64,000 bases of DNA, taken from contig CANKZR010000001.1 in the NCBI GenBank assembly GCA_947488625.1, forward strand, positions 992,001 through 1,056,000, in the 5' to 3' direction. The number at the start of each line of letters is the position of its first letter. The first letter of the stretch is position 1. The position numbers were made by a program, and so were the translations under genes. The stretch comes from an uncultured Sphingomonadaceae bacterium. GTDB lineage: Bacteria; Pseudomonadota; Alphaproteobacteria; Sphingomonadales; Sphingomonadaceae. Positions 1 to 64,000 of the stretch are shown in pieces. The notes beneath the pieces are model-generated. The model had not been told where the DNA came from, did no database searches, and saw only the letters and a program-made list of their open reading frames with translations.

Positions 1-1440
1 CACCTGCTTGACGTAACCGAGCATTCCTTCTTCACCGAAGTAGCGCTTGGCCAGATTATCGGTGCTGAGCGCTGCCGTGTGATAGGTGGGCAGGGTAATC
101 AGGTGGTGGAAGATACCGGCACGCTGCGCACCATCGCGCTGGAAGGTGCGGATCTTCTCGTCCGCTTCCTGCGCCAGTTCGCTGTCGTCGTAATGCTGGC
201 TCATCAGTTGATCGCGCTCGTACATCGACAGGTCACGGCCCTCGGCTTCCCAGGCGTCATACACCTGCTGGCGGAAGTTCAGCGTCCAGTTGAAGCTAGG
301 CGAATTATTATAAACCAGCTTGGCCTTGGGGCATACTTCGCGAATGCGGTCCACCATACCGGCGATCTGCTCCACATGCGGCTTCTCGGTCTCGATCCAG
401 AGAAGGTCGGCGCCGTTCTGCAAAGCGGTGATGCAGTCGAGCACGCAGCGGTCCTCTCCGGTGCCGGGACGGAACTGGAACAGGTTGGACGGCAGACGCT
501 TGGGGCGAACCAGCGAGCCGTCACGGTTGATCAGCACATCGCCGGGCTCGCCAACGCCATCCACTGTCTCGCAGTCGAGGAAACTGTTGTACTTATCACC
601 AAGGTCGCCCGGCTGGCGGGTGAAGGCAATCTGCTTGGTCAGGCCAGCACCAAGGCTGTCCGTACGCGCGACGATAATGCCTTCAGGCACGCCCAGTTCG
701 AGGAAGGCATAGCGGATAGCGCGGATCTTCTGGAGGAAGTCTTCGTGCGGGACGGTAACCTTGCCGTCCTGATGGCCGCACTGCTTCTCGTCAGAAACCT
801 GGTTCTCGATCTGCAGGGCGCAGGCTCCTGCCTCGATCATCTTGCGCGCCAGCAGGTAGGTCGCCTCTGCATTGCCGAACCCTGCATCGATATCGGCGAT
901 GATGGGCACGACATGGGTTTCGTGATTGTCGATGGCTTGCTGCGCCGTCGCAGCAGCGGCTTCATCACCCGCTCCGCGCGCGGCATCCAGATCGCGGAAC
1001 AGACCGCCCAGTTCGCGTGCATCGGCCTGACGCAGGAACGTGTAAAGTTCCTCGATCAGCGCGGGAACGCTGGTTTTCTCGTGCATGGATTGATCGGGCA
1101 GGGGGCCAAATTCGCTGCGCAGCGCGGCGATCATCCAGCCGGAAAGGTAGAGATAACGACCCTTGGTGGTGCCGAAATGTTTCTTGATGGAGATCATCTT
1201 CTGCTGGCCGATGAACCCATGCCAGCAGCCCAGCGACTGCGTGTAGGCAGCAGGATCGGCGTCATAAGCGTCCATGTCGGCACGCATGATTTTCGACGTG
1301 TATTTGGCGATATCCAGACCAGTCTGGAAACGGTTCTGGGTACGCAGCCGCGCTGCGAACTCGGGATCGATTCCCTGCCAGTCCGTACCCGTGCGGTGCT
1401 TGATCGCAGATTGGCGGTGGATCTCTTCGAAATAGGTCAT
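1..1440 (-). CDS. aceA: Isocitrate lyase (3' end beyond window)
   Basis: Cleaves isocitrate to glyoxylate and succinate, the first step of the glyoxylate bypass used for growth on acetate or fatty acids. The minus-strand frame is open from an ATG at 1440 to the left edge (480 codons), so the C-terminus is outside the window. The catalytic loop reads KQCGHQDGK, with the active-site Cys near residue 221. This differs from the KKCGH form of short enterobacterial enzymes and resembles the longer (about 530 residue) Pseudomonas-type subfamily. A tryptophan- and tyrosine-rich N-terminal section and a DAGFG metal-binding segment are also visible. It is divergent from an ScfR/RamB-type regulator and shares an operator-like region with it. 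The family call is firm; the subfamily is from memory. Confidence 0.95.
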   Translation of the reverse strand, partial: MTYFEEIHRQSAIKHRTGTDWQGIDPEFAARLRTQNRFQTGLDIAKYTSKIMRADMDAYDADPAAYTQSLGCWHGFIGQQKMISIKKHFGTTKGRYLYLSGWMIAALRSEFGPLPDQSMHEKTSVPALIEELYTFLRQADARELGGLFRDLDAARGAGDEAAAATAQQAIDNHETHVVPIIADIDAGFGNAEATYLLARKMIEAGACALQIENQVSDEKQCGHQDGKVTVPHEDFLQKIRAIRYAFLELGVPEGIIVARTDSLGAGLTKQIAFTRQPGDLGDKYNSFLDCETVDGVGEPGDVLINRDGSLVRPKRLPSNLFQFRPGTGEDRCVLDCITALQNGADLLWIETEKPHVEQIAGMVDRIREVCPKAKLVYNNSPSFNWTLNFRQQVYDAWEAEGRDLSMYERDQLMSQHYDDSELAQEADEKIRTFQRDGAQRAGIFHHLITLPTYHTAALSTDNLAKRYFGEEGMLGYVKQV

Positions 1441-1512
1441 GGAATTGCAAGTCCTTCAGGTGTTGGCTTGCAGCCTTCCTGCCACGCGAATTCCCGCTCG
1501 TCGCAACGTCCG

Positions 1513-1559
1513 GTGTAATGTTGTCGAACTTTACAAGATTAGCGTGTAATGTTGTAAAG
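1513..1559. promoter_or_regulatory. Operator-like repeats between aceA and its regulator
   Basis: The 12-base direct repeat GTGTAATGTTGT occurs at 1513-1524 and 1544-1555. A perfect 8-base inverted repeat is formed by CTTTACAA (1529-1536) and TTGTAAAG (1552-1559). The block lies 73 bases upstream of the aceA ATG and just before the regulator ATG at 1582. RamB/ScfR-family regulators are known to bind TTTGCAAA-like sites, and TTTACAA/TTGTAAA is close to that. I infer autoregulation and control of aceA from one site. Confidence 0.6.
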
Positions 1560-1581
1560 GTGGACACATCGGAGGAAAAGC

Positions 1582-2982
1582 ATGGCCGGCAAGACACTCT
1601 ACCTCGGACCACGATTGAAGAAATTGCGCCGCGAACTCGGTTTGACGCAAGCCAACATGGCCACCGATCTCGATATCTCTGCAAGCTACATTGCCCTGAT
1701 GGAGCGCAACCAGCGGCCGGTAACTGCGGAAATGCTGCTGAAGCTTGCCACAACCTATCGTATCAACGTGGCAGACCTTGCTGATGAAGATGCAGACGAG
1801 ACTGCTGCACGCCTGCAATCGGCACTGCGCGATCCTCTGTTCTCCGACATTGCGATCGAACCGCTCGATATAGACGACATCGCAACCAGCTATCCCGGCA
1901 TGGCAGAGGCATTGCTGCGATTGCATACCGCTTTCGGGGAAGAGCAACTGGCGCTGGCGGAAAAGCGGGAGGTTCGAGAGGGCAGCACGGGCGACGTCGC
2001 AGCGGACCCGGTTGCCGAGGCTCGCGCATTTCTGGCAGCGCGGCGCAATTGCTTTCCCGTGTTGGACGATAGCGCGACTGAGGCATCGCGCAGCCTTTCC
2101 TCGTTTGAGGCCATGAAAGCGCACATCGCAGAAGAGCACGGACTGGATCTGCGCGTTTCCGACGACGGCCTGCTGCGCGGGGGTATGCGCTGGCACGATT
2201 ACCATCGTCGCCGCGTGCACGTTTCGGAACGGCTTGACCAATCGGGCCGACGTTTCCAGGCGGCGCTTCAGATCGCCATCATGGAGCAGGATGCCGCAAT
2301 CACCGCCTTGCTGGCGGAAGGCCGCTTTTCCGGCGAGGACAGCGAACGGCTGGTTCGGCGGGCATTGCAATCGTACTGGGCGGCGGCGCTGCTGATGCCG
2401 TACCACGCCTTTCGCAAGGCGGCAGAAGATCTGCGCTATGATGTCGAGGCGCTGGCCGCGCGCTTTTGCGTCAGTTTCGAGCAGGCCGCCCATCGCCTTA
2501 CGACCTTGCAGCGTTCCGGCGAGGAGGGCGTGCCGTTCTTCTTTCTTCGCGTGGACCGGGCGGGTAATGTCTCCAAGCGGCTGGACGGCGCTGGCTTTCC
2601 GCTGGCACGGCATGGCGGGGCATGCCCCTTGTGGAACATCCACGAGGTTTTCGCTTCGCCCGGCACGGTCGATGCCCAGCTTATCGAGCTGCCGGATGGC
2701 GAACGCTACGTATCGGTTGCCCGAACGGTGCGTGCTGGCGGCGGGCGGTTCAATGAGCGCAGCGTTCTTCGTTCTGTCGCGCTGGCGTGTTCGGCGCAGC
2801 ATCTGGACCGGCTCGTATATGCCACCACGCTGAAGAGCGAGGAGCCTACCCCTATCGGAGTCGCCTGTCGTCTGTGCCACCGCCCGCGCTGTATTGCCCG
2901 CTCGGCACCGCCGATGGGCCGCGAACTCATTCCCAGCCGCTTTCGCGATAGCGGTGTGCCGTTCGATTTCTCTGCCGACTAA
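1582..2982 (+). CDS. XRE-family short-chain fatty acid regulator (ScfR/RamB type)
   Basis: DNA-binding regulator of 466 residues. Residues 9-66 form a helix-turn-helix of the XRE type (LGLTQANMA then SASYIALMERN). The middle resembles the IrrE/ImmA-like domain, and the C-terminal third matches the DUF2083 module that is paired with it in RamB, PrpC-regulator and ScfR proteins. A Cys cluster, C429-x2-C432-x4-C437, lies near the end and could bind metal or sense redox. It diverges from isocitrate lyase, the classic target of this family, so acetate or propionate metabolism is the likely regulon. The ATG at 1582 is preceded by GGAGGAAAAG, a strong ribosome site. Its TAA overlaps the stop of the convergent gene by 4 bases. 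Confidence 0.88.
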   Translation: MAGKTLYLGPRLKKLRRELGLTQANMATDLDISASYIALMERNQRPVTAEMLLKLATTYRINVADLADEDADETAARLQSALRDPLFSDIAIEPLDIDDIATSYPGMAEALLRLHTAFGEEQLALAEKREVREGSTGDVAADPVAEARAFLAARRNCFPVLDDSATEASRSLSSFEAMKAHIAEEHGLDLRVSDDGLLRGGMRWHDYHRRRVHVSERLDQSGRRFQAALQIAIMEQDAAITALLAEGRFSGEDSERLVRRALQSYWAAALLMPYHAFRKAAEDLRYDVEALAARFCVSFEQAAHRLTTLQRSGEEGVPFFFLRVDRAGNVSKRLDGAGFPLARHGGACPLWNIHEVFASPGTVDAQLIELPDGERYVSVARTVRAGGGRFNERSVLRSVALACSAQHLDRLVYATTLKSEEPTPIGVACRLCHRPRCIARSAPPMGRELIPSRFRDSGVPFDFSAD

Positions 2983-4322
2983 GCCGACAGCTGGGCCAGC
3001 TTTGCCTCCACCATAGCCCGCACGTCCACCCGCGCTTTCAACCGCGCGGCAAGCAGGGCCGTCCCGCTGATCTTGCGTTGGACGAAGAGGATATCGGCTG
3101 GAGGAAGATGCCATGAAGCGCGGTCCTGCGCCATGGTCATGCCTTCTTGCCGAATGGTCTTGATGAAACGCCTGTCGCCGAAATCGAATGGTCCCGGTTT
3201 CGATAGCTCTGCGAGGATTACGCCGATGATGGTATCGAAGCTGTCGGCATGGGCCTCGGCGGCGTGGCGGGAGAGGAAACCGGCGTCGATCGCGGCATCG
3301 GCAATTTCGGCTCGGTCTTCAGCAAGTCCGGCTGAGAGGAGACGTCTGTAACTTTCCGACACGAGCGGGGACACCTCTCGCGCGGCACCGAAATCAAGCA
3401 GGACAAGCCGATTGCCATCCTCTGCCACGCGATAGTTGGCGAAATTGGGATCGGTCTGCATCAGCCCGAAATCGAACAGTTCACGCAGGACGAGGGCAAT
3501 GAGCCGCTCCGTCATGGCGTCACGCACGTCCGGCGGCTCATGATCCAGTGACTCGATCGGGCGACCGGGCACGAAGTCCATCGCCAGCACGTTTTTCGTC
3601 GTAAGGTCTGCGTGCAGGCCGGGAACTATATAGTCGTCATTGCCATCCAGCAGCTTGGCATAGGCTGATAATTGCGTTGCTTCGCGCTCGTAGTCGGCTT
3701 CTTCGCGCAATTGCGCCTTTGCCTCACCCAGCAGGGGCGCGATATCCAGGTGTTCCGGCAGCAGACCCGATACCCGAAGAAGGGTCGCGACGTTATCGAC
3801 GTCGGCGTCAATGGATTCGCGAACGCCCGGGTATTGCACCTTGATCGCCAGGTCGCGTCCGTCGCGGGTCGTGGCGCGGTGGACCTGCCCGATGGAGGCT
3901 GCAGCCAATGGTCGCGGATTGAAGTAGCGGAAATTGCGGCGCCAGCCCTGGCCCCAGTCCGCCGCGAGAACGGCCTCGAGCTGCTTTGGCGGCATGGAAT
4001 GCGCATTTTCGCGCAGGCGCGCCATGATGTCGGACAGTTCCGGCGGCAGGACATCGCCAGCATCCAGCGATACCATCTGGCCCAGTTTCATCGCTGCCCC
4101 GCGCAGGTGGGACAGGCGGTCCGCCACGCGGCCGATGTTGGCAGGCGTCAGCAAAAGCTCCTGCATGCGCGGACGCTTTCCCTCGGCCAGTCGTCGTGCC
4201 CCTTCGGCCATGACGCCACCGGCTAGCCCGCCAGCCAGCCGTCCGAACTGGCCCAGTCGCGCCCTTCGGCTACCCGGCACAGCTCGCGAATTGGAATTAT
4301 TATCGTCGTCTGACATGGTCAT
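2979..4322 (-). CDS. ABC1/UbiB-family atypical kinase
   Basis: ABC1 (ADCK/UbiB) family protein of 447 residues. The family supports ubiquinone synthesis or other lipid handling through an atypical kinase/ATPase fold. Visible motifs are the KxGQ loop (MKLGQMVS), the Ala-rich nucleotide loop (AAASIGQVHRA), the invariant Lys in AIKVQYPGV and the metal-binding LLDFGAAREV. The catalytic loop reads QTDPNFAN, where most members have ADPHPGN. No C-terminal transmembrane helices are obvious, unlike Escherichia coli UbiB. The frame is open upstream to 4475, but that would run into psd, so I prefer the ATG at 4322 (or 4316). It is divergent from psd and convergent with the ScfR gene. The exact substrate is unknown. 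Confidence 0.85.
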   Translation of the reverse strand: MTMSDDDNNSNSRAVPGSRRARLGQFGRLAGGLAGGVMAEGARRLAEGKRPRMQELLLTPANIGRVADRLSHLRGAAMKLGQMVSLDAGDVLPPELSDIMARLRENAHSMPPKQLEAVLAADWGQGWRRNFRYFNPRPLAAASIGQVHRATTRDGRDLAIKVQYPGVRESIDADVDNVATLLRVSGLLPEHLDIAPLLGEAKAQLREEADYEREATQLSAYAKLLDGNDDYIVPGLHADLTTKNVLAMDFVPGRPIESLDHEPPDVRDAMTERLIALVLRELFDFGLMQTDPNFANYRVAEDGNRLVLLDFGAAREVSPLVSESYRRLLSAGLAEDRAEIADAAIDAGFLSRHAAEAHADSFDTIIGVILAELSKPGPFDFGDRRFIKTIRQEGMTMAQDRASWHLPPADILFVQRKISGTALLAARLKARVDVRAMVEAKLAQLSA

Positions 4323-4409
4323 CGAAATGGGGCGCGCGCAAGGAAAGACCAGCGGGGACGAAGGTCCGTATCGCTTGTAGCCAGCGTCGCGAACGAATAG
4401 GGAAGCGCG

Positions 4410-5162
4410 ATGGCTGGAGAACTTAGAGACAATCGCGGTCGCGGTGACGCGGAATGGGGCCTTCCCCCGATCCATCCGGAAGGGCGCAAATTCGGGATGA
4501 TCGCAGTAGCCATCGCGCTGGTGGTGCTGCTGATCTTCGACTGGGAATTGCTGGGATGGCCTTTGTTGGCGCTGTCCGCTGGCGTATTCGCATTCTTTCG
4601 CGACCCGGAACGCGTCGTGCCTCAGGGAGAAAGACTTCTCGTCTCGCCCGCTGACGGGCTTGTTTCACTGATTACGCAGGTACCTCCACCGGTCGAGTTA
4701 CAGCACGATACGGAAGATGGCGGTCGCGGGCTGGGGACAGAGCCGGTCATGCGCGTTTCCATTTTCATGTCCGTGTTCGACGTTCATATCAATCGCTCCC
4801 CGATCGCCGGAACGATCAGGCGCATCATTTACATTCCCGGTCGCTTCATGAATGCCGATCTCGACAAGGCCAGTGAAGAGAACGAGCGGCAGCACGTGCT
4901 TGTAGCGCGCGCCGACGGTACGCCGATCGGAATTACACAGATTGCCGGTTTGATCGCGCGGCGCATCGTGCCGTTCGTGAAGCCGGGGGACATCGTCGCC
5001 GCCGGTCAGCGTGTCGGCCTGATCCGGTTCGGCAGCCGCGTAGACGTGTATCTGCCCACTGGAACGGAACCCAGGGTGCTGGTTGGCCAGCGCGTGATTG
5101 CAGGCGAAACCGTGCTGGCCGAAATCGGTACGGCGGGATTGCTGGAAGGAGTAAGCCAATGA
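4410..5162 (+). CDS. psd: Phosphatidylserine decarboxylase
   Basis: Converts phosphatidylserine to phosphatidylethanolamine at the inner membrane. It is 250 residues long, the short type with a minimal GS processing site. The self-cleavage pair is G208-S209 in [11 protein letters not shown], where Ser becomes the pyruvoyl group. The supporting catalytic residues D82 (SPADG) and H126 (FDVHINRSP) are present. Hydrophobic segments at about residues 30-62 anchor the protein. The stop overlaps the pssA start by 4 bases (ATGA), which makes translational coupling likely and keeps substrate production and use together. Confidence 0.96.
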
Positions 5163-6118
5163 GGCCGGGTGAGGACGACTTGCACGAATACGACGATGAA
5201 GAGACGGCACCTGCAGGTCCCGCCTGGCTTGGGCCGAAGGCTAGCGAGCATGAACGAGTGACCCGGTCGCGCGGGGGCAAGGGACTGTCGCTGCGCGCCG
5301 TGCTTCCCAACGCGATCACCGCTGCCGCGCTCTGTTCCGGTCTCACCAGCATCCTGTTTGCTATCGGGGGGCAGTGGGAACAGTCGGTATTTGCCATGAT
5401 CCTGGCCGGTATTCTCGACATGATGGACGGGCGTATCGCCCGGCTTCTGAAGGCGCAATCGCGCTTCGGGGCCGAGCTCGACAGCCTTTCGGATTCGGCT
5501 AGCTTCGGCATCGCGCCTGCGCTGGTCCTTTACATCTGGTCGCTTGCCGAAATGCCGCGCTTCGGTTGGCTGGCGGCGCTGGCCTATGCCATCTGCTGCG
5601 CGCTGCGTCTGGCGCGCTTCAATGCGCAGATCGACGTGGAAGACCAGCCACACAAGTCCGCCGGCTATCTTACTGGCGTTCCGGCGCCGATGGGCGCGGG
5701 CTTTGCCTTCATGCCCATGTACCTGTGGCTTGCAACCGGAGAAGAAATTTTCCGCGATCCATGGCTCGTCGGACCGTGGGTTATCGCGATTGCCGTATTG
5801 ATGGTCTCCAATCTCGCCACGCCAAGCTGGAAGTCGGTCAGCCCGTCAGGGGACTTCAAGCTGGCCTTCATTGCGCTTGCAGGACTGCTGGTGGGTGGTT
5901 TGCTGATCGAGACATGGTGGACGCTGGTGCTGATTGGCGTCGTCTATCTGGCCCTGATCGCATGGTCGGTGGTCGGCTATGCCAAGATCAGGCGAGCGAA
6001 AAATGCGAAGGCAACGGGCGATGGCGAACCCGACGAGCAGGCTACGCCGCCAGCAGGGCGAAAGCCTCTTGCGGTCGACGAAGTGGACGAGGCGCTGTCA
6101 CGACCGCGCGATCGATAG
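5159..6118 (+). CDS. pssA: CDP-diacylglycerol--serine O-phosphatidyltransferase
   Basis: Makes phosphatidylserine from CDP-diacylglycerol and serine. It is 319 residues with a charged N-terminus and about eight membrane segments. The CDP-alcohol phosphotransferase signature D87-x2-D90-G-x2-A-R94-x9-G104-x3-D108-x3-D112 is intact. It starts inside the psd stop codon (ATGA). The C-terminal tail (about residues 280-319) is hydrophilic and low in complexity, and its last 77 bases overlap a small gene on the other strand. Confidence 0.96.
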
Positions 6119-6242
6119 CGGCCAGTTCGCTACGGATTTCCCGCCAGCGGACGAGGCCGTAGCGGATCGACGCGTGGCAGGAGAGCAGCGAAGCTGCCGC
6201 CACGAAGCCGAAGAATGCCGAAATTGCGATTGCTATTGTCAT
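6042..6242 (-). CDS. Small membrane protein behind LexA-type boxes
   Basis: A 66-residue protein starting at ATG 6242. Residues 2-24 form one hydrophobic helix (AIAISAFFGFVAAASLLSC), followed by a basic, amphipathic stretch ([18 protein letters not shown]) and an Arg/Pro-rich tail. I do not recognise a named family, though short proteins of this shape occur in related genomes as far as I recall. The start lies 33 bases from the nearest of three GTTC-N7-GTTC boxes, so it is placed as an SOS-regulated gene would be. Its 3' end overlaps pssA by 77 bases. A membrane-anchored SOS division inhibitor, analogous to Caulobacter SidA or DidA, is an inference from size, topology and promoter only. Confidence 0.55.
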   Translation of the reverse strand: MTIAIAISAFFGFVAAASLLSCHASIRYGLVRWREIRSELAAIDRAVVTAPRPLRRPQEAFALLAA

Positions 6243-6274
6243 CGTTCAAGCCCCAACTCTGTGTCGCGTCATCT

Positions 6275-6289
6275 GTTCCTGTTGCGTTC
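6275..6289. promoter_or_regulatory. LexA-type SOS box 1 (GTTC-N7-GTTC)
   Basis: GTTC at 6275-6278 and 6286-6289 with a 7-base gap match the alphaproteobacterial LexA consensus. It is the box nearest to the divergent small membrane protein (start 6242). Confidence 0.7.
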
Positions 6290-6292
6290 TAT

Positions 6293-6307
6293 GTTCCACT
6301 TTCGTTC
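6293..6307. promoter_or_regulatory. LexA-type SOS box 2 (GTTC-N7-GTTC)
   Basis: GTTC at 6293-6296 and 6304-6307 with a 7-base gap. It begins 18 bases after box 1 begins. On the minus strand it falls just after a TTGACC -35-like hexamer, so a repressor bound here would block a promoter reading toward 6242. Confidence 0.7.
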
Positions 6308-6326
6308 CGCGTGGTCAAGCGTTTTT

Positions 6327-6341
6327 GTTCTGGCTGTGTTC
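6327..6341. promoter_or_regulatory. LexA-type SOS box 3 (GTTC-N7-GTTC)
   Basis: GTTC at 6327-6330 and 6338-6341 with a 7-base gap. Three exact pairs within 67 bases is far beyond chance for a 4-base word. rpsB starts 200 bases further on, so an effect on rpsB is possible but less likely. Confidence 0.7.
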
Positions 6342-6452
6342 TCGCTTGAGAATTTGAGACTGGATTTCCCCGTCCACCTCCGCTAAAGGCGCGACCGCCT
6401 GAAGGGCAGAAGCGATTCCCGTTTCGGCTCGCCCAGGCAAATCCACATGGAA

Positions 6453-6490
6453 GGCACTGACATACCGGTGCCGCCCGAGGGAGAACTCCC
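6453..6490 (+). promoter_or_regulatory. Candidate structured leader of rpsB
   Basis: Two short hairpins precede rpsB. GGCAC (6453-6457) pairs with GTGCC (6468-6472), and GGGAG (6479-6483) pairs with CTCCC (6486-6490) across a 2-base turn. Many bacteria regulate rpsB-tsf through S2 binding to the mRNA leader. I cannot show that this structure belongs to a known leader family. Confidence 0.3.
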
Positions 6491-6540
6491 AAGGGCTGGT
6501 TCCCCGTCTTCCAGAGGCTTAACCGGAAAGGAATTTTCTT

Positions 6541-7359
6541 ATGGCGGCTCCTACCGTCACGATGCAGCAATTGATCGAGGCCGGCGCACACTTCGGCCAC
6601 CAGACCCACCGCTGGAACCCGCGCATGAAGCCGTATATCTTCGGCAGCCGCAACGGTGTGCACATTATCGACCTGTCGCAGACCGTGCCCCTGATGGCGC
6701 GTGCTCTTGACTTCGTCTCTTCCACCGTGCGTGCAGGCGGCAAGGTCCTGTTCGTCGGCACCAAGCGCCAAGCGCAGGAGCCGATTGCACAGGCAGCACG
6801 TTCGTGCGGCCAGCACTTCGTCAACCATCGCTGGCTGGGCGGCATGCTCACCAACTGGAAGACGATTTCGCAGTCGATCAAGCGCCTGAAGGCTCTGGAA
6901 GAGCAGCTGGCTGGCGACACCTCGCTGATCACCAAGAAGGAAGTCCTGCAGCTAACGCGTGAGCGTGACAAGCTGGAACTTTCGCTTGGTGGTATTCGCG
7001 ACATGGGCGGCATTCCCGACGTGATGTTCGTGATCGACGCCAACAAGGAAGACCTCGCCATCAAGGAAGCCGGCGTTCTCGGCATCCCCGTGATCGGCGT
7101 GCTCGACACCAATGTCGATCCTTCCGGCATCGCTTTCCCGATCCCCGGCAACGACGATGCCAGCCGCGCCGTGCGCCTGTATTGCGATGCAGTGGCCAAG
7201 GCCGCCAGCACCGGTACGACCGAAGGCGTGGTGGACTCCGGTGCCGACATCGGCGCGATGGACGCTCCTCCCGCAGAAGCTGCCGTTGCCGAAGCTGCAC
7301 CGGCTGCCGAAGCTCCGGCTGAAGAAGCCAAGGCTCAAGAGACCAAGGCCGACGCCTGA
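6541..7359 (+). CDS. rpsB: 30S ribosomal protein S2
   Basis: Structural protein of the small subunit that also helps bring S1 to the ribosome. It is 272 residues. The N-terminus has the usual [20 protein letters not shown] pattern and the core matches S2 along its length. The last 40 or so residues are an Ala/Glu/Lys-rich tail ([13 protein letters not shown]), a common extension in this lineage. The ATG at 6541 follows a GGAAAGGAA ribosome site. tsf follows 112 bases later, the near-universal arrangement. Confidence 0.98.
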
Positions 7360-7411
7360 TCTTTCGTGTGATCGCGCGGTGAAACTCGCGCGTCACATTC
7401 TAAATATACCG

Positions 7412-7443
7412 GGCCGGTTCGTCATTCGCTTGATGGACCGGCC
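7412..7443 (+). other. Hairpin in the rpsB-tsf spacer
   Basis: GGCCGGT (7412-7418) is fully complementary to ACCGGCC (7437-7443), with inner CAT/ATG pairs that can extend the stem. No U-run follows, so it is not a classic terminator. It may be an attenuation or mRNA-processing site between rpsB and tsf. Confidence 0.4.
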
Positions 7444-7470
7444 TCCAAATTCAATCTGAAGGAAACACAC

Positions 7471-8397
7471 ATGGCTGCATTTTCCGCATCCGACGTGAAA
7501 GCCCTGCGCGAGAAGACCGGCGCGGGCATGATGGACGCCAAGAAGGCGCTTGAAGCTGCCGACGGCGATATCGAAGCTGCAATCGACGCATTGCGCGCCA
7601 AGGGCCTGGCCACCGCACAGAAGAAGTCCAGCCGCACCGCGGCAGAGGGCCTGGTCGGTGTTGCCGTTGAAGGCACAAAGGGCGTTGCCGTCGAAGTAAA
7701 CTCCGAAACCGACTTCGTTGCCAAGAACGAGCAGTTCCAGGATTTCGTGCGCAAGACCACGCAGGTCGCGCTCGGCATGGACAGCGACGACGTGGAAGCA
7801 CTGAAGTCCGCGTCCTACCCCGACGGCGGCACCGTTTCGGACAAGCTGACCGACAACGTTGCCACCATCGGTGAGAACCAGCAGGTTCGCCGCATGAAAA
7901 GCGTTTCGGTGTCGAACGGCGTTGTCGTTCCCTACATGCACAACGCACAGGCACCCAACCTCGGCAAGATCGGCGTGCTGGTCGCGCTGGAATCCGAAGC
8001 TGGCGCAGACGTGCTGGAGCCTTTGGGCAAGCAACTGGCCATGCACATCGCCGCCGCTTTCCCACTGGCGCTGACCGCTGAAGGCCTGGACGCCGAAGTG
8101 ATCGAGCGTGAGCGCAAGATCGCCGCCGAAAAGGCTGCCGAAAGCGGCAAGCCTGAAAACGTGCAGGAAAAGATGGTCGACGGTGCGATCAAGAAATACG
8201 CCAAGGAGAACGCTCTCCTCAGCCAGCTGTTCGTGATGGACAACAAGACGCCCATCGCCGACGTCGTGGCTGCCGCTGGCAAGGAAGCCGGCAAGGAAAT
8301 CACCCTGACGGACTATGTCCGCTTCCAGCTCGGCGAAGGCATCGAGAAGGAAGAAAGCGACTTCGCAGCAGAAGTTGCGGCTGCCGTGGGCGGTTAA
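7471..8397 (+). CDS. tsf: Translation elongation factor Ts
   Basis: Nucleotide exchange factor for EF-Tu, 308 residues. The N-terminal UBA-like domain carries [16 protein letters not shown], and the core signature [16 protein letters not shown] follows near residue 72. The full coiled-coil and C-terminal module are present ([13 protein letters not shown]). The start has a GAAGGAAA ribosome site. A strong intrinsic terminator follows 30 bases after the stop, so tsf ends the rpsB-tsf transcript. Confidence 0.98.
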
Positions 8398-8427
8398 ACT
8401 TACTGCGACATTCCAGTCGAAAACGGG

Positions 8428-8467
8428 ACGGCGAAGTTGGCAGTGTCAGCTTCGCCGTTTTGTTTTT
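8428..8467 (+). terminator. Rho-independent terminator after tsf
   Basis: ACGGCGAAG (8428-8436) pairs perfectly with CTTCGCCGT (8450-8458), followed by TTTGTTTTT. It separates tsf from the convergent metallophosphoesterase, whose restored stop lies at 8480. Confidence 0.85.
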
Positions 8468-8479
8468 GGACCCAGCAGA

Positions 8480-9408
8480 CTACTGCGCCACCAGTTCGAT
8501 CATCCAGATTTCTGCCCGCGTCCCAAATCGTATCGGCAGGAGGCTTGTACCTAGGCCCGCACCGACAATAACTGTCTGGCCACCTTCCACGACCTTTCCG
8601 CAGGCGAAGCGATCTCCGTAACGAGACATCGTGGCCAGCGCTCCGACGATAGGAAGTCTGATTTGCCCACATGGGTGTGGCCGGCCAGGACAAGCGGCAC
8701 GTCACTGGTAACCTGCGGCGCGATATCCGGGCTATGCGTCACGATCAGCTTACCGCCGTCGAGCGTGCCAAGTTGCCGTAGAACCGCCGATAGGTCGTCG
8801 CGGCGGGTGTAGGCATCATCCACGCCGCCGATTGCGAGAGGGCCACGCTGGGTGGATTCGTTTTGCAGGACTGCAATACCGTTACGCTGCAGCGCCCTGC
8901 GAAGCGCCGGCCAGTCGAACCAGTGATCGTGATTACCCGGCACCGCGATCGTACCCATGGGAGCGCGCAGGTTACCAAGCGGGGCGACGATCTCTTCTGC
9001 CGTGTAGGTGTGCGTCGCGAACCTCTTTTCACTCACCAGATCTCCGGCAATCAGGACGAGGTCCGGTTTCAGGTCATTTACCTGGCTGACAATACGCGCA
9101 AGCCGCGATGGTGGCATGTCCGGCCCGGCGACATGAATATCGGATAGCAGGGCAATCGTAATGGGAGGGGTCCCTTGTGGCAGTCCACGCAGCTCTACCC
9201 GCGCTGTGCGTACCAGCGGGTCTGCCATGGTATCGGCCCCCGCTTTCCACGCCAGTGCCAGACCCGTGACGAGGAGAGCGGCAAGCACCCACTTCCATCG
9301 GTGCCGAAGTATCGCGGGCAGTGTCTGCACGCCTGCGTCCTTACTCCGCGTTGGATGCAGCGCAACTCCTCTCGCGCAAAACCGCATCGGAACCCTTGGC
9401 AGTTTCAC
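8480..9408 (-). pseudogene. Metallophosphoesterase with a single-base frameshift
   Basis: Calcineurin-like phosphoesterase anchored by one N-terminal helix ([15 protein letters not shown]). Motifs in order are SDIHVAG, AGDLVSE, GNHDHW and AGHTH, the metal-binding set of the YkuE/LpxH-like superfamily. The open frame from 9408 runs on to 8551, but after AGHTH (codon CAT at 8671-8673) it gives an unrelated tail. Adding one T between 8671 and 8670 turns HVGKSD into HCGQIRLP. That frame continues with a family-like end (ATMSRYGDRFACG, then GAGLGTSLLP) to a TAG at 8480-8482. I therefore read it as a one-base deletion, either real or a sequencing error. The start could be one of several Met codons between 9408 and about 9385. 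Confidence 0.75.
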
Positions 9409-9461
9409 CCGCTCGCTCTAGGAAGCCTGCCAACTCCCTTTTCGATAGGAAAAACCGTTCC

Positions 9462-10184
9462 ATGCTGCTGCCCGACGCCAAACGTATCCTGCTGAAGCTT
9501 TCAGGAGAGGTGCTGATGGGGGAGCAGGGTTTCGGGATCGAGCCGACATTCGTTGCGGGTCTGGCAGAAGAGGTGAAGCAGGCGAAAGACAGCGGGCTTG
9601 AAGTTTGCCTGGTTATCGGCGGCGGCAATATCTTCCGCGGCATGGCGGGCGCGGCCAAGGGGCTTGACCGCACCACGGGCGACTACATGGGCATGCTGGC
9701 AACGGTGATGAACGCGCTGGCCATGCAGGCCGCGCTGGAAAAGATCGGCGTGGAGACGCGCGTGCAAAGCGCCATCCCCATGAACGCCGTTTGCGAACCC
9801 TACATTCGCCGCCGGGCGGAGAGGCATCTGCAGAAGGGCCGCATAGTCATCTTCGCGGCCGGTACGGGCAATCCGTTCTTCACCACCGATACGGGCGCTG
9901 CGCTGCGCGCTGCCGAAATGAATTGCGACGCGCTGCTCAAAGGCACCAGCGTCGACGGGGTCTACAACAAGGATCCCAAGCGCTTCGATGATGCGGAGCG
10001 CCATGAAACAATTACCTATTCTCAGGTCTTGAGTGATAACCTCAAGGTCATGGATGCCGCCGCCGTTGCACTGTGCCGCGAAAACGACATTCCCATCGTG
10101 GTCTTCTCGATCCGCGCAAAGGGCAATGTCGCACGCGTGCTGGCGGGCGAGGGCGTGCAGACTATCGTCAGGAAGGATGACTGA
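9462..10184 (+). CDS. pyrH: Uridylate kinase
   Basis: Phosphorylates UMP to UDP in pyrimidine nucleotide synthesis. It is 240 residues of the amino acid kinase fold. Visible are [10 protein letters not shown] at the N-terminus, [10 protein letters not shown] for nucleotide binding and the ATP/UMP loop [21 protein letters not shown] chose the ATG at 9462 because the protein then begins [16 protein letters not shown] as in relatives; the frame is open further upstream but has no family similarity there. frr follows after 2 bases, so they are cotranscribed. Confidence 0.97.
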
Positions 10185-10186
10185 AC

Positions 10187-10741
10187 ATGAAGTATGACAA
10201 GGCCGATGTGGAACGCCGCATGCAAGGCGCTATCGAAAGCCTGAAAGGCGATCTTTCGGGTCTGCGCACGGGGCGTGCGAACACCTCGCTGCTCGATCCC
10301 GTGGTGGTGGAAGTCTATGGCTCCATGATGCCGCTGAACCAGGTTGCCACGGTTAATGCGCCGGAGCCGCGTATGCTGGCGGTGCAGGTTTGGGACAAGG
10401 CCAATGTCAGCGCCGTCGAAAAGGGTATCACCAAGGCCAATCTCGGCCTTAACCCGATGACCGACGGCCAGACCGTGCGCCTGCCCATGCCGGACCTGAA
10501 CGAGGAGCGCCGCAAGGAACTGGCCAAGCTGGCCGGCACTTACGCGGAAAAAGCCAAGATCGCCGTGCGCAACGTGCGCCGCGATGCGAACGAAACGCTG
10601 AAGGAAGACGAGAAGAAGAAGGAAATTTCCGAGGACGATCGCAAGCGGCTGGAGGACGAAGTCCAGAAGATGACCGACAAGTACGTCGCCGACATCGATA
10701 CCGCGACCGAGGCAAAGGAGAAGGAAATCCTGGCACAGTAA
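10187..10741 (+). CDS. frr: Ribosome recycling factor
   Basis: Splits post-termination ribosomes together with EF-G. It is 184 residues, the normal length. The two-domain plan is clear: helical bundle ends with [16 protein letters not shown] at about residue 25-40 and [20 protein letters not shown] near 140, and the small beta domain lies between. It starts 2 bases after the pyrH stop. Confidence 0.98.
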
Positions 10742-10775
10742 GCCGGGACGGAGCCTTCCTCCGATTACTTTCCAG

Positions 10776-11456
10776 ATGTCCAACTCCAACTTTCCCCGCC
10801 ACGTGGCGATCATCATGGATGGCAATGGCCGCTGGGCGAAGAAACGCGCCCTGCCGCGCGCGCTTGGTCACAAGCAGGGCGGGGAAGCCGTGCGCCGCAC
10901 GGTGCAGGCGGCAGAGACACTGGGGCTGGAATGCCTGACACTCTATGCCTTTTCGTCCGAGAACTGGAAGCGGGACGAGAGCGAGATTTCGGATCTGATG
11001 AACCTGATGCGCAGGTTTATCGAAGCGAACTTGCAGGACATGATCGAGCGCAAGGTGCGTCTGAAGATCATCGGCGATTACAAGGCTTTCGCGCCCGACA
11101 TTGTCGAACGGCTCGAAGACGCGCTGGAGCGTACGAAGGACGGGGAACGGACCCTGGCCGTGGCTCTGAACTACGGCGCGCAACAGGAAATCGCCCGCGC
11201 CGCACGGCTGGCAGCTGAAGAAGGCGAAGTGACGCCCGAGGCGATGGACCGCCACCTTTACACCAGTGACCTGCCGCCGCTCGACCTGCTGATCCGCACC
11301 AGCGGGGAGGTGCGTCTGTCGAACTTCCTGCTGTGGCAATCGGCCTATGCCGAAATGCTGTTCATGGACGTGCTCTGGCCCGATTTCAGCGAGGATCACC
11401 TGCGCGAAGCCTGCGAGGAATTCGCCAGACGGGAGCGTCGGTTTGGAGGACGTTGA
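10776..11456 (+). CDS. uppS: Undecaprenyl diphosphate synthase
   Basis: Cis-prenyltransferase that makes the C55 lipid carrier for peptidoglycan. It is 226 residues. The substrate loop HVAIIMDGNGRWAKKR contains catalytic D16. LYAFSSENWKR and the C-terminal IRTSGEVRLSNFLLWQ signature are intact. It lies 34 bases after frr and its stop overlaps the likely TTG start of cdsA by 14 bases. Confidence 0.97.
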   Translation: MSNSNFPRHVAIIMDGNGRWAKKRALPRALGHKQGGEAVRRTVQAAETLGLECLTLYAFSSENWKRDESEISDLMNLMRRFIEANLQDMIERKVRLKIIGDYKAFAPDIVERLEDALERTKDGERTLAVALNYGAQQEIARAARLAAEEGEVTPEAMDRHLYTSDLPPLDLLIRTSGEVRLSNFLLWQSAYAEMLFMDVLWPDFSEDHLREACEEFARRERRFGGR

Positions 11457-12192
11457 AGACCTGACCCCGGAACGCCGCCGCGACAAGATCAAGGCGCTGG
11501 CGAAACGCTATGCCACTGTGCCGCTGTCGGTGCGGACCAGCGACTTGCCCAAACGCGCTGCCAGCGCATTGGTGATGGTCGTCATCGCAGGGATTGCTCT
11601 TGTGCTGGGAGGGGTGATACGCGATCTGTTTTTCGTGGTCATTGGCCTTGTCTGCTTTGCCGAAATGGTAAGATTGATCCTCCGCGGCACCCGCAATGCA
11701 CTGGGCCGCGTAGTGGGGATCGCGCTGGGCGCAATTTACATCGGTTACGCCGTCTGGTTGCTTGCTCAAATCGACTCCGTTCCCGTGCTGCTGCTCTTGA
11801 TCGGTGTCGTTATCATGGTGGATACTTTCGCCTATTTCTTTGGCAGGAGCATAGGCGGACCGAAGATCGCGCCACGGATCAGCCCTTCCAAGACCTGGGC
11901 CGGTTTGTTCGGCGGCGCTGTAGGCGCAACCATTGCAGTCGGGATTCCGCTGGTTCAGGGATGGTCGCCATTTGCCGGACCGCACGATTGGCGTTCGCTT
12001 ATCGTCCTTGCGCCGGTCCTCGCGGTGGTGGCGCAGTCCGGTGATTTCTTTGAAAGTTGGCTCAAGCGAAAGGCTGCGATGAAGGATTCGTCCAACCTCA
12101 TTCCCGGCCACGGCGGCGTATTCGACAGGATCGACGGGCTGATACCCGTGGTTATCGTTGTCGGAAGTTTGGTGGTATTGCCCATCCTATGA
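11443..12192 (+). CDS. cdsA: Phosphatidate cytidylyltransferase
   Basis: Makes CDP-diacylglycerol, the precursor used by PssA and PgsA. It is about 249 residues with several membrane helices. The C-terminal family signature is present: SPSKTWAGLFGGAVG, then KRKAAMKDSSNLIPGHGG and DRIDGL. The start is a judgement. The TTG at 11443 follows a GGGAG site at 7 bases and gives an N-terminus LEDVEDLTPERRRDKI. An upstream in-frame ATG at 11347 would overlap uppS by 110 bases and encode an unlikely Cys/Ser-rich lead. The stop overlaps dxr by 4 bases. Confidence 0.93.
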   Translation: MEDVEDLTPERRRDKIKALAKRYATVPLSVRTSDLPKRAASALVMVVIAGIALVLGGVIRDLFFVVIGLVCFAEMVRLILRGTRNALGRVVGIALGAIYIGYAVWLLAQIDSVPVLLLLIGVVIMVDTFAYFFGRSIGGPKIAPRISPSKTWAGLFGGAVGATIAVGIPLVQGWSPFAGPHDWRSLIVLAPVLAVVAQSGDFFESWLKRKAAMKDSSNLIPGHGGVFDRIDGLIPVVIVVGSLVVLPIL

Positions 12193-13343
12193 CACGCTCC
12201 ATCTCCCTCCTCGGCGCGACCGGCTCGATCGGCGATTCCACGCTCGATCTCATCCGCAATGATCGCGCCAAGTGGAATGTCGTCGCGCTGACCGCCAATT
12301 GCTCGGCGGAAAAGCTGGCGAAGCTGGCTATCGAATTCGACGCGCAACTGGCGGTGGTGGGTGACGAAAGCTGTCTGCCCGAACTGCGTCGGCACCTTTC
12401 AGGCACCGCAATCGAAGCCGCAGGCGGCGCCCAGGCGCTGTGCGATGCCGCGGCGCGGCCTGCTGAAATCACGGTAGCCGCCATAGTCGGATGCGCGGGC
12501 CTTGCGCCCACCATGCGCGCGATAGAGCAGGGCAACACCGTGGCGCTCGCCAACAAGGAGGCGCTGGTCTCTGCGGGCGAGGTGATGACGCGCCTCGTCG
12601 AACAGCACGGAACCACGTTGTTGCCGGTCGATTCCGAACACAACGCCATCTTCCAGTGCCTTGAAGGGGGTAAGCTGGAGGATGTACGCTGGATTACGCT
12701 AACGGCCAGCGGTGGGCCGTTCCGCACCAAGTCCATGGCGGAACTGGAAGCGGCAACGCCCAAGCAGGCCGTGGCACATCCCAATTGGGACATGGGCGCA
12801 AAGATCAGCGTCGATTCCGCCACCATGATGAACAAGGGGCTGGAATTTATCGAGGCGTTCCATCTCTTTCCGGTGGGACTGGATCGGCTGCGTATCATCG
12901 TCCACCCGCAAAGCGTGATCCACTCGATGGTCGAATACCGCGATGGCTCCACGCTCGCCCAGCTTGGGCCCAGCGACATGCGCGTGCCGATAGCCTCCAC
13001 GCTGGCGTATCCCGCGCGGATGGACACCAACTGCAAGTCGCTGGACCTTGCGACCATCGGAGAGCTCAGCTTCTTCGCCCCTGACGAGGAGCGCTTTCCG
13101 GCGACAAGGCTGGCGCGCGAGGCCGCCCATGCAGGCGGCGCGGCGCCCGCCGTTCTCAACGCGGCGAACGAGGTGGCGGTGGCCGCTTTTCTCGCCGGTC
13201 AGGTGAAGTTCACGCAAATTTCGGCAATATCTGCCAGAACCCTCGACAACTACGCGCCGCCTGCGCCTCAAACGCTCGACGAAGTATTATCCGTCGATGC
13301 AGAGGCGAGGGCGCGCGCCGGAGAGATGCTGGAGATCGCCTGA
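12189..13343 (+). CDS. dxr: 1-deoxy-D-xylulose 5-phosphate reductoisomerase
   Basis: Second enzyme of the MEP isoprenoid pathway, feeding the UppS reaction. It is 384 residues. The NADPH motif LLGATGSIGDST is at residues 6-17, the metal- and substrate-binding segment is LLPVDSEHNAIFQ, and SGGPFR and the flexible loop HPNWDMGAKISVDSATMMNK follow. The ATG at 12189 overlaps the cdsA stop (ATGA). The frame is open further upstream to 12057 but that stretch is inside cdsA and not family-like. Confidence 0.97.
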   Translation: MTRSISLLGATGSIGDSTLDLIRNDRAKWNVVALTANCSAEKLAKLAIEFDAQLAVVGDESCLPELRRHLSGTAIEAAGGAQALCDAAARPAEITVAAIVGCAGLAPTMRAIEQGNTVALANKEALVSAGEVMTRLVEQHGTTLLPVDSEHNAIFQCLEGGKLEDVRWITLTASGGPFRTKSMAELEAATPKQAVAHPNWDMGAKISVDSATMMNKGLEFIEAFHLFPVGLDRLRIIVHPQSVIHSMVEYRDGSTLAQLGPSDMRVPIASTLAYPARMDTNCKSLDLATIGELSFFAPDEERFPATRLAREAAHAGGAAPAVLNAANEVAVAAFLAGQVKFTQISAISARTLDNYAPPAPQTLDEVLSVDAEARARAGEMLEIA

Positions 13344-13346
13344 CCC

Positions 13347-14468
13347 ATGTTCGAAACGCTGCCATTCTGGGTGTACCCCCTCGGCTTCCTGCTCATGCTT
13401 GGCCCGCTCGTCGTGCTGCACGAGTTGGGGCATTACCTCGTCGGACGGATGTTCGGCGTAGGTGCAGAAGCCTTCTCGGTCGGCTTCGGCAAGGAGATTG
13501 CCGGTTATACGGATAAGCGTGGCACCCGCTGGAAACTCTCGGCATTGCCGCTGGGCGGCTACGTACAGTTCCAGGGTGACATGAACCCGGCCAGCCAGCC
13601 CGATGCCGAGGCGCCAGTACGCGAGGGCGATTTCCAGGCTGCCTCGCTGTGGCAACGTGCCCTGATCGTGGCAGCGGGACCGGTCGCCAACGTGTTGATC
13701 GCGATTGGTATCTTCGCCGCGTTCTTCATGATTTTCGGCAATCCGGTCGCCGTCGACCCGGCGGAAGAGACCGTCATCGCGGCCTTTGCCGAGGATTCAC
13801 CTGCACAGGACGCCGGCCTGCAGCTGGGAGACCGGATCGTAGCCGTCGAGGGTGAGGAAACCCGCGACTTTCGCGAAATAGCCCAGTCGATCATGCTGTA
13901 TCCCGGCCGCGAACTGGACATTTCCGTCGAACGCGACGGAGAAACCTTCACCGTTCCCGTCGTCGCCGAACGTATCGAGGTGAGCGATCAATTCGGCAAC
14001 CAGACCGTAATTGGACGCATCGGTGTGGAAGGCCGTCCCGGCGAGCGCATTTTCGAACCGGTTGGCCTGATCTCTGCCATCGGCATGGCATGGCAGCAAT
14101 GTATCGAGACGGTTGACCTGATGATCACAGGCATCGGGCAGATCTTCACCGGCGAACGCTCCGTGAAGGAACTGGGCGGACCGATCACAATCGCCAAGGT
14201 ATCAGGTGAGCAATTAAGCCTCGGCTGGCTGGAATTTGCCAGTTTCGCCGCATTGATTTCACTTAATTTGGCATTCATCAACCTGCTGCCAATCCCCGCG
14301 CTCGACGGCGGGCACCTGGCTTTCTACGCGGTCGAGGCGATCCGTCGCAAGCCAGCCAGCCCGCGCAGTCAGGAATGGGCGTTTCGCACCGGCATGGCTC
14401 TCGTGCTGGCGCTGATGCTGTTCGTGACGGTAATCGATATAGCCAAGCTGCCCATTTTCGGCAGTTAG
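13347..14468 (+). CDS. rseP: Site-2 intramembrane metalloprotease RseP
   Basis: Zinc protease that cleaves membrane-bound anti-sigma factors and remnant signal peptides. It is 373 residues. The zinc motif H25-E26-x2-H29 (HELGH) is in the first helix and the second ligand site is NLLPIPALDGGHL near residue 318. Between them is a single PDZ domain (about residues 135-215), whereas E. coli RseP has two PDZ domains in about 450 residues. It follows dxr by 3 bases and precedes bamA by 190 bases, in which I see no gene. Confidence 0.95.
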   Translation: MFETLPFWVYPLGFLLMLGPLVVLHELGHYLVGRMFGVGAEAFSVGFGKEIAGYTDKRGTRWKLSALPLGGYVQFQGDMNPASQPDAEAPVREGDFQAASLWQRALIVAAGPVANVLIAIGIFAAFFMIFGNPVAVDPAEETVIAAFAEDSPAQDAGLQLGDRIVAVEGEETRDFREIAQSIMLYPGRELDISVERDGETFTVPVVAERIEVSDQFGNQTVIGRIGVEGRPGERIFEPVGLISAIGMAWQQCIETVDLMITGIGQIFTGERSVKELGGPITIAKVSGEQLSLGWLEFASFAALISLNLAFINLLPIPALDGGHLAFYAVEAIRRKPASPRSQEWAFRTGMALVLALMLFVTVIDIAKLPIFGS

Positions 14469-14658
14469 GCCGAAAAGCTTTAGGTGGGGAAAGGACCACG
14501 TTTATCGCGCATATCGGGGCAACTTCGCTTGATTGCCGGACTGGCATGGGGCAAGGGCGCTCTTCGCGTGAGAAACTGGAAAAGCCGATACCCGCCGGGG
14601 GCGGTAACGCGGCTTGTAATTTCGCCGGTGCGCAAGTGTCGACAAGAGTGGACGGATA

Positions 14659-17421
14659 ATGGGTTCCAAGGCCAGGACGATAATTTCCCAGCATTACGCC
14701 GCAACCTTGCTGGGTTGCACGATGTTGGCAGGATTGCCCGCGCACGCGCTGGCACAGGATGGCGACGATGCGCCGCAGGAAGAGCGGGCCCTTGAAGATG
14801 CGATGGCTACGCTAGGCAGTCAGCCCGGTGAAACGCCTGCGCAGGATCAGGTCGACGTAACGCAGGAAACGCCTGCGCCTGCGCCTGCGCCCGCCCCGCA
14901 GGAGCAGGGCGATGTCATCCGTTCCATCGGTGTATCGGGTGCACAGCGGCTGGAGCCGGAGACGATCGTTTCCTACATTCAGCTGCGCCCCGGCATGGTC
15001 TACACCGCTGCCGCAGCCGACCAGGCGCTGATCGACCTCGCAAACACCGAATTGTTCGCCGATTTTTCCATCGCCAATAACAACGGCAACGTGGTCATCA
15101 CGGTGGAAGAGAACCCGATCATTAACCGTATCATTCTGGAGGGCAACCGCCGGATCGACAACGAGAAGATCGTCCCCGAGATCAACCTCTCGCCGCGCCA
15201 GATCTTTACCCGTAGCCGCGTTCGCGCCGATGTTGCCCGCATTATCGAACTGTACAAGCGGCAGGGCCGTTTTGCCGCAACGGTAGAGCCGCAGATGGTC
15301 ATGCTGGACCAGAACCGCGTCGACGTGATCTTCGAGATTTCCGAGGGTCCCAAGTCCAAGGTTCGCCAGATTAACATCATCGGTAACGAGGTGTTCTCCG
15401 ACGGCGACCTGCGTGACGAGATGGTAACACGCGAGGACAGCCTGTTCGCGCTGTTCAGTTCCAACACCAGCTACGATCCCGATCGCCTGGCGTTCGACCA
15501 GCAGAAGCTGCGCCAGTTCTATCTTACCGAGGGTTACGCCGATTTCCGCGTCGTATCTGCCGTGGCCGAGCTGACGCCGGACAAGCGCGATTTCATCATT
15601 ACCTATGTGGTGGAAGAGGGCGAACGCTATGAGTTCGGCGATGTCGAGGTTGTCAGCCAGCTGCGCGATTTCTCCAGCGAACAGTTGACTGCCGGTCTCT
15701 CCATGGAAAGCGGCGACTGGTACAATGCGGAGCAGATCGACAACACGGTAGAGGGTCTGACCGAGACCGCCGGCGCGTTCGGATATGCCTTTGCCGAAGT
15801 GCGCCCGCGAATTTCACGCAACCCCGAAACGCGAACGATGGACGTGACGTTCACCGTTTCCGATGCGCCGCGCGTCTATGTCGAGGCCATCGAGATCAAC
15901 GGCAACACCCTGACGCAGGACAAGGTGATCCGCCGCGAATTCCGTATCGCGGAAGGTGATGCCTTCAGTTCTCTGCAGGTTGCGCGTTCTTCCGCTCGCA
16001 TCAACTCGCTGGGTTACTTCCAAGAAAACTTCGAGGTTACGCAGGTAGAGGGCAGCAGCCCCGACCGTATTATCCTGCAGGCCAATGTGCAGGAAGAGCC
16101 GACCGGTGAACTCTCGTTGTCGGCGGGCTTCTCCTCGCTCGAAAGCTTCATCTTCAACGGCTCGATCCGGCAGAACAACTTCCGTGGTCGCGGACAGACC
16201 ATCGGACTGGGCGTCAACTATTCGCGTTATTCGCGTTCCGCCAATATCAGCTTTACCGAGCCCAAGGTGTTCGACCGCGATATCGCGCTGGGCTTCGATC
16301 TGTATCGCCAGGATTACAACAACGGCTATTTCGACCGCGATAGCGCCACTTACGAACAGACCACCACCGGGGGATCGGTGCGCGTGGGCGTTCCGCTGAC
16401 CGAGTACATGAGCCTGCTGGGCAGCTATACCCTGAACTATCAGGAAGTGACCGTAGCAGAACGGCAGTTCTTCGCCGATTTCGATGGCGATGGCGTGACC
16501 GAATGCGAGCCGCTGCTGGCAGGCCGCTATCTTTGTGACGCGTTGGGCAACCGCGTGCAATCCATCCTGGGTCTCACGCTTAACTACAGTACTCTCAACA
16601 GCAATATCCGGCCGACTAGCGGCGAAAGGGTTTCCACCACGCTGCAGTTTGCCGGTGTGGGCGGTGATACGCGTTACGTTCGGGCCCGGCTCAACGCATC
16701 CAAGTATTGGTCGCTGGGGGCCGGATTTATCGGCTCCCTGTCGCTGGAAGGCGGCTATATCAACGGCCTTGGTGACGATGTGCTGCTGACGGACCGGTTC
16801 TTCCTGGGCGAAGGCCAGATTCGCGGCTTCGACATTCGCGGAGTCGGTCCGCGCGTCGTTCGCCGGTTCTACGAGCCGGACGAGGACGGCAACCAGGTTC
16901 TCATCCCGCTTGGCGATGACCGCAACCAGGATGATGCGCTGGGCGGCGAGGCCTATTATCTGGCCCGTGCCGAAATTGAGATTCCGCTGGGTTCCGGCGC
17001 CCGCGAGCTTGGCTTGCGCCCGTCGATCTTTGTCGATGTCGGCTCGGTTTTCGGGGTCGATACTCCGCAACTGACACAAAGCCCGCTGCCCGATGGCCTG
17101 TTCATCCCGCAGCGTGACGGCGACGGCAATCCGCTTTTCGCGCAGCCGATTTTCGATGACGATGGCAACATCGTCAGCTCGGAACTCACGATCAACCCGG
17201 TCGGGCCCGACGGCACGGACAACAGTCCGGTTGGCCAAAGTCTGCCGCCATTTACCGAGGAATTCCTCGGTGACACGCCCAAGCCGCGTGTAACCGCCGG
17301 TATCGGCGTGAACTGGAACTCCCCATTCGGTCCGTTCAGGATTGATGTAGCTTACGATGTGCTATCGGAGCGCGGGGACGAAACCAAAACCTTCTCCTTC
17401 AATGTAGGAACGCAATTCTAA
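14659..17421 (+). CDS. bamA: Outer membrane protein assembly factor BamA
   Basis: Central component that inserts beta-barrel proteins into the outer membrane. It is 920 residues, longer than the usual 800 or so. A signal peptide ends near AHALAQ. A Pro/Ala linker encoded by a CCTGCG hexamer repeat follows (about residues 70-85), then five POTRA domains and the barrel. The lid motif is recognisable (FFLGEGQIRGFDIRGVGP). The barrel carries Asp-rich extracellular-type inserts. One is D607-F-D609-G-D611-G, followed by Cys616 and Cys626, which could form a disulfide; another lies near residue 819. The barrel ends in F, as outer membrane proteins do. skp starts within the stop (TAATG). Confidence 0.97.
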   Translation: MGSKARTIISQHYAATLLGCTMLAGLPAHALAQDGDDAPQEERALEDAMATLGSQPGETPAQDQVDVTQETPAPAPAPAPQEQGDVIRSIGVSGAQRLEPETIVSYIQLRPGMVYTAAAADQALIDLANTELFADFSIANNNGNVVITVEENPIINRIILEGNRRIDNEKIVPEINLSPRQIFTRSRVRADVARIIELYKRQGRFAATVEPQMVMLDQNRVDVIFEISEGPKSKVRQINIIGNEVFSDGDLRDEMVTREDSLFALFSSNTSYDPDRLAFDQQKLRQFYLTEGYADFRVVSAVAELTPDKRDFIITYVVEEGERYEFGDVEVVSQLRDFSSEQLTAGLSMESGDWYNAEQIDNTVEGLTETAGAFGYAFAEVRPRISRNPETRTMDVTFTVSDAPRVYVEAIEINGNTLTQDKVIRREFRIAEGDAFSSLQVARSSARINSLGYFQENFEVTQVEGSSPDRIILQANVQEEPTGELSLSAGFSSLESFIFNGSIRQNNFRGRGQTIGLGVNYSRYSRSANISFTEPKVFDRDIALGFDLYRQDYNNGYFDRDSATYEQTTTGGSVRVGVPLTEYMSLLGSYTLNYQEVTVAERQFFADFDGDGVTECEPLLAGRYLCDALGNRVQSILGLTLNYSTLNSNIRPTSGERVSTTLQFAGVGGDTRYVRARLNASKYWSLGAGFIGSLSLEGGYINGLGDDVLLTDRFFLGEGQIRGFDIRGVGPRVVRRFYEPDEDGNQVLIPLGDDRNQDDALGGEAYYLARAEIEIPLGSGARELGLRPSIFVDVGSVFGVDTPQLTQSPLPDGLFIPQRDGDGNPLFAQPIFDDDGNIVSSELTINPVGPDGTDNSPVGQSLPPFTEEFLGDTPKPRVTAGIGVNWNSPFGPFRIDVAYDVLSERGDETKTFSFNVGTQF

Positions 17422-18107
17422 TGAATATTTTCGCAAAGTCGGCGCTGGGCGCCGCATGTGCCGTTGCCGGTGCCAGCTTCGCCATTCCCGCCGCCGCGCA
17501 GGTGAATGGTATCGCCACGGCCGATATCGGTTTCGCGGTGGCCAATTCGCAGGCATTCCAGACTGGCTACCAGCAGATCGCCACGCAGTACCAGGCGCAG
17601 CGTACCACTATCGAACAGCGCACCCAGCAGCGCCAGCAGCTGATCCAGTCCTTCGACACCAATGGTGACGGGCAGATCGACCAGACCGAACAGGCCGCTA
17701 CGCAGGATCCGAACAACGCGACGGTCCAGCAGGTTCAGGCGATCGACCAGGAAATTGCCACGTTGCAGCAGCCGATCAACCGTGCCCGCGTCTATGTGGT
17801 GCAGCAGGTGGCCCAGCAGTACTCCGCCGCTCTTCAGCAGGTTATCAGCGATCAGAACATTCAGTTCGTTATGACGCCGGAAGCGATCGTCTACGCACCT
17901 GAAGCTGCCGACGTGACGAACAGCGTGGTCACGGCGCTGAACACGCGTGTACCCAACGTGCAGGTTGCGCCGCCGGCTGACTGGCAGCCCAGCGAAGCTG
18001 CAGTTGGCCTGTTCCAGCAGATCCAGCAGATTTTGATGATGGCTGCCATGCAGCAGCAACAGTCCGCCGCACAGGGCGGTGCTGCGCCAGCCTCGACTGG
18101 CCGCTAA
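17421..18107 (+). CDS. skp: Skp/OmpH periplasmic chaperone with EF-hand loop
   Basis: Holds unfolded outer membrane proteins in the periplasm and passes them to BamA. It is 228 residues, against about 160 in E. coli. A signal peptide ends at PAAAQ (residue 27), followed by the conserved IATADIGFAVANSQAF strand and long Gln-rich helical arms. Residues 79-90 read DTNGDGQIDQTE, a textbook EF-hand calcium loop with ligand positions 1, 3, 5, 9 and 12 filled. This sits inside the coiled-coil arm where classical Skp has no metal site. The C-terminus has a Gln/Ala-rich tail. It overlaps bamA by one base, so the two are coupled. Confidence 0.92.
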   Translation: MNIFAKSALGAACAVAGASFAIPAAAQVNGIATADIGFAVANSQAFQTGYQQIATQYQAQRTTIEQRTQQRQQLIQSFDTNGDGQIDQTEQAATQDPNNATVQQVQAIDQEIATLQQPINRARVYVVQQVAQQYSAALQQVISDQNIQFVMTPEAIVYAPEAADVTNSVVTALNTRVPNVQVAPPADWQPSEAAVGLFQQIQQILMMAAMQQQQSAAQGGAAPASTGR

Positions 18108-18131
18108 GACAAGGAAACGAGGGGCAGGGCC

Positions 18132-18575
18132 ATGAGTGAAGCGCAAGACTACGACGTCGTCCGTATCCTTGAGGCCCTGCCGCATCGTTACCCGCTGCTG
18201 CTGGTGGACCGGGTCAGCGAACTCGTCAAAGGCGAGCGGATCACGGCCATCAAGGGCGTGACCATGAACGAGCAGTTCTTTCAGGGCCATTTCCCCGGTC
18301 GGCCGATCATGCCCGGCGTCCTGCAGATAGAAGCGCTGGCGCAAGCGAGCGGCATTCTGGGCATCGAGACGCTGGAGCTGGCAGGAACGGGCAAACTCGT
18401 CTACTTCATGGCCATCGAAAACGCCAAGTTCCGCGCACCCGTGACGCCGGGTTGCCTGTTGACCCTGGAGAGCACCTTCACTCAGCAGCGCAGCAAGGTG
18501 TGCAAGTTCGATTGCAAGGCCAGTGTGGACGGCAAGGTGACCTGCGAAACCAGCATTACGGCGATGATTGCCTGA
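18132..18575 (+). CDS. fabZ: 3-hydroxyacyl-[ACP] dehydratase FabZ
   Basis: Dehydrates beta-hydroxyacyl-ACP in fatty acid elongation. It is 147 residues of the hot-dog fold. The entrance motif [13 protein letters not shown] and the catalytic H53 ([12 protein letters not shown]) and E67 (QIEALAQ) are present. In LPS-producing bacteria lpxD lies before and lpxA/lpxB after fabZ at this locus. Here skp runs straight into fabZ and rpmE follows. Confidence 0.97.
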
Positions 18576-18665
18576 TTGGCTTGAAGACCAGACAGGCAAT
18601 CAGTTCTTGCCAAAACACGCAAGCCCAACTATCGGGCGCGCTTTCCCAATCAACAGCTGGTTCGG

Positions 18666-18680
18666 TCGGAACCGTTCCGA
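18666..18680. promoter_or_regulatory. Interrupted palindrome before rpmE
   Basis: TCGGAAC-C-GTTCCGA is a perfect 7+1+7 inverted repeat, 20 bases before the rpmE ATG. It could be an operator or a small hairpin near the ribosome site. There is no direct support for either. Confidence 0.3.
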
Positions 18681-18699
18681 AGCTATGGAGACCAAGGCC

Positions 18700-18927
18700 A
18701 TGAAGGCAGACATTCATCCCGAATACCACATGATCAACGTCAAGATGACCGATGGGACCGAGTTCCAGACGCGCTCCACATGGGGTTCGGAAGGCGACAC
18801 GATGAACCTCGAGATTGATCCCACCAGCCACCCGGCCTGGACCGGCGGCCCGCAGCGCCTTCAGGATGGCGGCCGCGTTGCCCAGTTCAACAAGCGTTTC
18901 GGCGGTCTTTCGCTCAAGAAGAAGTAA
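18700..18927 (+). CDS. rpmE: 50S ribosomal protein L31 (Cys-less form)
   Basis: Large-subunit protein of 75 residues. [19 protein letters not shown] and [13 protein letters not shown] match L31. The zinc CxxC pairs of the C+ form are absent, so this is a zinc-independent version. I chose ATG 18700 because family members begin MKADxHP; a GGAG site lies 9 bases upstream. An in-frame ATG at 18685 is possible. A terminator follows. Confidence 0.94.
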
Positions 18928-18960
18928 GCGCACGCGCGCGACTTCGCTCGAATTTTTGAG

Positions 18961-18988
18961 AAGGGCGGTCCGGTCGGGCCGCCCTTTT
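18961..18988 (+). terminator. Rho-independent terminator after rpmE
   Basis: AAGGGCGG (18961-18968) pairs with CCGCCCTT (18979-18986), and TT follows. It lies between convergent rpmE and the DUF2165 gene and marks the end of the envelope/translation block. Confidence 0.75.
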
Positions 18989-19001
18989 CGCGTGCATGGT
19001 A

Positions 19002-19490
19002 TCAGTCGTCAGGCGTGTGATAGACGAACAACACCGTGACGACGGATGCCATGGCGAACATGAAGGCGCCTTTCAGCGAACCGTCTCCCACCGGCGTCTG
19101 CCACATTTGAAAGAACGCGCCACCCACGGTCATGAAAAGGCCGAACCACGTCAGCAAGGCAAATCCCGCAGCGATTGCACCGGCACGCTTTGCCGCGTGG
19201 AATATCAGTTGATCCGCCTTGCGCGCGGCGAACAGGTGCCATCCGCCCTTCAGGCCGAAGAAGGCCGTGGCGAATTCTCCGATAAGGACGATTGTCAGCG
19301 CAATCCATGCCAGCACGGGGTTTGCGCTCTTGAAGAACAAGGTGTCGGGATAGGCGGCATTGTCCGCGCCCGAGATGACATAGACGAGCGAACCGTGTGC
19401 GGCTTCCAGATTGGCGATGTTCTGCGCTGCATAGAACAGCGCATGGGACCCGATAACCGCCACGAGCGCGGCCTTGATAATTCGCACCAT
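19002..19490 (-). CDS. DUF2165 small integral membrane protein
   Basis: A 162-residue protein with about four membrane helices. It resembles the DUF2165 family of predicted inner-membrane proteins of about 165 residues. Recognisable segments are LFYAAQNIANLEAAHGSLVY, ALTIVLIGEFATAFFGLKG and TWFGLFMTVGGAFFQMWQ. The function is unknown. The ATG at 19490 has a strong GGGGGAGA ribosome site; the frame extends upstream but loses family character. It stands alone, convergent with rpmE. Confidence 0.8.
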   Translation of the reverse strand: MVRIIKAALVAVIGSHALFYAAQNIANLEAAHGSLVYVISGADNAAYPDTLFFKSANPVLAWIALTIVLIGEFATAFFGLKGGWHLFAARKADQLIFHAAKRAGAIAAGFALLTWFGLFMTVGGAFFQMWQTPVGDGSLKGAFMFAMASVVTVLFVYHTPDD

Positions 19491-19612
19491 AGTCTCCCCC
19501 CCAATATGGTGCTCAGGGTACCGCGAGGGGCCATTCGAAGCAAATGGACGGATTTTGACGGCGGTTCTTCGGCTAGTCTGGCTGGATCGGCTCCCTACCG
19601 ATCGAACTTGCC

Positions 19613-20245
19613 TCAACCCCATGTTCTTTCGCGATACCACTTCGTGATCACGTATTTTACGCCTTTGCGCACCTTCATGCCATGATGAAGCGTGGCAGCG
19701 TTTGGTGTGCCGTCGCCGCGCTTGTTGTTCCAGCACACCAGCTTGCCAACCTCGGGCTGGAAGGTTTTACCGATGACCTTGAAGCGAGTACCGCCGCCCG
19801 CCTCGACTTCGTTGAGATAGACCATGAACGTCCAGGTGCGATTGCCTGCCACGCTACAGAATTTCTCGAAGTCGGCGCCTTGCGGTTCGAAATAGTCGGT
19901 ATGGGGCTTGAACTCCTGTCCCACGTCGTAGCGCTGGCCCTGCACGGGCTCCCCATATAACGGATCAATGCCGTTTAGGTCGAACAGCGCTTTTTCCAGA
20001 TCCTTCACCGCCGCTTCCTTCGGGTCGAGATCGCAGGTCTCGCTGGTACGAAAGTAATCATCCCCATTGGGATCGGCGATGGTGGAAGGGCGGCGATCCT
20101 TGTCGATAAGGGTGATGAGGCCAGCGCAGAGGTCCGCCGGAATGAAACCGGGGCAATCGAGCAGTGTCAGGCGAGGAGAGGGAACGCGGCGAACGCGTTG
20201 GTCCTGCAACAGGAATTCTGGTGTGGTTTCGCCCGGAGTCGTCAT
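19613..20245 (-). CDS. Prolyl 4-hydroxylase-like 2OG-Fe(II) oxygenase
   Basis: A 210-residue dioxygenase of the P4H superfamily, which hydroxylates proline or related residues using 2-oxoglutarate and iron. The iron ligands are visible as H115 and D117 (KPHTDYF) and the distal His in TLHHGMKV (187 or 188). K194 or K197 is placed to bind 2-oxoglutarate. The ATG at 20245 gives MTTPGETTPEF; an upstream in-frame start at 20326 would add 27 residues with no clear similarity. The target protein is unknown. No neighbour suggests one. Confidence 0.82.
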   Translation of the reverse strand: MTTPGETTPEFLLQDQRVRRVPSPRLTLLDCPGFIPADLCAGLITLIDKDRRPSTIADPNGDDYFRTSETCDLDPKEAAVKDLEKALFDLNGIDPLYGEPVQGQRYDVGQEFKPHTDYFEPQGADFEKFCSVAGNRTWTFMVYLNEVEAGGGTRFKVIGKTFQPEVGKLVCWNNKRGDGTPNAATLHHGMKVRKGVKYVITKWYRERTWG

Positions 20246-20378
20246 GATTTCCTGTTTAGCCGCGCCTTTGGCTCGATCAACCGACGAAATTTTCTTGCGT
20301 CTGAACGGTTCTGAAGCACTTTTCACTTTGCATGGGGCATGAGTTGTGCAACAGGCTCGCGCCCGCGCCGAATGCGGC

Positions 20379-20406
20379 TTGACCGTACGGCGCAGACCCC
20401 TAACAG
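20379..20406 (+). promoter_or_regulatory. Promoter of tRNA-His
   Basis: TTGACC (20379-20384), 16-base spacer, TAACAG (20401-20406). It ends 32 bases before the tRNA. Confidence 0.55.
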
Positions 20407-20438
20407 GCCGCCTCTCGGCATGTGTGCCTGGTTGTTGT

Positions 20439-20516
20439 GGCGATCGTAGCTCAGTTGGTTAGAGCGCCGGTTTGTGGTACCGGAGGTCGCGGGTTCAAAC
20501 CCCGTCGATCGCCCCA
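20439..20516 (+). tRNA. tRNA-His (GTG)
   Basis: Cloverleaf with acceptor GCGATCG/CGATCGC, D arm GCTC/GAGC, anticodon stem CCGGT/ACCGG, loop TTGTGGT and T arm ending in GGTTCAAAC. The anticodon GTG is at 20474-20476. The extra 5' G (-1, position 20439) faces C73, the histidine identity pair, and CCA is encoded at 20514-20516. Confidence 0.97.
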
Positions 20517-20563
20517 TTATCTCCAGCATTCCTGCTAGTTTTGGATCAAGAGAGGGCAAGGCA

Positions 20564-21628
20564 ATGCCGGCATTCTGGAGTGAACCCGACTGGGACGATC
20601 ACGAGCGAGTGGAGGTCGTGCATGATCGCGCCTCCGGCCTTACCGCCATTATCGCGCTGCATTCCACCCATCTCGGCCCCGCAGCGGGGGGTACCCGTTT
20701 CTGGCATTATGCCGATCCCGCCAATGGTATGCGCGATGCGCTGCGTCTTTCGCGCGGGATGAGCTACAAGAATGCCATGGCTGGCTTGCCCATCGGTGGC
20801 GGCAAGGCCGTGGTCCTGCTCGACAAGTCCGGCAAGAAGACAGAAGCCATGCTGCGCGCTTTCGGTGACGCGGTGGAGGCACTGGATGGCCGCTATGTCA
20901 CCGCAGAGGACGTTGGTGCGACGGAAGCCGACATGGTCGCCATTCGCACCCGCACGGAACATGTCTGCGGACTTCCCGCCGAAGAGGGCGACGCGGGCGG
21001 CGACCCCGGCCCGTTCACCGCCATGGGCATCTACCACGGTATCAAGGCCGCGGTTGCGCACAAGCTGGGCAAGGATTCGATGCAGGGCGTGCGCGTGGCA
21101 GTGCAGGGCTGCGGCTCCGTGGGCGGCGGCGTGGCGCGATTGCTGGCAAAGGACGGCGCACGACTGACCCTTTCCGATATCGATGGCAAGCGGGCCGAAG
21201 CCATGGCGCAGGAACTGGGCGGCAAGGCGGTTTCCGCAGATCAGGTGATGGGCGTCGAATGCGACGTATTCAGCCCCAATGCGCTGGGCGCCATTCTCGA
21301 TGACGAGGGGATTGCCCGTCTTGATTGCGCGATCGTGGCTGGTGGTGCGAACAACCAGTTGGCGCGGCCCGCACACGGACAGCAATTGCACGAGCGCGGC
21401 ATCCTCTATGCGCCCGACTACGTTATCAACGCAGGCGGCATCATCAATGTCAGCTATGAATACCTTTGCCGCCGCGAAGGTACGCCGTGCGATATCAACG
21501 AGGTTCGCAAGCGCATCGCACAAATTCCCGCACGCCTTGCCGAGATATGGAGCGAAAGCGACAGCTCCGGCCGGCCTTCAAACGAGGTTGCCGATGCCAT
21601 GGCGCAAAGGTTGATCGGTCGCGCCTGA
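20564..21628 (+). CDS. Glu/Leu/Phe/Val dehydrogenase family protein
   Basis: NAD-dependent amino acid dehydrogenase of 354 residues, closest in pattern to leucine/valine dehydrogenases. The substrate lysines are K69 (GMSYKNAMAG) and K81 (PIGGGKAVV), and GPAAGGTRFW precedes them. TAEDVGATEADM and the Rossmann motif VQGCGSVGGGVA follow, then VINAGGIINVSYEY near the end. It would catalyse reversible oxidative deamination of a branched-chain or aromatic amino acid; the substrate cannot be set from sequence alone. The ATG at 20564 lies 47 bases after tRNA-His. The frame reads back into the tRNA, which cannot be coding. Confidence 0.9.
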   Translation: MPAFWSEPDWDDHERVEVVHDRASGLTAIIALHSTHLGPAAGGTRFWHYADPANGMRDALRLSRGMSYKNAMAGLPIGGGKAVVLLDKSGKKTEAMLRAFGDAVEALDGRYVTAEDVGATEADMVAIRTRTEHVCGLPAEEGDAGGDPGPFTAMGIYHGIKAAVAHKLGKDSMQGVRVAVQGCGSVGGGVARLLAKDGARLTLSDIDGKRAEAMAQELGGKAVSADQVMGVECDVFSPNALGAILDDEGIARLDCAIVAGGANNQLARPAHGQQLHERGILYAPDYVINAGGIINVSYEYLCRREGTPCDINEVRKRIAQIPARLAEIWSESDSSGRPSNEVADAMAQRLIGRA

Positions 21629-21715
21629 GAGGTGCTGCGATACAGCTTCGGTTTTCCTTGTTCACGCGCGCGGCGACTGTAAAAGGCCGGGCGAGAGGAT
21701 GACTTTGTCCAGAAT

Positions 21716-22450
21716 ATGCATGGTTTCGCCAATCCTGCCCGTTTCCTGAAAATCGCCAGATGGCTTACCGTGCCGCTTCTGGTGAGTGGGCTGGTTCTGT
21801 CGTTTGGCGCCGTGCTCTGGGGCCTGACGCAGGTTCCACCCGATCGGTTGATGGGCGATACCGTGCGTATCCTGTTCGTACACGTTCCCGCCGCGTGGCT
21901 GGGCATGGGCGGATGGTCCGCGATAGCCATCGCCAGTCTGGTGGAGCTTGTGTGGCGTCATCCACTGGCAGCCATCGCTGCGCGCGCCGCGGCCGTACCG
22001 GGCGCCACCTTTACCGCGCTGTGCCTTGTGACCGGTTCCATCTGGGGACGACCTACATGGGGCACGTGGTGGGTGTGGGACGGGCGGCTTACTTCGATGC
22101 TGGTGCTCTTGTTCCTCTACTTCGGCTATATCGCGCTTTCGTCCTCCCTGGCGCGGGAAGGCCAACCTAGCCGCATCGCTGCCATCTTCGGCCTGGTGGG
22201 TGCGATCAACATTCCGATCATCAACCGTTCAGTGGTGTGGTGGAATAGTCTTCACCAGCCGCCCAGCATAACCATGGGCGAAAGTTCCATTGATCCGGTT
22301 TTCCTGTGGCCGCTATTGATAGCAACGCTTGGCTTTTCTCTCCTGTTCGGCGGGGTCGTTCTTGCACGCATGCGGGCAATCCTTGCCGATACCCAGGCAG
22401 AGGCACGATTGCGGCGCAAGGCCATGCAGGCAGAGGAAGTGGCACGGTGA
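21716..22450 (+). CDS. ccmC: Heme exporter permease CcmC
   Basis: Membrane protein of 244 residues and six helices that loads heme onto CcmE for cytochrome c maturation. The periplasmic tryptophan-rich heme motif WGRPTWGTWWVWDGRLTS and the histidines in its flanking loops (LFVHVPAAW, SLHQPPS) are present. First gene of a seven-gene ccm run. ccmA and ccmB, which usually precede it, are not in the window. Stop and ccmD start overlap (GTGA). Confidence 0.96.
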   Translation: MHGFANPARFLKIARWLTVPLLVSGLVLSFGAVLWGLTQVPPDRLMGDTVRILFVHVPAAWLGMGGWSAIAIASLVELVWRHPLAAIAARAAAVPGATFTALCLVTGSIWGRPTWGTWWVWDGRLTSMLVLLFLYFGYIALSSSLAREGQPSRIAAIFGLVGAINIPIINRSVVWWNSLHQPPSITMGESSIDPVFLWPLLIATLGFSLLFGGVVLARMRAILADTQAEARLRRKAMQAEEVAR

Positions 22451-22587
22451 GAGAATCGCTGGACCAGTGGGTGTTCGTTTATGCGGCCTTGGGCGTAACG
22501 CTCGTTGGCACTCTGGCGCTGGTTATCTCCAGCTGGCTGGCAATGCGCCGCGCAGAGAAGCGGCGAGAGGAGACTCGCAGGAAATGA
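22447..22587 (+). CDS. ccmD: Heme exporter protein CcmD
   Basis: A 46-residue single-helix protein that helps release holo-CcmE from CcmABC. It starts with GTG at 22447 inside the ccmC stop. The helix is VFVYAALGVTLVGTLALVIS followed by a basic tail (MRRAEKRREETRRK). Size, topology and position identify it. The stop overlaps the ccmE ATG. Confidence 0.9.
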   Translation: MRESLDQWVFVYAALGVTLVGTLALVISSWLAMRRAEKRREETRRK

Positions 22588-23069
22588 ATGCGGAAAGATC
22601 CGGCGGGCTCAAGCCCAAGCACCAGAGACTGGTGCTGGTGGTCGTCGCGCTTGTCGCGCTGGTAGGGGCGGGGCTGCTGGCGGCCTATGCGCTGCGCAAT
22701 CAGGCAAGCTATTTCTACGTGCCGGCCGATATCGCCGCCAGTCCGCCCGTGCCGGGAGAGGCCATTCGTCTGGGCGGCATGGTGGAAAACGGGTCTATCG
22801 ACACCGCCGATGACGGGGTGACGGTGGAATTCGTGGTGCAGGACGGGCAGGCGCGCGTACCGGTCATCTACGCAGGGATCGTGCCCGCGTTGTTCGTGGA
22901 AGGATCGGGCGTCGTGGCCGAAGGAAGCATGCGCGCCGATGGTACTTTCGTAGCAGACAACCTGCTTGCCAAGCATGACGAGAATTACATGCCGCGCGAA
23001 CTTGAAGGCATGAGCACGGCTGAACTTCGCGAGGAATTGCAGGAAAGCGTAGCAGGCGCGAACGAATGA
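22584..23069 (+). CDS. ccmE: Heme chaperone CcmE
   Basis: Periplasmic heme carrier of 161 residues anchored by one N-terminal helix (about residues 14-36). The heme is attached through H131 in LLAKHDENYMP, and Y135 provides the usual axial ligand. The beta-barrel core (IRLGGMV, VEFVVQD, LFVEGSGVVAEG) is complete. 4-base overlaps on both sides (ccmD and ccmF). Confidence 0.96.
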   Translation: MNAERSGGLKPKHQRLVLVVVALVALVGAGLLAAYALRNQASYFYVPADIAASPPVPGEAIRLGGMVENGSIDTADDGVTVEFVVQDGQARVPVIYAGIVPALFVEGSGVVAEGSMRADGTFVADNLLAKHDENYMPRELEGMSTAELREELQESVAGANE

Positions 23070-25024
23070 TAGCCGAGATCGGCCTTGCTGCCCTGTGGCT
23101 GGCTGCCGCACTGGCTGTTCTGCAATTGCTTGCCGGCTTCCTTGGTGTGCGGGACGAAAATAGCGCGCTCGTCGCGCTCGTCCGCCCGGCGGCGGTTCTG
23201 CAGGCAGGGCTTTGCGCGGTATCATTCGGCGCGCTGGTCTATGCCTTTGCCGTCACCGATCTTTCCGTGAAGCTGGTCGCCACCCATTCGCATTCGATGA
23301 AGCCGATGGCGTTCAAGCTGTCAGGCGCCTGGGCCAATCACGAAGGTTCCATGCTGCTGTGGATCACCGTGATGGCACTGGCGGGCGGTCTTATCGCGCT
23401 GATCGAACATCGCCTGCCCAAGCGCATGATGATGGCGACGCTGGGTGCGCAGGCCTGTGTGGCGGTGGGCTTTTACCTGTTCATCCTGCTGTCTTCCAAT
23501 CCGTTCGAGCGACTTTCACCCGTTCCCGCCGATGGCAACGGACTGAACCCTCTGCTGCAGGACATGGGCGTCTCGTTCCATCCGCCCACGCTGTATATCG
23601 GCTATGTCGGCCTGTCGGTGGCCTTCAGCTTTGCCGTAGGCGCGCTGCTGACGCGTAACGTGACGCCCGAGTTCGCCCGCGCAATGCGTCCATGGGTGCT
23701 GGCCTCGTGGATATTCCTCACCATCGGTATCGCTGCCGGTTCATACTGGGCGTATTACGAACTGGGCTGGGGCGGCTGGTGGTTCTGGGATCCGGTGGAA
23801 AACGCCAGTCTGATGCCGTGGTTGGCGGCCACGGCCTTGCTGCATTCCGCCAGTGTTCTGGCTGCGCGTGACGCCTTGCGCACGTGGACGATCATGCTGG
23901 GCGTCATCGCCTTTTCGATGAGCATGCTGGGTACTTTCCTGGTGCGTTCGGGCATTCTCACCTCGGTTCATGCCTTCGCCGTCGATCCGGAACGCGGCAG
24001 CTTCATCCTGGTGCTGCTGGCGCTGTACATAGGTGGCGCGCTGGTGCTGTTCGCCCTGCGTGCCAACACTATTGCGGAAGGGGAGCGTTTTGCGCTGCTC
24101 AGCCGAGAAGGCGCACTGGTGGTGAACAATGTAGCGCTTTCCGCCATTCTCGCCATCGTGCTGCTGGGCACGCTCTATCCGCTGTTGACGGAAGCCTTCG
24201 ACGTACGCGTTTCCGTGGGGCCGCCCTATTTCAATCCGGTCAGTGCGATCTTCTTCCTGCCGATGCTGGCCATCCTTGCGGTCGGGCCAATGCTTCGCTG
24301 GCGAAGGGATTCGTTCGAACGGATCAGGTTGCCCGTGATCATAATCGCCGTGGTCACTCTTGCCATGTTCGCGCTGGTGCTGGTGTTGAGCGACATCGGT
24401 CTGCTGCCTCTGCTGGGACTGGCGACGGCCGCAGGCGTGGCAATTGCCAGCTTCATGCCACTGCGCGGCCGCAACCTGCTGCGCACACCGCTGCCCGTCT
24501 GGGGCATGTGTGTGGCGCATTTCGGCGTGGCGGTGGCACTGTTCGGCGTGGCTGCCGACACCGCGTTCCAGCAGGAGCGGCTGGTTGCAGCCTCGCCCGG
24601 AGACGTAATCGAGGTCGGCCCATGGGAGGCGACGATGATGTCCGTCAGCCCTGTCGCTGGTCCCAATTGGACAGCAATGCAGGGTGATCTTCTGGTAAGT
24701 TACGACGGCGGACCAATGCGTGAAGCTCATCCACAGGCGCGCAGTTTCTGGGCGCCGCAAGGCGAAACGAGCGAAGTTGCCCTGCTTACCCGGTGGAACG
24801 GCCAACTGTATGTGGCGCTGGGCAATATGGCGGAAGATGGCCGCTGGCAGCTGCGTCTCTGGTGGAAACCGTTCGTCACCTACATCTGGTACGGCGGGCT
24901 GCTGATCGCGTTTGGCGGTATGCTGGCGTTGCTGGGCCGCGTGATCGGCGATGTTCGTCGTCGCTCTGCCGAGGTGCGCGACGAAGAACGTCGGATCGAG
25001 GAAGCGGAGCTGGCTGCATCATGA
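23066..25024 (+). CDS. ccmF: Cytochrome c heme lyase subunit CcmF
   Basis: Large membrane protein of 652 residues that transfers heme from CcmE to apocytochrome c together with CcmH/I. Many membrane helices are visible, with the tryptophan-rich segment YELGWGGWWFWDPVENASLM and the conserved histidines in LLHSASVL and SVHAF. A large periplasmic domain lies near residues 510-610, before the last helix. 4-base overlap with ccmE and ccmG. Confidence 0.96.
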   Translation: MIAEIGLAALWLAAALAVLQLLAGFLGVRDENSALVALVRPAAVLQAGLCAVSFGALVYAFAVTDLSVKLVATHSHSMKPMAFKLSGAWANHEGSMLLWITVMALAGGLIALIEHRLPKRMMMATLGAQACVAVGFYLFILLSSNPFERLSPVPADGNGLNPLLQDMGVSFHPPTLYIGYVGLSVAFSFAVGALLTRNVTPEFARAMRPWVLASWIFLTIGIAAGSYWAYYELGWGGWWFWDPVENASLMPWLAATALLHSASVLAARDALRTWTIMLGVIAFSMSMLGTFLVRSGILTSVHAFAVDPERGSFILVLLALYIGGALVLFALRANTIAEGERFALLSREGALVVNNVALSAILAIVLLGTLYPLLTEAFDVRVSVGPPYFNPVSAIFFLPMLAILAVGPMLRWRRDSFERIRLPVIIIAVVTLAMFALVLVLSDIGLLPLLGLATAAGVAIASFMPLRGRNLLRTPLPVWGMCVAHFGVAVALFGVAADTAFQQERLVAASPGDVIEVGPWEATMMSVSPVAGPNWTAMQGDLLVSYDGGPMREAHPQARSFWAPQGETSEVALLTRWNGQLYVALGNMAEDGRWQLRLWWKPFVTYIWYGGLLIAFGGMLALLGRVIGDVRRRSAEVRDEERRIEEAELAAS

Positions 25025-25557
25025 GACGCCTTCGGTACGGCCTCTGGATCATCGTTGGCATTGCTGCGGCCCTGTTTGGCCTGTTCGCCTACCAACTGTC
25101 GCAGCCGAAAAACGATTTTGTCCAGTCCGCCATGGTTGGCGAACCGATGCCGCAATTCGATCTCCCGCCGATCGTGGAGAGCAGGCCGGGGCTCAGCCGC
25201 GCAGACCTGGTCGACGGTGAACCCAAGCTGCTGAACATATTCGCGAGCTGGTGCATCCCCTGCGCGGCGGAAGCGCCGCAACTCGAGGCGCTGGAGCGCG
25301 CTGGAGCGAATATCGTCGCCGTGGCTATTCGCGACCGGCCCGAAGATGTCGAGCGCTTCCTATCCATCTACGGCAATCCCTTCACGCGTATCGGGAAGGA
25401 CGATATTTCCGAACTGCAACTCGCCATTGGCTCCTCTGGCGTGCCGGAAACCTTCGTGATCGATGGCAACGGAGTTATTACGTACCAGCATATTGGCGAC
25501 ATTCGCGAAGACGACGTTCCCATGCTGCTGGAAGAATTGCGGAAGGCGGGGGCATGA
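25021..25557 (+). CDS. ccmG: Thiol:disulfide interchange protein CcmG/DsbE
   Basis: Membrane-tethered thioredoxin of 178 residues that reduces the heme-binding cysteines of apocytochrome c. It has one N-terminal helix, and the active site is WC78-I-P-C81. The GVPETF cis-Pro loop follows. It starts inside the ccmF stop and its own stop overlaps ccmH. Confidence 0.95.
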   Translation: MRRLRYGLWIIVGIAAALFGLFAYQLSQPKNDFVQSAMVGEPMPQFDLPPIVESRPGLSRADLVDGEPKLLNIFASWCIPCAAEAPQLEALERAGANIVAVAIRDRPEDVERFLSIYGNPFTRIGKDDISELQLAIGSSGVPETFVIDGNGVITYQHIGDIREDDVPMLLEELRKAGA

Positions 25558-25979
25558 TGCGCTGGTTGCTGCTCCTTCTGGCCGTGCTGGCACTGGTGCA
25601 ACCTGCCAGTGCGCAGGATCGCATGCCGCCGGCACCCTACGCCTATACCCAGCTGCAGGACCCCGCATTGGAAGCGCAGGCGCGTGAACTGATGCACACG
25701 CTGCGCTGCCTAAAGTGCCAGAGCCAGTCCATCGCCGATAGCGACGCGCCCATGGCCGGAGACATGCGCCACCAGGTTCGCGCCCGCATCGCCGCGGGTC
25801 AAAGCCCGGACGAGGTGCGCGCATGGCTGATCTCTCGCTATGGAGATTACGTCAGCTACGATCCGCAAGTCAGCGCGACCACCTGGCCGCTGTTCGTGCT
25901 ACCCATCGTATTGCTGCTGCTTGCCGGCACGATACTGCTGCGCCGTCTGGGCAAGCGCGCTGCGGATGATGCTGCATGA
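25554..25979 (+). CDS. ccmH: Cytochrome c maturation protein CcmH
   Basis: Thiol-redox protein of 141 residues (CycL type). A signal peptide ends near QPASAQ. The motif LRC52-L-K-C55-QSQSIADS presents the reactive cysteines, and one C-terminal helix anchors it. This is the short form, with the TPR part encoded separately by the next gene (ccmI). Confidence 0.95.
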   Translation: MMRWLLLLLAVLALVQPASAQDRMPPAPYAYTQLQDPALEAQARELMHTLRCLKCQSQSIADSDAPMAGDMRHQVRARIAAGQSPDEVRAWLISRYGDYVSYDPQVSATTWPLFVLPIVLLLLAGTILLRRLGKRAADDAA

Positions 25980-26677
25980 CCTGGATTATAGTCATTTCGC
26001 TGGCACTGATCGCCTTTGCCCTTGCCGTCTTCGGTTTCAGGATATCGCGCGGGCTTTGGACCAGCCTTGCCGCCGTGCTGGGATTCGGCCTTGCGGGCTA
26101 TGCCTTGCAGGCCAGCCCGGAACTGCCATCCTCTCCTACATCGGCCACCGATCTGGCAGGTGGGCAGGCTTTCGATATCGTGGCCGCGCGGCAAGAGTTC
26201 GTGGCGCAGGAAGACAAGTCTGGCAGCAATATGCTGATAACCTCCGACGCATGGGCACGACGCGGACGTTATGCCGAAGCAGCGCAGATGCTGGCCGGTG
26301 TCACGCGAGAGAACCCGCAGGATTTCGAGGCGTGGTTGGCCCAGGGGATCGTGCTTACCGAACATGCGGGCGGTTCCCTGACGCAGGCATCTCTCTATGC
26401 CTTCCAGCGCGCATCCAACCTGAAGCCCGATCACCTTGCGCCCGGATATTTCCTCGGGTCCTCGCTGGTGCGACAGGGCCGCCTGATGGAAGCGCGGCAG
26501 GTGTGGAGCGACACCCTCGATAGTGCGCAGGACGATGCAGAGGGAAGGCCGGGTCTCGAGAACCGTCTCGCGCGGCTCGATGGCATACTGGCTGCGATGC
26601 AAGCAGGGCAGCAGCCACTTGCTCCTCAGACACAGCCTCCTCCACAGGACACTGTGCCACCGGACGACGCACGATGA
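25976..26677 (+). CDS. ccmI: CcmI/CycH-like TPR protein
   Basis: Apocytochrome c chaperone of 233 residues. Two N-terminal helices (about residues 3-20 and 25-45) are followed by a periplasmic TPR region (WARRGRYAEAAQML, then LGSSLVRQGRLMEARQVW) and a Pro/Gln-rich tail. It overlaps ccmH by 4 bases and closes the ccm run. Similarity is by architecture and position more than by fixed residues. Confidence 0.85.
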   Translation: MTWIIVISLALIAFALAVFGFRISRGLWTSLAAVLGFGLAGYALQASPELPSSPTSATDLAGGQAFDIVAARQEFVAQEDKSGSNMLITSDAWARRGRYAEAAQMLAGVTRENPQDFEAWLAQGIVLTEHAGGSLTQASLYAFQRASNLKPDHLAPGYFLGSSLVRQGRLMEARQVWSDTLDSAQDDAEGRPGLENRLARLDGILAAMQAGQQPLAPQTQPPPQDTVPPDDAR

Positions 26678-26768
26678 TGCTGCGCCGCATCATGTTGCGG
26701 CTTGTCCCCAGTGCTGCTAACGCGCCCGCTTCGCCGTTCGCTACGGGTCTGATGGGCTGAAAATCCAG

Positions 26769-28661
26769 ATGAGCGCAACCGGACAAGACCGGGATTCTGC
26801 CAAGCTGAAACTCGCCGCCGGTGCCATAGGCATCGTTTTCGGCGATATTGGCACGTCTCCCCTCTACGCATTCCGCGAAACGTTTCGCGGGGCGCACAGC
26901 CTGCCGATTGACGATCTGCACGTGCTTGGCGTTGTCAGCCTGATTTTCTGGTCGATGACGCTGGTGGTGGCGATTCAGTATGTCACCATCCTCATGCGAG
27001 CCGATAACAATGGGCAGGGCGGTAGCCTGGCACTGGTGGCACTGCTTTCGCGCAGGGCAGGCAAGACCAGCTACAGTTGGCTGATCGTGCTGCTGGGCGT
27101 GTTCGCCACGGCGCTGTTCTACGGCGATTCCATGATTACGCCCGCGATTTCCGTACTCTCCTCGGTGGAGGGGCTGACCGTAGTGGATCAGCGACTGGAT
27201 CGCTACGTCATCCCTATTGCGCTGGTGCTGCTGGTGGGCCTGTTCGTCCTGCAAAAGCGCGGAACGGAGAAGGTGGGGGCGCTTTTCGCGCCGGTGATGA
27301 TTTTCTATTTCACCACGATCGCCATCCTCGGCATCGTGCAGATCTTCGGTTCGCCGGAAATCCTCTGGGCGCTGAACCCCTGGTACGCGGTGCAGTTCTT
27401 CATTACCGACAAGTGGTTTGCCTTCCTCGCGCTCGGCTCGGTCGTTCTCGCCGTGACCGGCGCGGAGGCGTTGTATTCGGACATGGGCCACTTCGGGCGC
27501 GGACCGATGAAGCTGTCGTGGTTCGGCTTTGTCATGCCTTGCCTGCTGCTCAACTATTTCGGCCAGGGCGCGATGATCATCGGCCTGCCCGATGCAGCGG
27601 CGGAAGAGGCGATCCTCAACCCGTTCTTCTTCCTGGCGCCGGAAGCCTATCGACTGCCGCTGGTGATCCTCGCCACCTGCGCCACCTTCATCGCCAGCCA
27701 GGCGGTGATATCGGGTGCTTTTTCCATCACCCACCAGGCCATCCAGCTGGGCTTCATACCGCGCCTGTCCATTCGCCACACGAGTGACGAACATTCCGGC
27801 CAGATCTACATTCCAGTCATCAACTGGGCACTTATGGTGGCGGTAATCCTGCTGGTGCTGACGTTCCAGAACTCATCGAACCTCGCCAGCGCATACGGCA
27901 TCGCGGTGACGGGTGCAGTCACGATCGATACGCTTCTGATGGGCGTCCTGTTCATCGGGGTGTGGAAATGGAAAAAATGGATCGCAATACCCGTCGTGAT
28001 GCTGTTCCTGATCGTTGATGGAGCCTATTTTGCCGCGAACCTGACGAAGGTGCCCGAAGGAGGCTGGTTCCCGCTGCTGGTAGGTGCCATCGCCTTCACC
28101 TTGTTGACGACGTGGGCCAAGGGACGCCAGCTGATGCGCCAGCGCATGACGGAAGCGGGCCTCCCGCTGGACATCTTTGCCAAGTCGGCGCGCGGCAGCA
28201 CGGCACGCGTGCCTGGCACAGCGATCTTCATGAACTCCGGCAGCAAGGGCACGCCCTCTGCGCTGCTGCACAATATCAAGCACAACAAGGTACTGCATGA
28301 GCGGGTGATCGTGCTGACGGTGAACATCGCCGACGTTCCCTATGTGGAGGAGGTGGACCGATGCAGTATCGAGGAATTGGGTGACGGGTTTTTCCGCGTG
28401 ATCCTGAACTACGGATTCATGCAGGAAACCGACGTACCCACCGCCCTGCAACGACGCGAGATGTGTGGTGGCCCGTTCGACATGATGAAGACGAGCTTCT
28501 TCCTGAGCCGACAGACGCTGCTGACAGCAGAGAACCCTGGCATGATGGTATGGCGGGAGAAACTGTTCGCCTGGATGATGCGCAACGCGGCAACCCCGAT
28601 GGAATTCTTCCGCCTGCCGACCAATCGCGTGGTGGAACTGGGCAGCCAGGTCGAGATTTGA
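26769..28661 (+). CDS. kup: Low-affinity potassium transporter Kup
   Basis: Proton-coupled K+ importer of 630 residues. The N-terminal signature [19 protein letters not shown] is intact, twelve membrane helices follow, and a cytoplasmic domain starts near residue 460 ([11 protein letters not shown]). It lies 91 bases after ccmI with no terminator seen between. Confidence 0.96.
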
Positions 28662-28686
28662 CCGTTTCCCCCAACTGACATAACCT
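28658..28686 (+). promoter_or_regulatory. Candidate promoter of the APC permease gene
   Basis: TTGACC (28658-28663), a 17-base spacer, and TAACCT (28681-28686). The -35 overlaps the kup stop. The permease ATG is 46 bases beyond the -10. Confidence 0.45.
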
Positions 28687-28732
28687 TTGTTACCGGAGCG
28701 ATCTCTGCTTCGCCCCGGAAACGGGGGTATCC

Positions 28733-30028
28733 ATGACTGCACTTGAGGCGAAGAAGCCGCTCGGGCCGATGATGAGCCTATCGCTTGTCATCGGCACGAT
28801 GATTGGCAGCGGCATTTATTTTCAACCCTCCGCCCTTGCGCCGCTGGGATGGAACATGGCTATCGGCTGGGTCGTGAGCGGAGCGGGAGCGCTGTGTCTC
28901 GCCACGACATTCCGGTTTCTGATGGATGGAACAGGGGCAGGCATCCAGCACAACATCGAGAGGGTCGTCGGCGAAGTACCGGGTTTCCTTGCAATGTTTG
29001 CCTACTGGGCATCGGGCTTTACCTCGATCGCCGCACTGTCGATTGCCGGCGGCTCGATCTTGGCGGACTTCGTCTATGAAGACCCGTCCACACAGTCCGG
29101 GGTGGTCATGGCCTTCACGATACTCGGGCTGATTACTGCCATCAATCTGGTGGGCACACGCTCCGCCGGACGAATGCAGGTCACCTCCGTTGTTATCAAA
29201 TTGGTACCGCTGCTGTTGGTAATCGGTGCGCTCGCATGGGCGCTGATCGATTCGCAGCCGGTGCAGCGCGTGGCACCTAAGCCGATAGAAATCGACGGTA
29301 TTTCGGGAGCGGTAGCGCTGACGCTGTTCGCTTTCCTCGGGTTCGAGGCAGCGAGCGTGCCGGTTAACAAGATACGCAACCCGGGGCGCAACATTCCGGT
29401 AGCCCTTATCGGCGGAACGACTTTCGTGTTGGTGATCTACCTCCTGGTCAGCCTTGGGCTGATGCTGCTGGTGCCCTGGCAGGATGTTGCCAGTTCCACA
29501 TCGCCGGTGTCCGACGCGCTGGGCGCGGTACTGGGGCCGGTGGCGGGATCGCTCGTGGCGCTGTGTATCCTAGTCAGCGTGGCAGGGTGCGCGAATGGCC
29601 TCCTGCTAATCGGGGCGGATTGCACCTATGCGATGGCTCTGCGTAAGGAAATGCCTCAGTTCCTCGCACTCACATCGGGTAACGGCGTGCCTTACTGGGG
29701 CGTGATCGTGCAGTCCGTAATCGTGGGGGTGTTTATCATCGGCAACACCTTTCGCGGGCTGACGGGAATGTTCACCTTCCTGGCGCTGTTGACCACGGGC
29801 GGTGTTCTGGTTTTCTATTTCTTGGCAACGGTCGCGGCAATAAAGGACAACCGCAAACGTGCCCGATGCCCGGTCATGGCGCTGGGCATCGTTTTTACCG
29901 GACTGGCAGCCTATGGCTCGGGCCTGGAAGTCGTTCTGTGGGTCTTCGTGCTGCTCGCGATCGGGCTGGTGGTACGCGGGCTGTGCAGACGCGCGACATT
30001 ACCTTCGGCCGACACCCGCATGGCCTGA
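28733..30028 (+). CDS. APC-family amino acid permease
   Basis: Secondary transporter of 431 residues and about twelve helices. The substrate-binding turn in helix 1 reads IGTMIGSGIYFQPS, as in the AdiC/CadB (basic amino acid/polyamine antiporter) branch. Helix 6 carries FAFLGFEAASVP, another substrate-contact region of this group. The real substrate is not readable from the sequence. It is convergent with yciB, 3 bases apart. Confidence 0.85.
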   Translation: MTALEAKKPLGPMMSLSLVIGTMIGSGIYFQPSALAPLGWNMAIGWVVSGAGALCLATTFRFLMDGTGAGIQHNIERVVGEVPGFLAMFAYWASGFTSIAALSIAGGSILADFVYEDPSTQSGVVMAFTILGLITAINLVGTRSAGRMQVTSVVIKLVPLLLVIGALAWALIDSQPVQRVAPKPIEIDGISGAVALTLFAFLGFEAASVPVNKIRNPGRNIPVALIGGTTFVLVIYLLVSLGLMLLVPWQDVASSTSPVSDALGAVLGPVAGSLVALCILVSVAGCANGLLLIGADCTYAMALRKEMPQFLALTSGNGVPYWGVIVQSVIVGVFIIGNTFRGLTGMFTFLALLTTGGVLVFYFLATVAAIKDNRKRARCPVMALGIVFTGLAAYGSGLEVVLWVFVLLAIGLVVRGLCRRATLPSADTRMA

Positions 30029-30031
30029 CCT

Positions 30032-30703
30032 TTACTCCGTGCGCGGCGGGTCTTTCACCACCTCGTCCTTGTCATCCACGCTCAACCCGTGCCGCATCAG
30101 CATGGGCACCTGGGTAAAGGTGAACAGGAAGGTCAGCGGCAGGAACAGCCATAGCTTGGCCGCCAGCCAGGTTTCGAAGCTGACCATGAAGACCAGTGCC
30201 GTGTTCACTATCGCCAACAGGATGAAGAAGACGCCCCAATTGCGCGACAGTTTCAGCCAGCCTTCGTCGTTCAATCCCTCGAATGCAGCTTCCAGCAACA
30301 CCTTCAGCAACGACTTGCCCTTGGCATACCCCACTAGCAGAACGGCGGCGAACAGGACGTAGATGATTGTCGGTTTCCACTGGATGAAACGCTCATCCTG
30401 GAAATAGATCGTCAGCGCGCCGAAACCCACGATCATCGCGGTGGAGAGCCATAGCATGGGGCTGACCTTGCCCAGACGCCACTTGCTGATGGCAAGCGCG
30501 ATGATGGCGGCGATGATGAAAGCGCCTGTGCCCCGGATGACTGCGAGGATTTCACCTGAAGTATCGTCTCCCGCGCTCTCGGGAGAATAGAATTTGTACA
30601 CCAGGAAGAAGACCAGCAACGGTCCGTAATCGACAGCGACATTAAGCCAGCCGGACTTCGGTTTCTCGGTCGTTGTTGCCTGTTTCGGCGCTTCTGTCGT
30701 CAT
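30032..30703 (-). CDS. yciB: Inner membrane-spanning protein YciB (septation protein A family)
   Basis: A 223-residue membrane protein with about six helices and a hydrophilic N-terminus. GWLNVAVDYGPLLVFFLVYKF is the family start, and QDERFIQWKPTIIYVLFA and LNDEGWLKLSRNWGVFF are typical. The family affects cell envelope and septum integrity; the mechanism is unclear. The ATG overlaps the ftsY stop by one base, so both are on one transcript. Confidence 0.92.
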   Translation of the reverse strand: MTTEAPKQATTTEKPKSGWLNVAVDYGPLLVFFLVYKFYSPESAGDDTSGEILAVIRGTGAFIIAAIIALAISKWRLGKVSPMLWLSTAMIVGFGALTIYFQDERFIQWKPTIIYVLFAAVLLVGYAKGKSLLKVLLEAAFEGLNDEGWLKLSRNWGVFFILLAIVNTALVFMVSFETWLAAKLWLFLPLTFLFTFTQVPMLMRHGLSVDDKDEVVKDPPRTE

Positions 30704-31626
30704 TACGCCACTCCTGCAATCACACGCGCCACGAGATCGGGATCGAAGGGGCGCAGGTCGTCCAGCGTTTCACCCACGCCAATGGCGTGGATGGGCAGGC
30801 CGTACTGTTCTGCTGCAGCCACCAGCACGCCGCCGCGCGCGGTGCCGTCCAGCTTTGTCATGATCAGGCCGGTCACGCCTGCGACCTCCTTGAAAATCTC
30901 GATCTGGCCCAGCGCGTTCTGGCCGTTTGTGGCATCCAGCACCAGAATTACGTCGTGCGGAGCCTCGGGATTGAGGCGGCCCAGCACTTTGCGGATCTTG
31001 GCAAGCTCGTCCATCAGCTCGCGCTTGTTCTGCAGGCGACCTGCTGTGTCGACGATCAAGGCATCGGTGCCGATATCGGTCGCCTTCTTCACCGCGTCGA
31101 ACACGATGCTGGCGGGATCGCCGCCTTCCGGCCCGGTAACGATGGGCGCGCCAATGCGATCAGCCCACACCTTCAGCTGGCCAATGGCAGCGGCACGGAA
31201 GGTGTCACCGGCGGCCAGCATCACTTCGTAATCATCTTCCTGCAGCCAATGGCCCAGCTTGGCGATGGTGGTGGTCTTGCCGCTGCCGTTCACGCCGATC
31301 ACCAGGATTACCTGGGGGCGGGGGAAAGCGGTGACTTCCAGAGGCACGGCGACCGGGCGCAGGATGGCGGCAATCTCTTCGGCCACCGCCTCTTTCAATT
31401 CTCGCTCGGTGATGGAGAGGCCGAACCGCTTTTCCGCCAGTTTGGTGCGGATACGGGCCGCGGCGCTGGGGCCAAGGTCCGTCATGATCAACGCGTCTTC
31501 GACATCGTCCAGCGTGGCATCGTCCAGCTTGGCCGTACCCACGACGCCGGTAAGGTTCTCCGACAAGCGATCGGATGTCTTGCGGAAACCCCCGAACAGT
31601 TTTTCGGACCAGCTTGATTCGCTCAC
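30703..31626 (-). CDS. ftsY: Signal recognition particle receptor FtsY
   Basis: SRP receptor GTPase of 307 residues that docks ribosome-nascent chains at the membrane. It has the N domain, then G-domain motifs VNGSGKTTTIAKLG, DTAGRLQNK and TKLDGTARGG. The acidic A domain of E. coli FtsY is absent, as is usual in alphaproteobacteria. It starts with GTG inside the mtaB stop (GTGA). Confidence 0.96.
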   Translation of the reverse strand: MSESSWSEKLFGGFRKTSDRLSENLTGVVGTAKLDDATLDDVEDALIMTDLGPSAAARIRTKLAEKRFGLSITERELKEAVAEEIAAILRPVAVPLEVTAFPRPQVILVIGVNGSGKTTTIAKLGHWLQEDDYEVMLAAGDTFRAAAIGQLKVWADRIGAPIVTGPEGGDPASIVFDAVKKATDIGTDALIVDTAGRLQNKRELMDELAKIRKVLGRLNPEAPHDVILVLDATNGQNALGQIEIFKEVAGVTGLIMTKLDGTARGGVLVAAAEQYGLPIHAIGVGETLDDLRPFDPDLVARVIAGVA

Positions 31627-32813
31627 TTTAGCAGGCCTTCCTCATGCGATGTCGGCGTGACGGGAATGATCGTGCCGCGCCTTGTTCCGTCAGGCACGGC
31701 AACCCGCGCGAAGTTTTCGGCATAGCCCGTTCCATCGCTTTCGGTAAGCACGCGCTGGGTTTGCCCCACAAGGCTGTCCAGCCACGCGCTGCGCACCTTT
31801 GCAACTGCCTGGCGCAATTCGGCGGCACGCTGCTTTATCAATGGCTTATCCAGTTGCGGCATGCGCGCGGCGGGCGTGTTGGGTCTGGGCGAGTAGGGGA
31901 AGATATGGCCGTGGACGACAGGCAGTTCTGCGATGATGGAGCGATTGTCGGCGTGGTGCGCCGCGCTTTCGGTGGGGAAACCGGCGATCAGGTCTGCACC
32001 GACGGTGAGATCGGGTCGGCGGGCTAGCAGGCGCTGCACCAGGTCCACGGCATCGCGCCGCAGATGCCGCCGCTTCATGCGCTTCAGGATCAGGTCGGCA
32101 CCATGCTGGAGCGAGAGGTGCAGGTGCGGCATCATGCGCGCTTCGCTGGCGAGCAGATCGAACAAGAGCGGATCGATCTCCACGCCATCCAGCGAGGACA
32201 TGCGAAGTCGCTGCAATTGCGGGAAGGTATCGAGGATCGCCAGTACCAGTTCGCCAAGCGGAGGCTTTCCTGGCAGGTCATGCCCCCAACTCGTAACGTC
32301 CACCCCGGTCAGCACGACTTCGGGTGCGCCCTTTTCAAGGTGACGTTCCACCTCGCGCAACACCTGCGCCACGCTTAGCGAGCGACTTGGTCCGCGCCCC
32401 TGTGGGATCACACAAAATGTGCATGCATGATCGCACCCGTTCTGCACGGCGATGAAGGCGCGGGTGTGACTTGGCGGGGCAGGGCTAGCCGCTTCGGGCA
32501 CGTTCCAGGCTCGCGCGTCCAGCTTGCGCGTATTGGGAACCAGTCCGTCGACTTCGGGCATTGCAGACAGCTGCGCACGCTCGATATCGGCGGCGCATCC
32601 GGTGACGAGCAGCCGGGCATCGGGACGGGCCCGCCGAGCCCTGCGGATCGCTTGCCGGGTCTGGCGCACGGCTTCCATCGTGACGGCGCAGCTGTTTATC
32701 ACCACGACGTCACCCTCATCGCTGATAAGGTCACGAATGCGTTCGCTCTCGGCGATGTTGAGGCGGCAGCCCAGGGATATGACTTCTGGCGCAACGACGT
32801 CGGGCTCGCTCAT
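31623..32813 (-). CDS. mtaB: tRNA t6A37 methylthiotransferase MtaB
   Basis: Radical SAM enzyme of 396 residues that adds a methylthio group to t6A37 in tRNAs reading ANN codons. The N-terminal UPF0004 domain starts ISLGCRLNIAESE and supplies three cluster cysteines. The radical SAM motif is CDHACTFCVIPQGRG, and RMSSLDGVEIDP and HLHLSLQHG follow. The C-terminus carries a TRAM-like segment. I chose ATG 32813, which overlaps the dapF stop (ATGA); the upstream frame lies in dapF. Confidence 0.92.
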   Translation of the reverse strand: MSEPDVVAPEVISLGCRLNIAESERIRDLISDEGDVVVINSCAVTMEAVRQTRQAIRRARRARPDARLLVTGCAADIERAQLSAMPEVDGLVPNTRKLDARAWNVPEAASPAPPSHTRAFIAVQNGCDHACTFCVIPQGRGPSRSLSVAQVLREVERHLEKGAPEVVLTGVDVTSWGHDLPGKPPLGELVLAILDTFPQLQRLRMSSLDGVEIDPLLFDLLASEARMMPHLHLSLQHGADLILKRMKRRHLRRDAVDLVQRLLARRPDLTVGADLIAGFPTESAAHHADNRSIIAELPVVHGHIFPYSPRPNTPAARMPQLDKPLIKQRAAELRQAVAKVRSAWLDSLVGQTQRVLTESDGTGYAENFARVAVPDGTRRGTIIPVTPTSHEEGLLK

Positions 32814-33619
32814 GCGTAGTCGCCCCAGTCGAACGTGCCGCGGAAGGCTTCTGTAGCGGGGCCCGTCATAGTGATGCGGTTGTCCTCTCCCCAACCGATG
32901 GAAAGCGCGCCGCCGGGCAGATGAACGGTAACGTCCCGCTCGGTCAGCCCGCGCCGCATGGCAGCTATTGCGGTGGCACAGGCCCCGGTGCCGCAGGCGC
33001 GAGTAAGGCCGACGCCGCGCTCCCACACGCGCAGGTGCAACGTCTGTCTATCAGCGACGCGGGCCACGTTCACGTTGATACGGTCCGGGAAAAGCGGATC
33101 GGTCTCTATTTGCGAGCCAAGCCTATCCAGTGGCACTGCATCAGGATCGTCCACGAAGAAGATGATATGCGGATTGCCCACATTTACCGCGGAAGGCTGT
33201 TCCAGCATGTCCCAGCCCACCGGCAGGGCGGCCGTATCCATGGGATAGGCGAGGGGGATCGCATCCCAATCGAAGCGCGGTTCGCCCATGTCCACGGCAA
33301 TGCCATCTGCATCGGGTACCGTGGCGATCAGTCCGCCTGCCGTGGCAATGGTTGCCTTTTCCTTCAGCAGCAGGCCGATGGCCCGCGCAGCATTGCCGCA
33401 GGCTTCCACTTCGCCGCCGTCGGAATTGTAGATGCGCATGCGAACAGTGGCCTTCGGGTCGTTTTCCAGCACGATCAGCTGGTCGCATCCGATGCCGCGC
33501 GTGCGATCGGCCAGTGCGCGCACGCTGTCGGCGCTGATTACGGGCATGGCGGTTTCACGCGTGTCGAGCACAACGAAATCATTGCCCAGGCCATGCATCT
33601 TGGTGAAAGCGATGCGCAT
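32810..33619 (-). CDS. dapF: Diaminopimelate epimerase
   Basis: Interconverts LL- and meso-diaminopimelate for lysine and peptidoglycan. It is 269 residues. The two catalytic cysteines are in VEACGNAARA and LTRACGTGACAT, and the N-terminus is FTKMHGLGNDFVVLD. The ATG at 33619 has an AGGTGG site 7 bases upstream; a GTG at 33628 is the only alternative nearby. First gene of dapF-mtaB-ftsY-yciB on the minus strand. Confidence 0.96.
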   Translation of the reverse strand: MRIAFTKMHGLGNDFVVLDTRETAMPVISADSVRALADRTRGIGCDQLIVLENDPKATVRMRIYNSDGGEVEACGNAARAIGLLLKEKATIATAGGLIATVPDADGIAVDMGEPRFDWDAIPLAYPMDTAALPVGWDMLEQPSAVNVGNPHIIFFVDDPDAVPLDRLGSQIETDPLFPDRINVNVARVADRQTLHLRVWERGVGLTRACGTGACATAIAAMRRGLTERDVTVHLPGGALSIGWGEDNRITMTGPATEAFRGTFDWGDYA

Positions 33620-33671
33620 CAGCGCCACCTAGGGGGGGAAAGCCCGCTTCGCAATGGTCGCGAGGTGCGTG

Positions 33672-35333
33672 TCAGCTCGCCTTGCGCTGATCGTTCGCCG
33701 AAGTCGCCTGCCCAGTTATCGCGGTAACATTGTCCTTGTTCAGCATATCGAGCGAGGCAAGGCGTTTTCGTGTGGCAGCGGCATCTTCTGGCTTGCCGTA
33801 ATGATAGCCTTGCCCTTGCAGGTTACCCATGCCCTGCAACTGGCCCAGCACTTCGCTGTTCTCGACGCCTTCGGCAGTGACGGGCAGTGACAGACCCTTG
33901 CCGAGAGAAACCATGGCCTCCACCAGGGCGCGGCCTTCTCGCTGGTGCGCCAGTTCGGAGATGAAGCTGCGATCGATTTTCAACCGGTCGATCGGCAGGG
34001 AGCGCAATTGTGACAGGCTGGAATATCCGGTGCCGAAATCATCGAGGCTGATCGAGATGCCCTGGTTCTTCAGGCTGGTAACGATGGAGCGCACCGCGCC
34101 CATGTTCTCGTGCAGGCAGCCTTCCGTAATCTCGATTTCAAGACGGGAGGGCGGAAAACCGCTTTCCAGCAACAGGTGCAGCAGCTTTTGTGCGAACCAT
34201 GGATCGCGAAGCTGGATCGGGGAGATATTTACCGAAAGTGTGAGAGCGGGATCCCAGCCTTTCGCATCTTCCAGCGCCTGCGTGATCAGCCGTTCGGACA
34301 ATTCCCCGATAAGGTCGATTTCCTCGGCGATAGGGATGAAGATTTCCGGGCTGACCAGGCCATACCGCGGGCTCTCCCACCGGGCCAGCATCTCGAAGCC
34401 CGTCAGCTTGCCAGTCGCAAGATCTATCTGTTGTTCGTAATAGGGTACGAACTCGCCCGCCGGTATACCGCGACGGATGCCGGATTCCAGTTCGTTGCGA
34501 AAGCGCAGCTCGTCTTCCATCTGCGATTCGAACCAGTAATAGCGGTTACGCCCGCGCTTCTTGGCGTGATACATGGCGATATCGGCACGATGGATCAGCG
34601 CCTCGGCATTCATCGTGCCGCCGCCTGCATATTTTGCCCCGGATTCTGCAATTCCGACCGATACCGTGGCCTCGACGGTCATCTGGTTGGATTCGATGGG
34701 GGCCGACGTGTTGCGAACGATCATAGCCACCAGATTGTCCACCGCATTACGCGCGTTGTGATCGAAGGGTACACCGCAAACGAATTCGTCGCCGCCAATG
34801 CGCGCCACAACGCCGTCGTGCGGCAGCGTATCCTCTATCCGGCGCGCGATCGTGGTCAAAACCCTGTCGCCCAGCTGGTGACCGTTCAGATCATTGATCT
34901 GCTTGAAGTTGTCGAGGTCGATCATCATCACCGCAATTTCGCGGTCGGTATCGGCCAGGGCCGTGCGCAAGGCTTCCAGAGCCGGAGGGCCGCTGCGGCG
35001 ATTGAGGCACCCCGTCAGCGGATCGCGTTCGGCCAGCCTGCGCGCCCGTTCCTCGGCCTCCCTGCGCACGCGAATTTCCTTGTGCAGATCCCTGTAACGC
35101 CGCCAGCCGAAAATAAGCAGGGCGATATTGAGGAGCAGCGCATTGGCCAGCAGCAGGTCCGGCTGGTTGCCGCCAAAGAACCACGCCTTGACGATTTGCG
35201 GCATGAGCGTGCCGCCAGTGCCGACGAAAAGGATGGCAGCAGCAATCGCGATGCCAAGCGCGATCATGTCGCGCTCTGCACTGCGAATTTTTTTCTCGGC
35301 GGGTGTCGCCGCGCTGTCTGTCGCCTTTTTCAA
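33672..35333 (-). CDS. Membrane GGDEF-EAL cyclic-di-GMP enzyme
   Basis: A 553-residue protein with two N-terminal helices (about 23-50 and 58-78), a GGDEF domain and an EAL domain. GGDEF is intact at residues 180-184 and I see no RxxD inhibitory site just before it. The EAL domain keeps the catalytic pattern: EMLAR at the ExLxR position, the Asn in LSVNISPIQL, ITEGCL, DDFGTGYSS and TAEGVE. It could therefore make and degrade cyclic di-GMP. There is no sensory domain beyond the membrane part. It lies 52 bases downstream of the dapF start and on the same strand. Confidence 0.92.
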   Translation of the reverse strand: MKKATDSAATPAEKKIRSAERDMIALGIAIAAAILFVGTGGTLMPQIVKAWFFGGNQPDLLLANALLLNIALLIFGWRRYRDLHKEIRVRREAEERARRLAERDPLTGCLNRRSGPPALEALRTALADTDREIAVMMIDLDNFKQINDLNGHQLGDRVLTTIARRIEDTLPHDGVVARIGGDEFVCGVPFDHNARNAVDNLVAMIVRNTSAPIESNQMTVEATVSVGIAESGAKYAGGGTMNAEALIHRADIAMYHAKKRGRNRYYWFESQMEDELRFRNELESGIRRGIPAGEFVPYYEQQIDLATGKLTGFEMLARWESPRYGLVSPEIFIPIAEEIDLIGELSERLITQALEDAKGWDPALTLSVNISPIQLRDPWFAQKLLHLLLESGFPPSRLEIEITEGCLHENMGAVRSIVTSLKNQGISISLDDFGTGYSSLSQLRSLPIDRLKIDRSFISELAHQREGRALVEAMVSLGKGLSLPVTAEGVENSEVLGQLQGMGNLQGQGYHYGKPEDAAATRKRLASLDMLNKDNVTAITGQATSANDQRKAS

Positions 35334-35449
35334 CCGCGAAGGTCCCTATTTCAACTGGGATTTGTATCGCGCAACATGTTAAATTTCGGGTTAATTGCTC
35401 CACCGCTTTTGTCTCGCTAGGACACCGCTTCACGTCGAAGGAGAGAACA

Positions 35450-35860
35450 TTGCCCAATCACTGGCTCATCAAGTCCGAACCGTTCAAATATTCGTGGGAT
35501 CAGCTGGTGGAGGATGGCGAAACCATCTGGGATGGTGTGCGCAACCATCGCGCCGCAAACAATCTGCGCGCGATGAAGGTTGGCGACCCACTGTTCTACT
35601 ATCATTCGAACAAGGGGCTGGAGATTGTCGGCATCGCCGAAGTGAGCGAAGCGGGACTGATCGATCCCACCGATCCGGAGGGCAAGTGGCCGACCGTGAA
35701 AGTGAAACCGGTACGACCGCTGGAGAACTTCGTCACGCTGAAAGCGATCAAGGCTGAACCGACGCTGGAAGGCATCGAGCTGATTCGGCTTTCGCGCCTG
35801 TCCGTTGCCGAGATACGACCAGGGGAGTGGGATATTATTCTTAGCATGTCAGAGAGTTAA
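35450..35860 (+). CDS. EVE domain-containing protein
   Basis: A 136-residue PUA-like domain protein. EVE domains are related to YTH and ASCH modules and are thought to bind modified bases in RNA or DNA. NHWLIKSEPFKYSWDQL, WDGVRNHRAANNLRAM, FYYHSNKGLEIVGIAEV and the C-terminal I-R-P-G-E-W-D-I-I are characteristic. It starts at TTG 35450 with AAGGAGAG just upstream; this start gives the family N-terminus. Single-domain genomic copies are common and of uncertain function. Confidence 0.9.
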   Translation: MPNHWLIKSEPFKYSWDQLVEDGETIWDGVRNHRAANNLRAMKVGDPLFYYHSNKGLEIVGIAEVSEAGLIDPTDPEGKWPTVKVKPVRPLENFVTLKAIKAEPTLEGIELIRLSRLSVAEIRPGEWDIILSMSES

Positions 35861-35863
35861 TTC

Positions 35864-35889
35864 GGAACGATTGACCCTGCTCCCCCGTT
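35864..35889 (+). promoter_or_regulatory. EcfG-type (general stress) promoter of csbD
   Basis: GGAAC (35864-35868), a 17-base spacer and CGTT (35886-35889) match the sigma-EcfG consensus of alphaproteobacteria. The csbD ATG is 57 bases after the -10. CsbD-family genes are known targets of general stress regulators. Confidence 0.65.
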
Positions 35890-35945
35890 GTATGGTCAAA
35901 GGGCAAGCGATGATGCGACGCCCGTACAGATAGCGGAGAGATCAC

Positions 35946-36116
35946 ATGGGTGAATTTACCGAAAAAGTTAAGGGCAACACCAACGAAGCCATCGGCAACG
36001 TGAAGCAGGAATCGGGCAATCCCGAGACTCGCGCCGAAGGCCGCCAGCAGGAAAAGAAGGGCGAAGCCCAACAGCTGAAGGGCGAAGTCGAAGGCAAGCT
36101 TGGCAACGACGTCTGA
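35946..36116 (+). CDS. CsbD-family stress protein
   Basis: A 56-residue hydrophilic helical protein: MGEFTEKVKGNTNEAIGNV, then a QQEKKGEAQQLKGEVEGK tail. CsbD-like proteins accumulate under general stress; the molecular role is unknown. It has its own EcfG-type promoter and a terminator 25 bases downstream, so it is monocistronic. It follows the EVE gene by 85 bases. Confidence 0.9.
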   Translation: MGEFTEKVKGNTNEAIGNVKQESGNPETRAEGRQQEKKGEAQQLKGEVEGKLGNDV

Positions 36117-36140
36117 TCTCACGATCAAAACGAACACGAG

Positions 36141-36170
36141 AAGGCCGCTCCATCACGGGGCGGCCTTTTT
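36141..36170 (+). terminator. Rho-independent terminator after csbD
   Basis: AAGGCCGC (36141-36148) pairs with GCGGCCTT (36160-36167), with CC/GG extending the stem, then a run of T to 36170. It lies between convergent csbD and the TPP enzyme gene. Confidence 0.85.
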
Positions 36171-36178
36171 CGTTTGGG

Positions 36179-37834
36179 TCAGCGTTCACGCAGGCCGCTG
36201 ATCGTGGCTCCGGCGGCGCTCAACTGCTCGACATCGGTGATGCAGTGAAGCAATCGAATACCCTTGCGGTCCATCGCTTCTTCCAAAGCGCTGTCGAAGC
36301 CGGGATTGTTCTCCACCCGAAGGCCCCATCCGCCAAAACTCTGGGCCATCATCGCGAAATCGGGATTGGCTAGGTGCGTCGACGCTTCGCGGCCCGGATA
36401 TTCGCGTTCCTGGTGCATGCGAATGGTGCCATAGGTCGAATTGTCGAACACGATCACCAGCAGGTCCATCCCGTACTGCGCGGCGGTCGCCAGCTCCTGT
36501 CCGTTCATCAGGAAATCTCCATCCCCCGCCGCCGCGACGACGCATCGGTCCGGATAGCGCAAGGCAGCCGCCACGCCAGCCGGTACGCCGTAACCCATCG
36601 CTCCTGCCGTGGGTGCCAGTTGCGAGGGGAAACCTGCATAGGGCCAGTAGCGGTGCCACCAGCCGGCAAAATTGCCCGCGCCGTTGCAGATAATCGCATC
36701 GGCTGGGAGAAGGCGGCGACAGGTCGCCATGGCCAGCGCGAGGTCGAAATCGAACTGCGCCCGATCGCGCGGAGTGTTCCATTCCAGCCACTCGGCATGC
36801 GCCTGCGCCCCGCAATCGAAATCGATCACGTCGCCATCGTCCCACAGCGCCGCGCTCTCGGCGAATTCGGCCGTGTCGGCACACACGCTTAGGTCTGCAC
36901 GGTAGACGCTGTTGAGTTCTGCCGGGTCGGGATGGACGTGGATCAGTTGCTGGTCCGGATGGTCGGGCGTGACGAGTGCGTAGCCATCGGTCGTCGCTTC
37001 TCCAAGTCGCGCGCCAACCACCAGTAGCAGGTCTGCATCCTTCACGCGCTGGCTCAACCTTGGGTTGGGGCCGTAGCCAAGATTGCCTGCATAAACCTTC
37101 GACGCAGGCGAAATCGCATCCTGCCGCCTGAAAGCGGTGGCGACAGGAAGGCCGATGCGTTCGGCAAATTCGGTGAAATAGTGGCGCGTGCGCGCGTTCC
37201 ATCCGGCGCCGCCGACGATCGCCAGCGGGGCGGCCGCGTCACCGATCATCTGCATCATGGTGGCCATCACATCGGGGCAGGGCGCCTGCGCGGGCCGTAC
37301 CACTGCCGGACGCACCGGCGATGCGATACCATCTTCGTGCAGCATATCCTCGGGCAGGGCGAGAACCACGGGGCCCGGGCGACCGGAGACCGCGGTGGAC
37401 CAGGCGCGCGCAATATATTCCGGGATGCGTGTCGCATCGTCTATGCGCGCAGACCACTTGGCGATCGGCGCGAAGAAGGCGGGGAAGTCAATTTCCTGAA
37501 AACCTTCGCGGTCCCGCATGGAGCGATCGACATCGCCGATGAACAGGATCATCGGCTGGCTGTCCTGCATTGCCACATGCACGCCGATGCTGGCGTTGGT
37601 GGCACCTGGGCCACGGGTGACGAAAGCGATACCCGGCTGACCGGTCATCGCGCCGTCGGCGCAGGCCATGAAAGCGACGCCGCCCTCCTGCCTGCACGTT
37701 ATGGTCTGAATCGCATCGCAATCGGAAAGCGCATCGAGGACAGGTAGGAAACTTTCGCCCGGAACGGTGAAGGCGCGACTGGCGCCCTGTTCGACAAGGC
37801 AATCGACAAGCAGGCGTGCAGCGGTCTTGGTCAT
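36179..37834 (-). CDS. Thiamine pyrophosphate-dependent enzyme (acetolactate synthase-like)
   Basis: A 551-residue protein of the three-domain ThDP family (acetolactate synthase, benzoylformate decarboxylase, oxalyl-CoA decarboxylase and relatives). The N-terminal PYR domain has the catalytic Glu in FTVPGESFLPVLDAL, and the C-terminal PP domain has AAAGDGDFLMN and FDNSTYG for Mg-ThDP. The substrate is not assignable. No ilvN partner or pathway gene is next to it, which argues against the biosynthetic acetolactate synthase. ATG 37834 is the first Met that gives the family N-terminus. Confidence 0.85.
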   Translation of the reverse strand: MTKTAARLLVDCLVEQGASRAFTVPGESFLPVLDALSDCDAIQTITCRQEGGVAFMACADGAMTGQPGIAFVTRGPGATNASIGVHVAMQDSQPMILFIGDVDRSMRDREGFQEIDFPAFFAPIAKWSARIDDATRIPEYIARAWSTAVSGRPGPVVLALPEDMLHEDGIASPVRPAVVRPAQAPCPDVMATMMQMIGDAAAPLAIVGGAGWNARTRHYFTEFAERIGLPVATAFRRQDAISPASKVYAGNLGYGPNPRLSQRVKDADLLLVVGARLGEATTDGYALVTPDHPDQQLIHVHPDPAELNSVYRADLSVCADTAEFAESAALWDDGDVIDFDCGAQAHAEWLEWNTPRDRAQFDFDLALAMATCRRLLPADAIICNGAGNFAGWWHRYWPYAGFPSQLAPTAGAMGYGVPAGVAAALRYPDRCVVAAAGDGDFLMNGQELATAAQYGMDLLVIVFDNSTYGTIRMHQEREYPGREASTHLANPDFAMMAQSFGGWGLRVENNPGFDSALEEAMDRKGIRLLHCITDVEQLSAAGATISGLRER

Positions 37835-37958
37835 GCCTGTTGCGGTAGCCCCGGCCCGTTTCCGCCGCAACCAGTTGCTGGAGTTACCTACTGTCCCGCC
37901 CTCGCACATGTCCACAGGCCCGGGAGCCAAATAGTTACCAAATCGTTAAAACGGCATC

Positions 37959-38168
37959 ATGAGACGCTCACTTGTTCTAACCACCGAGTCGGCCCGTCAT
38001 CCTTTTCGGGCTTCCTTGCCGCCGCACGTGCTTCGCCGTGCCAACGAGATCGAGCCCATGGCGCCCTGGCGAAAGCGGATCGCGATGGGCATTTCGCGCA
38101 AGGACCTGGAAACCGTCGCGGCCACCTATGCAGCAGGGTTCGTCGCCACCATTACCTTCTTCGCCTGA
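37959..38168 (+). CDS. Small hypothetical protein
   Basis: A 69-residue frame from ATG 37959. The basic N-terminal half carries PWRKRIAMGISRKDLE, followed by a short hydrophobic C-terminus (TYAAGFVATITFF). I do not recognise it. It has 124 bases of non-coding DNA upstream, and its stop abuts the stop of the convergent transporter without overlap, which favours a real gene. No clear ribosome site is visible. Confidence 0.45.
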   Translation: MRRSLVLTTESARHPFRASLPPHVLRRANEIEPMAPWRKRIAMGISRKDLETVAATYAAGFVATITFFA

Positions 38169-39515
38169 TCATTCGGCGGCGACGGGTTCGCCCGCCAGCG
38201 CCGCTGCAGCGTCCTTCTCCGCCCGGTAAAGACGCGCGCCAAGCCATACCGAGACAAGACACATGCCCGCGCTGAGCAGCACCTGCTCGGCCAGCGGAAC
38301 GCCCACCGCGCTCAACCCCAAGGCCAGCAGCGATCCCAGCACCATCGCACCCGAGTTCACGATGTTGTTCGCAGCGACCGCGCGGCTCGCCTGAGAAGGC
38401 GCCACCTTGGTGGTAAGGAAGGCGTAGAGCGGCACGACGAACATCCCGCCGAAAATCGCGATGAGCAGCAGGCTGGCCAGCACCGCCCAGGCCAGCGGGT
38501 AGGACAGGAACGTCGCCACATCCATCAGTTGCGTATCGCGAAGCCCTGCATTCCATGCCTTGCACACGAAGTAGAACACCGCGACCATGCCTGCCATCAA
38601 GAGCACGGAAATGGGCGAATAGCGCGCCGAAACCACGCCCTTCAGCAGCAGGTTCACCGCCACCGATCCCACCGCCACGCCGATGGAAAAGAACACCAGG
38701 AAAAGGCTGGCTACCGTCGGGTCCGCCAGCAGCACGTTCTTGGCCAGCGGCGGGAACTGGATGAATAACACGCTGCCGATGGTCCAGAAGAAGCTGATGG
38801 CCAGGATGGCGTAGAACACCTCGCGATTGGCGGTGCATTCGCGGATCATCTTCCAGGACGAGGTAAAGGGGTTGTAGTCGATCTTTTCCGGCGCGCCGGT
38901 GGGCGGGGCAGGGGGCACCTGCCGGCTGGTTATGTAGCCGATTATCGCAAAACCCAGGATCGCGATTGCGGCGATCTCGATATGATCGGCCAGGAAGCCG
39001 GCGATGATCGTGCCTGTCATGATGGCGATATAGGTTCCCGCCTCCACAAGGCCGGTGCCCGCCAGAACCTCGTCCTTCTTCAGGTGCTGCGGCAGGATGG
39101 CGTACTTGATCGGGCCGAAGAAGGTGGAGTGTACGCCCATGGCAAACAGCGCCAGCATCAGCAGCGGTATGGCCACCAGTTCGACCGCGATGCCTTCCCA
39201 GGCGAGGTAAAGGCCGAATGCGCCCACCGTCATGATGCCGATTTCCGCCGCCTTCACCTTCCGGATGATGGCGGCCTTGTCGCGCAGATCGGCCAGCTGC
39301 CCGGCGATTGCGGAAAGCAGGAAGAACGGCAGGATGAAGACAGCCGACGCGGCGCCCGAGAACACCGTCTCCGTATCGGCGGAATTGTAAACGCTGTAGA
39401 CGACGAACAGGACCATCGTCGTCTTGTAGAGATTGTCGTTGAAGGCGTTCAGCAACTGGGTGCAGAACAAGGGCACGAACCGGCGTTGCTTCAGCAGGTG
39501 GGTGGAGGTGAACAT
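38169..39515 (-). CDS. MFS transporter, LplT-like
   Basis: A 448-residue major facilitator with about twelve helices. FVPLFCTQLLNAFNDNLYKT at the N-terminus and FGPIKYAILPQHLKKDEVL match the lysophospholipid flippase LplT and the MFS half of LplT-Aas fusions. It would return lysophospholipids from the outer leaflet for re-acylation. No acyltransferase (aas) is adjacent or fused here. The divergent neighbour pgsA is also a phospholipid gene. Confidence 0.82.
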   Translation of the reverse strand: MFTSTHLLKQRRFVPLFCTQLLNAFNDNLYKTTMVLFVVYSVYNSADTETVFSGAASAVFILPFFLLSAIAGQLADLRDKAAIIRKVKAAEIGIMTVGAFGLYLAWEGIAVELVAIPLLMLALFAMGVHSTFFGPIKYAILPQHLKKDEVLAGTGLVEAGTYIAIMTGTIIAGFLADHIEIAAIAILGFAIIGYITSRQVPPAPPTGAPEKIDYNPFTSSWKMIRECTANREVFYAILAISFFWTIGSVLFIQFPPLAKNVLLADPTVASLFLVFFSIGVAVGSVAVNLLLKGVVSARYSPISVLLMAGMVAVFYFVCKAWNAGLRDTQLMDVATFLSYPLAWAVLASLLLIAIFGGMFVVPLYAFLTTKVAPSQASRAVAANNIVNSGAMVLGSLLALGLSAVGVPLAEQVLLSAGMCLVSVWLGARLYRAEKDAAAALAGEPVAAE

Positions 39516-39633
39516 AAGGCCTTCGTGCGGCGCCCCTTGGGCTGGTGCGAAGGGGCTTAACCACTTTTACTTGGAATAGCAGCACCAAGGATGCTTTTTC
39601 CCGAAGCGATTAACGGCTAGGGGCAGTTGCACC

Positions 39634-40227
39634 ATGTGGACCTTGCCCAACATACTCACCCTCAGCCGCATTCTTACACTGCCGCTGCTCGGCTTCCTGC
39701 TCTGGTGGCCGGGGTGGGAGCTTGGCTTCCTGCTGGCCTTCGCGCTCTACTGTGCGATGGGGATTACCGACTATTTCGACGGAATGCTGGCGCGATCCAG
39801 CGGCGCTGTCAGCAAGCTGGGCATTTTCCTCGATCCTATTGCAGACAAGATCATGGTGGCGACAGTCATCCTGGTGCTGGCGGCGCAAGGCATTCTGCGC
39901 GGCCCCTATGTCGGCGATGCGCACGTGATCGCGGGCCTTATCATCCTGATCCGCGAGATCGCGGTGTCGGGTCTGCGTGAATTTCTGGGCGGATTGCAGG
40001 TCAGCATGCCGGTGAGCAAACTGGCGAAATGGAAGACCACGTTCCAGCTTGTCGCGCTGGGTTCGCTGATACTGGGGCAGGGCCTGCCGGGCTGGACCAT
40101 GCAGATCGGCGACGTGGCGGCAAATGTTCCGCACACGGTCGGGCTCATCACCCTCTGGGGTGCGGCGATCCTGACGGTGATAACTGGCTGGGATTACCTG
40201 CGCGTCGGCCTGAAGCACATGGACTGA
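39634..40227 (+). CDS. pgsA: CDP-diacylglycerol--glycerol-3-phosphate 3-phosphatidyltransferase
   Basis: Commits CDP-diacylglycerol to phosphatidylglycerol and cardiolipin. It is 197 residues. The CDP-alcohol phosphotransferase signature runs from ITDYFDGMLARSSG to LDPIADK with all Asp and Gly positions kept. NILTLSRILTLPLL is the family start. It is divergent from the LplT-like gene. Confidence 0.95.
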   Translation: MWTLPNILTLSRILTLPLLGFLLWWPGWELGFLLAFALYCAMGITDYFDGMLARSSGAVSKLGIFLDPIADKIMVATVILVLAAQGILRGPYVGDAHVIAGLIILIREIAVSGLREFLGGLQVSMPVSKLAKWKTTFQLVALGSLILGQGLPGWTMQIGDVAANVPHTVGLITLWGAAILTVITGWDYLRVGLKHMD

Positions 40228-40297
40228 CAGGTAAGGTGCCGCTGGCTCTGCCAATAGCGACAGCCTTTAACGACATTTAAGGCCGTCATTCGCGCAG

Positions 40298-40699
40298 TTA
40301 CCAGTAGGGAACGGCGCCGTAGGCCCCATAATAGCCATAGATCGATTCACCGTAAGCAAGGTGTTTGGGCCCGCCAAGTTCGCGAATTTCATCCGCTTCG
40401 TAATGTGGCGCGCCTTCCAGCGCGGATTGATCGATCGGCACGACGAAACCGCCCTGTGCAACATCATAATCTAGCAACGACCACGGCACGGGATGAAACC
40501 TTTCGCCGATACCGAGAAAGCCGCCGAATGACATGATTGCATAGATCGTTCGACCGCCAACCTTTTCAATCGACAGATCATCAATATGCCCGAGGCGTTC
40601 GCCTTCGCGATTGTAGACCGGCGTATCGATCACGCGACTGGAAAGAATAAGCTCATGGCCAGAGACATCTTGAGCTTTTTCGTGACTGGACTGTTCCAT
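40298..40699 (-). CDS. PRC-barrel domain protein
   Basis: A 133-residue protein with one PRC-barrel (about residues 18-85: SSRVIDTPVYNREGERLGHI). The C-terminal tail is Tyr/Gly-rich (YGYYGAYGAVPYW). Stand-alone PRC-barrel proteins are common stress-related genes in this lineage; the partner is unknown. It starts at ATG 40699 with a TGAGGAGCG ribosome site. Confidence 0.88.
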   Translation of the reverse strand: MEQSSHEKAQDVSGHELILSSRVIDTPVYNREGERLGHIDDLSIEKVGGRTIYAIMSFGGFLGIGERFHPVPWSLLDYDVAQGGFVVPIDQSALEGAPHYEADEIRELGGPKHLAYGESIYGYYGAYGAVPYW

Positions 40700-40727
40700 A
40701 TTATGCGCTCCTCACGAGTAAGGGGAC

Positions 40728-40758
40728 ATTAAACCAATGCGCAAACCGCACATTGGTT
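40728..40758 (-). terminator. Hairpin terminator candidate after the beta-lactamase-like gene
   Basis: AACCAATG (40732-40739) is perfectly complementary to CATTGGTT (40751-40758). On the minus strand the stem is followed by TTTAATG. It lies between the beta-lactamase-like stop (40790) and the PRC-barrel start. Confidence 0.5.
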
Positions 40759-40789
40759 CACGTGTTAGAGCTTAGCAGCCGCACTTCGT

Positions 40790-41947
40790 TTACAGGTCCG
40801 CGGGCGGCGCGCTTTCTACGCTAGGGGCCTTCAGCGCCTCGTGAAAGGCAATCACAGCGCGCGTTACTTCCTGCATCATTTCCATGCGCGCAATGGTCGG
40901 GCGTTTCGTCACGCCGATCATCACTGCCACTGCATAGGCTGAGGAATCGGGCGCAAATAATACGCCCACATTGTTGTAACCAGACTGCTGGCCTTTCCAG
41001 AACTGACCGGTACCGGTCTTGTGCGAAACAACCCAGCCGTCGGCTTTACCGCCTTTCAACCGGCGCGGTCCGCTGCGGGTGTTGGACATGATGGTGAGAA
41101 ATTCCACCGCGCCCTTTTCCGACAGAACTTCGCCGCGCTCTATCGCGGCCAGCGCGCGGGCTATGCCGATGGGGGTTGCGCCATCCACCGGGTCGGCAAG
41201 GTAATCGGCGAAAGCGCGTTCACGCTCGGCTTCGGGCACACGATCACGAGCGTCGAAAAAATTGCTTTCGTAGGAGTAGGTGTCTCGCCATTCCAACCCG
41301 GCAATCGCGCTTTGCATCGGCTTTTCCCCCGGGCCAAAGCGGATGTCGTCCAGATCGTTGCGGGCCAGCATCGCGCGCACTGCCTTTGGCCCGCCCACGC
41401 GCTGCAACAGGGCGTTATTGGCGGTGTTGTCGCTTTGCTGGATGGCGCGTTCGATCAATTCGCGCACCGTCAGCTCGACTGCACCGCTGCGCAGGATTTC
41501 CCTGCGGATCGGCTGATGGAACAGCGTCAGGTCTTCGCGGCTGACGCGGATCGGCGTGTCGAGATCGAGCAGGCCTTTCTCCGCCATCTCCAGCGCGGTG
41601 AGCGTGACCCAGGTCTTGCTTACACTTTGCTGCGGTAGCAGGGCGTTCTGGTTGAAGCCCGTACTCCATCCGGTATCCACGTCCACCACGGCAATGCCAA
41701 GTGACCCGCCGAATTCCTCGCCGATCGCCTCCAGAGTGTCCGAAAGCTGCGTACGTGCTTCTACCACATGTGGGTCCGGCGCAGGCGTTGGTGTGGGCGT
41801 AGGGGTGGCAACCACGGCAGCCTCTATCTCGGCCTCGCGTATCTCTTCGCCCCATTCCACGCCATAGGGCGGCTGGGGGTTTTCAGCGGTGCCGCAGGCG
41901 GCGAGGAGAATGGTGGAGGTTAGTAACGCAGCTTTGATTCGGATCAT
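40790..41947 (-). CDS. Class A beta-lactamase-like lipoprotein
   Basis: A 385-residue exported serine hydrolase. The lipobox is LLAAC18, so it is probably a lipoprotein, followed by a Thr-Pro repeat linker (residues 48-58). The penicilloyl serine transferase motifs are S108-V-S-K111, S172-D-N and K310-T-G. I do not find the class A omega-loop ExxLN at its expected place; the region reads GLEWRDTYSYES then DARDRV. It may be a beta-lactamase with a diverged omega loop, or a DD-peptidase-type protein. It lies 70 bases downstream of oxyR on the same strand. Confidence 0.78.
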   Translation of the reverse strand: MIRIKAALLTSTILLAACGTAENPQPPYGVEWGEEIREAEIEAAVVATPTPTPTPAPDPHVVEARTQLSDTLEAIGEEFGGSLGIAVVDVDTGWSTGFNQNALLPQQSVSKTWVTLTALEMAEKGLLDLDTPIRVSREDLTLFHQPIRREILRSGAVELTVRELIERAIQQSDNTANNALLQRVGGPKAVRAMLARNDLDDIRFGPGEKPMQSAIAGLEWRDTYSYESNFFDARDRVPEAERERAFADYLADPVDGATPIGIARALAAIERGEVLSEKGAVEFLTIMSNTRSGPRRLKGGKADGWVVSHKTGTGQFWKGQQSGYNNVGVLFAPDSSAYAVAVMIGVTKRPTIARMEMMQEVTRAVIAFHEALKAPSVESAPPADL

Positions 41948-42017
41948 GGTCTCGTAACGGCTGACAACGCCGATCTTTCCGCGAAATTGCGCAGTCTTTT
42001 TCGGAACTTCGATCTGC

Positions 42018-42914
42018 CTAACCGGCGCGCAGTTCCTCCGCCAGCAAGCGAAATTCTTCACTGCGCGGACTGTTGGTGCGCCAGACAAGGGCGATCTCGC
42101 GGCTGGTATGCTCACCTTTGAGCGGGCGGGCGACCACATCTGTTTCATGCAAGATACCCGCATCGATCGCCATCTTTGGAAGCATCGTCAGGCCAAGGCC
42201 ATTGTCCACCATCTGCACCAGCGTGTGCAGGCTGGTGCCGATCATCGTGGTGCTGCCACGCAGTTCCGGTCGGTTGCAGGCGGCCAGCGCGTGTTCCTTC
42301 AGGCAGTGGCCGTCTTCCAGCATCAGCAACCGCCCCTCGTCGATCATGGACGGTGTGATTTCGGCGGGAGGATCGCGCGGATCATCCTTGGGGAAGGCGA
42401 CGTACAATTCATCATCGCTGATTTTGGCGCTCTCCACTTCGCCGGTGGCGAAGGGCAGGGCCAACAGTACGCAGTCGGCGCGGCCGTGGTGCAACGATTC
42501 CAGCGCCTGGTCGCTCGTTTCCTCGCGCAGGAACAGTTTGAGTTGGGGACGCTCCCGTCGCAGGCGCGGCAGGATGCGAGGTAGCAGGAACGGCGCAATG
42601 GTAGGGATTACGCTCATGCGCAATTCGCCCGAAAGCGGCTTTCCCGCGGCCTGCACGATCTCGGCGAGTTCCTCCGTCTCGCGAAGCACGCGGTGCGCCT
42701 TGGCCACCACCGCATTGCCCAGCGGGGTGAAGCGCACAACCCGGCGGCTGCGCTCCACAAGCGTTACGCCCAGCAGCGATTCGAGTTCGCGGATGCCTGC
42801 CGAAAGGGTGGACTGCGAAACGAAGCTCGCCTCCGCTGCCCGGCCGAAATGCTGCTGTTCATGCAATGCGACGAGGTATTGCAGCTGCTTGACTGTGGGG
42901 AGGTAAGTGCTCAC
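42018..42914 (-). CDS. oxyR: LysR-type peroxide sensor OxyR
   Basis: A 298-residue LysR-type regulator. The N-terminal helix-turn-helix (HFGRAAEASFVSQSTLSAGI) is followed by the effector domain. The redox pair is C204 and C213 in DGHCLKEHALAAC, with the same 9-residue spacing as C199/C208 of E. coli OxyR. It should sense hydrogen peroxide by disulfide formation. It starts with GTG inside the rnd stop (GTGA), so it is cotranscribed with rnd; I see no catalase or peroxidase nearby. Confidence 0.92.
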   Translation of the reverse strand: MSTYLPTVKQLQYLVALHEQQHFGRAAEASFVSQSTLSAGIRELESLLGVTLVERSRRVVRFTPLGNAVVAKAHRVLRETEELAEIVQAAGKPLSGELRMSVIPTIAPFLLPRILPRLRRERPQLKLFLREETSDQALESLHHGRADCVLLALPFATGEVESAKISDDELYVAFPKDDPRDPPAEITPSMIDEGRLLMLEDGHCLKEHALAACNRPELRGSTTMIGTSLHTLVQMVDNGLGLTMLPKMAIDAGILHETDVVARPLKGEHTSREIALVWRTNSPRSEEFRLLAEELRAG

Positions 42915-44119
42915 TCGGCGGCTGTATCCGCTGTCGCTTCCGCTTCGGGCTTCACATCATCGATATGGGTCATCTTCAGGCGACCTTTCTCTACGGCGAA
43001 GGCCAGCTTGCCCTCCACAAGGTCGAGCGCGTCTTTGCCGAACACCTCATATCGCCAGCCTTCGAGAATGGGCAGATCACGCAATCCTGCAGCCAGAGCT
43101 TCCATCTCGTCGGAGCGGGTGAGCAGGCGGGAGGCAACGTCGATTTCCCGCGAACGAATTTTCAGCAGCAGCTTCAACAGGTCGGCGACAAGGGCGCCTT
43201 CCTTACCCAATGGCGCACCGCGCTTGGCCTTGTCAGGCATCTCGCTCTTGTTCAGCGGTTCCGCCTTTTCCAGCACACGCATCAGGCGCTTGCCGATGTC
43301 GTTCTCTTTCCACGCGTTGGAAAGACCGCGCACCTTGGCAAGGTCTGCCTGGTTCTTCGGCGGGTGACTGGCAAGATCGGCGAGCGTTTCATCGCGGATG
43401 ATGCGACCGCGCGGAATATCTTTGTCCTGCGCTTCTGTCTCGCGCCACGCGGCCAGCGCTTTCAGGCGGCCCAGCACGACCGGGTTGCGACCGGGAGAGC
43501 GGATGCGCTTCCATGCGACTTCCAGGTCGTTGGCGTAGTTGGCAGGGTCGGCCAGCTTTTCCATTTCCGCGTTCAGCCAGTGGCCGCGGTCTGTCTTCAC
43601 CAGCCGGTTCAGGATCTTGGGAAAGATCTTCGCCAGGTAGGTAACATCGCCGATCGCATATTCGATCTGTCGATCAGTCAGCGGGCGACGGCTCCAGTCG
43701 GTAAAGCGGGCACCCTTGTCGATGGTCTTGTTCAGCCAACTTTCGACAAGGTTGGCATAGCCAATCTGTTCGGACTGGCTGATGGCCATCATTGCGATCT
43801 GGGTGTCGAAGATGGGGTGGGGCGTCTTGCCGGTAAGGTTGTAGATAATTTCCACGTCCTGCCCCCCGGCATGAAATATCTTCAGCACGTCCTCGTTATC
43901 GCACATCAGGTCCAGCAGCGGGGTCATGTCGATGCCCTTGGCGAGTGGATCGATGGCGGCTGCCTCTTCCTCGTTGCCGATCTGGATCAGGCACAGCAGC
44001 GGGTAATAGGTGTTCTCGCGCATGAACTCGGTGTCGACACACACGAAATCGTGCTGCGCCAGCCGTTCGCAAAGTTCGGCCAGTTCTTCGGTCTTCGTAA
44101 TCAGGGGATGGATTTGCAT
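42911..44119 (-). CDS. rnd: Ribonuclease D
   Basis: 3'-5' exoribonuclease that trims tRNA and other stable RNA ends. It is 402 residues. The DEDDy residues are in VCVDTEFMREN, IFHAGGQDVE and the final YAIGDVTYL. An HRDC domain follows near residues 210-290. The long C-terminus (about 60 residues beyond) is acidic at the end. ATG 44119 gives the family start MQIHPLI. It is divergent from aspS. Confidence 0.94.
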   Translation of the reverse strand: MQIHPLITKTEELAELCERLAQHDFVCVDTEFMRENTYYPLLCLIQIGNEEEAAAIDPLAKGIDMTPLLDLMCDNEDVLKIFHAGGQDVEIIYNLTGKTPHPIFDTQIAMMAISQSEQIGYANLVESWLNKTIDKGARFTDWSRRPLTDRQIEYAIGDVTYLAKIFPKILNRLVKTDRGHWLNAEMEKLADPANYANDLEVAWKRIRSPGRNPVVLGRLKALAAWRETEAQDKDIPRGRIIRDETLADLASHPPKNQADLAKVRGLSNAWKENDIGKRLMRVLEKAEPLNKSEMPDKAKRGAPLGKEGALVADLLKLLLKIRSREIDVASRLLTRSDEMEALAAGLRDLPILEGWRYEVFGKDALDLVEGKLAFAVEKGRLKMTHIDDVKPEAEATADTAAE

Positions 44120-44178
44120 TCGTCTTCTTTTCTGTCTGGGCGGTTCACCACCCTGCGGCATCACGGGAACATCGTGAC

Positions 44179-44222
44179 CAAGGTGGTGTCACCTTGACAA
44201 AAGGCCCTGCTTCGCCTGTTAG
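44179..44222 (+). promoter_or_regulatory. aspS promoter with overlapping inverted repeat
   Basis: TTGACA (44194-44199), a 17-base spacer and TGTTAG (44217-44222) form a sigma-70 promoter toward aspS. A perfect 7-base inverted repeat, CAAGGTG (44179-44185) and CACCTTG (44190-44196), overlaps the -35. Confidence 0.6.
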
Positions 44223-44303
44223 CGCGCGCATACAAAGTGGCGTATGCCAGCGCATCGTCCGCGCGCCTTTAGCGTCATAACCTGCGAAATGAAAAGAGTC
44301 CCC

Positions 44304-46163
44304 ATGCACGCCTATCGTACCCACAACTGCGCACAGCTGACGAAAGACAATGTCGGCGACACAGTCCGCCTGTCCGGCTGGATCCACCGCAAGCGCGATC
44401 ATGGCGGGGTGTTGTTCGTCGATCTGCGTGATCATTATGGCATCACGCAAGTGGTTGCGGACGAGGATAGCCCCGCGCTGGAAATGCTGGATTCGCTGAA
44501 GCTGGAAAGCGTCATTACCATCGATGGCGAAGTGAAGGCGCGCGATGCCGAGGCCGTGAACGCGAACCTGCCGACCGGCCAGATCGAGGTGTTTGCCCGG
44601 TCCGTAACCGTCCAAAGCAAGGCGGAGGAATTGCCGCTGATCGTCAATTCGGCGGAGGACTACCCCGAAGACACGAGGCTGAGGTACCGTTTCGTCGATC
44701 TCAGGCGCGAGCGGGTGCACAACAACATCATGCTGCGCAACCAGGTCATCACCTCTCTGCGTCGCCGCATGACCGATCAGGGTTTCAGCGAGTTTCAGAC
44801 CCCGATCCTGGGTGCCTCCAGCCCCGAGGGCGCACGCGATTACCTGGTGCCAAGTCGCCTGCATCCGGGCCGCTTCTACGCACTGCCGCAGGCGCCGCAG
44901 ATGTTCAAGCAGCTGCTGATGGTGGCGGGCTTCGACCGCTATTTCCAGATCGCGCCGTGCTTTCGCGATGAAGACTTGCGCGCTGACCGTTCGCCCGAAT
45001 TCTACCAGCTCGATTTCGAAATGAGCTTCGTCACGCAGGAAGACGTGTTTAACGCCATCGAGCCCGTGCTGGCAGGCGTGTTCGAGGAGTTTTCGGGCGA
45101 CAAGAGCGTGACACCCGCAGGCGAATTTCCACGCATTCCCTATGCCGAATCGATGCTGAAATACGGCACCGACAAGCCTGACCTGCGAAACCCGATCGTC
45201 ATTTCCGACGTTACGCACCATTTCGAGAAGTCCGGCTTCGGCATTTTCGAAAAGATCGTCGGCAGCGGCGGTGTGGTGCGCGCGATCCCTGCGCCGAACA
45301 CCAACGAGAAGAGTCGTAAGTTCTTCGACGAAATGAACGACTGGGCCCGCCGTGAAGGGTTCTCCGGCCTCGGCTACGTCACCCGCAAGAGCGGTGAATT
45401 CGGCGGTCCGATTGCCAAGAACCACGGCCCGGAAAACATGGCCAAGCTCTATGAAGAACTGGGCCTTGGCGAGAATGACGGCCTGTTCTTTGCTGCCGGC
45501 AAGGAAAAGGACGCCGTTAAGCTGGCAGGGGCTGCGCGCACGCGCACTGGCGAAAATCTGGACCTTATCGAGCAGGGTTGCTTCAAGTTCTGCTGGATCG
45601 TCGATTTCCCGATGTTCGAATATGACGAAGAGCTGAAAAAGGTCGATTTCAGCCACAATCCGTTCTCCATGCCGCAGGGCGAGATGGAGGCGCTGGAAAC
45701 GCAGGACCCGCTGGATATCAAGGCGTGGCAATACGACATCGTCTGCAATGGCTACGAGCTTTCCAGCGGCGCCATTCGTAACCACCGCCCGGATATCATG
45801 TACAAGGCCTTTGCCATCGCAGGCTATTCGCAGGAGGAAGTGGATGCCAACTTCTCCGGCATGATCGAGGCGTTCAAGCTGGGCGCACCACCGCATGGCG
45901 GCTCTGCTCCGGGTATCGACCGGATCGTGATGTTGTTGGCAGACGAGCCGAACATCCGCGAAGTGATTGCTTTCCCGCTCAACCAGAAGGCACAGGACCT
46001 GATGATGGGCGCACCGTCCGTGGTGAGCGCGCGGCAGTTGAGGGACGTTCACATTCGCTTGTCGGGCGAGGCGCTGGAAACGCACAAGGATGCGAGCGCC
46101 GCTGAAAAGACCGACATGAACAGCGAAGCTTCAAAGTACGACATTCCCCCGCAAGATAGCTGA
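44304..46163 (+). CDS. aspS: Aspartate--tRNA ligase
   Basis: Class II aminoacyl-tRNA synthetase of 619 residues. The OB-fold anticodon domain begins with YRTHNCAQL and [12 protein letters not shown]. Motif 2 ([18 protein letters not shown]), the bacterial GAD insertion domain and motif 3 ([13 protein letters not shown]) are present. No gatCAB is in the window, so discriminating versus non-discriminating use for tRNA-Asn cannot be judged. I chose ATG 44304 (MHAYRTH); in-frame ATGs at 44289 and 44244 are alternatives. The C-terminus extends about 20 residues past motif-rich sequence. Confidence 0.96.
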
Positions 46164-46170
46164 GCACGTG

Positions 46171-46203
46171 AAAAGGGCGCGGCTCCCGAAAGAATCGCGC
46201 CCT
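46171..46203 (-). terminator. Hairpin between aspS and the PA2169-type gene
   Basis: AGGGCGCG (46174-46181) pairs with CGCGCCCT (46196-46203). Read on the minus strand it is followed by TTTT-like sequence, so it fits as the terminator of the minus-strand gene at 46228. It may also serve aspS. Confidence 0.55.
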
Positions 46204-46227
46204 ACTAAGTCTCACAGATCAGCCAAG

Positions 46228-46662
46228 TCAGTCGTATTGCTTGGAAATCATGTCGCCGAAGCGTTCGCCTTCGCTGATCTCTGCGTAGCACTGCTGCACG
46301 ACCGCGCGGGACTGCGGATCGAGATCATCGTCCTTGAGCGCGCTTTCGAACTTGCCCTTGAGATAGTCTTCGCCTTCTTCGACGCGCTCGGCCGCAGCTT
46401 CGTTGCCATCTTCGAATGCGTCGGAAATGCTCATCCAAAGCTGATGCGCTTCGCCGGTCATGGTACCCTTGGTGACCAGCTCACCGCCCTGCCGCTGGAT
46501 CTCTGCATTCAGCGCTGCAACCGTCTCTTCGCGCTTTTCGCGGCGCTGAAGCAGCGCCGATTTGAGATTGGCGTCCTTGGCCTTCTCGGCCGCTTTTCCA
46601 TATCCCTCGATAGAATCGAAAGCGGTGTCGGTAAGCGTCTTGAGAACATTGTTGGCAGACAT
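46228..46662 (-). CDS. PA2169-family four-helix-bundle protein
   Basis: A 144-residue soluble all-helical protein of the ferritin-like DUF2383/PA2169 family. DTAFDSIEGYGKAAEKA, RREKREETVAALNAEI and EGEDYLKGKFESAL are typical. The family is linked to stress responses; metal binding is unproven. It starts at ATG 46662 with an AGGAGTTT ribosome site, and has a near-match to an EcfG promoter upstream. Confidence 0.85.
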   Translation of the reverse strand: MSANNVLKTLTDTAFDSIEGYGKAAEKAKDANLKSALLQRREKREETVAALNAEIQRQGGELVTKGTMTGEAHQLWMSISDAFEDGNEAAAERVEEGEDYLKGKFESALKDDDLDPQSRAVVQQCYAEISEGERFGDMISKQYD

Positions 46663-46696
46663 TTGGAAACTCCTTTGATTAAATCGTTATCTCATC

Positions 46697-46722
46697 AACG
46701 AGGCAGGAGCGGATAAGGTTCA
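46697..46722 (-). promoter_or_regulatory. EcfG-like promoter of the PA2169-type gene (imperfect)
   Basis: Read on the minus strand: TGAAC, a 17-base spacer and CGTT. One base in the -35 (T for G) departs from GGAAC-N16/17-CGTT. The -10 lies 35 bases before the ATG at 46662. Confidence 0.35.
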
Positions 46723-46770
46723 GGAAAGGGGCGAAAAAATTCCCCTGGTCTTCACCGCGCGGGTGGTTCT

Positions 46771-48123
46771 TCAGCCGTGCGCGGCTTTCCATGCACCCAT
46801 CGATCCAAGATAGACATCGACATTGGCGAAGCCCTTGCTGGCCAGCCAACTGGCGGCGACCGTTGCCCGCATACCGCTGGCACACATGAGGGTGTAGGAC
46901 GCCAACGGGTCCAGATCCTTCCACTGCTCGTTCAGGTGGCCCGCGTATATATGCTTCGAGCCGTCGATCCTGGCTTGCGCGCGTTCGTCAGCCGCGCGAA
47001 CGTCGATCAAAGACCAGCCGTTGGGGTTCGTCTGTAGTCTGCGGGCGACTTCTTCGGTCTTGATCATCGGGACCTGTCCCAGGTCCCTTCCTTGCGCTGC
47101 GGCGGGTACGACGCCGGTATAACCACCGACAATATTGTCGAGGCCGATACGAACCAGATGCGTCGCTGCCGTTTCAAGCGCATCTTCGCCAGAGGCGATA
47201 AGCGCGATAGTTTCGCCTTCGCGAACGAACCACCCGGCAAAGGCGGGAACCATGGCAACAGGGATGCAATAGCTGCCGGGCAGGTGGCCCGCACACCAGG
47301 CTCCGGGTTCGCGAACGTCGATTAGATGGTCCGCGCCGCACTCTTCCAGTTCTGCGAGCTGCAGGTTGCGAGGCCGCATCACGCGAGGCGCAGCACTGGT
47401 TCCTTCGATATTCAAACGCTCCATCAGGCTGAAATAGGGTGGCTGGTAATGCACTTCGGCAAGCTTGGCCTTGATGAACTCGTCGCGGCTGTCGATTTGC
47501 AGGCGCGGATTGTTGCGACGTTCATGCCCGATGGTGGAAAATTCCCGCTCGGCCATTCCCGATCCGCACACGGACCCAGCGCCGTGCGCAGGATAGAGGA
47601 TCGTCTGATCACCCAGCGTCAGCAGCTTCTGCAAGCTGTCATACAGCAGGCCGGCAACCTCGCGGGCGCGATCAGGATAGAAATCGGTGCGGCCGACGTC
47701 CCCTACGAACAGGGCATCGCCGGTGAATACGCCGACCGGACCTTCGGGATAGGCGGTGTCGTGGATGACGTATGAAAGGCTGTCGTCGGTATGGCCAGGG
47801 GTTTCCAGCACACGGATCCGGAGCTGACCGATTTCGATTTCATCGCCTTCTCGCGCCGTTTTGGCAAAGGTTACGTCACCGCCCGCATTCGGTCCGTGCA
47901 GAACCGTCGCGCCGGTCAATTCGGCTAGGGTCGGCGAACCCGACACGAAATCCTCGTTCCGGTGCGTCTCCAGTATATGCGTGATCCGAAGACCCTCGGC
48001 GCGCGCTTTTTCGAAGTAGATTTCGCAATCCCGCCGCGGGTCTATCACCGCAGCTTGTCCGCCAGAGCCGACGAGATAGGAGAGGTGCGAAAGGCCGGGC
48101 GTTTTGATCTTTTCCAATATCAT
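46771..48123 (-). CDS. MBL-fold/double rhodanese protein (persulfide dioxygenase-like)
   Basis: A 450-residue fusion of a metallo-beta-lactamase domain (1-250) and two rhodanese domains. The MBL metal motif reads T53-H54-R-N56-E-D58-F59 in place of THxHxDH. The other ligands, H111 (PGHTDDS) and D136 (FTGDALFVGD), and PAHGAGS remain. The first rhodanese has no active Cys (IASGEDA); the second does (LMCASGMRA). Proteins of this plan act on glutathione persulfide and sulfane sulfur. Whether this one has full activity is uncertain. It is divergent from acpP. Confidence 0.85.
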   Translation of the reverse strand: MILEKIKTPGLSHLSYLVGSGGQAAVIDPRRDCEIYFEKARAEGLRITHILETHRNEDFVSGSPTLAELTGATVLHGPNAGGDVTFAKTAREGDEIEIGQLRIRVLETPGHTDDSLSYVIHDTAYPEGPVGVFTGDALFVGDVGRTDFYPDRAREVAGLLYDSLQKLLTLGDQTILYPAHGAGSVCGSGMAEREFSTIGHERRNNPRLQIDSRDEFIKAKLAEVHYQPPYFSLMERLNIEGTSAAPRVMRPRNLQLAELEECGADHLIDVREPGAWCAGHLPGSYCIPVAMVPAFAGWFVREGETIALIASGEDALETAATHLVRIGLDNIVGGYTGVVPAAAQGRDLGQVPMIKTEEVARRLQTNPNGWSLIDVRAADERAQARIDGSKHIYAGHLNEQWKDLDPLASYTLMCASGMRATVAASWLASKGFANVDVYLGSMGAWKAAHG

Positions 48124-48269
48124 GTCCGCCTAACGAGCGAAGGCGGGCCGGGGTTTCACCATATCCATGAAGATTGCCTGCAAGGCAGGAAATTTCGGGC
48201 ACTTGCTTTGCTTGCCAGCGTTGATTAGGGCGAGAGTGTAATTCGAAACCCCAAAGTGAGAGAGCATAC

Positions 48270-48506
48270 ATGAGCGATATCGCTGCACGCGTTAAGAAGA
48301 TCGTTGTCGAGCATCTTGGTGTTGAGGAAGAAAAGGTGACTCCGGACGCCAGCTTCATCGACGACCTGGGCGCGGACAGCCTCGACATCGTCGAACTGGT
48401 GATGGCCTTCGAGGAAGAGTTCGGCGTGGAAATCCCCGACGATGCCGCCGAGAAGATCAATACAGTCGGCGATGCCAACAAGTATATCGAAGAGCACGTC
48501 TCTTAA
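48270..48506 (+). CDS. acpP: Acyl carrier protein
   Basis: A 78-residue acidic four-helix carrier. S37 in [18 protein letters not shown] takes the phosphopantetheine arm. It serves FabF and FabZ and all acyl-lipid synthesis. GAGAG upstream is a fair ribosome site. A terminator-like hairpin lies between it and fabF, as expected from the need for much more ACP than FabF. Confidence 0.97.
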
Positions 48507-48558
48507 CAGACCACTGGCCTCGTTCGCGAATGGTCTCCCCGGACGCGGACGGGGTTGG

Positions 48559-48589
48559 AAGGCTCGGCCCATAGGGCTGGGCCTTTCTT
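48559..48589 (+). terminator. Terminator/attenuator between acpP and fabF
   Basis: AAGGCTCGGCCC (48559-48570) pairs with GGGCTGGGCCTT (48574-48585), 10 of 12 positions plus wobble, then TTTC. fabF starts 15 bases later, so it probably acts as a partial terminator. Confidence 0.65.
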
Positions 48590-48604
48590 GATTGGAGAAG
48601 ATTT

Positions 48605-49867
48605 ATGCGGCGTGTCGTCGTAACCGGACTGGGACTTGTCACCCCCCTGGGTGCCGATGTCGAAACGACCTGGAGCAACTTGATCGCGGGCGAAAGCGGG
48701 ATCGATACGATCACCCGCTTCGATACCGAGGGGCAGAAGTGCCTGATCGCGGGCGAAGTGAAGCCTGCGGATCACAAGTGGGGTTTCGATCCGAACAAGC
48801 GCGTGGACTCCAAGATCCAGCGCCAGGTCGATCCTTTCATCGTCTACGGCATCGATGCTGCCGGGCAGGCGTTGGAAGACGCCGGCCTTTGCGACATGGA
48901 CGAGGAAATGAAGCTGCGCGCGGGCTGCTCCGTCGGTTCGGGCATCGGCGGACTTCCGGGCATAGAACTGGAATCGATCAACCTGCACAAGCGTGGACCC
49001 GGTCGCGTATCGCCGCACTTCGTGCACGGGCGACTGATCAATCTCATTTCCGGTCAGGTGTCGATTGCCTATGGCCTGATGGGCCCCAACCACGCGGTCG
49101 TGACGGCCTGTTCCACCGGCGCGCACTCGATTGGCGATGCCGCGCGGATGATCAAGGACGATGATGCCGATATTATGCTGGCGGGCGGTGCGGAAAGCAC
49201 GATCAACCCGCTGGGCGTGGCAGGTTTCGCACAGGCACGTGCATTGAATTGCAGCATGAACGACCGACCCACCGAAGCCAGCCGCCCCTACGACAAGGAC
49301 CGCGACGGTTTCGTGATGGGCGAGGGCGCGGGCGTCGTTGTGCTGGAAGAATATGAACACGCCAAGGCACGCGGCGCGAAGATATATGCAGAAGTCGTGG
49401 GTTATGGTCTTTCCGGCGATGCCTATCACGTCACCGCGCCGCATCCCGAAGGCAAGGGCGCGGAAAACGCCATGCGCATGGCGATCCGCAAGTCCGGGCT
49501 GGAAGGCGCGGACATCGACTACGTCAACGCGCACGGCACATCCACCATGGCCGACACGATCGAACTGGCAGCGGTAAAGCGCGTGCTGGGCGACGATCTT
49601 GGCGGCGCTTCGATGAGCAGCACCAAGTCTGCCATCGGCCACCTCCTGGGCGGTGCAGGCGCGGTGGAAAGCATCTTCTGCATTCTCGCCATGCGCGACC
49701 AGATTGCGCCGCCGACGCTTAACCTCCACAATCCCGACGAAGGCACCGAAGGCGTCGACCTCGTTCCGCTCACCGCGAAAAAGCGGGAAGTGAACGCGGT
49801 GCTCAACAACAGCTTCGGCTTTGGTGGCACCAATGCTTCGCTGGTGATGAAGCGCGTCGAGGACTGA
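48605..49867 (+). CDS. fabF: Beta-ketoacyl-[ACP] synthase II
   Basis: Condensing enzyme of fatty acid elongation, 420 residues. Active-site C169 is in VVTACSTGAHS; the two histidines are in NAHGTSTMADT and SAIGHLLGGAGA. NNSFGFGGTNASL closes the protein. It follows acpP and lies 1 base before mltG, the common acpP-fabF-mltG order. Confidence 0.97.
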   Translation: MRRVVVTGLGLVTPLGADVETTWSNLIAGESGIDTITRFDTEGQKCLIAGEVKPADHKWGFDPNKRVDSKIQRQVDPFIVYGIDAAGQALEDAGLCDMDEEMKLRAGCSVGSGIGGLPGIELESINLHKRGPGRVSPHFVHGRLINLISGQVSIAYGLMGPNHAVVTACSTGAHSIGDAARMIKDDDADIMLAGGAESTINPLGVAGFAQARALNCSMNDRPTEASRPYDKDRDGFVMGEGAGVVVLEEYEHAKARGAKIYAEVVGYGLSGDAYHVTAPHPEGKGAENAMRMAIRKSGLEGADIDYVNAHGTSTMADTIELAAVKRVLGDDLGGASMSSTKSAIGHLLGGAGAVESIFCILAMRDQIAPPTLNLHNPDEGTEGVDLVPLTAKKREVNAVLNNSFGFGGTNASLVMKRVED

Positions 49868-49868
49868 T

Positions 49869-50840
49869 ATGAAAAAGCTGCTCGCGGTAATTGTCGCGCT
49901 GGGAATACTGGCGGTGGCGGCCGTGGGCGGCTGGTTCACGCTGGGCTGGTACGGCGGTGCGCAGGTGGAGGAGGAGACGGCTTTCATCGTCCCCTCCGGC
50001 GCTTCGCTGACTTCGGTCGCGAGCAAGCTGGAGGAGGAGGGGCATATCGCCTCTGCCGATTCCTTCCTTCTGCGGGCTAAGGTGCTGGGCAGCGGCGATC
50101 CGATCAAGGCGGGCGAATTCCTGCTGGCCGAAGGCATCAGCAACGCGGGTATCCTCGATCACCTGCAGCATGGCGAGGTAATCCGCCGCTTCGTGACCAT
50201 CCCAGAAGGCACTCCGTCTGCCATCGTGCATGACTTGCTGATGGCGGAAGAATTGCTGGTGGGTGAGATTCCCGTGCCTGAGGAAGGCAGCGTCCTGCCC
50301 GAAAGCTATGATTTCGAGCGGGGGGAGGAGCGTATCGCCGTGCTCGCCCGGATGCAGCGCGCGATGGACGAAACCATCGCCGAACTCTGGCCGCAGCGCA
50401 GCGAACGCACGGTGGCAAAAACGCCGGAGGAAGCGGTGACGCTGGCCTCCATCGTGGAAAAGGAAACCGGCGTTCCGGAAGAACGGCGCATGGTGGCTGG
50501 TCTTTATTCCAACCGCATACGGCAGGGAATTTTCCTGCAGGCCGATCCGACAATCATTTACCCGATCACCAAGGGGCGCCCGCTGGGCCGCCGTATCCGG
50601 CAGTCGGAAATCGCCGATATCAATGATTACAACACTTACCAGATGGCGGGACTGCCAGCAGGGCCGATCACCAATCCGGGCCGCGCCAGTATCGAAGCTG
50701 TGCTCAATCCCGCAGAAACCGACGCGATCTTCATGGTGGCTGATGGCTCTGGCGGGCATGAGTTCAACGATACCCTGCGGGAACACAATGAAGCCGTTGA
50801 GCGGTGGTTCGCACTGCGCCGCGAGCGAGGGGAAATGTGA
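49869..50840 (+). CDS. mltG: Endolytic murein transglycosylase MltG
   Basis: Cuts nascent glycan strands and so sets their length. It is 323 residues with one N-terminal helix, a LysM-like section and the YceG catalytic domain. The catalytic Glu is in LASIVEKETGVPEER, and FLQADPTIIYPIT and PAGPITNPGRASIEAVLNP are conserved. Its stop overlaps the next gene's GTG. Confidence 0.95.
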   Translation: MKKLLAVIVALGILAVAAVGGWFTLGWYGGAQVEEETAFIVPSGASLTSVASKLEEEGHIASADSFLLRAKVLGSGDPIKAGEFLLAEGISNAGILDHLQHGEVIRRFVTIPEGTPSAIVHDLLMAEELLVGEIPVPEEGSVLPESYDFERGEERIAVLARMQRAMDETIAELWPQRSERTVAKTPEEAVTLASIVEKETGVPEERRMVAGLYSNRIRQGIFLQADPTIIYPITKGRPLGRRIRQSEIADINDYNTYQMAGLPAGPITNPGRASIEAVLNPAETDAIFMVADGSGGHEFNDTLREHNEAVERWFALRRERGEM

Positions 50841-51376
50841 GCAGCCAGGGCGGGCCTGCCCCGTTGATCGTCACAGCGGAAATGCCGCCGGACCTGTTTA
50901 GCTGGGCCAACCAGTTGCGCGTGGATCACTTCCCGCCTGAACGCAATTATCTGAAGGCCCACGTGACTCTGTTTCACGCTCTGCCGCCAAGTTGCGAGGA
51001 TGAGCTGCGCGATTGCCTGAAAGAGCTGGCGCGCGGTAATCCTCCGGTACCTGCACGTCTCGTCGGGATCATGAAGCTGGGGAAGGGTACTGCCCTGAAG
51101 CTGGAAAGCGCCGATATGATCGCCATCTGGCAAGACCTGGCCGATCGTTTTCATGGATTGCTGACGCCGCAGGATGAGCACAAGCCGCGCCTACATGTCA
51201 CCGTGCAGAACAAGGTCAGTATCGAGGCAGCAAAAGCCCTTCAGGCCGATCTCGCCCCGCGCGTGGAGCCGCGCGACTTCACTTTCACCGGTCTGCAAAT
51301 GCACGCCTATCGTGGCGGACCGTGGGAGGAACTGGGACGCTTTGCCTTTCGTGGAAATAGCGGCAACCGCAAATAA
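50837..51376 (+). CDS. 2'-5' RNA ligase family protein
   Basis: A 179-residue protein of the 2H phosphoesterase superfamily. Both HxT motifs are present: KAHVTLFHAL near residue 38 and RLHVTVQN near residue 120. Such proteins hydrolyse cyclic phosphates or join RNA with 2'-5' bonds; the natural substrate is unknown. It starts with GTG inside the mltG stop (GTGA). The N-terminus APLIVTAEMPPDLFSWANQL is typical of this branch. Confidence 0.85.
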   Translation: MSSQGGPAPLIVTAEMPPDLFSWANQLRVDHFPPERNYLKAHVTLFHALPPSCEDELRDCLKELARGNPPVPARLVGIMKLGKGTALKLESADMIAIWQDLADRFHGLLTPQDEHKPRLHVTVQNKVSIEAAKALQADLAPRVEPRDFTFTGLQMHAYRGGPWEELGRFAFRGNSGNRK

Positions 51377-51501
51377 GCCGATGCCGGAAACGCATGGTTT
51401 TTGCCCTGGTATTCAGGCATTGGCTTGCGGTGGAAAAACCGCCAACCGCAGGGATGCAAGCGGCTTCGGACGATTGATTGCACATCTTGCAAAATGGCAG
51501 G

Positions 51502-51530
51502 TTGACCGCGTCGTAAAGCGGACCTAAATG
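51502..51530 (+). promoter_or_regulatory. Promoter of tRNA-Met
   Basis: TTGACC (51502-51507), a 17-base spacer and TAAATG (51525-51530), 45 bases before the tRNA. Confidence 0.6.
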
Positions 51531-51575
51531 GCGCGCCTCGCCTCCGCACCTTGTGCATGGATGGCGTTGCCGGAT

Positions 51576-51652
51576 GGCGGAGTAGCTCAGGTGGTTAGAG
51601 CACGGGAATCATAATCCTGGTGTCGGGGGTTCGAGTCCCTCCTCCGCTACCA
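51576..51652 (+). tRNA. tRNA-Met (CAT), elongator type
   Basis: Cloverleaf with acceptor GGCGGAG/CTCCGCT, D arm GCTC/GAGC, anticodon stem CGGGA/TCCTG, loop ATCATAA, and GGTTCGAGT in the T arm. The anticodon CAT is at 51610-51612. CCA is encoded. The initiator features (C1-A72 mismatch, GGG/CCC anticodon stem) are absent. A lysidine-modified tRNA-Ile cannot be fully excluded. G1 faces U72, a wobble pair. Confidence 0.93.
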
Positions 51653-51957
51653 ACATGCGGTATCAGCATCCAATGTTATCGGGTCCGCTGGTGTAAGCGC
51701 AGTAGGTACTGGCGACTTGCACAAGGCATATTTCTCGAAATCAGGTCAGTGCAGGTCGAAGCACCAGTCGGATTTGCGCCGAACGTTGGGGCCGTCTTCC
51801 TGCGGATATCTCGCTACCTCTGCATTGGAACGGTATGAACGCTCCGTTCGCTTACGAATAATGGCGCCAGTCTCCTGCGGCTAACACCTAGCACGCTGAA
51901 AATGTCCGAATAAGCTTACCGATCTATTGCGCATGACGGATTCACCAAGGAACCGAA
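51653..51957. other. 305-base intergenic region before the response regulator
   Basis: I see no gene here. A short plus-strand frame in it reads through the tRNA and is not credible. It presumably holds the promoter of the response regulator/kinase pair. I found no clear -35/-10; GGAAC (51827) and CGTT (51845) are only 13 bases apart. Confidence 0.5.
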
Positions 51958-52365
51958 ATGGCGCGAATAATCGTTGCAGACGACCATGAAATCGTGGGAG
52001 CAATCCTGAGCGAAACCCTGATTGATGCAGGGCATAGCGTGGGCTGGCTCAGCGATGGCGAACAAGCGATTGCCGCGATGAAGCGGCGACCGCCGAACCT
52101 TGCCATTCTCGATCAGAACATGCCCACCATGAGCGGCAGGGACGTGCTGCGTTTCATGCGTTCCCATCCCCAGCTTGTGATGACGCCTGTCATGATGCTG
52201 ACCGCCATTTCCGGTGAGCAGGACGAGCGGATATCCTATTACGAAGGCGCGGATTGCTATCTGACGAAGCCGTTCGATCCGCAGGAAGTCCTCTTCTGGG
52301 CAGAGGAACTTATTGCCAAGAAGATCACGCGCACCTCTCCGCTGGGCCATTCGGCGCATTCGTGA
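51958..52365 (+). CDS. Single-domain response regulator
   Basis: A 135-residue REC domain without an output domain. The acidic pocket is D8/D9, the phospho-acceptor D52 (LAILDQNMPTMSG), T82 and K104 (YLTKPF). The stop overlaps the GTG of the hybrid kinase, so they form one unit. It may be the terminal acceptor of the relay or a phosphate shuttle. Confidence 0.92.
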   Translation: MARIIVADDHEIVGAILSETLIDAGHSVGWLSDGEQAIAAMKRRPPNLAILDQNMPTMSGRDVLRFMRSHPQLVMTPVMMLTAISGEQDERISYYEGADCYLTKPFDPQEVLFWAEELIAKKITRTSPLGHSAHS

Positions 52366-55193
52366 GCGGCAATCTTGTGCAAGCGACCAGAACCCTTCGC
52401 GCATCGCCCATGAAGAGCCTGGGGGCGCTCTCATCGATCCATGTGGGTATTTTCGTGGTCACGGCGCTGATATTCGGCCTGCTGGCCTATTTCGGCGTGG
52501 CTTTGACGCGGGACGAAACCCGCATCGCTGCCGTCTGGATACCCAACGCGGTGCTTGTGGCGCTGATCATGCGGCAAGGGCAGGGCAGATGGCCGATGAT
52601 GCTGATCGGTGCGCTGACCGGAAACGTCAGTGCGAATCTTCTGGGCGGGGATGCCTTGCTGCATGCTGTCGCACTTTCGATTGCCAATTCGATCGAAGTC
52701 ATGATGGTTCTGCTTCTGCTGCAACGGATGGGATGTCAGCGACCAGATTTTTCCCGCAACACCGATATCGGGCGCTTCGTCGTCGCGGCGGTCGTCGCGG
52801 CGGCATGTTCCGGTATAGCAGCGTGTGTCGCGCTTCGTCCCGGCGGCTTGCCTGAGGCGCTTTCGCTCTGGTGGTCGTGGGCGCGAGGAGACGGGCTTGG
52901 GCTGCTGCTCTTCGTCCCGGCGATCACGATCATTCTCGATGCCTTCCATCACCGTCACACCCTGACATTACGAAAGCTTGGCGAAGCTGGCCTGATCGTC
53001 TGCTTCGGAACAGCCGTCAGCGTCTTTACCTTCTGGCAGACCAGCTACCCGTTCCTGTTCCTGGATGCGCCGGTAGTACTATTATACGCGCTGCGGTTGG
53101 GCACCTTGGGCAATGCCATCGCGATCATCAATCTGGCGGTCGTGGCCTCCGTGGCGACATCGCTCGGCTATGGTCCGATCAACCTTGTTCGTGGCGGTAT
53201 GGCAGACAAGCTGATGGTGCTGCAGGTCTTCCTCACCAGTTCCTTTGCCGTCGGCCTGCCATTCGCAGCATTGGTCCACTCGCTGAAGGAAGGCCGCGAA
53301 CGCTACCGCAGGCTTGCGGACGACCTTGCCGATGCGAATCGCATGTTCGATACGCTGGCGCAGATTTCTCCAGCCGGCATTTTCCGCTGCGATCCTGGGG
53401 GCAAGTGCACCTATGCCAATGCGAAATCGTTGAAGTTCGGCGGGCTGACAATCGACGATGCCAATGGCGGAGACTTTGCGCGGTACGTGCATCCCGACGA
53501 TCGCGACCAACTGTTCGAACTATGGGCGACCCAAACGCAAAAAGGACGTGGTTTCGAGGCAGAATTCCGCATTTGCATACCGGGAAAGCCGGACCGCTGG
53601 ATACATTCGCAAGTCTCGCCAGAGCAGGATGACGAGGGCAGGATCGTCGGGTTCGTGGGCGTGCAACTGGACATCACGGCGCGCAAGAAGTCCGAACAGG
53701 AGTTGCGAACCGCCAAGGATGCAGCCGAAAGCGCCAACCCCGCCAAGACCAGCTTTCTTGCGAACATGAGCCATGAAATCAGAACCCCGATGAACGGGGT
53801 CCTGGGCTTTGCCGACCTGCTGCTGGCGACGGACCTCAACGAAAAGCAGCGCCATCACGTGGAGCTGATTGCCGAATCGGGACGGTCGATGGTTGCGCTT
53901 ATCGACGATATTCTTGACCTGTCCAAAATCGATGCTGACGCGATGCGTATTGCTACCACGGCCATGGACGTTCGGCACACGATCGATGGCGCGGTCCGGC
54001 TCATGCGGGCGGCGGCCTTTGCCAAAGGTATCGACCTCAATCTTGCGATCTGCGACAATGTCCCCGCGACCATGGCAGGCGACAAGCTTCGCATCCGCCA
54101 GGTTATTTGCAATCTGCTTGGCAACGCGATCAAGTTTACCGAGCGTGGATCGATCGAGGTCACGGTGGGATGCCAGCGACAGGGCGATACGAAATATATC
54201 GAGATCCTGGTTGCAGACGATGGAATCGGGATCGCGGCGGACCGGCTGGAAGCCGTGTTCGAGCAGTTCGCCCAGGCTGACGCAGCCGTTGCATCCGATT
54301 ACGGCGGAACTGGCCTTGGCCTCGCCATCAGCCGACGTCTGGCTCGTCTCATGGGCGGCGATCTCACCGTTACCAGCACAATGGGGGAGGGATCGAGCTT
54401 CCGGTTCGTTCTGCCGTTTCGGGAGGCTGATCGTGCCCAACCTGATCCTGACCAGTTCGGCTTACGACCGTCCGAACTTTCCGGACGGGAAAGCTCAGTG
54501 GGCAAGATCCTGATCGTCGAGGATCACCCGATCAACCAGGAACTCATTTGCGCGCTGGTTGGCAATCTGGGCCATGCATTCGATCTGGCTGCCGACGGGA
54601 TTGAGGCGGCGGAGATGGTTCAGCAGGCCGCCGGGAGGGGTGGTTACAACCTGGTCCTGATGGATATCCAGATGCCGCGTTGCGACGGCTTTGCCGCCAC
54701 AAGGATGATACGGCAGGCCGGGCATTCGGCTGACGAGGTGCCGATCGTCGCTCTGACAGCGAACGCCTTTGACGATGATATCGAGAAATGCCTCGAAGCC
54801 GGGATGCAGGACCATCTGGCCAAGCCGATCGATGCCGCCAAGCTGGAGGCGAGCATTTCGAAGTGGCAGTGCGGCAAACGCGCGCCAGTAGCGGCGAGCA
54901 CGGGCGATGTAGTCGAAAGGTTAAGACCCGAGTTCGATGCCTTGAAGGCCCGGGTGAACGTCGCGGCCAGGGCCTGGCTTCAAGCGCGCGATGTGGGCAA
55001 AGATCTCGAGCACCTGAGCACAAGCCTGCACCAGCTTGCCGGAGTCGCCGCGATGTTCGGTGACGTGCGGATCGGTACGCTTGCCGCGCAGTGCGAGCGT
55101 TACCTGCGCAACGCTTCGCCGGAGGGTTTACACCGGCACCCTGATCAGCACGTTCCGGAACTGTTGACGGAACTGGTCCATGCCACGGATTAG
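52362..55193 (+). CDS. MASE1-PAS hybrid sensor kinase with REC and HPt
   Basis: A 943-residue hybrid histidine kinase starting at GTG 52362 (ATG 52410 is an alternative). In order: a MASE1-like membrane sensor of about eight helices (residues 20-300), a PAS domain (about 325-450), HisKA with H471 (MSHEIRTPMNG), HATPase (NAIKFTERG, DDGIGIAADR, GGTGLGLAISRRL), a REC domain with D768 (VLMDIQMPRCDG), and a C-terminal HPt-like domain with H890 (LHQLAGVAAMFG). All four relay sites are thus in one protein, with an extra receiver upstream. The stimulus and output are unknown. It is convergent with the DEAD-box gene, 9 bases apart. Confidence 0.92.
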   Translation: MSGNLVQATRTLRASPMKSLGALSSIHVGIFVVTALIFGLLAYFGVALTRDETRIAAVWIPNAVLVALIMRQGQGRWPMMLIGALTGNVSANLLGGDALLHAVALSIANSIEVMMVLLLLQRMGCQRPDFSRNTDIGRFVVAAVVAAACSGIAACVALRPGGLPEALSLWWSWARGDGLGLLLFVPAITIILDAFHHRHTLTLRKLGEAGLIVCFGTAVSVFTFWQTSYPFLFLDAPVVLLYALRLGTLGNAIAIINLAVVASVATSLGYGPINLVRGGMADKLMVLQVFLTSSFAVGLPFAALVHSLKEGRERYRRLADDLADANRMFDTLAQISPAGIFRCDPGGKCTYANAKSLKFGGLTIDDANGGDFARYVHPDDRDQLFELWATQTQKGRGFEAEFRICIPGKPDRWIHSQVSPEQDDEGRIVGFVGVQLDITARKKSEQELRTAKDAAESANPAKTSFLANMSHEIRTPMNGVLGFADLLLATDLNEKQRHHVELIAESGRSMVALIDDILDLSKIDADAMRIATTAMDVRHTIDGAVRLMRAAAFAKGIDLNLAICDNVPATMAGDKLRIRQVICNLLGNAIKFTERGSIEVTVGCQRQGDTKYIEILVADDGIGIAADRLEAVFEQFAQADAAVASDYGGTGLGLAISRRLARLMGGDLTVTSTMGEGSSFRFVLPFREADRAQPDPDQFGLRPSELSGRESSVGKILIVEDHPINQELICALVGNLGHAFDLAADGIEAAEMVQQAAGRGGYNLVLMDIQMPRCDGFAATRMIRQAGHSADEVPIVALTANAFDDDIEKCLEAGMQDHLAKPIDAAKLEASISKWQCGKRAPVAASTGDVVERLRPEFDALKARVNVAARAWLQARDVGKDLEHLSTSLHQLAGVAAMFGDVRIGTLAAQCERYLRNASPEGLHRHPDQHVPELLTELVHATD

Positions 55194-55202
55194 CAGGCCA
55201 GC

Positions 55203-57023
55203 CTAATCCGGCTTGCGCGCGGGCTTGGTTTTGCCCTTCTTGAACGGCTTGCCCGGTTTCGCACCGGCAGGCTTGCCATGGGCCGGTTTCGCACCATCCT
55301 TGCGCTTCTTGCTCTTGTCGAACTTCTTGCCACTCGGCTTCGCTCGAACGCCGGGGCCGCCGGCATTGTCACGACCCGAATGACGTTTGCGGTTGGTGCG
55401 GGCTTCCTCGCGCGGGCCTGATTCGGAACGGGCGATGGTGACAGTTTCGTCATCGCTGTCAGCCTGCGCGGTGCGTGCAGCGGCATCGGCAAACTTGTCG
55501 GCAATCGTGCGCGGAATCTGGAAATAGGTTTCGGCGGGCCCGATACGGATGGCCCCGATCTCATTACGGGTAATGTGGCCCCGGCGGCAGAGCAGCGGCA
55601 GGATCCAGCGTGGATCGGCGTTCTGGCGCCGGCCGATATCCATCCGGAACCACACCGTATCTTCGAAACCGGGACGGTGCCGCTCCTTCTGCGCCTCACG
55701 CCGAGCTTCGGGCGTGTTAGCAATCAGGTCTTCAGGCTCCGGCATATTGGCACGATGGGCGTGGACCAGCATGGCGGCGATTTCGGCAGGTGTCTTTTCT
55801 TGCAGGAGCCGCTCTGCTAGATCGCGGTCCGCGTCCTCTACCTCGACAGGTTGCAGCAGCTTCTCCAGCAGACGTTCGCGGTCTTTCGCCTTGATTGCGT
55901 CGCGGTCAGGCGCATCGGTCCAGTCGGCCGAAATTTTTGCGCTGCGCAGCATCGATTCTACGCGTTTGCGGCGGGAGAAGGGGACGATCAGCACCGCTGT
56001 ACCCTTGCGGCCTGCGCGGCCCGTACGACCGGAGCGGTGCTGCAAGGCTTCCGCATCGCGCGGGATTTCAACATGTACAACCAGGCTTAGCGAAGGCAGG
56101 TCGATGCCGCGCGCGGCAACATCGGTGGCCACGCACACGCGGGCACGCTTGTCGCGCAAGGCCTGCAGGGCCTGGTTGCGTTCGGACTGCGAATGCTCGC
56201 CCGACAGTGCGACGACGGCAAAACCGCGTTCCTGCAAGGTGGAATGAAGGTGACGAACCTTCTCGCGCGTGGCGCAGAACAGGATCGCCGTCTCCGCTTC
56301 GTGAAAGCGCAGCAGGTTGACCACGGCATTTTCTATCTCGGGCGGGGATACGGTGACAGCCTGGTAGGAAATATCGCCGTGGCCGCGTCCTTCGCTGATT
56401 GTGGCAATACGCAGGGCGTCGCGCTGGTAGCGGCGAGCCAGTGCCTCGATAGGCTTTGGCATCGTCGCGGAGAACAGCAGCGTGCGCCTCCCTTCGGGCG
56501 TCGCGTCGAGAATTTCCTCCAGTTCCTCGCGAAAGCCCATGTCGAGCATTTCGTCGGCCTCATCCAGCACCACGGCGGCAAGGGACGAGAGATCGAGCGC
56601 GCCGCGTTCCAGATGGTCGCGCAAACGCCCCGGCGTGCCGACCACGATTGTCGCGCCCGAACGCAAGGCCTTGCGTTCCTGCGATGGGTTCATCCCACCC
56701 ACGCAGGTGGCAACACGGCCGCCGGCCTTTCCGTAAAGCCATGCCAGTTCGCGGCTGACCTGAAGGGCCAGTTCGCGGGTCGGCGCTATCACCAATGCCA
56801 GCGGGCCGGTTGCGAAACGCACGCGCTCATCATCACCAAGCAGTTGCTCTGCCATAGCGAGGCCGAATGCCACGGTCTTGCCGGAGCCGGTCTGTGCCGA
56901 GACCACGAGATCGCGCCCGGCAGCTTCGGGTTGCAGGACTTCGGCCTGCACCGGTGTGGCAGAAGCGTATTCGCGTTCTGCAAGGGCAGCTTCGAGGGTG
57001 GAGGGGAGTTTCGGGAATGTCAT
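55203..57023 (-). CDS. DEAD-box RNA helicase with DbpA-type RNA-binding domain
   Basis: A 606-residue RNA helicase. Q motif ATPVQAEVL, Walker A AQTGSGKT (residues 43-50), DEAD (VVLDEADEMLDMGF), SAT (LLFSATMPK) and HRSGRTGRAGRKG are intact. A DbpA RNA-binding domain follows (about 450-530: WILPLLCRRGHI, then IGAIRIGPAETYFQI), and a long Lys/Gly/Pro-rich basic tail ends the protein. The DbpA domain suggests work on 23S rRNA during large-subunit assembly, as in E. coli DbpA. Confidence 0.93.
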   Translation of the reverse strand: MTFPKLPSTLEAALAEREYASATPVQAEVLQPEAAGRDLVVSAQTGSGKTVAFGLAMAEQLLGDDERVRFATGPLALVIAPTRELALQVSRELAWLYGKAGGRVATCVGGMNPSQERKALRSGATIVVGTPGRLRDHLERGALDLSSLAAVVLDEADEMLDMGFREELEEILDATPEGRRTLLFSATMPKPIEALARRYQRDALRIATISEGRGHGDISYQAVTVSPPEIENAVVNLLRFHEAETAILFCATREKVRHLHSTLQERGFAVVALSGEHSQSERNQALQALRDKRARVCVATDVAARGIDLPSLSLVVHVEIPRDAEALQHRSGRTGRAGRKGTAVLIVPFSRRKRVESMLRSAKISADWTDAPDRDAIKAKDRERLLEKLLQPVEVEDADRDLAERLLQEKTPAEIAAMLVHAHRANMPEPEDLIANTPEARREAQKERHRPGFEDTVWFRMDIGRRQNADPRWILPLLCRRGHITRNEIGAIRIGPAETYFQIPRTIADKFADAAARTAQADSDDETVTIARSESGPREEARTNRKRHSGRDNAGGPGVRAKPSGKKFDKSKKRKDGAKPAHGKPAGAKPGKPFKKGKTKPARKPD

Positions 57024-57157
57024 TGCACAGGCTCATATAGGGGCGGCCCCCGCAAAAGCACGGTGAGCGACAGGTTGGCTTTGAAAAGGAGGGGGCGGCA
57101 ACGCAATGCCAGCCTCGCGTTGCGGTGCCCTTAGGCGTATCGCGCACGTTTGGCTTC

Positions 57158-57203
57158 AAAAAAGTGCCACCCGCATCCCGGAACAGAGTCGAGAGTGCGG
57201 GTG
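57158..57203 (-). terminator. Rho-independent terminator after the NAD(P)-binding protein gene
   Basis: On the minus strand CACCCGCA (57203-57196) pairs with TGCGGGTG (57175-57168), followed by GCAC and six T. A separate perfect 16-base palindrome (57205-57220) spans the gene's stop codon. Confidence 0.8.
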
Positions 57204-57213
57204 ACGCCTGATA

Positions 57214-57813
57214 TCAGGCGAGGCTTTCCATCAGGAACACCTTGTTTTTCAGTGCATCCTCGTGCGTCGAACGCGCAAGGATGGCGGCCACATCCCCGCG
57301 CGCTGCCTTTCTTTGCGGATCAACCTCGTCGCCAAGGCGCATGTTTCGGCTGCCATCGTCGTCGGTCAGGGCCACGGGGCGCACGATGGTGTAGGACAGA
57401 CCCGATTGCATCAGGTGTTCATCCGCCTCGTGTTTGGCTTGCAGGTAATGCGCCAGTTCGGAATCCGGATCGGGATCGCCTGCACCTACGGAACTGAGCA
57501 TGACGAAATGCTTCACGCCGCTGTCGCTAGCGGCATCGATCAGGTTCTTTGCGCCGTCACGGTCCACCTTATCGGTCATTTCCTCGTCGGTATCTCCACC
57601 CGACCCTGCGGCGAACACCACCACCTCGGCATCCTTGCAGACATCCGGGGATAGATTCGTCAGGTCAGCTTCGCGCAACTGTGCGCCTTCGGGGAGAACA
57701 CTGGTATCAGACGATTCGCGATGCATGGCGATGACGTGGTGTCCACCATCCTGCAATTGATTGGCAAGGCGGGCTCCGGTGTTGCCGGTTGCTCCGGCGA
57801 TAAGAATGTTCAT
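57214..57813 (-). CDS. NAD(P)-binding (NmrA/SDR-like) protein
   Basis: A 199-residue atypical short-chain dehydrogenase-like protein. The dinucleotide motif is ILIAGATGNTGARLANQL at the N-terminus; FVMLSSVGAGD and SGLSYTIVRP follow. These YwnB/HSCARG-like proteins often bind NADPH without known catalysis. The ATG is at 57813. It is divergent from otsB. Confidence 0.88.
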   Translation of the reverse strand: MNILIAGATGNTGARLANQLQDGGHHVIAMHRESSDTSVLPEGAQLREADLTNLSPDVCKDAEVVVFAAGSGGDTDEEMTDKVDRDGAKNLIDAASDSGVKHFVMLSSVGAGDPDPDSELAHYLQAKHEADEHLMQSGLSYTIVRPVALTDDDGSRNMRLGDEVDPQRKAARGDVAAILARSTHEDALKNKVFLMESLA

Positions 57814-57971
57814 GGCGTTGTATTCCTGTGTTGAGAAAAGCGCGCCGCGAATGCAGCGCTGTCATGAGTTCAACAACGCGCAGCGCGGAAAGTTGCCAGT
57901 TTTGCCCGGTTGTCTTCCCGTGGCCTTGGCCTTGCTTGACCTTGCAGGTCGCCTCGCTAGAGCGAGATGCG

Positions 57972-58706
57972 ATGGCAGACCTTCCTTCTCCCCCCGGTTT
58001 CGCTGCTCTTGCCGAATCGCAAGATGTCGCGTTGTTCCTGGATTTCGACGGCACGCTGGTGGAACTGGCGGCAACGCCTGACGGGATTCATGTGCCGCAG
58101 AACCTTGCCAAAAGCCTGCACGCCCTGTCGGACAGGCTGGATGGCCGCCTTGCGCTGGTAAGCGGGCGGGCCATCGTGGACCTTGAGCAGCACTTAGGCC
58201 CGATGTCGATTGCCAAGGCCGGGTCGCACGGCGGCGATTGTCGCGGTGCGGATGGCAACAATATCGGTGATATACCAAGTGGATTGCCGCCAGAACTGCT
58301 CGCCCGGGTGGCGGAATTTGCAAGACAGCGCGGGTTCTCGCTCGAAGACAAACCGCATGGCGCGGCGCTGCATTATCGCTCCGATCCCTCGCTGGAAGAC
58401 GAAGGTGTCGAATTTGCGCGAGCCATGGCGCAAGAGGGCGATCTCGACATCAAGCGCGGCAAATGCGTGATCGAACTGGTTGGACGCGGCGCGAACAAGG
58501 GGTCTGCCCTTCGCGGTTTCATGGAATGCGCGCCGTTTGCAGGGGCCGTGCCGGTGTTCGTGGGAGACGATATCACCGACGAAGACGGTATGCGCGCAGC
58601 CCGCGATCTGGGCGGGTTTGGCGTGCTGGTAGGACAGCGTGAGCCGACTGTGGCGAAATACGGCCTTGCAAGCCCTGCTGCAGTGCACCATTGGTTGGAA
58701 CTGTGA
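57972..58706 (+). CDS. otsB: Trehalose-6-phosphate phosphatase
   Basis: HAD-superfamily phosphatase of 244 residues that releases trehalose from trehalose-6-phosphate. D24 and D26 in LFLDFDGTLVEL are the nucleophile and acid. SGRAIVDLE, KPHGAALHYR and VFVGDDITDEDGM complete the HAD and substrate motifs. I chose ATG 57972; the frame is open back to 57828 but that part is Cys/Trp/Pro-rich and not family-like. The stop overlaps the GH15 start (GTGA). Confidence 0.94.
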   Translation: MADLPSPPGFAALAESQDVALFLDFDGTLVELAATPDGIHVPQNLAKSLHALSDRLDGRLALVSGRAIVDLEQHLGPMSIAKAGSHGGDCRGADGNNIGDIPSGLPPELLARVAEFARQRGFSLEDKPHGAALHYRSDPSLEDEGVEFARAMAQEGDLDIKRGKCVIELVGRGANKGSALRGFMECAPFAGAVPVFVGDDITDEDGMRAARDLGGFGVLVGQREPTVAKYGLASPAAVHHWLEL

Positions 58707-60505
58707 ACGCACATACAAGTGATCTCGACCTCTGGCCCATCGGCAACTGCCAGGTTTCCGGCCTTATCGACAACCGCGGCGGCATCGTGTGGGGCTGCGT
58801 GCCCCGCGTGGATGGAGACCCCACCTTCTGCGCCTTGCTGAATGGCGATTCGCAGGATGTCGGCGTCTGGCGTTTTGAACTGGAAGGGCAGATCAGCGCC
58901 CACCAGGAATATATCCGCAATACGCCGATCCTGCTGACGCGGCTCGAATCCGAAGATGGCAGCGCGGTGGAAGTGCTCGACTTCTGCCCCCGGTTCGAGC
59001 GTTCGGGTCGCATGTACCGGCCAGTCGCTTTCGCTCGTATCGTGCGGCCTGTCGCGGGCAACCCGCGGATTAAGGTCGTGATGAAGCCGATGAAGAACTA
59101 CGGCGCAGCATTGGCCGAAAGCACCAATGGTACGAACCATATCCGCTATCTCACCACCGGGCAGGCGCTGCGTCTTTCTACCGATGCATCTGTCGGTTAC
59201 ATCCTCGAAAACCGTACGTTCCGGATAGAGGACGACACGCACTTTTTCCTCGGCCCGGACGAGCCTTTCGTTGGCAACTTGCGAGAGCAGGTGCGCCGTA
59301 TGGAGCAATCGACCCGCAGTTATTGGCAGAACTGGGCGCGCAGCCTGGCGACGCCTTTCGAATGGCAGGCCGAGGTTATCCGCGCCGCCATCACGCTGAA
59401 GCTGTGCCAGCACGAGGAAACCGGCGCCATCGTCGCCGCGCTTACCACTTCCATTCCAGAGGCGCCCCATTCGGAGCGTAACTGGGACTATCGCTACTGC
59501 TGGATACGCGATTCCTATTACACCGTGCAGGCGTTGAACCGCCTGGGTGCGCTGGATGTGCTGGAAAAGTATCTCGCGTACCTGCGCAATATCGTGGACG
59601 ATGCGAAGGGCGGGCAGATCCAGCCGCTTTATTCCGTGATGGGCGTGGCCGAACTGAACGAGACGACGGCCAGCTGGCTGGCGGGGTATCGCGGCATGGG
59701 GCCGGTGCGCGTGGGCAATGCCGCATACAAGCAGGTTCAGCACGATTGCTATGGCCAGATCGTCTTGCCGACCGTGCAGGGCTTCCTCGACAAGCGCCTG
59801 CTGCGCATGGCGGACGACCGCGACTTCGAGAGCCTGGAGCAGGTGGGCGAGATGGCGTGGAAGATGCACGACCAGCCCGATGCCGGACTGTGGGAATTTC
59901 GTACCCGCCAGGAAGTGCACACCTATTCCGCCGTGATGAGCTGGGCCGCGTGCGACCGGCTGGCGAATGCTGCCGGCTATCTGGGCAAGGAAGACCGCGC
60001 GACGCTTTGGCGCGATCGAGCCAACAAGATTGCCGCCACGATCGAGGCGAAGGCGTGGAAGGAAAATGGCGGGAAGGGCGATCATTACGGCGCCAGCTTC
60101 GAAAGCGATTACCTCGATGCCAGCCTGCTGCAACTGCTGGAACTGCGCTTCATCGATCCCGATGACGAAAAATTCCTCTCCACCTTCGAGATGATCGAGA
60201 AAGAACTGCGGCGCGGCGAACACATGCTGCGCTATGCGGCAGAGGACGATTTCGGCGCGCCGGAAACGGCATTCAACATCTGCACCTTCTGGCTGATCGA
60301 GGCGCTTGCCCTGATGGACCGCAAGGACGAGGCGCGGCAATTGTTCGACACCATGCTGGGCCATCGCACAGGTTCCGGCCTGTTGTCGGAAGACATGGAT
60401 TTCGAGACGGGTGAATTGTGGGGGAACTTCCCGCAAACCTATTCCTTGGTGGGTATAATCAATTGCGCCTCGCTATTGTCGAGAAGCTGGAACACTGTTC
60501 GCTAG
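58703..60505 (+). CDS. Glycoside hydrolase family 15 (trehalase/glucoamylase-like)
   Basis: A 600-residue inverting alpha-glucosidase. It has an N-terminal beta-sandwich domain and an (alpha/alpha)6 barrel. Motifs are NWDYRYCWIRDSYYTVQALN, the catalytic Glu in AGLWEFR, and FNICTFWLIEAL and GNFPQTYSLVGLI-like sequence at the end. Being between otsB and otsA, it may be a trehalase or act on a related glucan; several bacterial GH15 proteins are trehalases. GTG 58703 overlaps the otsB stop; TTG 58691 is an alternative. Confidence 0.9.
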   Translation: MNAHTSDLDLWPIGNCQVSGLIDNRGGIVWGCVPRVDGDPTFCALLNGDSQDVGVWRFELEGQISAHQEYIRNTPILLTRLESEDGSAVEVLDFCPRFERSGRMYRPVAFARIVRPVAGNPRIKVVMKPMKNYGAALAESTNGTNHIRYLTTGQALRLSTDASVGYILENRTFRIEDDTHFFLGPDEPFVGNLREQVRRMEQSTRSYWQNWARSLATPFEWQAEVIRAAITLKLCQHEETGAIVAALTTSIPEAPHSERNWDYRYCWIRDSYYTVQALNRLGALDVLEKYLAYLRNIVDDAKGGQIQPLYSVMGVAELNETTASWLAGYRGMGPVRVGNAAYKQVQHDCYGQIVLPTVQGFLDKRLLRMADDRDFESLEQVGEMAWKMHDQPDAGLWEFRTRQEVHTYSAVMSWAACDRLANAAGYLGKEDRATLWRDRANKIAATIEAKAWKENGGKGDHYGASFESDYLDASLLQLLELRFIDPDDEKFLSTFEMIEKELRRGEHMLRYAAEDDFGAPETAFNICTFWLIEALALMDRKDEARQLFDTMLGHRTGSGLLSEDMDFETGELWGNFPQTYSLVGIINCASLLSRSWNTVR

Positions 60506-60515
60506 GAGGCTGAAA

Positions 60516-61916
60516 TTGCCGCGTCTTGTTGTTATCTCCAACCGTGTCGCCGTACCCAAGGCGCGCGGGGTTACCGGAGCACAGGGCGGCCTTGCCGGAG
60601 CGCTGAATTCCGCATTGAAAGCCAACGGCGGTATCTGGTTCGGCTGGTCCGGGCAGGAAACCGAGGAATTCACCGGGTCGATAAATTACGTCAAATCCGC
60701 AGATGGCGTTACGACTGCCACGATAGACCTCGAGCACCAGGATCTTGAGGAATATTACAACGGCTATGCCAATTCCACCCTGTGGCCGCTGTTTCATTAT
60801 CGCATCGACCTGACCAAGTACGAACGCGAATTCGGCAAGGGGTACGAGCGGGTGAACACGCGCTTTGCAGAAAGCGCGCTGCCGCTCATCTCCGAAGGCG
60901 ACCTGGTGTGGGTGCATGATTATCATCTCATGCCGATGGGTGAACGCCTGCGTTCCATGGGTGTGAAAAACCGCATCGGCTTCTTCCTCCATACCCCTTG
61001 GCCGCCGACCAATCTGTTCGTTTCCCTACCCTATCACGAGCGGTTGGTGCGAGCGCTGCTGCACTATGACCTGATCGGTTTTCAGAACGACACCTGGCTC
61101 GACAGCTTCCTGCACTATTGCTGGAAGGAGATGGGCGCCGAGGTGAATTACGAGACCGGCGAGGTCACGTTGGACGGACGTACCACGATTGCGCGCGCCT
61201 ATCCCATCGGCATCGATTACGACTTCTTCACTGCGAAGGGCGATACCGGCGAAGCGCGGCAGGCAGGCCAGCGGCTACTTTCCTCAACCCGTCACCGCAC
61301 CGCAATGATCGGCGTGGACAGGCTGGACTATTCGAAAGGTCTGCCGGAACGGATGGACGGGATTGCCCGCTTCTTCGATCGCCATCCGGAACGTGTTCGC
61401 GACCTTGTCTTCATCCAGATCGCGCCGCCCAGCCGGGAGGATATCGGCAGCTACCAGCAAATCCGTGAAACGCTGGAACAGAAGGCCGGGCAGATCAATG
61501 GCGCTCGTTCCGAAGTGGATGTCGTGCCGATCCGCTACGTCAACAAGGGACATTCGCAGGAAGAACTCTACGGTTTCTACCGCGCTGCAAAGATCGCCCT
61601 TGTCACGCCGCTACGCGACGGAATGAACCTGGTGGCGAAGGAATATATCGCCGCACAGGATCCGGACGATCCCGGCGTGCTGATACTTTCCCGCTTCGCT
61701 GGCGCTGCACAGCAACTGGATTGCGACGGCGAGGGGGCGCTACTGATCAATCCGCACAGCGCGGATGATATCTCGCACAATATCCGCTTGGCGCTCGACA
61801 TGCCACTTGAGGAGCGCAAAAGTCGCTATGAAAAGCTCATCGTCACCGTGCGCGAAGAGAACGTGCAGCGGTGGACCGAGAATTTCATCGAGGATCTCGG
61901 TAACGCTCCTCACTGA
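60516..61916 (+). CDS. otsA: Trehalose-6-phosphate synthase
   Basis: GT20 glycosyltransferase of 466 residues that joins UDP-glucose and glucose-6-phosphate. RLVVISNRVAVPK, GGLAGALN, VWVHDYHLMPMGERL and GVDRLDYSKGLPERM are present, as is the sugar-nucleotide site near TPLRDGMNLVAKEY. It starts with TTG at 60516 after a strong TAGGAGG ribosome site. Last gene of otsB-GH15-otsA, 10 bases after GH15. Confidence 0.96.
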   Translation: MPRLVVISNRVAVPKARGVTGAQGGLAGALNSALKANGGIWFGWSGQETEEFTGSINYVKSADGVTTATIDLEHQDLEEYYNGYANSTLWPLFHYRIDLTKYEREFGKGYERVNTRFAESALPLISEGDLVWVHDYHLMPMGERLRSMGVKNRIGFFLHTPWPPTNLFVSLPYHERLVRALLHYDLIGFQNDTWLDSFLHYCWKEMGAEVNYETGEVTLDGRTTIARAYPIGIDYDFFTAKGDTGEARQAGQRLLSSTRHRTAMIGVDRLDYSKGLPERMDGIARFFDRHPERVRDLVFIQIAPPSREDIGSYQQIRETLEQKAGQINGARSEVDVVPIRYVNKGHSQEELYGFYRAAKIALVTPLRDGMNLVAKEYIAAQDPDDPGVLILSRFAGAAQQLDCDGEGALLINPHSADDISHNIRLALDMPLEERKSRYEKLIVTVREENVQRWTENFIEDLGNAPH

Positions 61917-61941
61917 AGCGGAAAGGCGAACCTCCGCTTCA
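61914..61941. terminator. Perfect hairpin at the otsA stop
   Basis: TGAAGCGGA (61914-61922, containing the otsA TGA) pairs perfectly with TCCGCTTCA (61933-61941). It lies between convergent otsA and the MAPEG gene and lacks a good U-run on either strand, so its role as terminator is tentative. Confidence 0.45.
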
Positions 61942-61952
61942 CCATTTCGATC

Positions 61953-62375
61953 CTAGATCGTGGCAAGCAGGGCGTGGACCGACATCGCCAGAAGGATCAG
62001 GCTGGAAATCGTGAACAGCATCAGCCGGATGGGGATGGTGTTGACCAGTGCCTGCCAGAATGAATGCACCACGCGAACGCCGACATAGCTCCAGGCGAGA
62101 ATGAGATCGAGTTGCGATCCACCCGTAAATGCAAGGATCACCACGACGACATAGAACACCGTGGGTTGCTCCATCAGGTGAGTGTAGTTGTGCGCCTTCC
62201 ATTGAATTTGATCGGCAATCACCCCATCCAGATCACAGCCGCGCCCGCCACGGGACTTTTCCGCAGGCATTTTTAATTTCGCCAATGCCGGAAGGCGCGT
62301 TGCCGCCATCCATAGCAGCATGATCATGGACCACACGGCAAGCGCCGCCGCCGGGGCAAGCATCTCGATATTCAT
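61953..62375 (-). CDS. MAPEG-family membrane protein
   Basis: A 140-residue protein with four helices. The MAPEG pattern is clear: AHNYTHLMEQPTVFYVVVVIL, then LAWSYVGVRVVHSFWQ. Eukaryotic members are glutathione S-transferases or eicosanoid enzymes; bacterial roles are mostly unknown. The ATG at 62375 has a GGGAGAGGAA ribosome site. Confidence 0.88.
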   Translation of the reverse strand: MNIEMLAPAAALAVWSMIMLLWMAATRLPALAKLKMPAEKSRGGRGCDLDGVIADQIQWKAHNYTHLMEQPTVFYVVVVILAFTGGSQLDLILAWSYVGVRVVHSFWQALVNTIPIRLMLFTISSLILLAMSVHALLATI

Positions 62376-62452
62376 GGCGTTCCTCTCCCTCGATTTAACA
62401 AAGGTTGTGCGCCCGCATATCGATTGTCAATTGAAACGAAACTCAGTGCGCC

Positions 62453-63427
62453 TCACGCGCCAGAGATCACCTTGGCAAACTGGTTCGGGTCTACATTTCC
62501 ACCAGACAGGATGATGACCGTGGTGCCATCCAGCTTCGCCTTCCCCGCCAGGGCGGCGGCCAGTGCCACTGCGCCGCCGGGCTCAAGCACGAGGCGCAGG
62601 TTGGCAAAGGCAAATCGCTGCGCATCGCGCACCTCATCCTCGGTTACACGCAAGCCATGGTCGCAGCGCGCCTTCAGCACCGCAAAGTTGATCGGGCTGG
62701 TCTGGAATGTTTGCAGGGCGTCGCAGGCCGTTGGCGACGGCGAGGGGCCGACTGATTGTATCTCGCCCATTTCGATGGATCGGCATACATCGTCCCAGCC
62801 TTCAGGCTCCACCGGAACGATTGCGGCGTCCGGGCAGGCCAGCGCAAGCCCGGCAGACAGGCCGCCACCGCCGCAACAGGCAAGGATGCGCGTGAGGGGA
62901 GGGGCGCCCTGTTCCTGCAACTGGGCGAGCACTTCGATCCCCGCGCTGCCCTGACCCTCGATTACCCAGGGGTCTGCAAAGGCGTGGACGTAGGCCGCAT
63001 TCTTGTCCGCTGCCAGACCTTGCGCGATTTCCTCGCGGTTCTGCGTCATCCGGTCGTAGGTGACGACCGCGGCACCCATCTCCCTCGTGCGCTGCAGTTT
63101 GATCGGCGGGGCGTCCTGCGGCATGACGATGGTTGCAGCGATCCCCAGCCGCCGCGCCGCCCAGGCCACGCCCTGCGCATGGTTGCCGCTGGATACCGCC
63201 ACTACGCCGCTCGCGCGTTCGTCGTCGGTTAAAGCACTCAACCGGTGCCAGGCACCGCGAATCTTGAAAGCGCCGACAGGTTGCAGGCATTCCGCCTTTA
63301 CCCAGACCTTCGCACCCCCGATCTCCAATGGGATCAGCGGCGTGGCGGGCAGGATTTCGGCGACCTTGCGAGCGGCTTCGAGAACGCCATCGTGGGTCGG
63401 TTGGCGCATGGTATCGAGGTTTGTCAT
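62453..63427 (-). CDS. PLP-dependent threonine/serine dehydratase
   Basis: A 324-residue fold-type II PLP enzyme without an ACT domain, as in catabolic threonine dehydratases and serine racemases. PLP is bound by K55 (PVGAFKIRGAW); SSGNHAQGVAWAA and the phosphate loop CCGGGGLSAGLA are present. The deamination product of threonine would be 2-oxobutyrate. ATG 63427 is preferred; 63409 is possible. It is divergent from the deoxyhypusine synthase-like gene. Confidence 0.92.
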   Translation of the reverse strand: MTNLDTMRQPTHDGVLEAARKVAEILPATPLIPLEIGGAKVWVKAECLQPVGAFKIRGAWHRLSALTDDERASGVVAVSSGNHAQGVAWAARRLGIAATIVMPQDAPPIKLQRTREMGAAVVTYDRMTQNREEIAQGLAADKNAAYVHAFADPWVIEGQGSAGIEVLAQLQEQGAPPLTRILACCGGGGLSAGLALACPDAAIVPVEPEGWDDVCRSIEMGEIQSVGPSPSPTACDALQTFQTSPINFAVLKARCDHGLRVTEDEVRDAQRFAFANLRLVLEPGGAVALAAALAGKAKLDGTTVIILSGGNVDPNQFAKVISGA

Positions 63428-63640
63428 GGAGGCGATCGTATGGCGAAGATGCGTTCGCGTTACCAGCACCTTCGCGCTTCCCTACATCGGGCTTTTGCAA
63501 GACGTCATACGCATGCCACGGCGCGATCGCCTTTTCCCGCAAATCTGCGCATTTTCCCGCACGTTTCGAGGACGGGAATTTTTCGCTCCAGGACTGTGTT
63601 CCATGTGTTCCACATTAGGTGCGAAAACCCTTCCAATTCT

Positions 63641-63680
63641 CCCCGTTTTGGGGAACGGGGAACGCCGCATCCCGTTTTGC
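63641..63680 (+). promoter_or_regulatory. EcfG-like promoter and hairpins before the DHS-like gene
   Basis: GGAAC (63652-63656), a 16-base spacer and CGTT (63673-63676) match the EcfG consensus, 33 bases before the ATG. The same DNA also forms a perfect hairpin, CCCCGTT (63641-63647) with AACGGGG (63654-63660), followed by a shorter CCCG/CGGG hairpin. The promoter reading could thus be a by-product of a structured leader. Confidence 0.4.
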
Positions 63681-63708
63681 GGGCAAGACGGACAGGAGAA
63701 TAGCCAGA

Positions 63709-64000
63709 ATGACCGATTCGAAGATCAACGACACGCGCAAGGCCGAACTGCTTTCCAGCACGGTCGAACATATCGACATCACCAGTTTCGACGCGCGGCC
63801 GATCATCGATTCGATGAAGAAGATGAGCTTCACGAGCCGCGATCTGGCCAATGCGACGGGCATCTATAACCAGATGCTGGAAGACAAGGATTGCACCATC
63901 TTCCTCGTCATCGCTGGCTCCACCAGCGCGGCGGGCTGCATGGACCTTTATGCAGAACTGATCCGGTCCAACATGGTCGATTGCGTGGTGGCGACAGGAG
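63709..64000 (+). CDS. Deoxyhypusine synthase-like protein (3' end beyond window)
   Basis: The first 97 codons of a deoxyhypusine synthase-family gene. RPIIDSMKKMSFTSRDLANA and FLVIAGSTSAAGCMDLYAE, then NMVDCVVATGA, match the N-terminal NAD-binding part of the family. In eukaryotes and archaea the enzyme modifies eIF5A using spermidine. Bacteria lack eIF5A, and their homologues may act as homospermidine or other spermidine-using synthases. The ATG follows a GACAGGAGAA site. The active-site Lys is outside the window. Confidence 0.85.
   Translation, partial: MTDSKINDTRKAELLSSTVEHIDITSFDARPIIDSMKKMSFTSRDLANATGIYNQMLEDKDCTIFLVIAGSTSAAGCMDLYAELIRSNMVDCVVATG

Follow-up and report, generated by a model that had tools for sequence, protein, structure and literature searches.

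A predicted small membrane-protein family with a LexA-type operator in Sphingomonadaceae and its possible role in slowing division after DNA damage

Small membrane proteins that are induced by the SOS response and stop septal synthesis are an established kind, described for SidA, YneA and SosA (PMC4211646, PMC13396833, PMC6851548). SidA of Caulobacter crescentus has 29 aa, is SOS-induced and is described as interacting with FtsW (PMC4211646, PMC12700426), and loss of LexA in Caulobacter is reported to filament cells through SidA (PMC12700426). DinQ is described as a toxic single-helix SOS peptide (PMC3567139). Among the best open-licence matches listed in our literature searches, titles and abstract openings contained nothing on the gene considered here and no description of how sphingomonads stop dividing after DNA damage.

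The gene lies in a genome of the Sphingomonadaceae, in what we call the window, the whole 64 kb stretch of DNA that was analysed. It is a frame of 66 aa with an ATG start on the minus strand (6042..6242), exactly as the preliminary description had it, with a weak Shine-Dalgarno sequence upstream of ATG 6242; its product is predicted to have an N-terminal membrane helix, a basic amphipathic segment and a C-terminus ending in FALLAA. It had been placed in the spacer between pssA and rpsB, which holds for part of the frame; the rest overlaps the last 77 bp of pssA (5159..6118, plus strand), which encodes a CDP-alcohol phosphatidyltransferase (Pfam PF01066, E 2.4e-23) and to which the small ORF is antisense. 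Among relatives of this pssA in named genomes, 4/10 were Aurantiacibacter species (79–90% identity), so that the genome probably belongs to Aurantiacibacter or a near relative. The divergent neighbour on the other side is rpsB (6541..7359, plus strand; Pfam PF00318). The small ORF had no Pfam match, and protein searches for relatives, in each of which 8000 candidates were scored, returned mostly unnamed proteins. The named ones were 'hypothetical protein' or 'uncharacterized protein', apart from P0065, labelled as an ABC transporter, and one that bears a coordinate string, in keeping with the earlier statement that the gene is unannotated. That the gene partly coincides with one for lipid synthesis on the opposite strand may explain this lack of a name. 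An Rfam Pseudomon-Rho match over the small ORF on the same strand scored 23.1 bits against a threshold of 45 and was taken as chance. In the rpsB leader (window 6420-6543, plus strand), we observed an apparently covarying helix of 10 pairs around a conserved ACAUACCGGUGCC, each pair being formed in 101–110 of 110 family sequences. The Rfam rpsB family scored below threshold on this stretch (21.1 bits against 40), and this leader may serve S2 autoregulation in sphingomonads.

By the pattern of its codon changes, the 66-residue minus-strand frame is a real protein-coding gene. The window protein was matched in 23 of 25 genus genomes (E < 1e-3), always without internal stops; the two genomes without a match (G005 and G006) are 69% and 74% complete, and rpsB is cut by a contig end in G006. 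All 23 genus loci have rpsB alongside and carry two or three exact boxes of the kind described below. Over the 41 codons outside pssA (40 in L045), dN/dS lay well below 1 in 14/14 pairs (0.07–0.39), and for the two shifted frames it exceeded 1 in 26 of 28 comparisons. Selection on the frame apart from the pssA overlap, together with the predicted N-terminal helix, bears out the proposal of a genuine small membrane-protein gene.

Three exact GTTC-N7-GTTC boxes had been reported upstream of the gene, and a motif scan of both strands recovered them as the only exact matches in the window. The principal putative LexA-type box (6293..6307, plus strand; the minus strand reads GAACGAAAGTGGAAC) keeps its position across the family, while a second (6275..6289, plus strand), close to the inferred transcription start, and a third (6327..6341, plus strand), upstream of the −35 element, occur in part of the genus. 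Taken alone, a count of three is unremarkable: shuffled windows held a mean of 1.65 matches, and at least three were found in 28 of 100 shuffles. What is not chance is their clustering within 67 bp and their conservation. The genome as a whole contained 106 matches against 81 for a backwards control, so most matches elsewhere in it are due to chance. Ahead of the genome's single lexA, a box (GTTCCTTATTCGTTC) lies about 35 bp before the matched region, and the region upstream of recA carries another (GTTCCACTCTTGTTC). Twenty box regions were picked, A+T-rich spacers being favoured, and 10 frames from them were scanned, which does not amount to a regulon census; eight of the 20 lay at or before recognisable repair genes, namely lexA, recA, uvrA, uvrD, imuAB (imuB from its Pfam match, imuA from its position), a radA-like ATPase and two radical-SAM proteins. 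In several cases the box lies within the longest frame and ahead of a likelier start. Apart from one box in a vsr frame, the remaining picked regions showed no evident SOS gene in what was scanned. The two radical-SAM genes have LexA-type boxes at their starts (L113, C1:1134900-1137300; L115, C1:1422700-1425100) and are candidates for uncharacterised SOS repair genes. An internal box was also seen in a Vsr endonuclease frame (L124, C3:3000-5400), whose neighbouring frame resembles a DNA methylase by eye. In the anaerobic transcriptome described for S. granuli, lexA, recA, radA and imuAB rise (PMC6472365).

The promoter predicted for the small gene has a −35 element TTGACC (6313..6318, minus strand), identified by direct reading and by the TTGAC kept in family loci, and a putative −10 element AACATA (6290..6295, minus strand), a weak match to TATAAT that belongs to a GAACATA conserved in the family consensus. 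The two are separated by 17 bp, and the box at 6293-6307, whose first base lies 11 nt past that of the −35, takes up most of the spacer and extends into the −10. Across 71 single-box family loci, the minus-strand consensus reads GCTTGACA, about 4 nt, then GGAACAAATAG-n-GAACATA; TTGAC stands upstream of the box in 68 of them and 9–12 nt from the box start in 62. Additional boxes are present in 13/84 family loci, the window counted. With these predicted positions, the box lies between the two elements, the arrangement typical of repression by occlusion.

The box is conserved well beyond the genus. We located rpsB in all 119 family genomes (96 genera) and surveyed 110 of these loci, leaving out G010 (in the genus set), G052 (contig end) and G144, G045, G140, G095, G091, G079 and G047, which are among the most divergent. 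With pssA upstream of rpsB, as in 89 stretches, a box in the same orientation was present in 85 and one in the opposite orientation in a single case; the count in 200 first-order Markov samplings averaged 0.79 and never exceeded 4. Stretches without pssA had a box in 3 of 21. A small frame with an N-terminal helix was obtained at 82 of the 110 loci, the frames having been chosen by box and helix (86 picked, 82 kept after L169, L192, L203 and L208 were dropped as wrong or doubtful). Outside the genus, identity to the window protein is 11–34%, and the genus profile matched 36/199 family genomes (E 0.01), many of these matches being spurious; place, box, phase and shape carry the case for family-wide orthology to a greater extent than sequence does. 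For the 26 genomes without a usable first-pass frame, a profile search gave convincing copies in 10, that of G126 being the weakest, and no copy in 16, at a limited sensitivity (the known positive G088 scored 7e-4). Weak profile matches in G107, G089 and G291 (L271, L270 and L269), without box or pssA, were judged unconvincing, as were those in G061, G059, G274 and G038 by E-value alone.

The small gene is kept in G041, G134 and G109 with half-sites one base off. We observed that at L264 and L276 (G041 and G134, which belong to one genus) one half-site of the box reads GTTT beside a retained small gene, and LexA control is perhaps weakened in that genus. G134 also holds a possible second copy of the small protein (L263, C1:2218405-2218635), without box or pssA. 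Beyond the family, the stretches fetched for 28 class-level loci and for 14 from the order's other families contained no pssA match, and profile searches of 16 other-family genomes of the order (one match, E 0.048) and 11 class-level genomes (weak matches in two) yielded no convincing copy. As far as tested, the small gene appears confined to Sphingomonadaceae.

The predicted membrane helix spans residues 3-22 (IAIAISAFFGFVAAASLLSC; 6177..6236, minus strand), by hydropathy and direct reading. The 82 family frames encode proteins of 66–111 residues (median 79), all lacking a second helix; outside the genus, frames were selected for having the first helix, and the genus proteins, which were found by sequence, also have it. 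The charge ahead of the helix is zero in 75/82 frames, and after it averages +6.8 (range −1 to +13). A basic tail predicts a cytoplasmic C-terminus, and the helix would thus probably insert with its N-terminus on the outer side and the Arg-rich tail facing the cytoplasm. On these comparisons, the frames represent a conserved family of predicted small membrane proteins with a LexA-type operator.

In Caulobacter, both CtrA and SsrA-tagged proteins are marked by an Ala-Ala at the C-terminus. The tmRNA tag of the present genome is ANDNEALAIAA, and the window protein ends in ALLAA, its last four residues (LLAA; 6045..6056, minus strand) resembling the end of that tag. Ala-Ala endings were found in 76 of the 82 frames (three alanines in 56), and within the genus in only 16/25. 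Since this end is antisense to a conserved [VI][KR]RQR stretch of pssA, we considered that it might be a mere by-product of the latter. With the window itself (L081) excluded, 80/81 frames stop opposite this stretch, defined by a loose pattern; within the genus, at least the window's own stop lies off it. The second codon of the stretch is Lys or Arg in 77 of 81 (L225 of G006, where rpsB is cut by the contig start, was ignored in the codon counts). Where it is Arg, it is AGG in 46/46, compared with AGR in 37 of 672 Arg codons elsewhere in pssA (P 5e-50), a count partly conditioned in that the stop itself demands A in the first position. The third codon, when CGN, is CGG in 60/65 against 226/635 elsewhere (P 8e-20); both P values are overstated, the genomes being related. 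The choice between CGG and CGC, both Arg codons in pssA, decides whether the small protein has Ala or Gly. No bias was seen in the codon for its third-last residue (CAG in 39/48 against 177/211 elsewhere). The by-product idea was rejected in part, the choice of CGG over CGC being synonymous for pssA, and selection seems to act on the last two residues of the small protein. The Ala-Ala end is, with roughly equal chance either way, a ClpXP-type degron, which a cytoplasmic C-terminus would suit.

Motif, promoter position, coding selection, conservation and the linkage of box and gene were all established computationally. The explanation that we favour for them as a whole, at a probability of about 0.6, is a LexA-repressed small single-helix membrane protein that most likely slows septum formation. 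In the undamaged cell, LexA would sit on the box between −35 and −10 and block the minus-strand promoter. After damage, RecA would trigger LexA cleavage and the small gene would be transcribed, the end of the transcript running antisense to the end of pssA. The 66-residue protein would then be made, its helix inserted and its Arg-rich tail left in the cytoplasm, where it would most likely slow septum formation in the manner of SidA or YneA, before being cleared through its C-terminal Ala-Ala by a ClpXP-type protease. The division-inhibiting role, which draws on analogy with those proteins, stands at about even odds. The SulA domain (PF03846) had no match in the genome or in the small ORF, while the E. 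coli control was matched. On this explanation, the small gene would be one defined division-arrest candidate for a whole family, with a promoter and start codon assigned; it is also very small and held in place by the lipid-synthesis gene that it overlaps on the other strand. More speculatively, it might encode a family-wide checkpoint protein, with its tail inside and a tmRNA-like degron, by which one LexA switch halts septum synthesis and throttles phospholipid synthesis until ClpXP clears the block; we consider this extended form quite unlikely.

Two other readings concern the boxes themselves. They lie 214–266 bp upstream of the rpsB ATG and might serve rpsB (or pssA), with the small frame incidental. 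However, five genomes have the gene and an exact box antisense to pssA where rpsB is not adjacent. The distance to rpsB is 1.3 kb for G117, 2.7 kb for G128, 10.8 kb for G124 and 161 kb for G077, and G122 has rpsB on a separate contig. Gene and box being kept together there, the box belongs to the small gene, and an adjacent rpsB is not required for the association. Near rpsB, moreover, an exact box within 600 bp was found at 0/14 loci from other families of the order and at 1/28 class-level loci outside the family, and TTGAC and the −10 face the other way; control of rpsB is largely refuted and has next to no probability. It is also very improbable that the boxes bind a repressor other than LexA: the same type of motif precedes lexA, recA and other repair genes of this genome, and the LexA motif published for alphaproteobacteria is GTTC-N7-GTTC (PMC3323433), as the preliminary description had already recognised. 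We infer that LexA very probably binds upstream of the small gene.

What LexA would control there can be read in two further ways. The transcript might matter more than the protein, as an SOS-induced antisense RNA that lowers pssA expression and hence phosphatidylethanolamine synthesis. The small frame does overlap the end of pssA in one reading phase, by 38–119 bp, in 30/30 genus loci (among which L040 and L042-L045 repeat already-counted genomes or are very close to them), a single phase is likewise seen in 78 of 80 frames from the family, and the gene and pssA remain together where rpsB is not adjacent. Against this, protein-level selection is clear outside the overlap, and the probable copy in G126 (L266; E 3.6e-4, a weaker match, with rpsB 4.8 kb off) has a box, while the 3.2 kb fetched there contain no pssA, and we consider regulation by the transcript improbable. 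TisB is an E. coli SOS membrane peptide with a small antisense RNA. A LexA-controlled peptide of the TisB/DinQ sort, which would perturb the membrane and lower membrane potential and growth with no divisome block, fits the single hydrophobic helix followed by a basic tail and the SOS box, and the convergent pssA could supply an antisense RNA. The proteins here, however, are longer than such peptides, and their tail is kept in composition and end; membrane perturbation is therefore possible and rather unlikely.

Returning to the LexA-repressed protein that slows septum formation, its nearest counterparts can be compared by description. With the E. coli peptides DinQ and TisB it shares a hydrophobic nature and LexA regulation, here predicted; those are shorter and have small antisense RNAs. 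DidA of Caulobacter crescentus (71 aa) is similar in size, has one helix and is likewise encoded by a frame overlapping an annotated neighbour. The preliminary description had cited it as an SOS division inhibitor, which was mistaken, since DidA is described as damage-induced in an SOS-independent manner, through DriD (PMC4211646); the LexA-type box predicted here argues against such LexA-independent induction. SidA is closer in its control, being a tiny inner-membrane protein of an alphaproteobacterium under LexA-type regulation, which for the present gene is predicted, but it has less than half the length and no room for a long basic tail. YneA of Bacillus and SosA of Staphylococcus are also small and single-helix, and are described as SOS-induced division inhibitors with proteolytic turnover. 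Their C-terminal parts lie outside the cell, where CtpA-type proteases act on them, whereas the tail of the sphingomonad protein is predicted to lie inside and to close with an end like that of the tmRNA tag.
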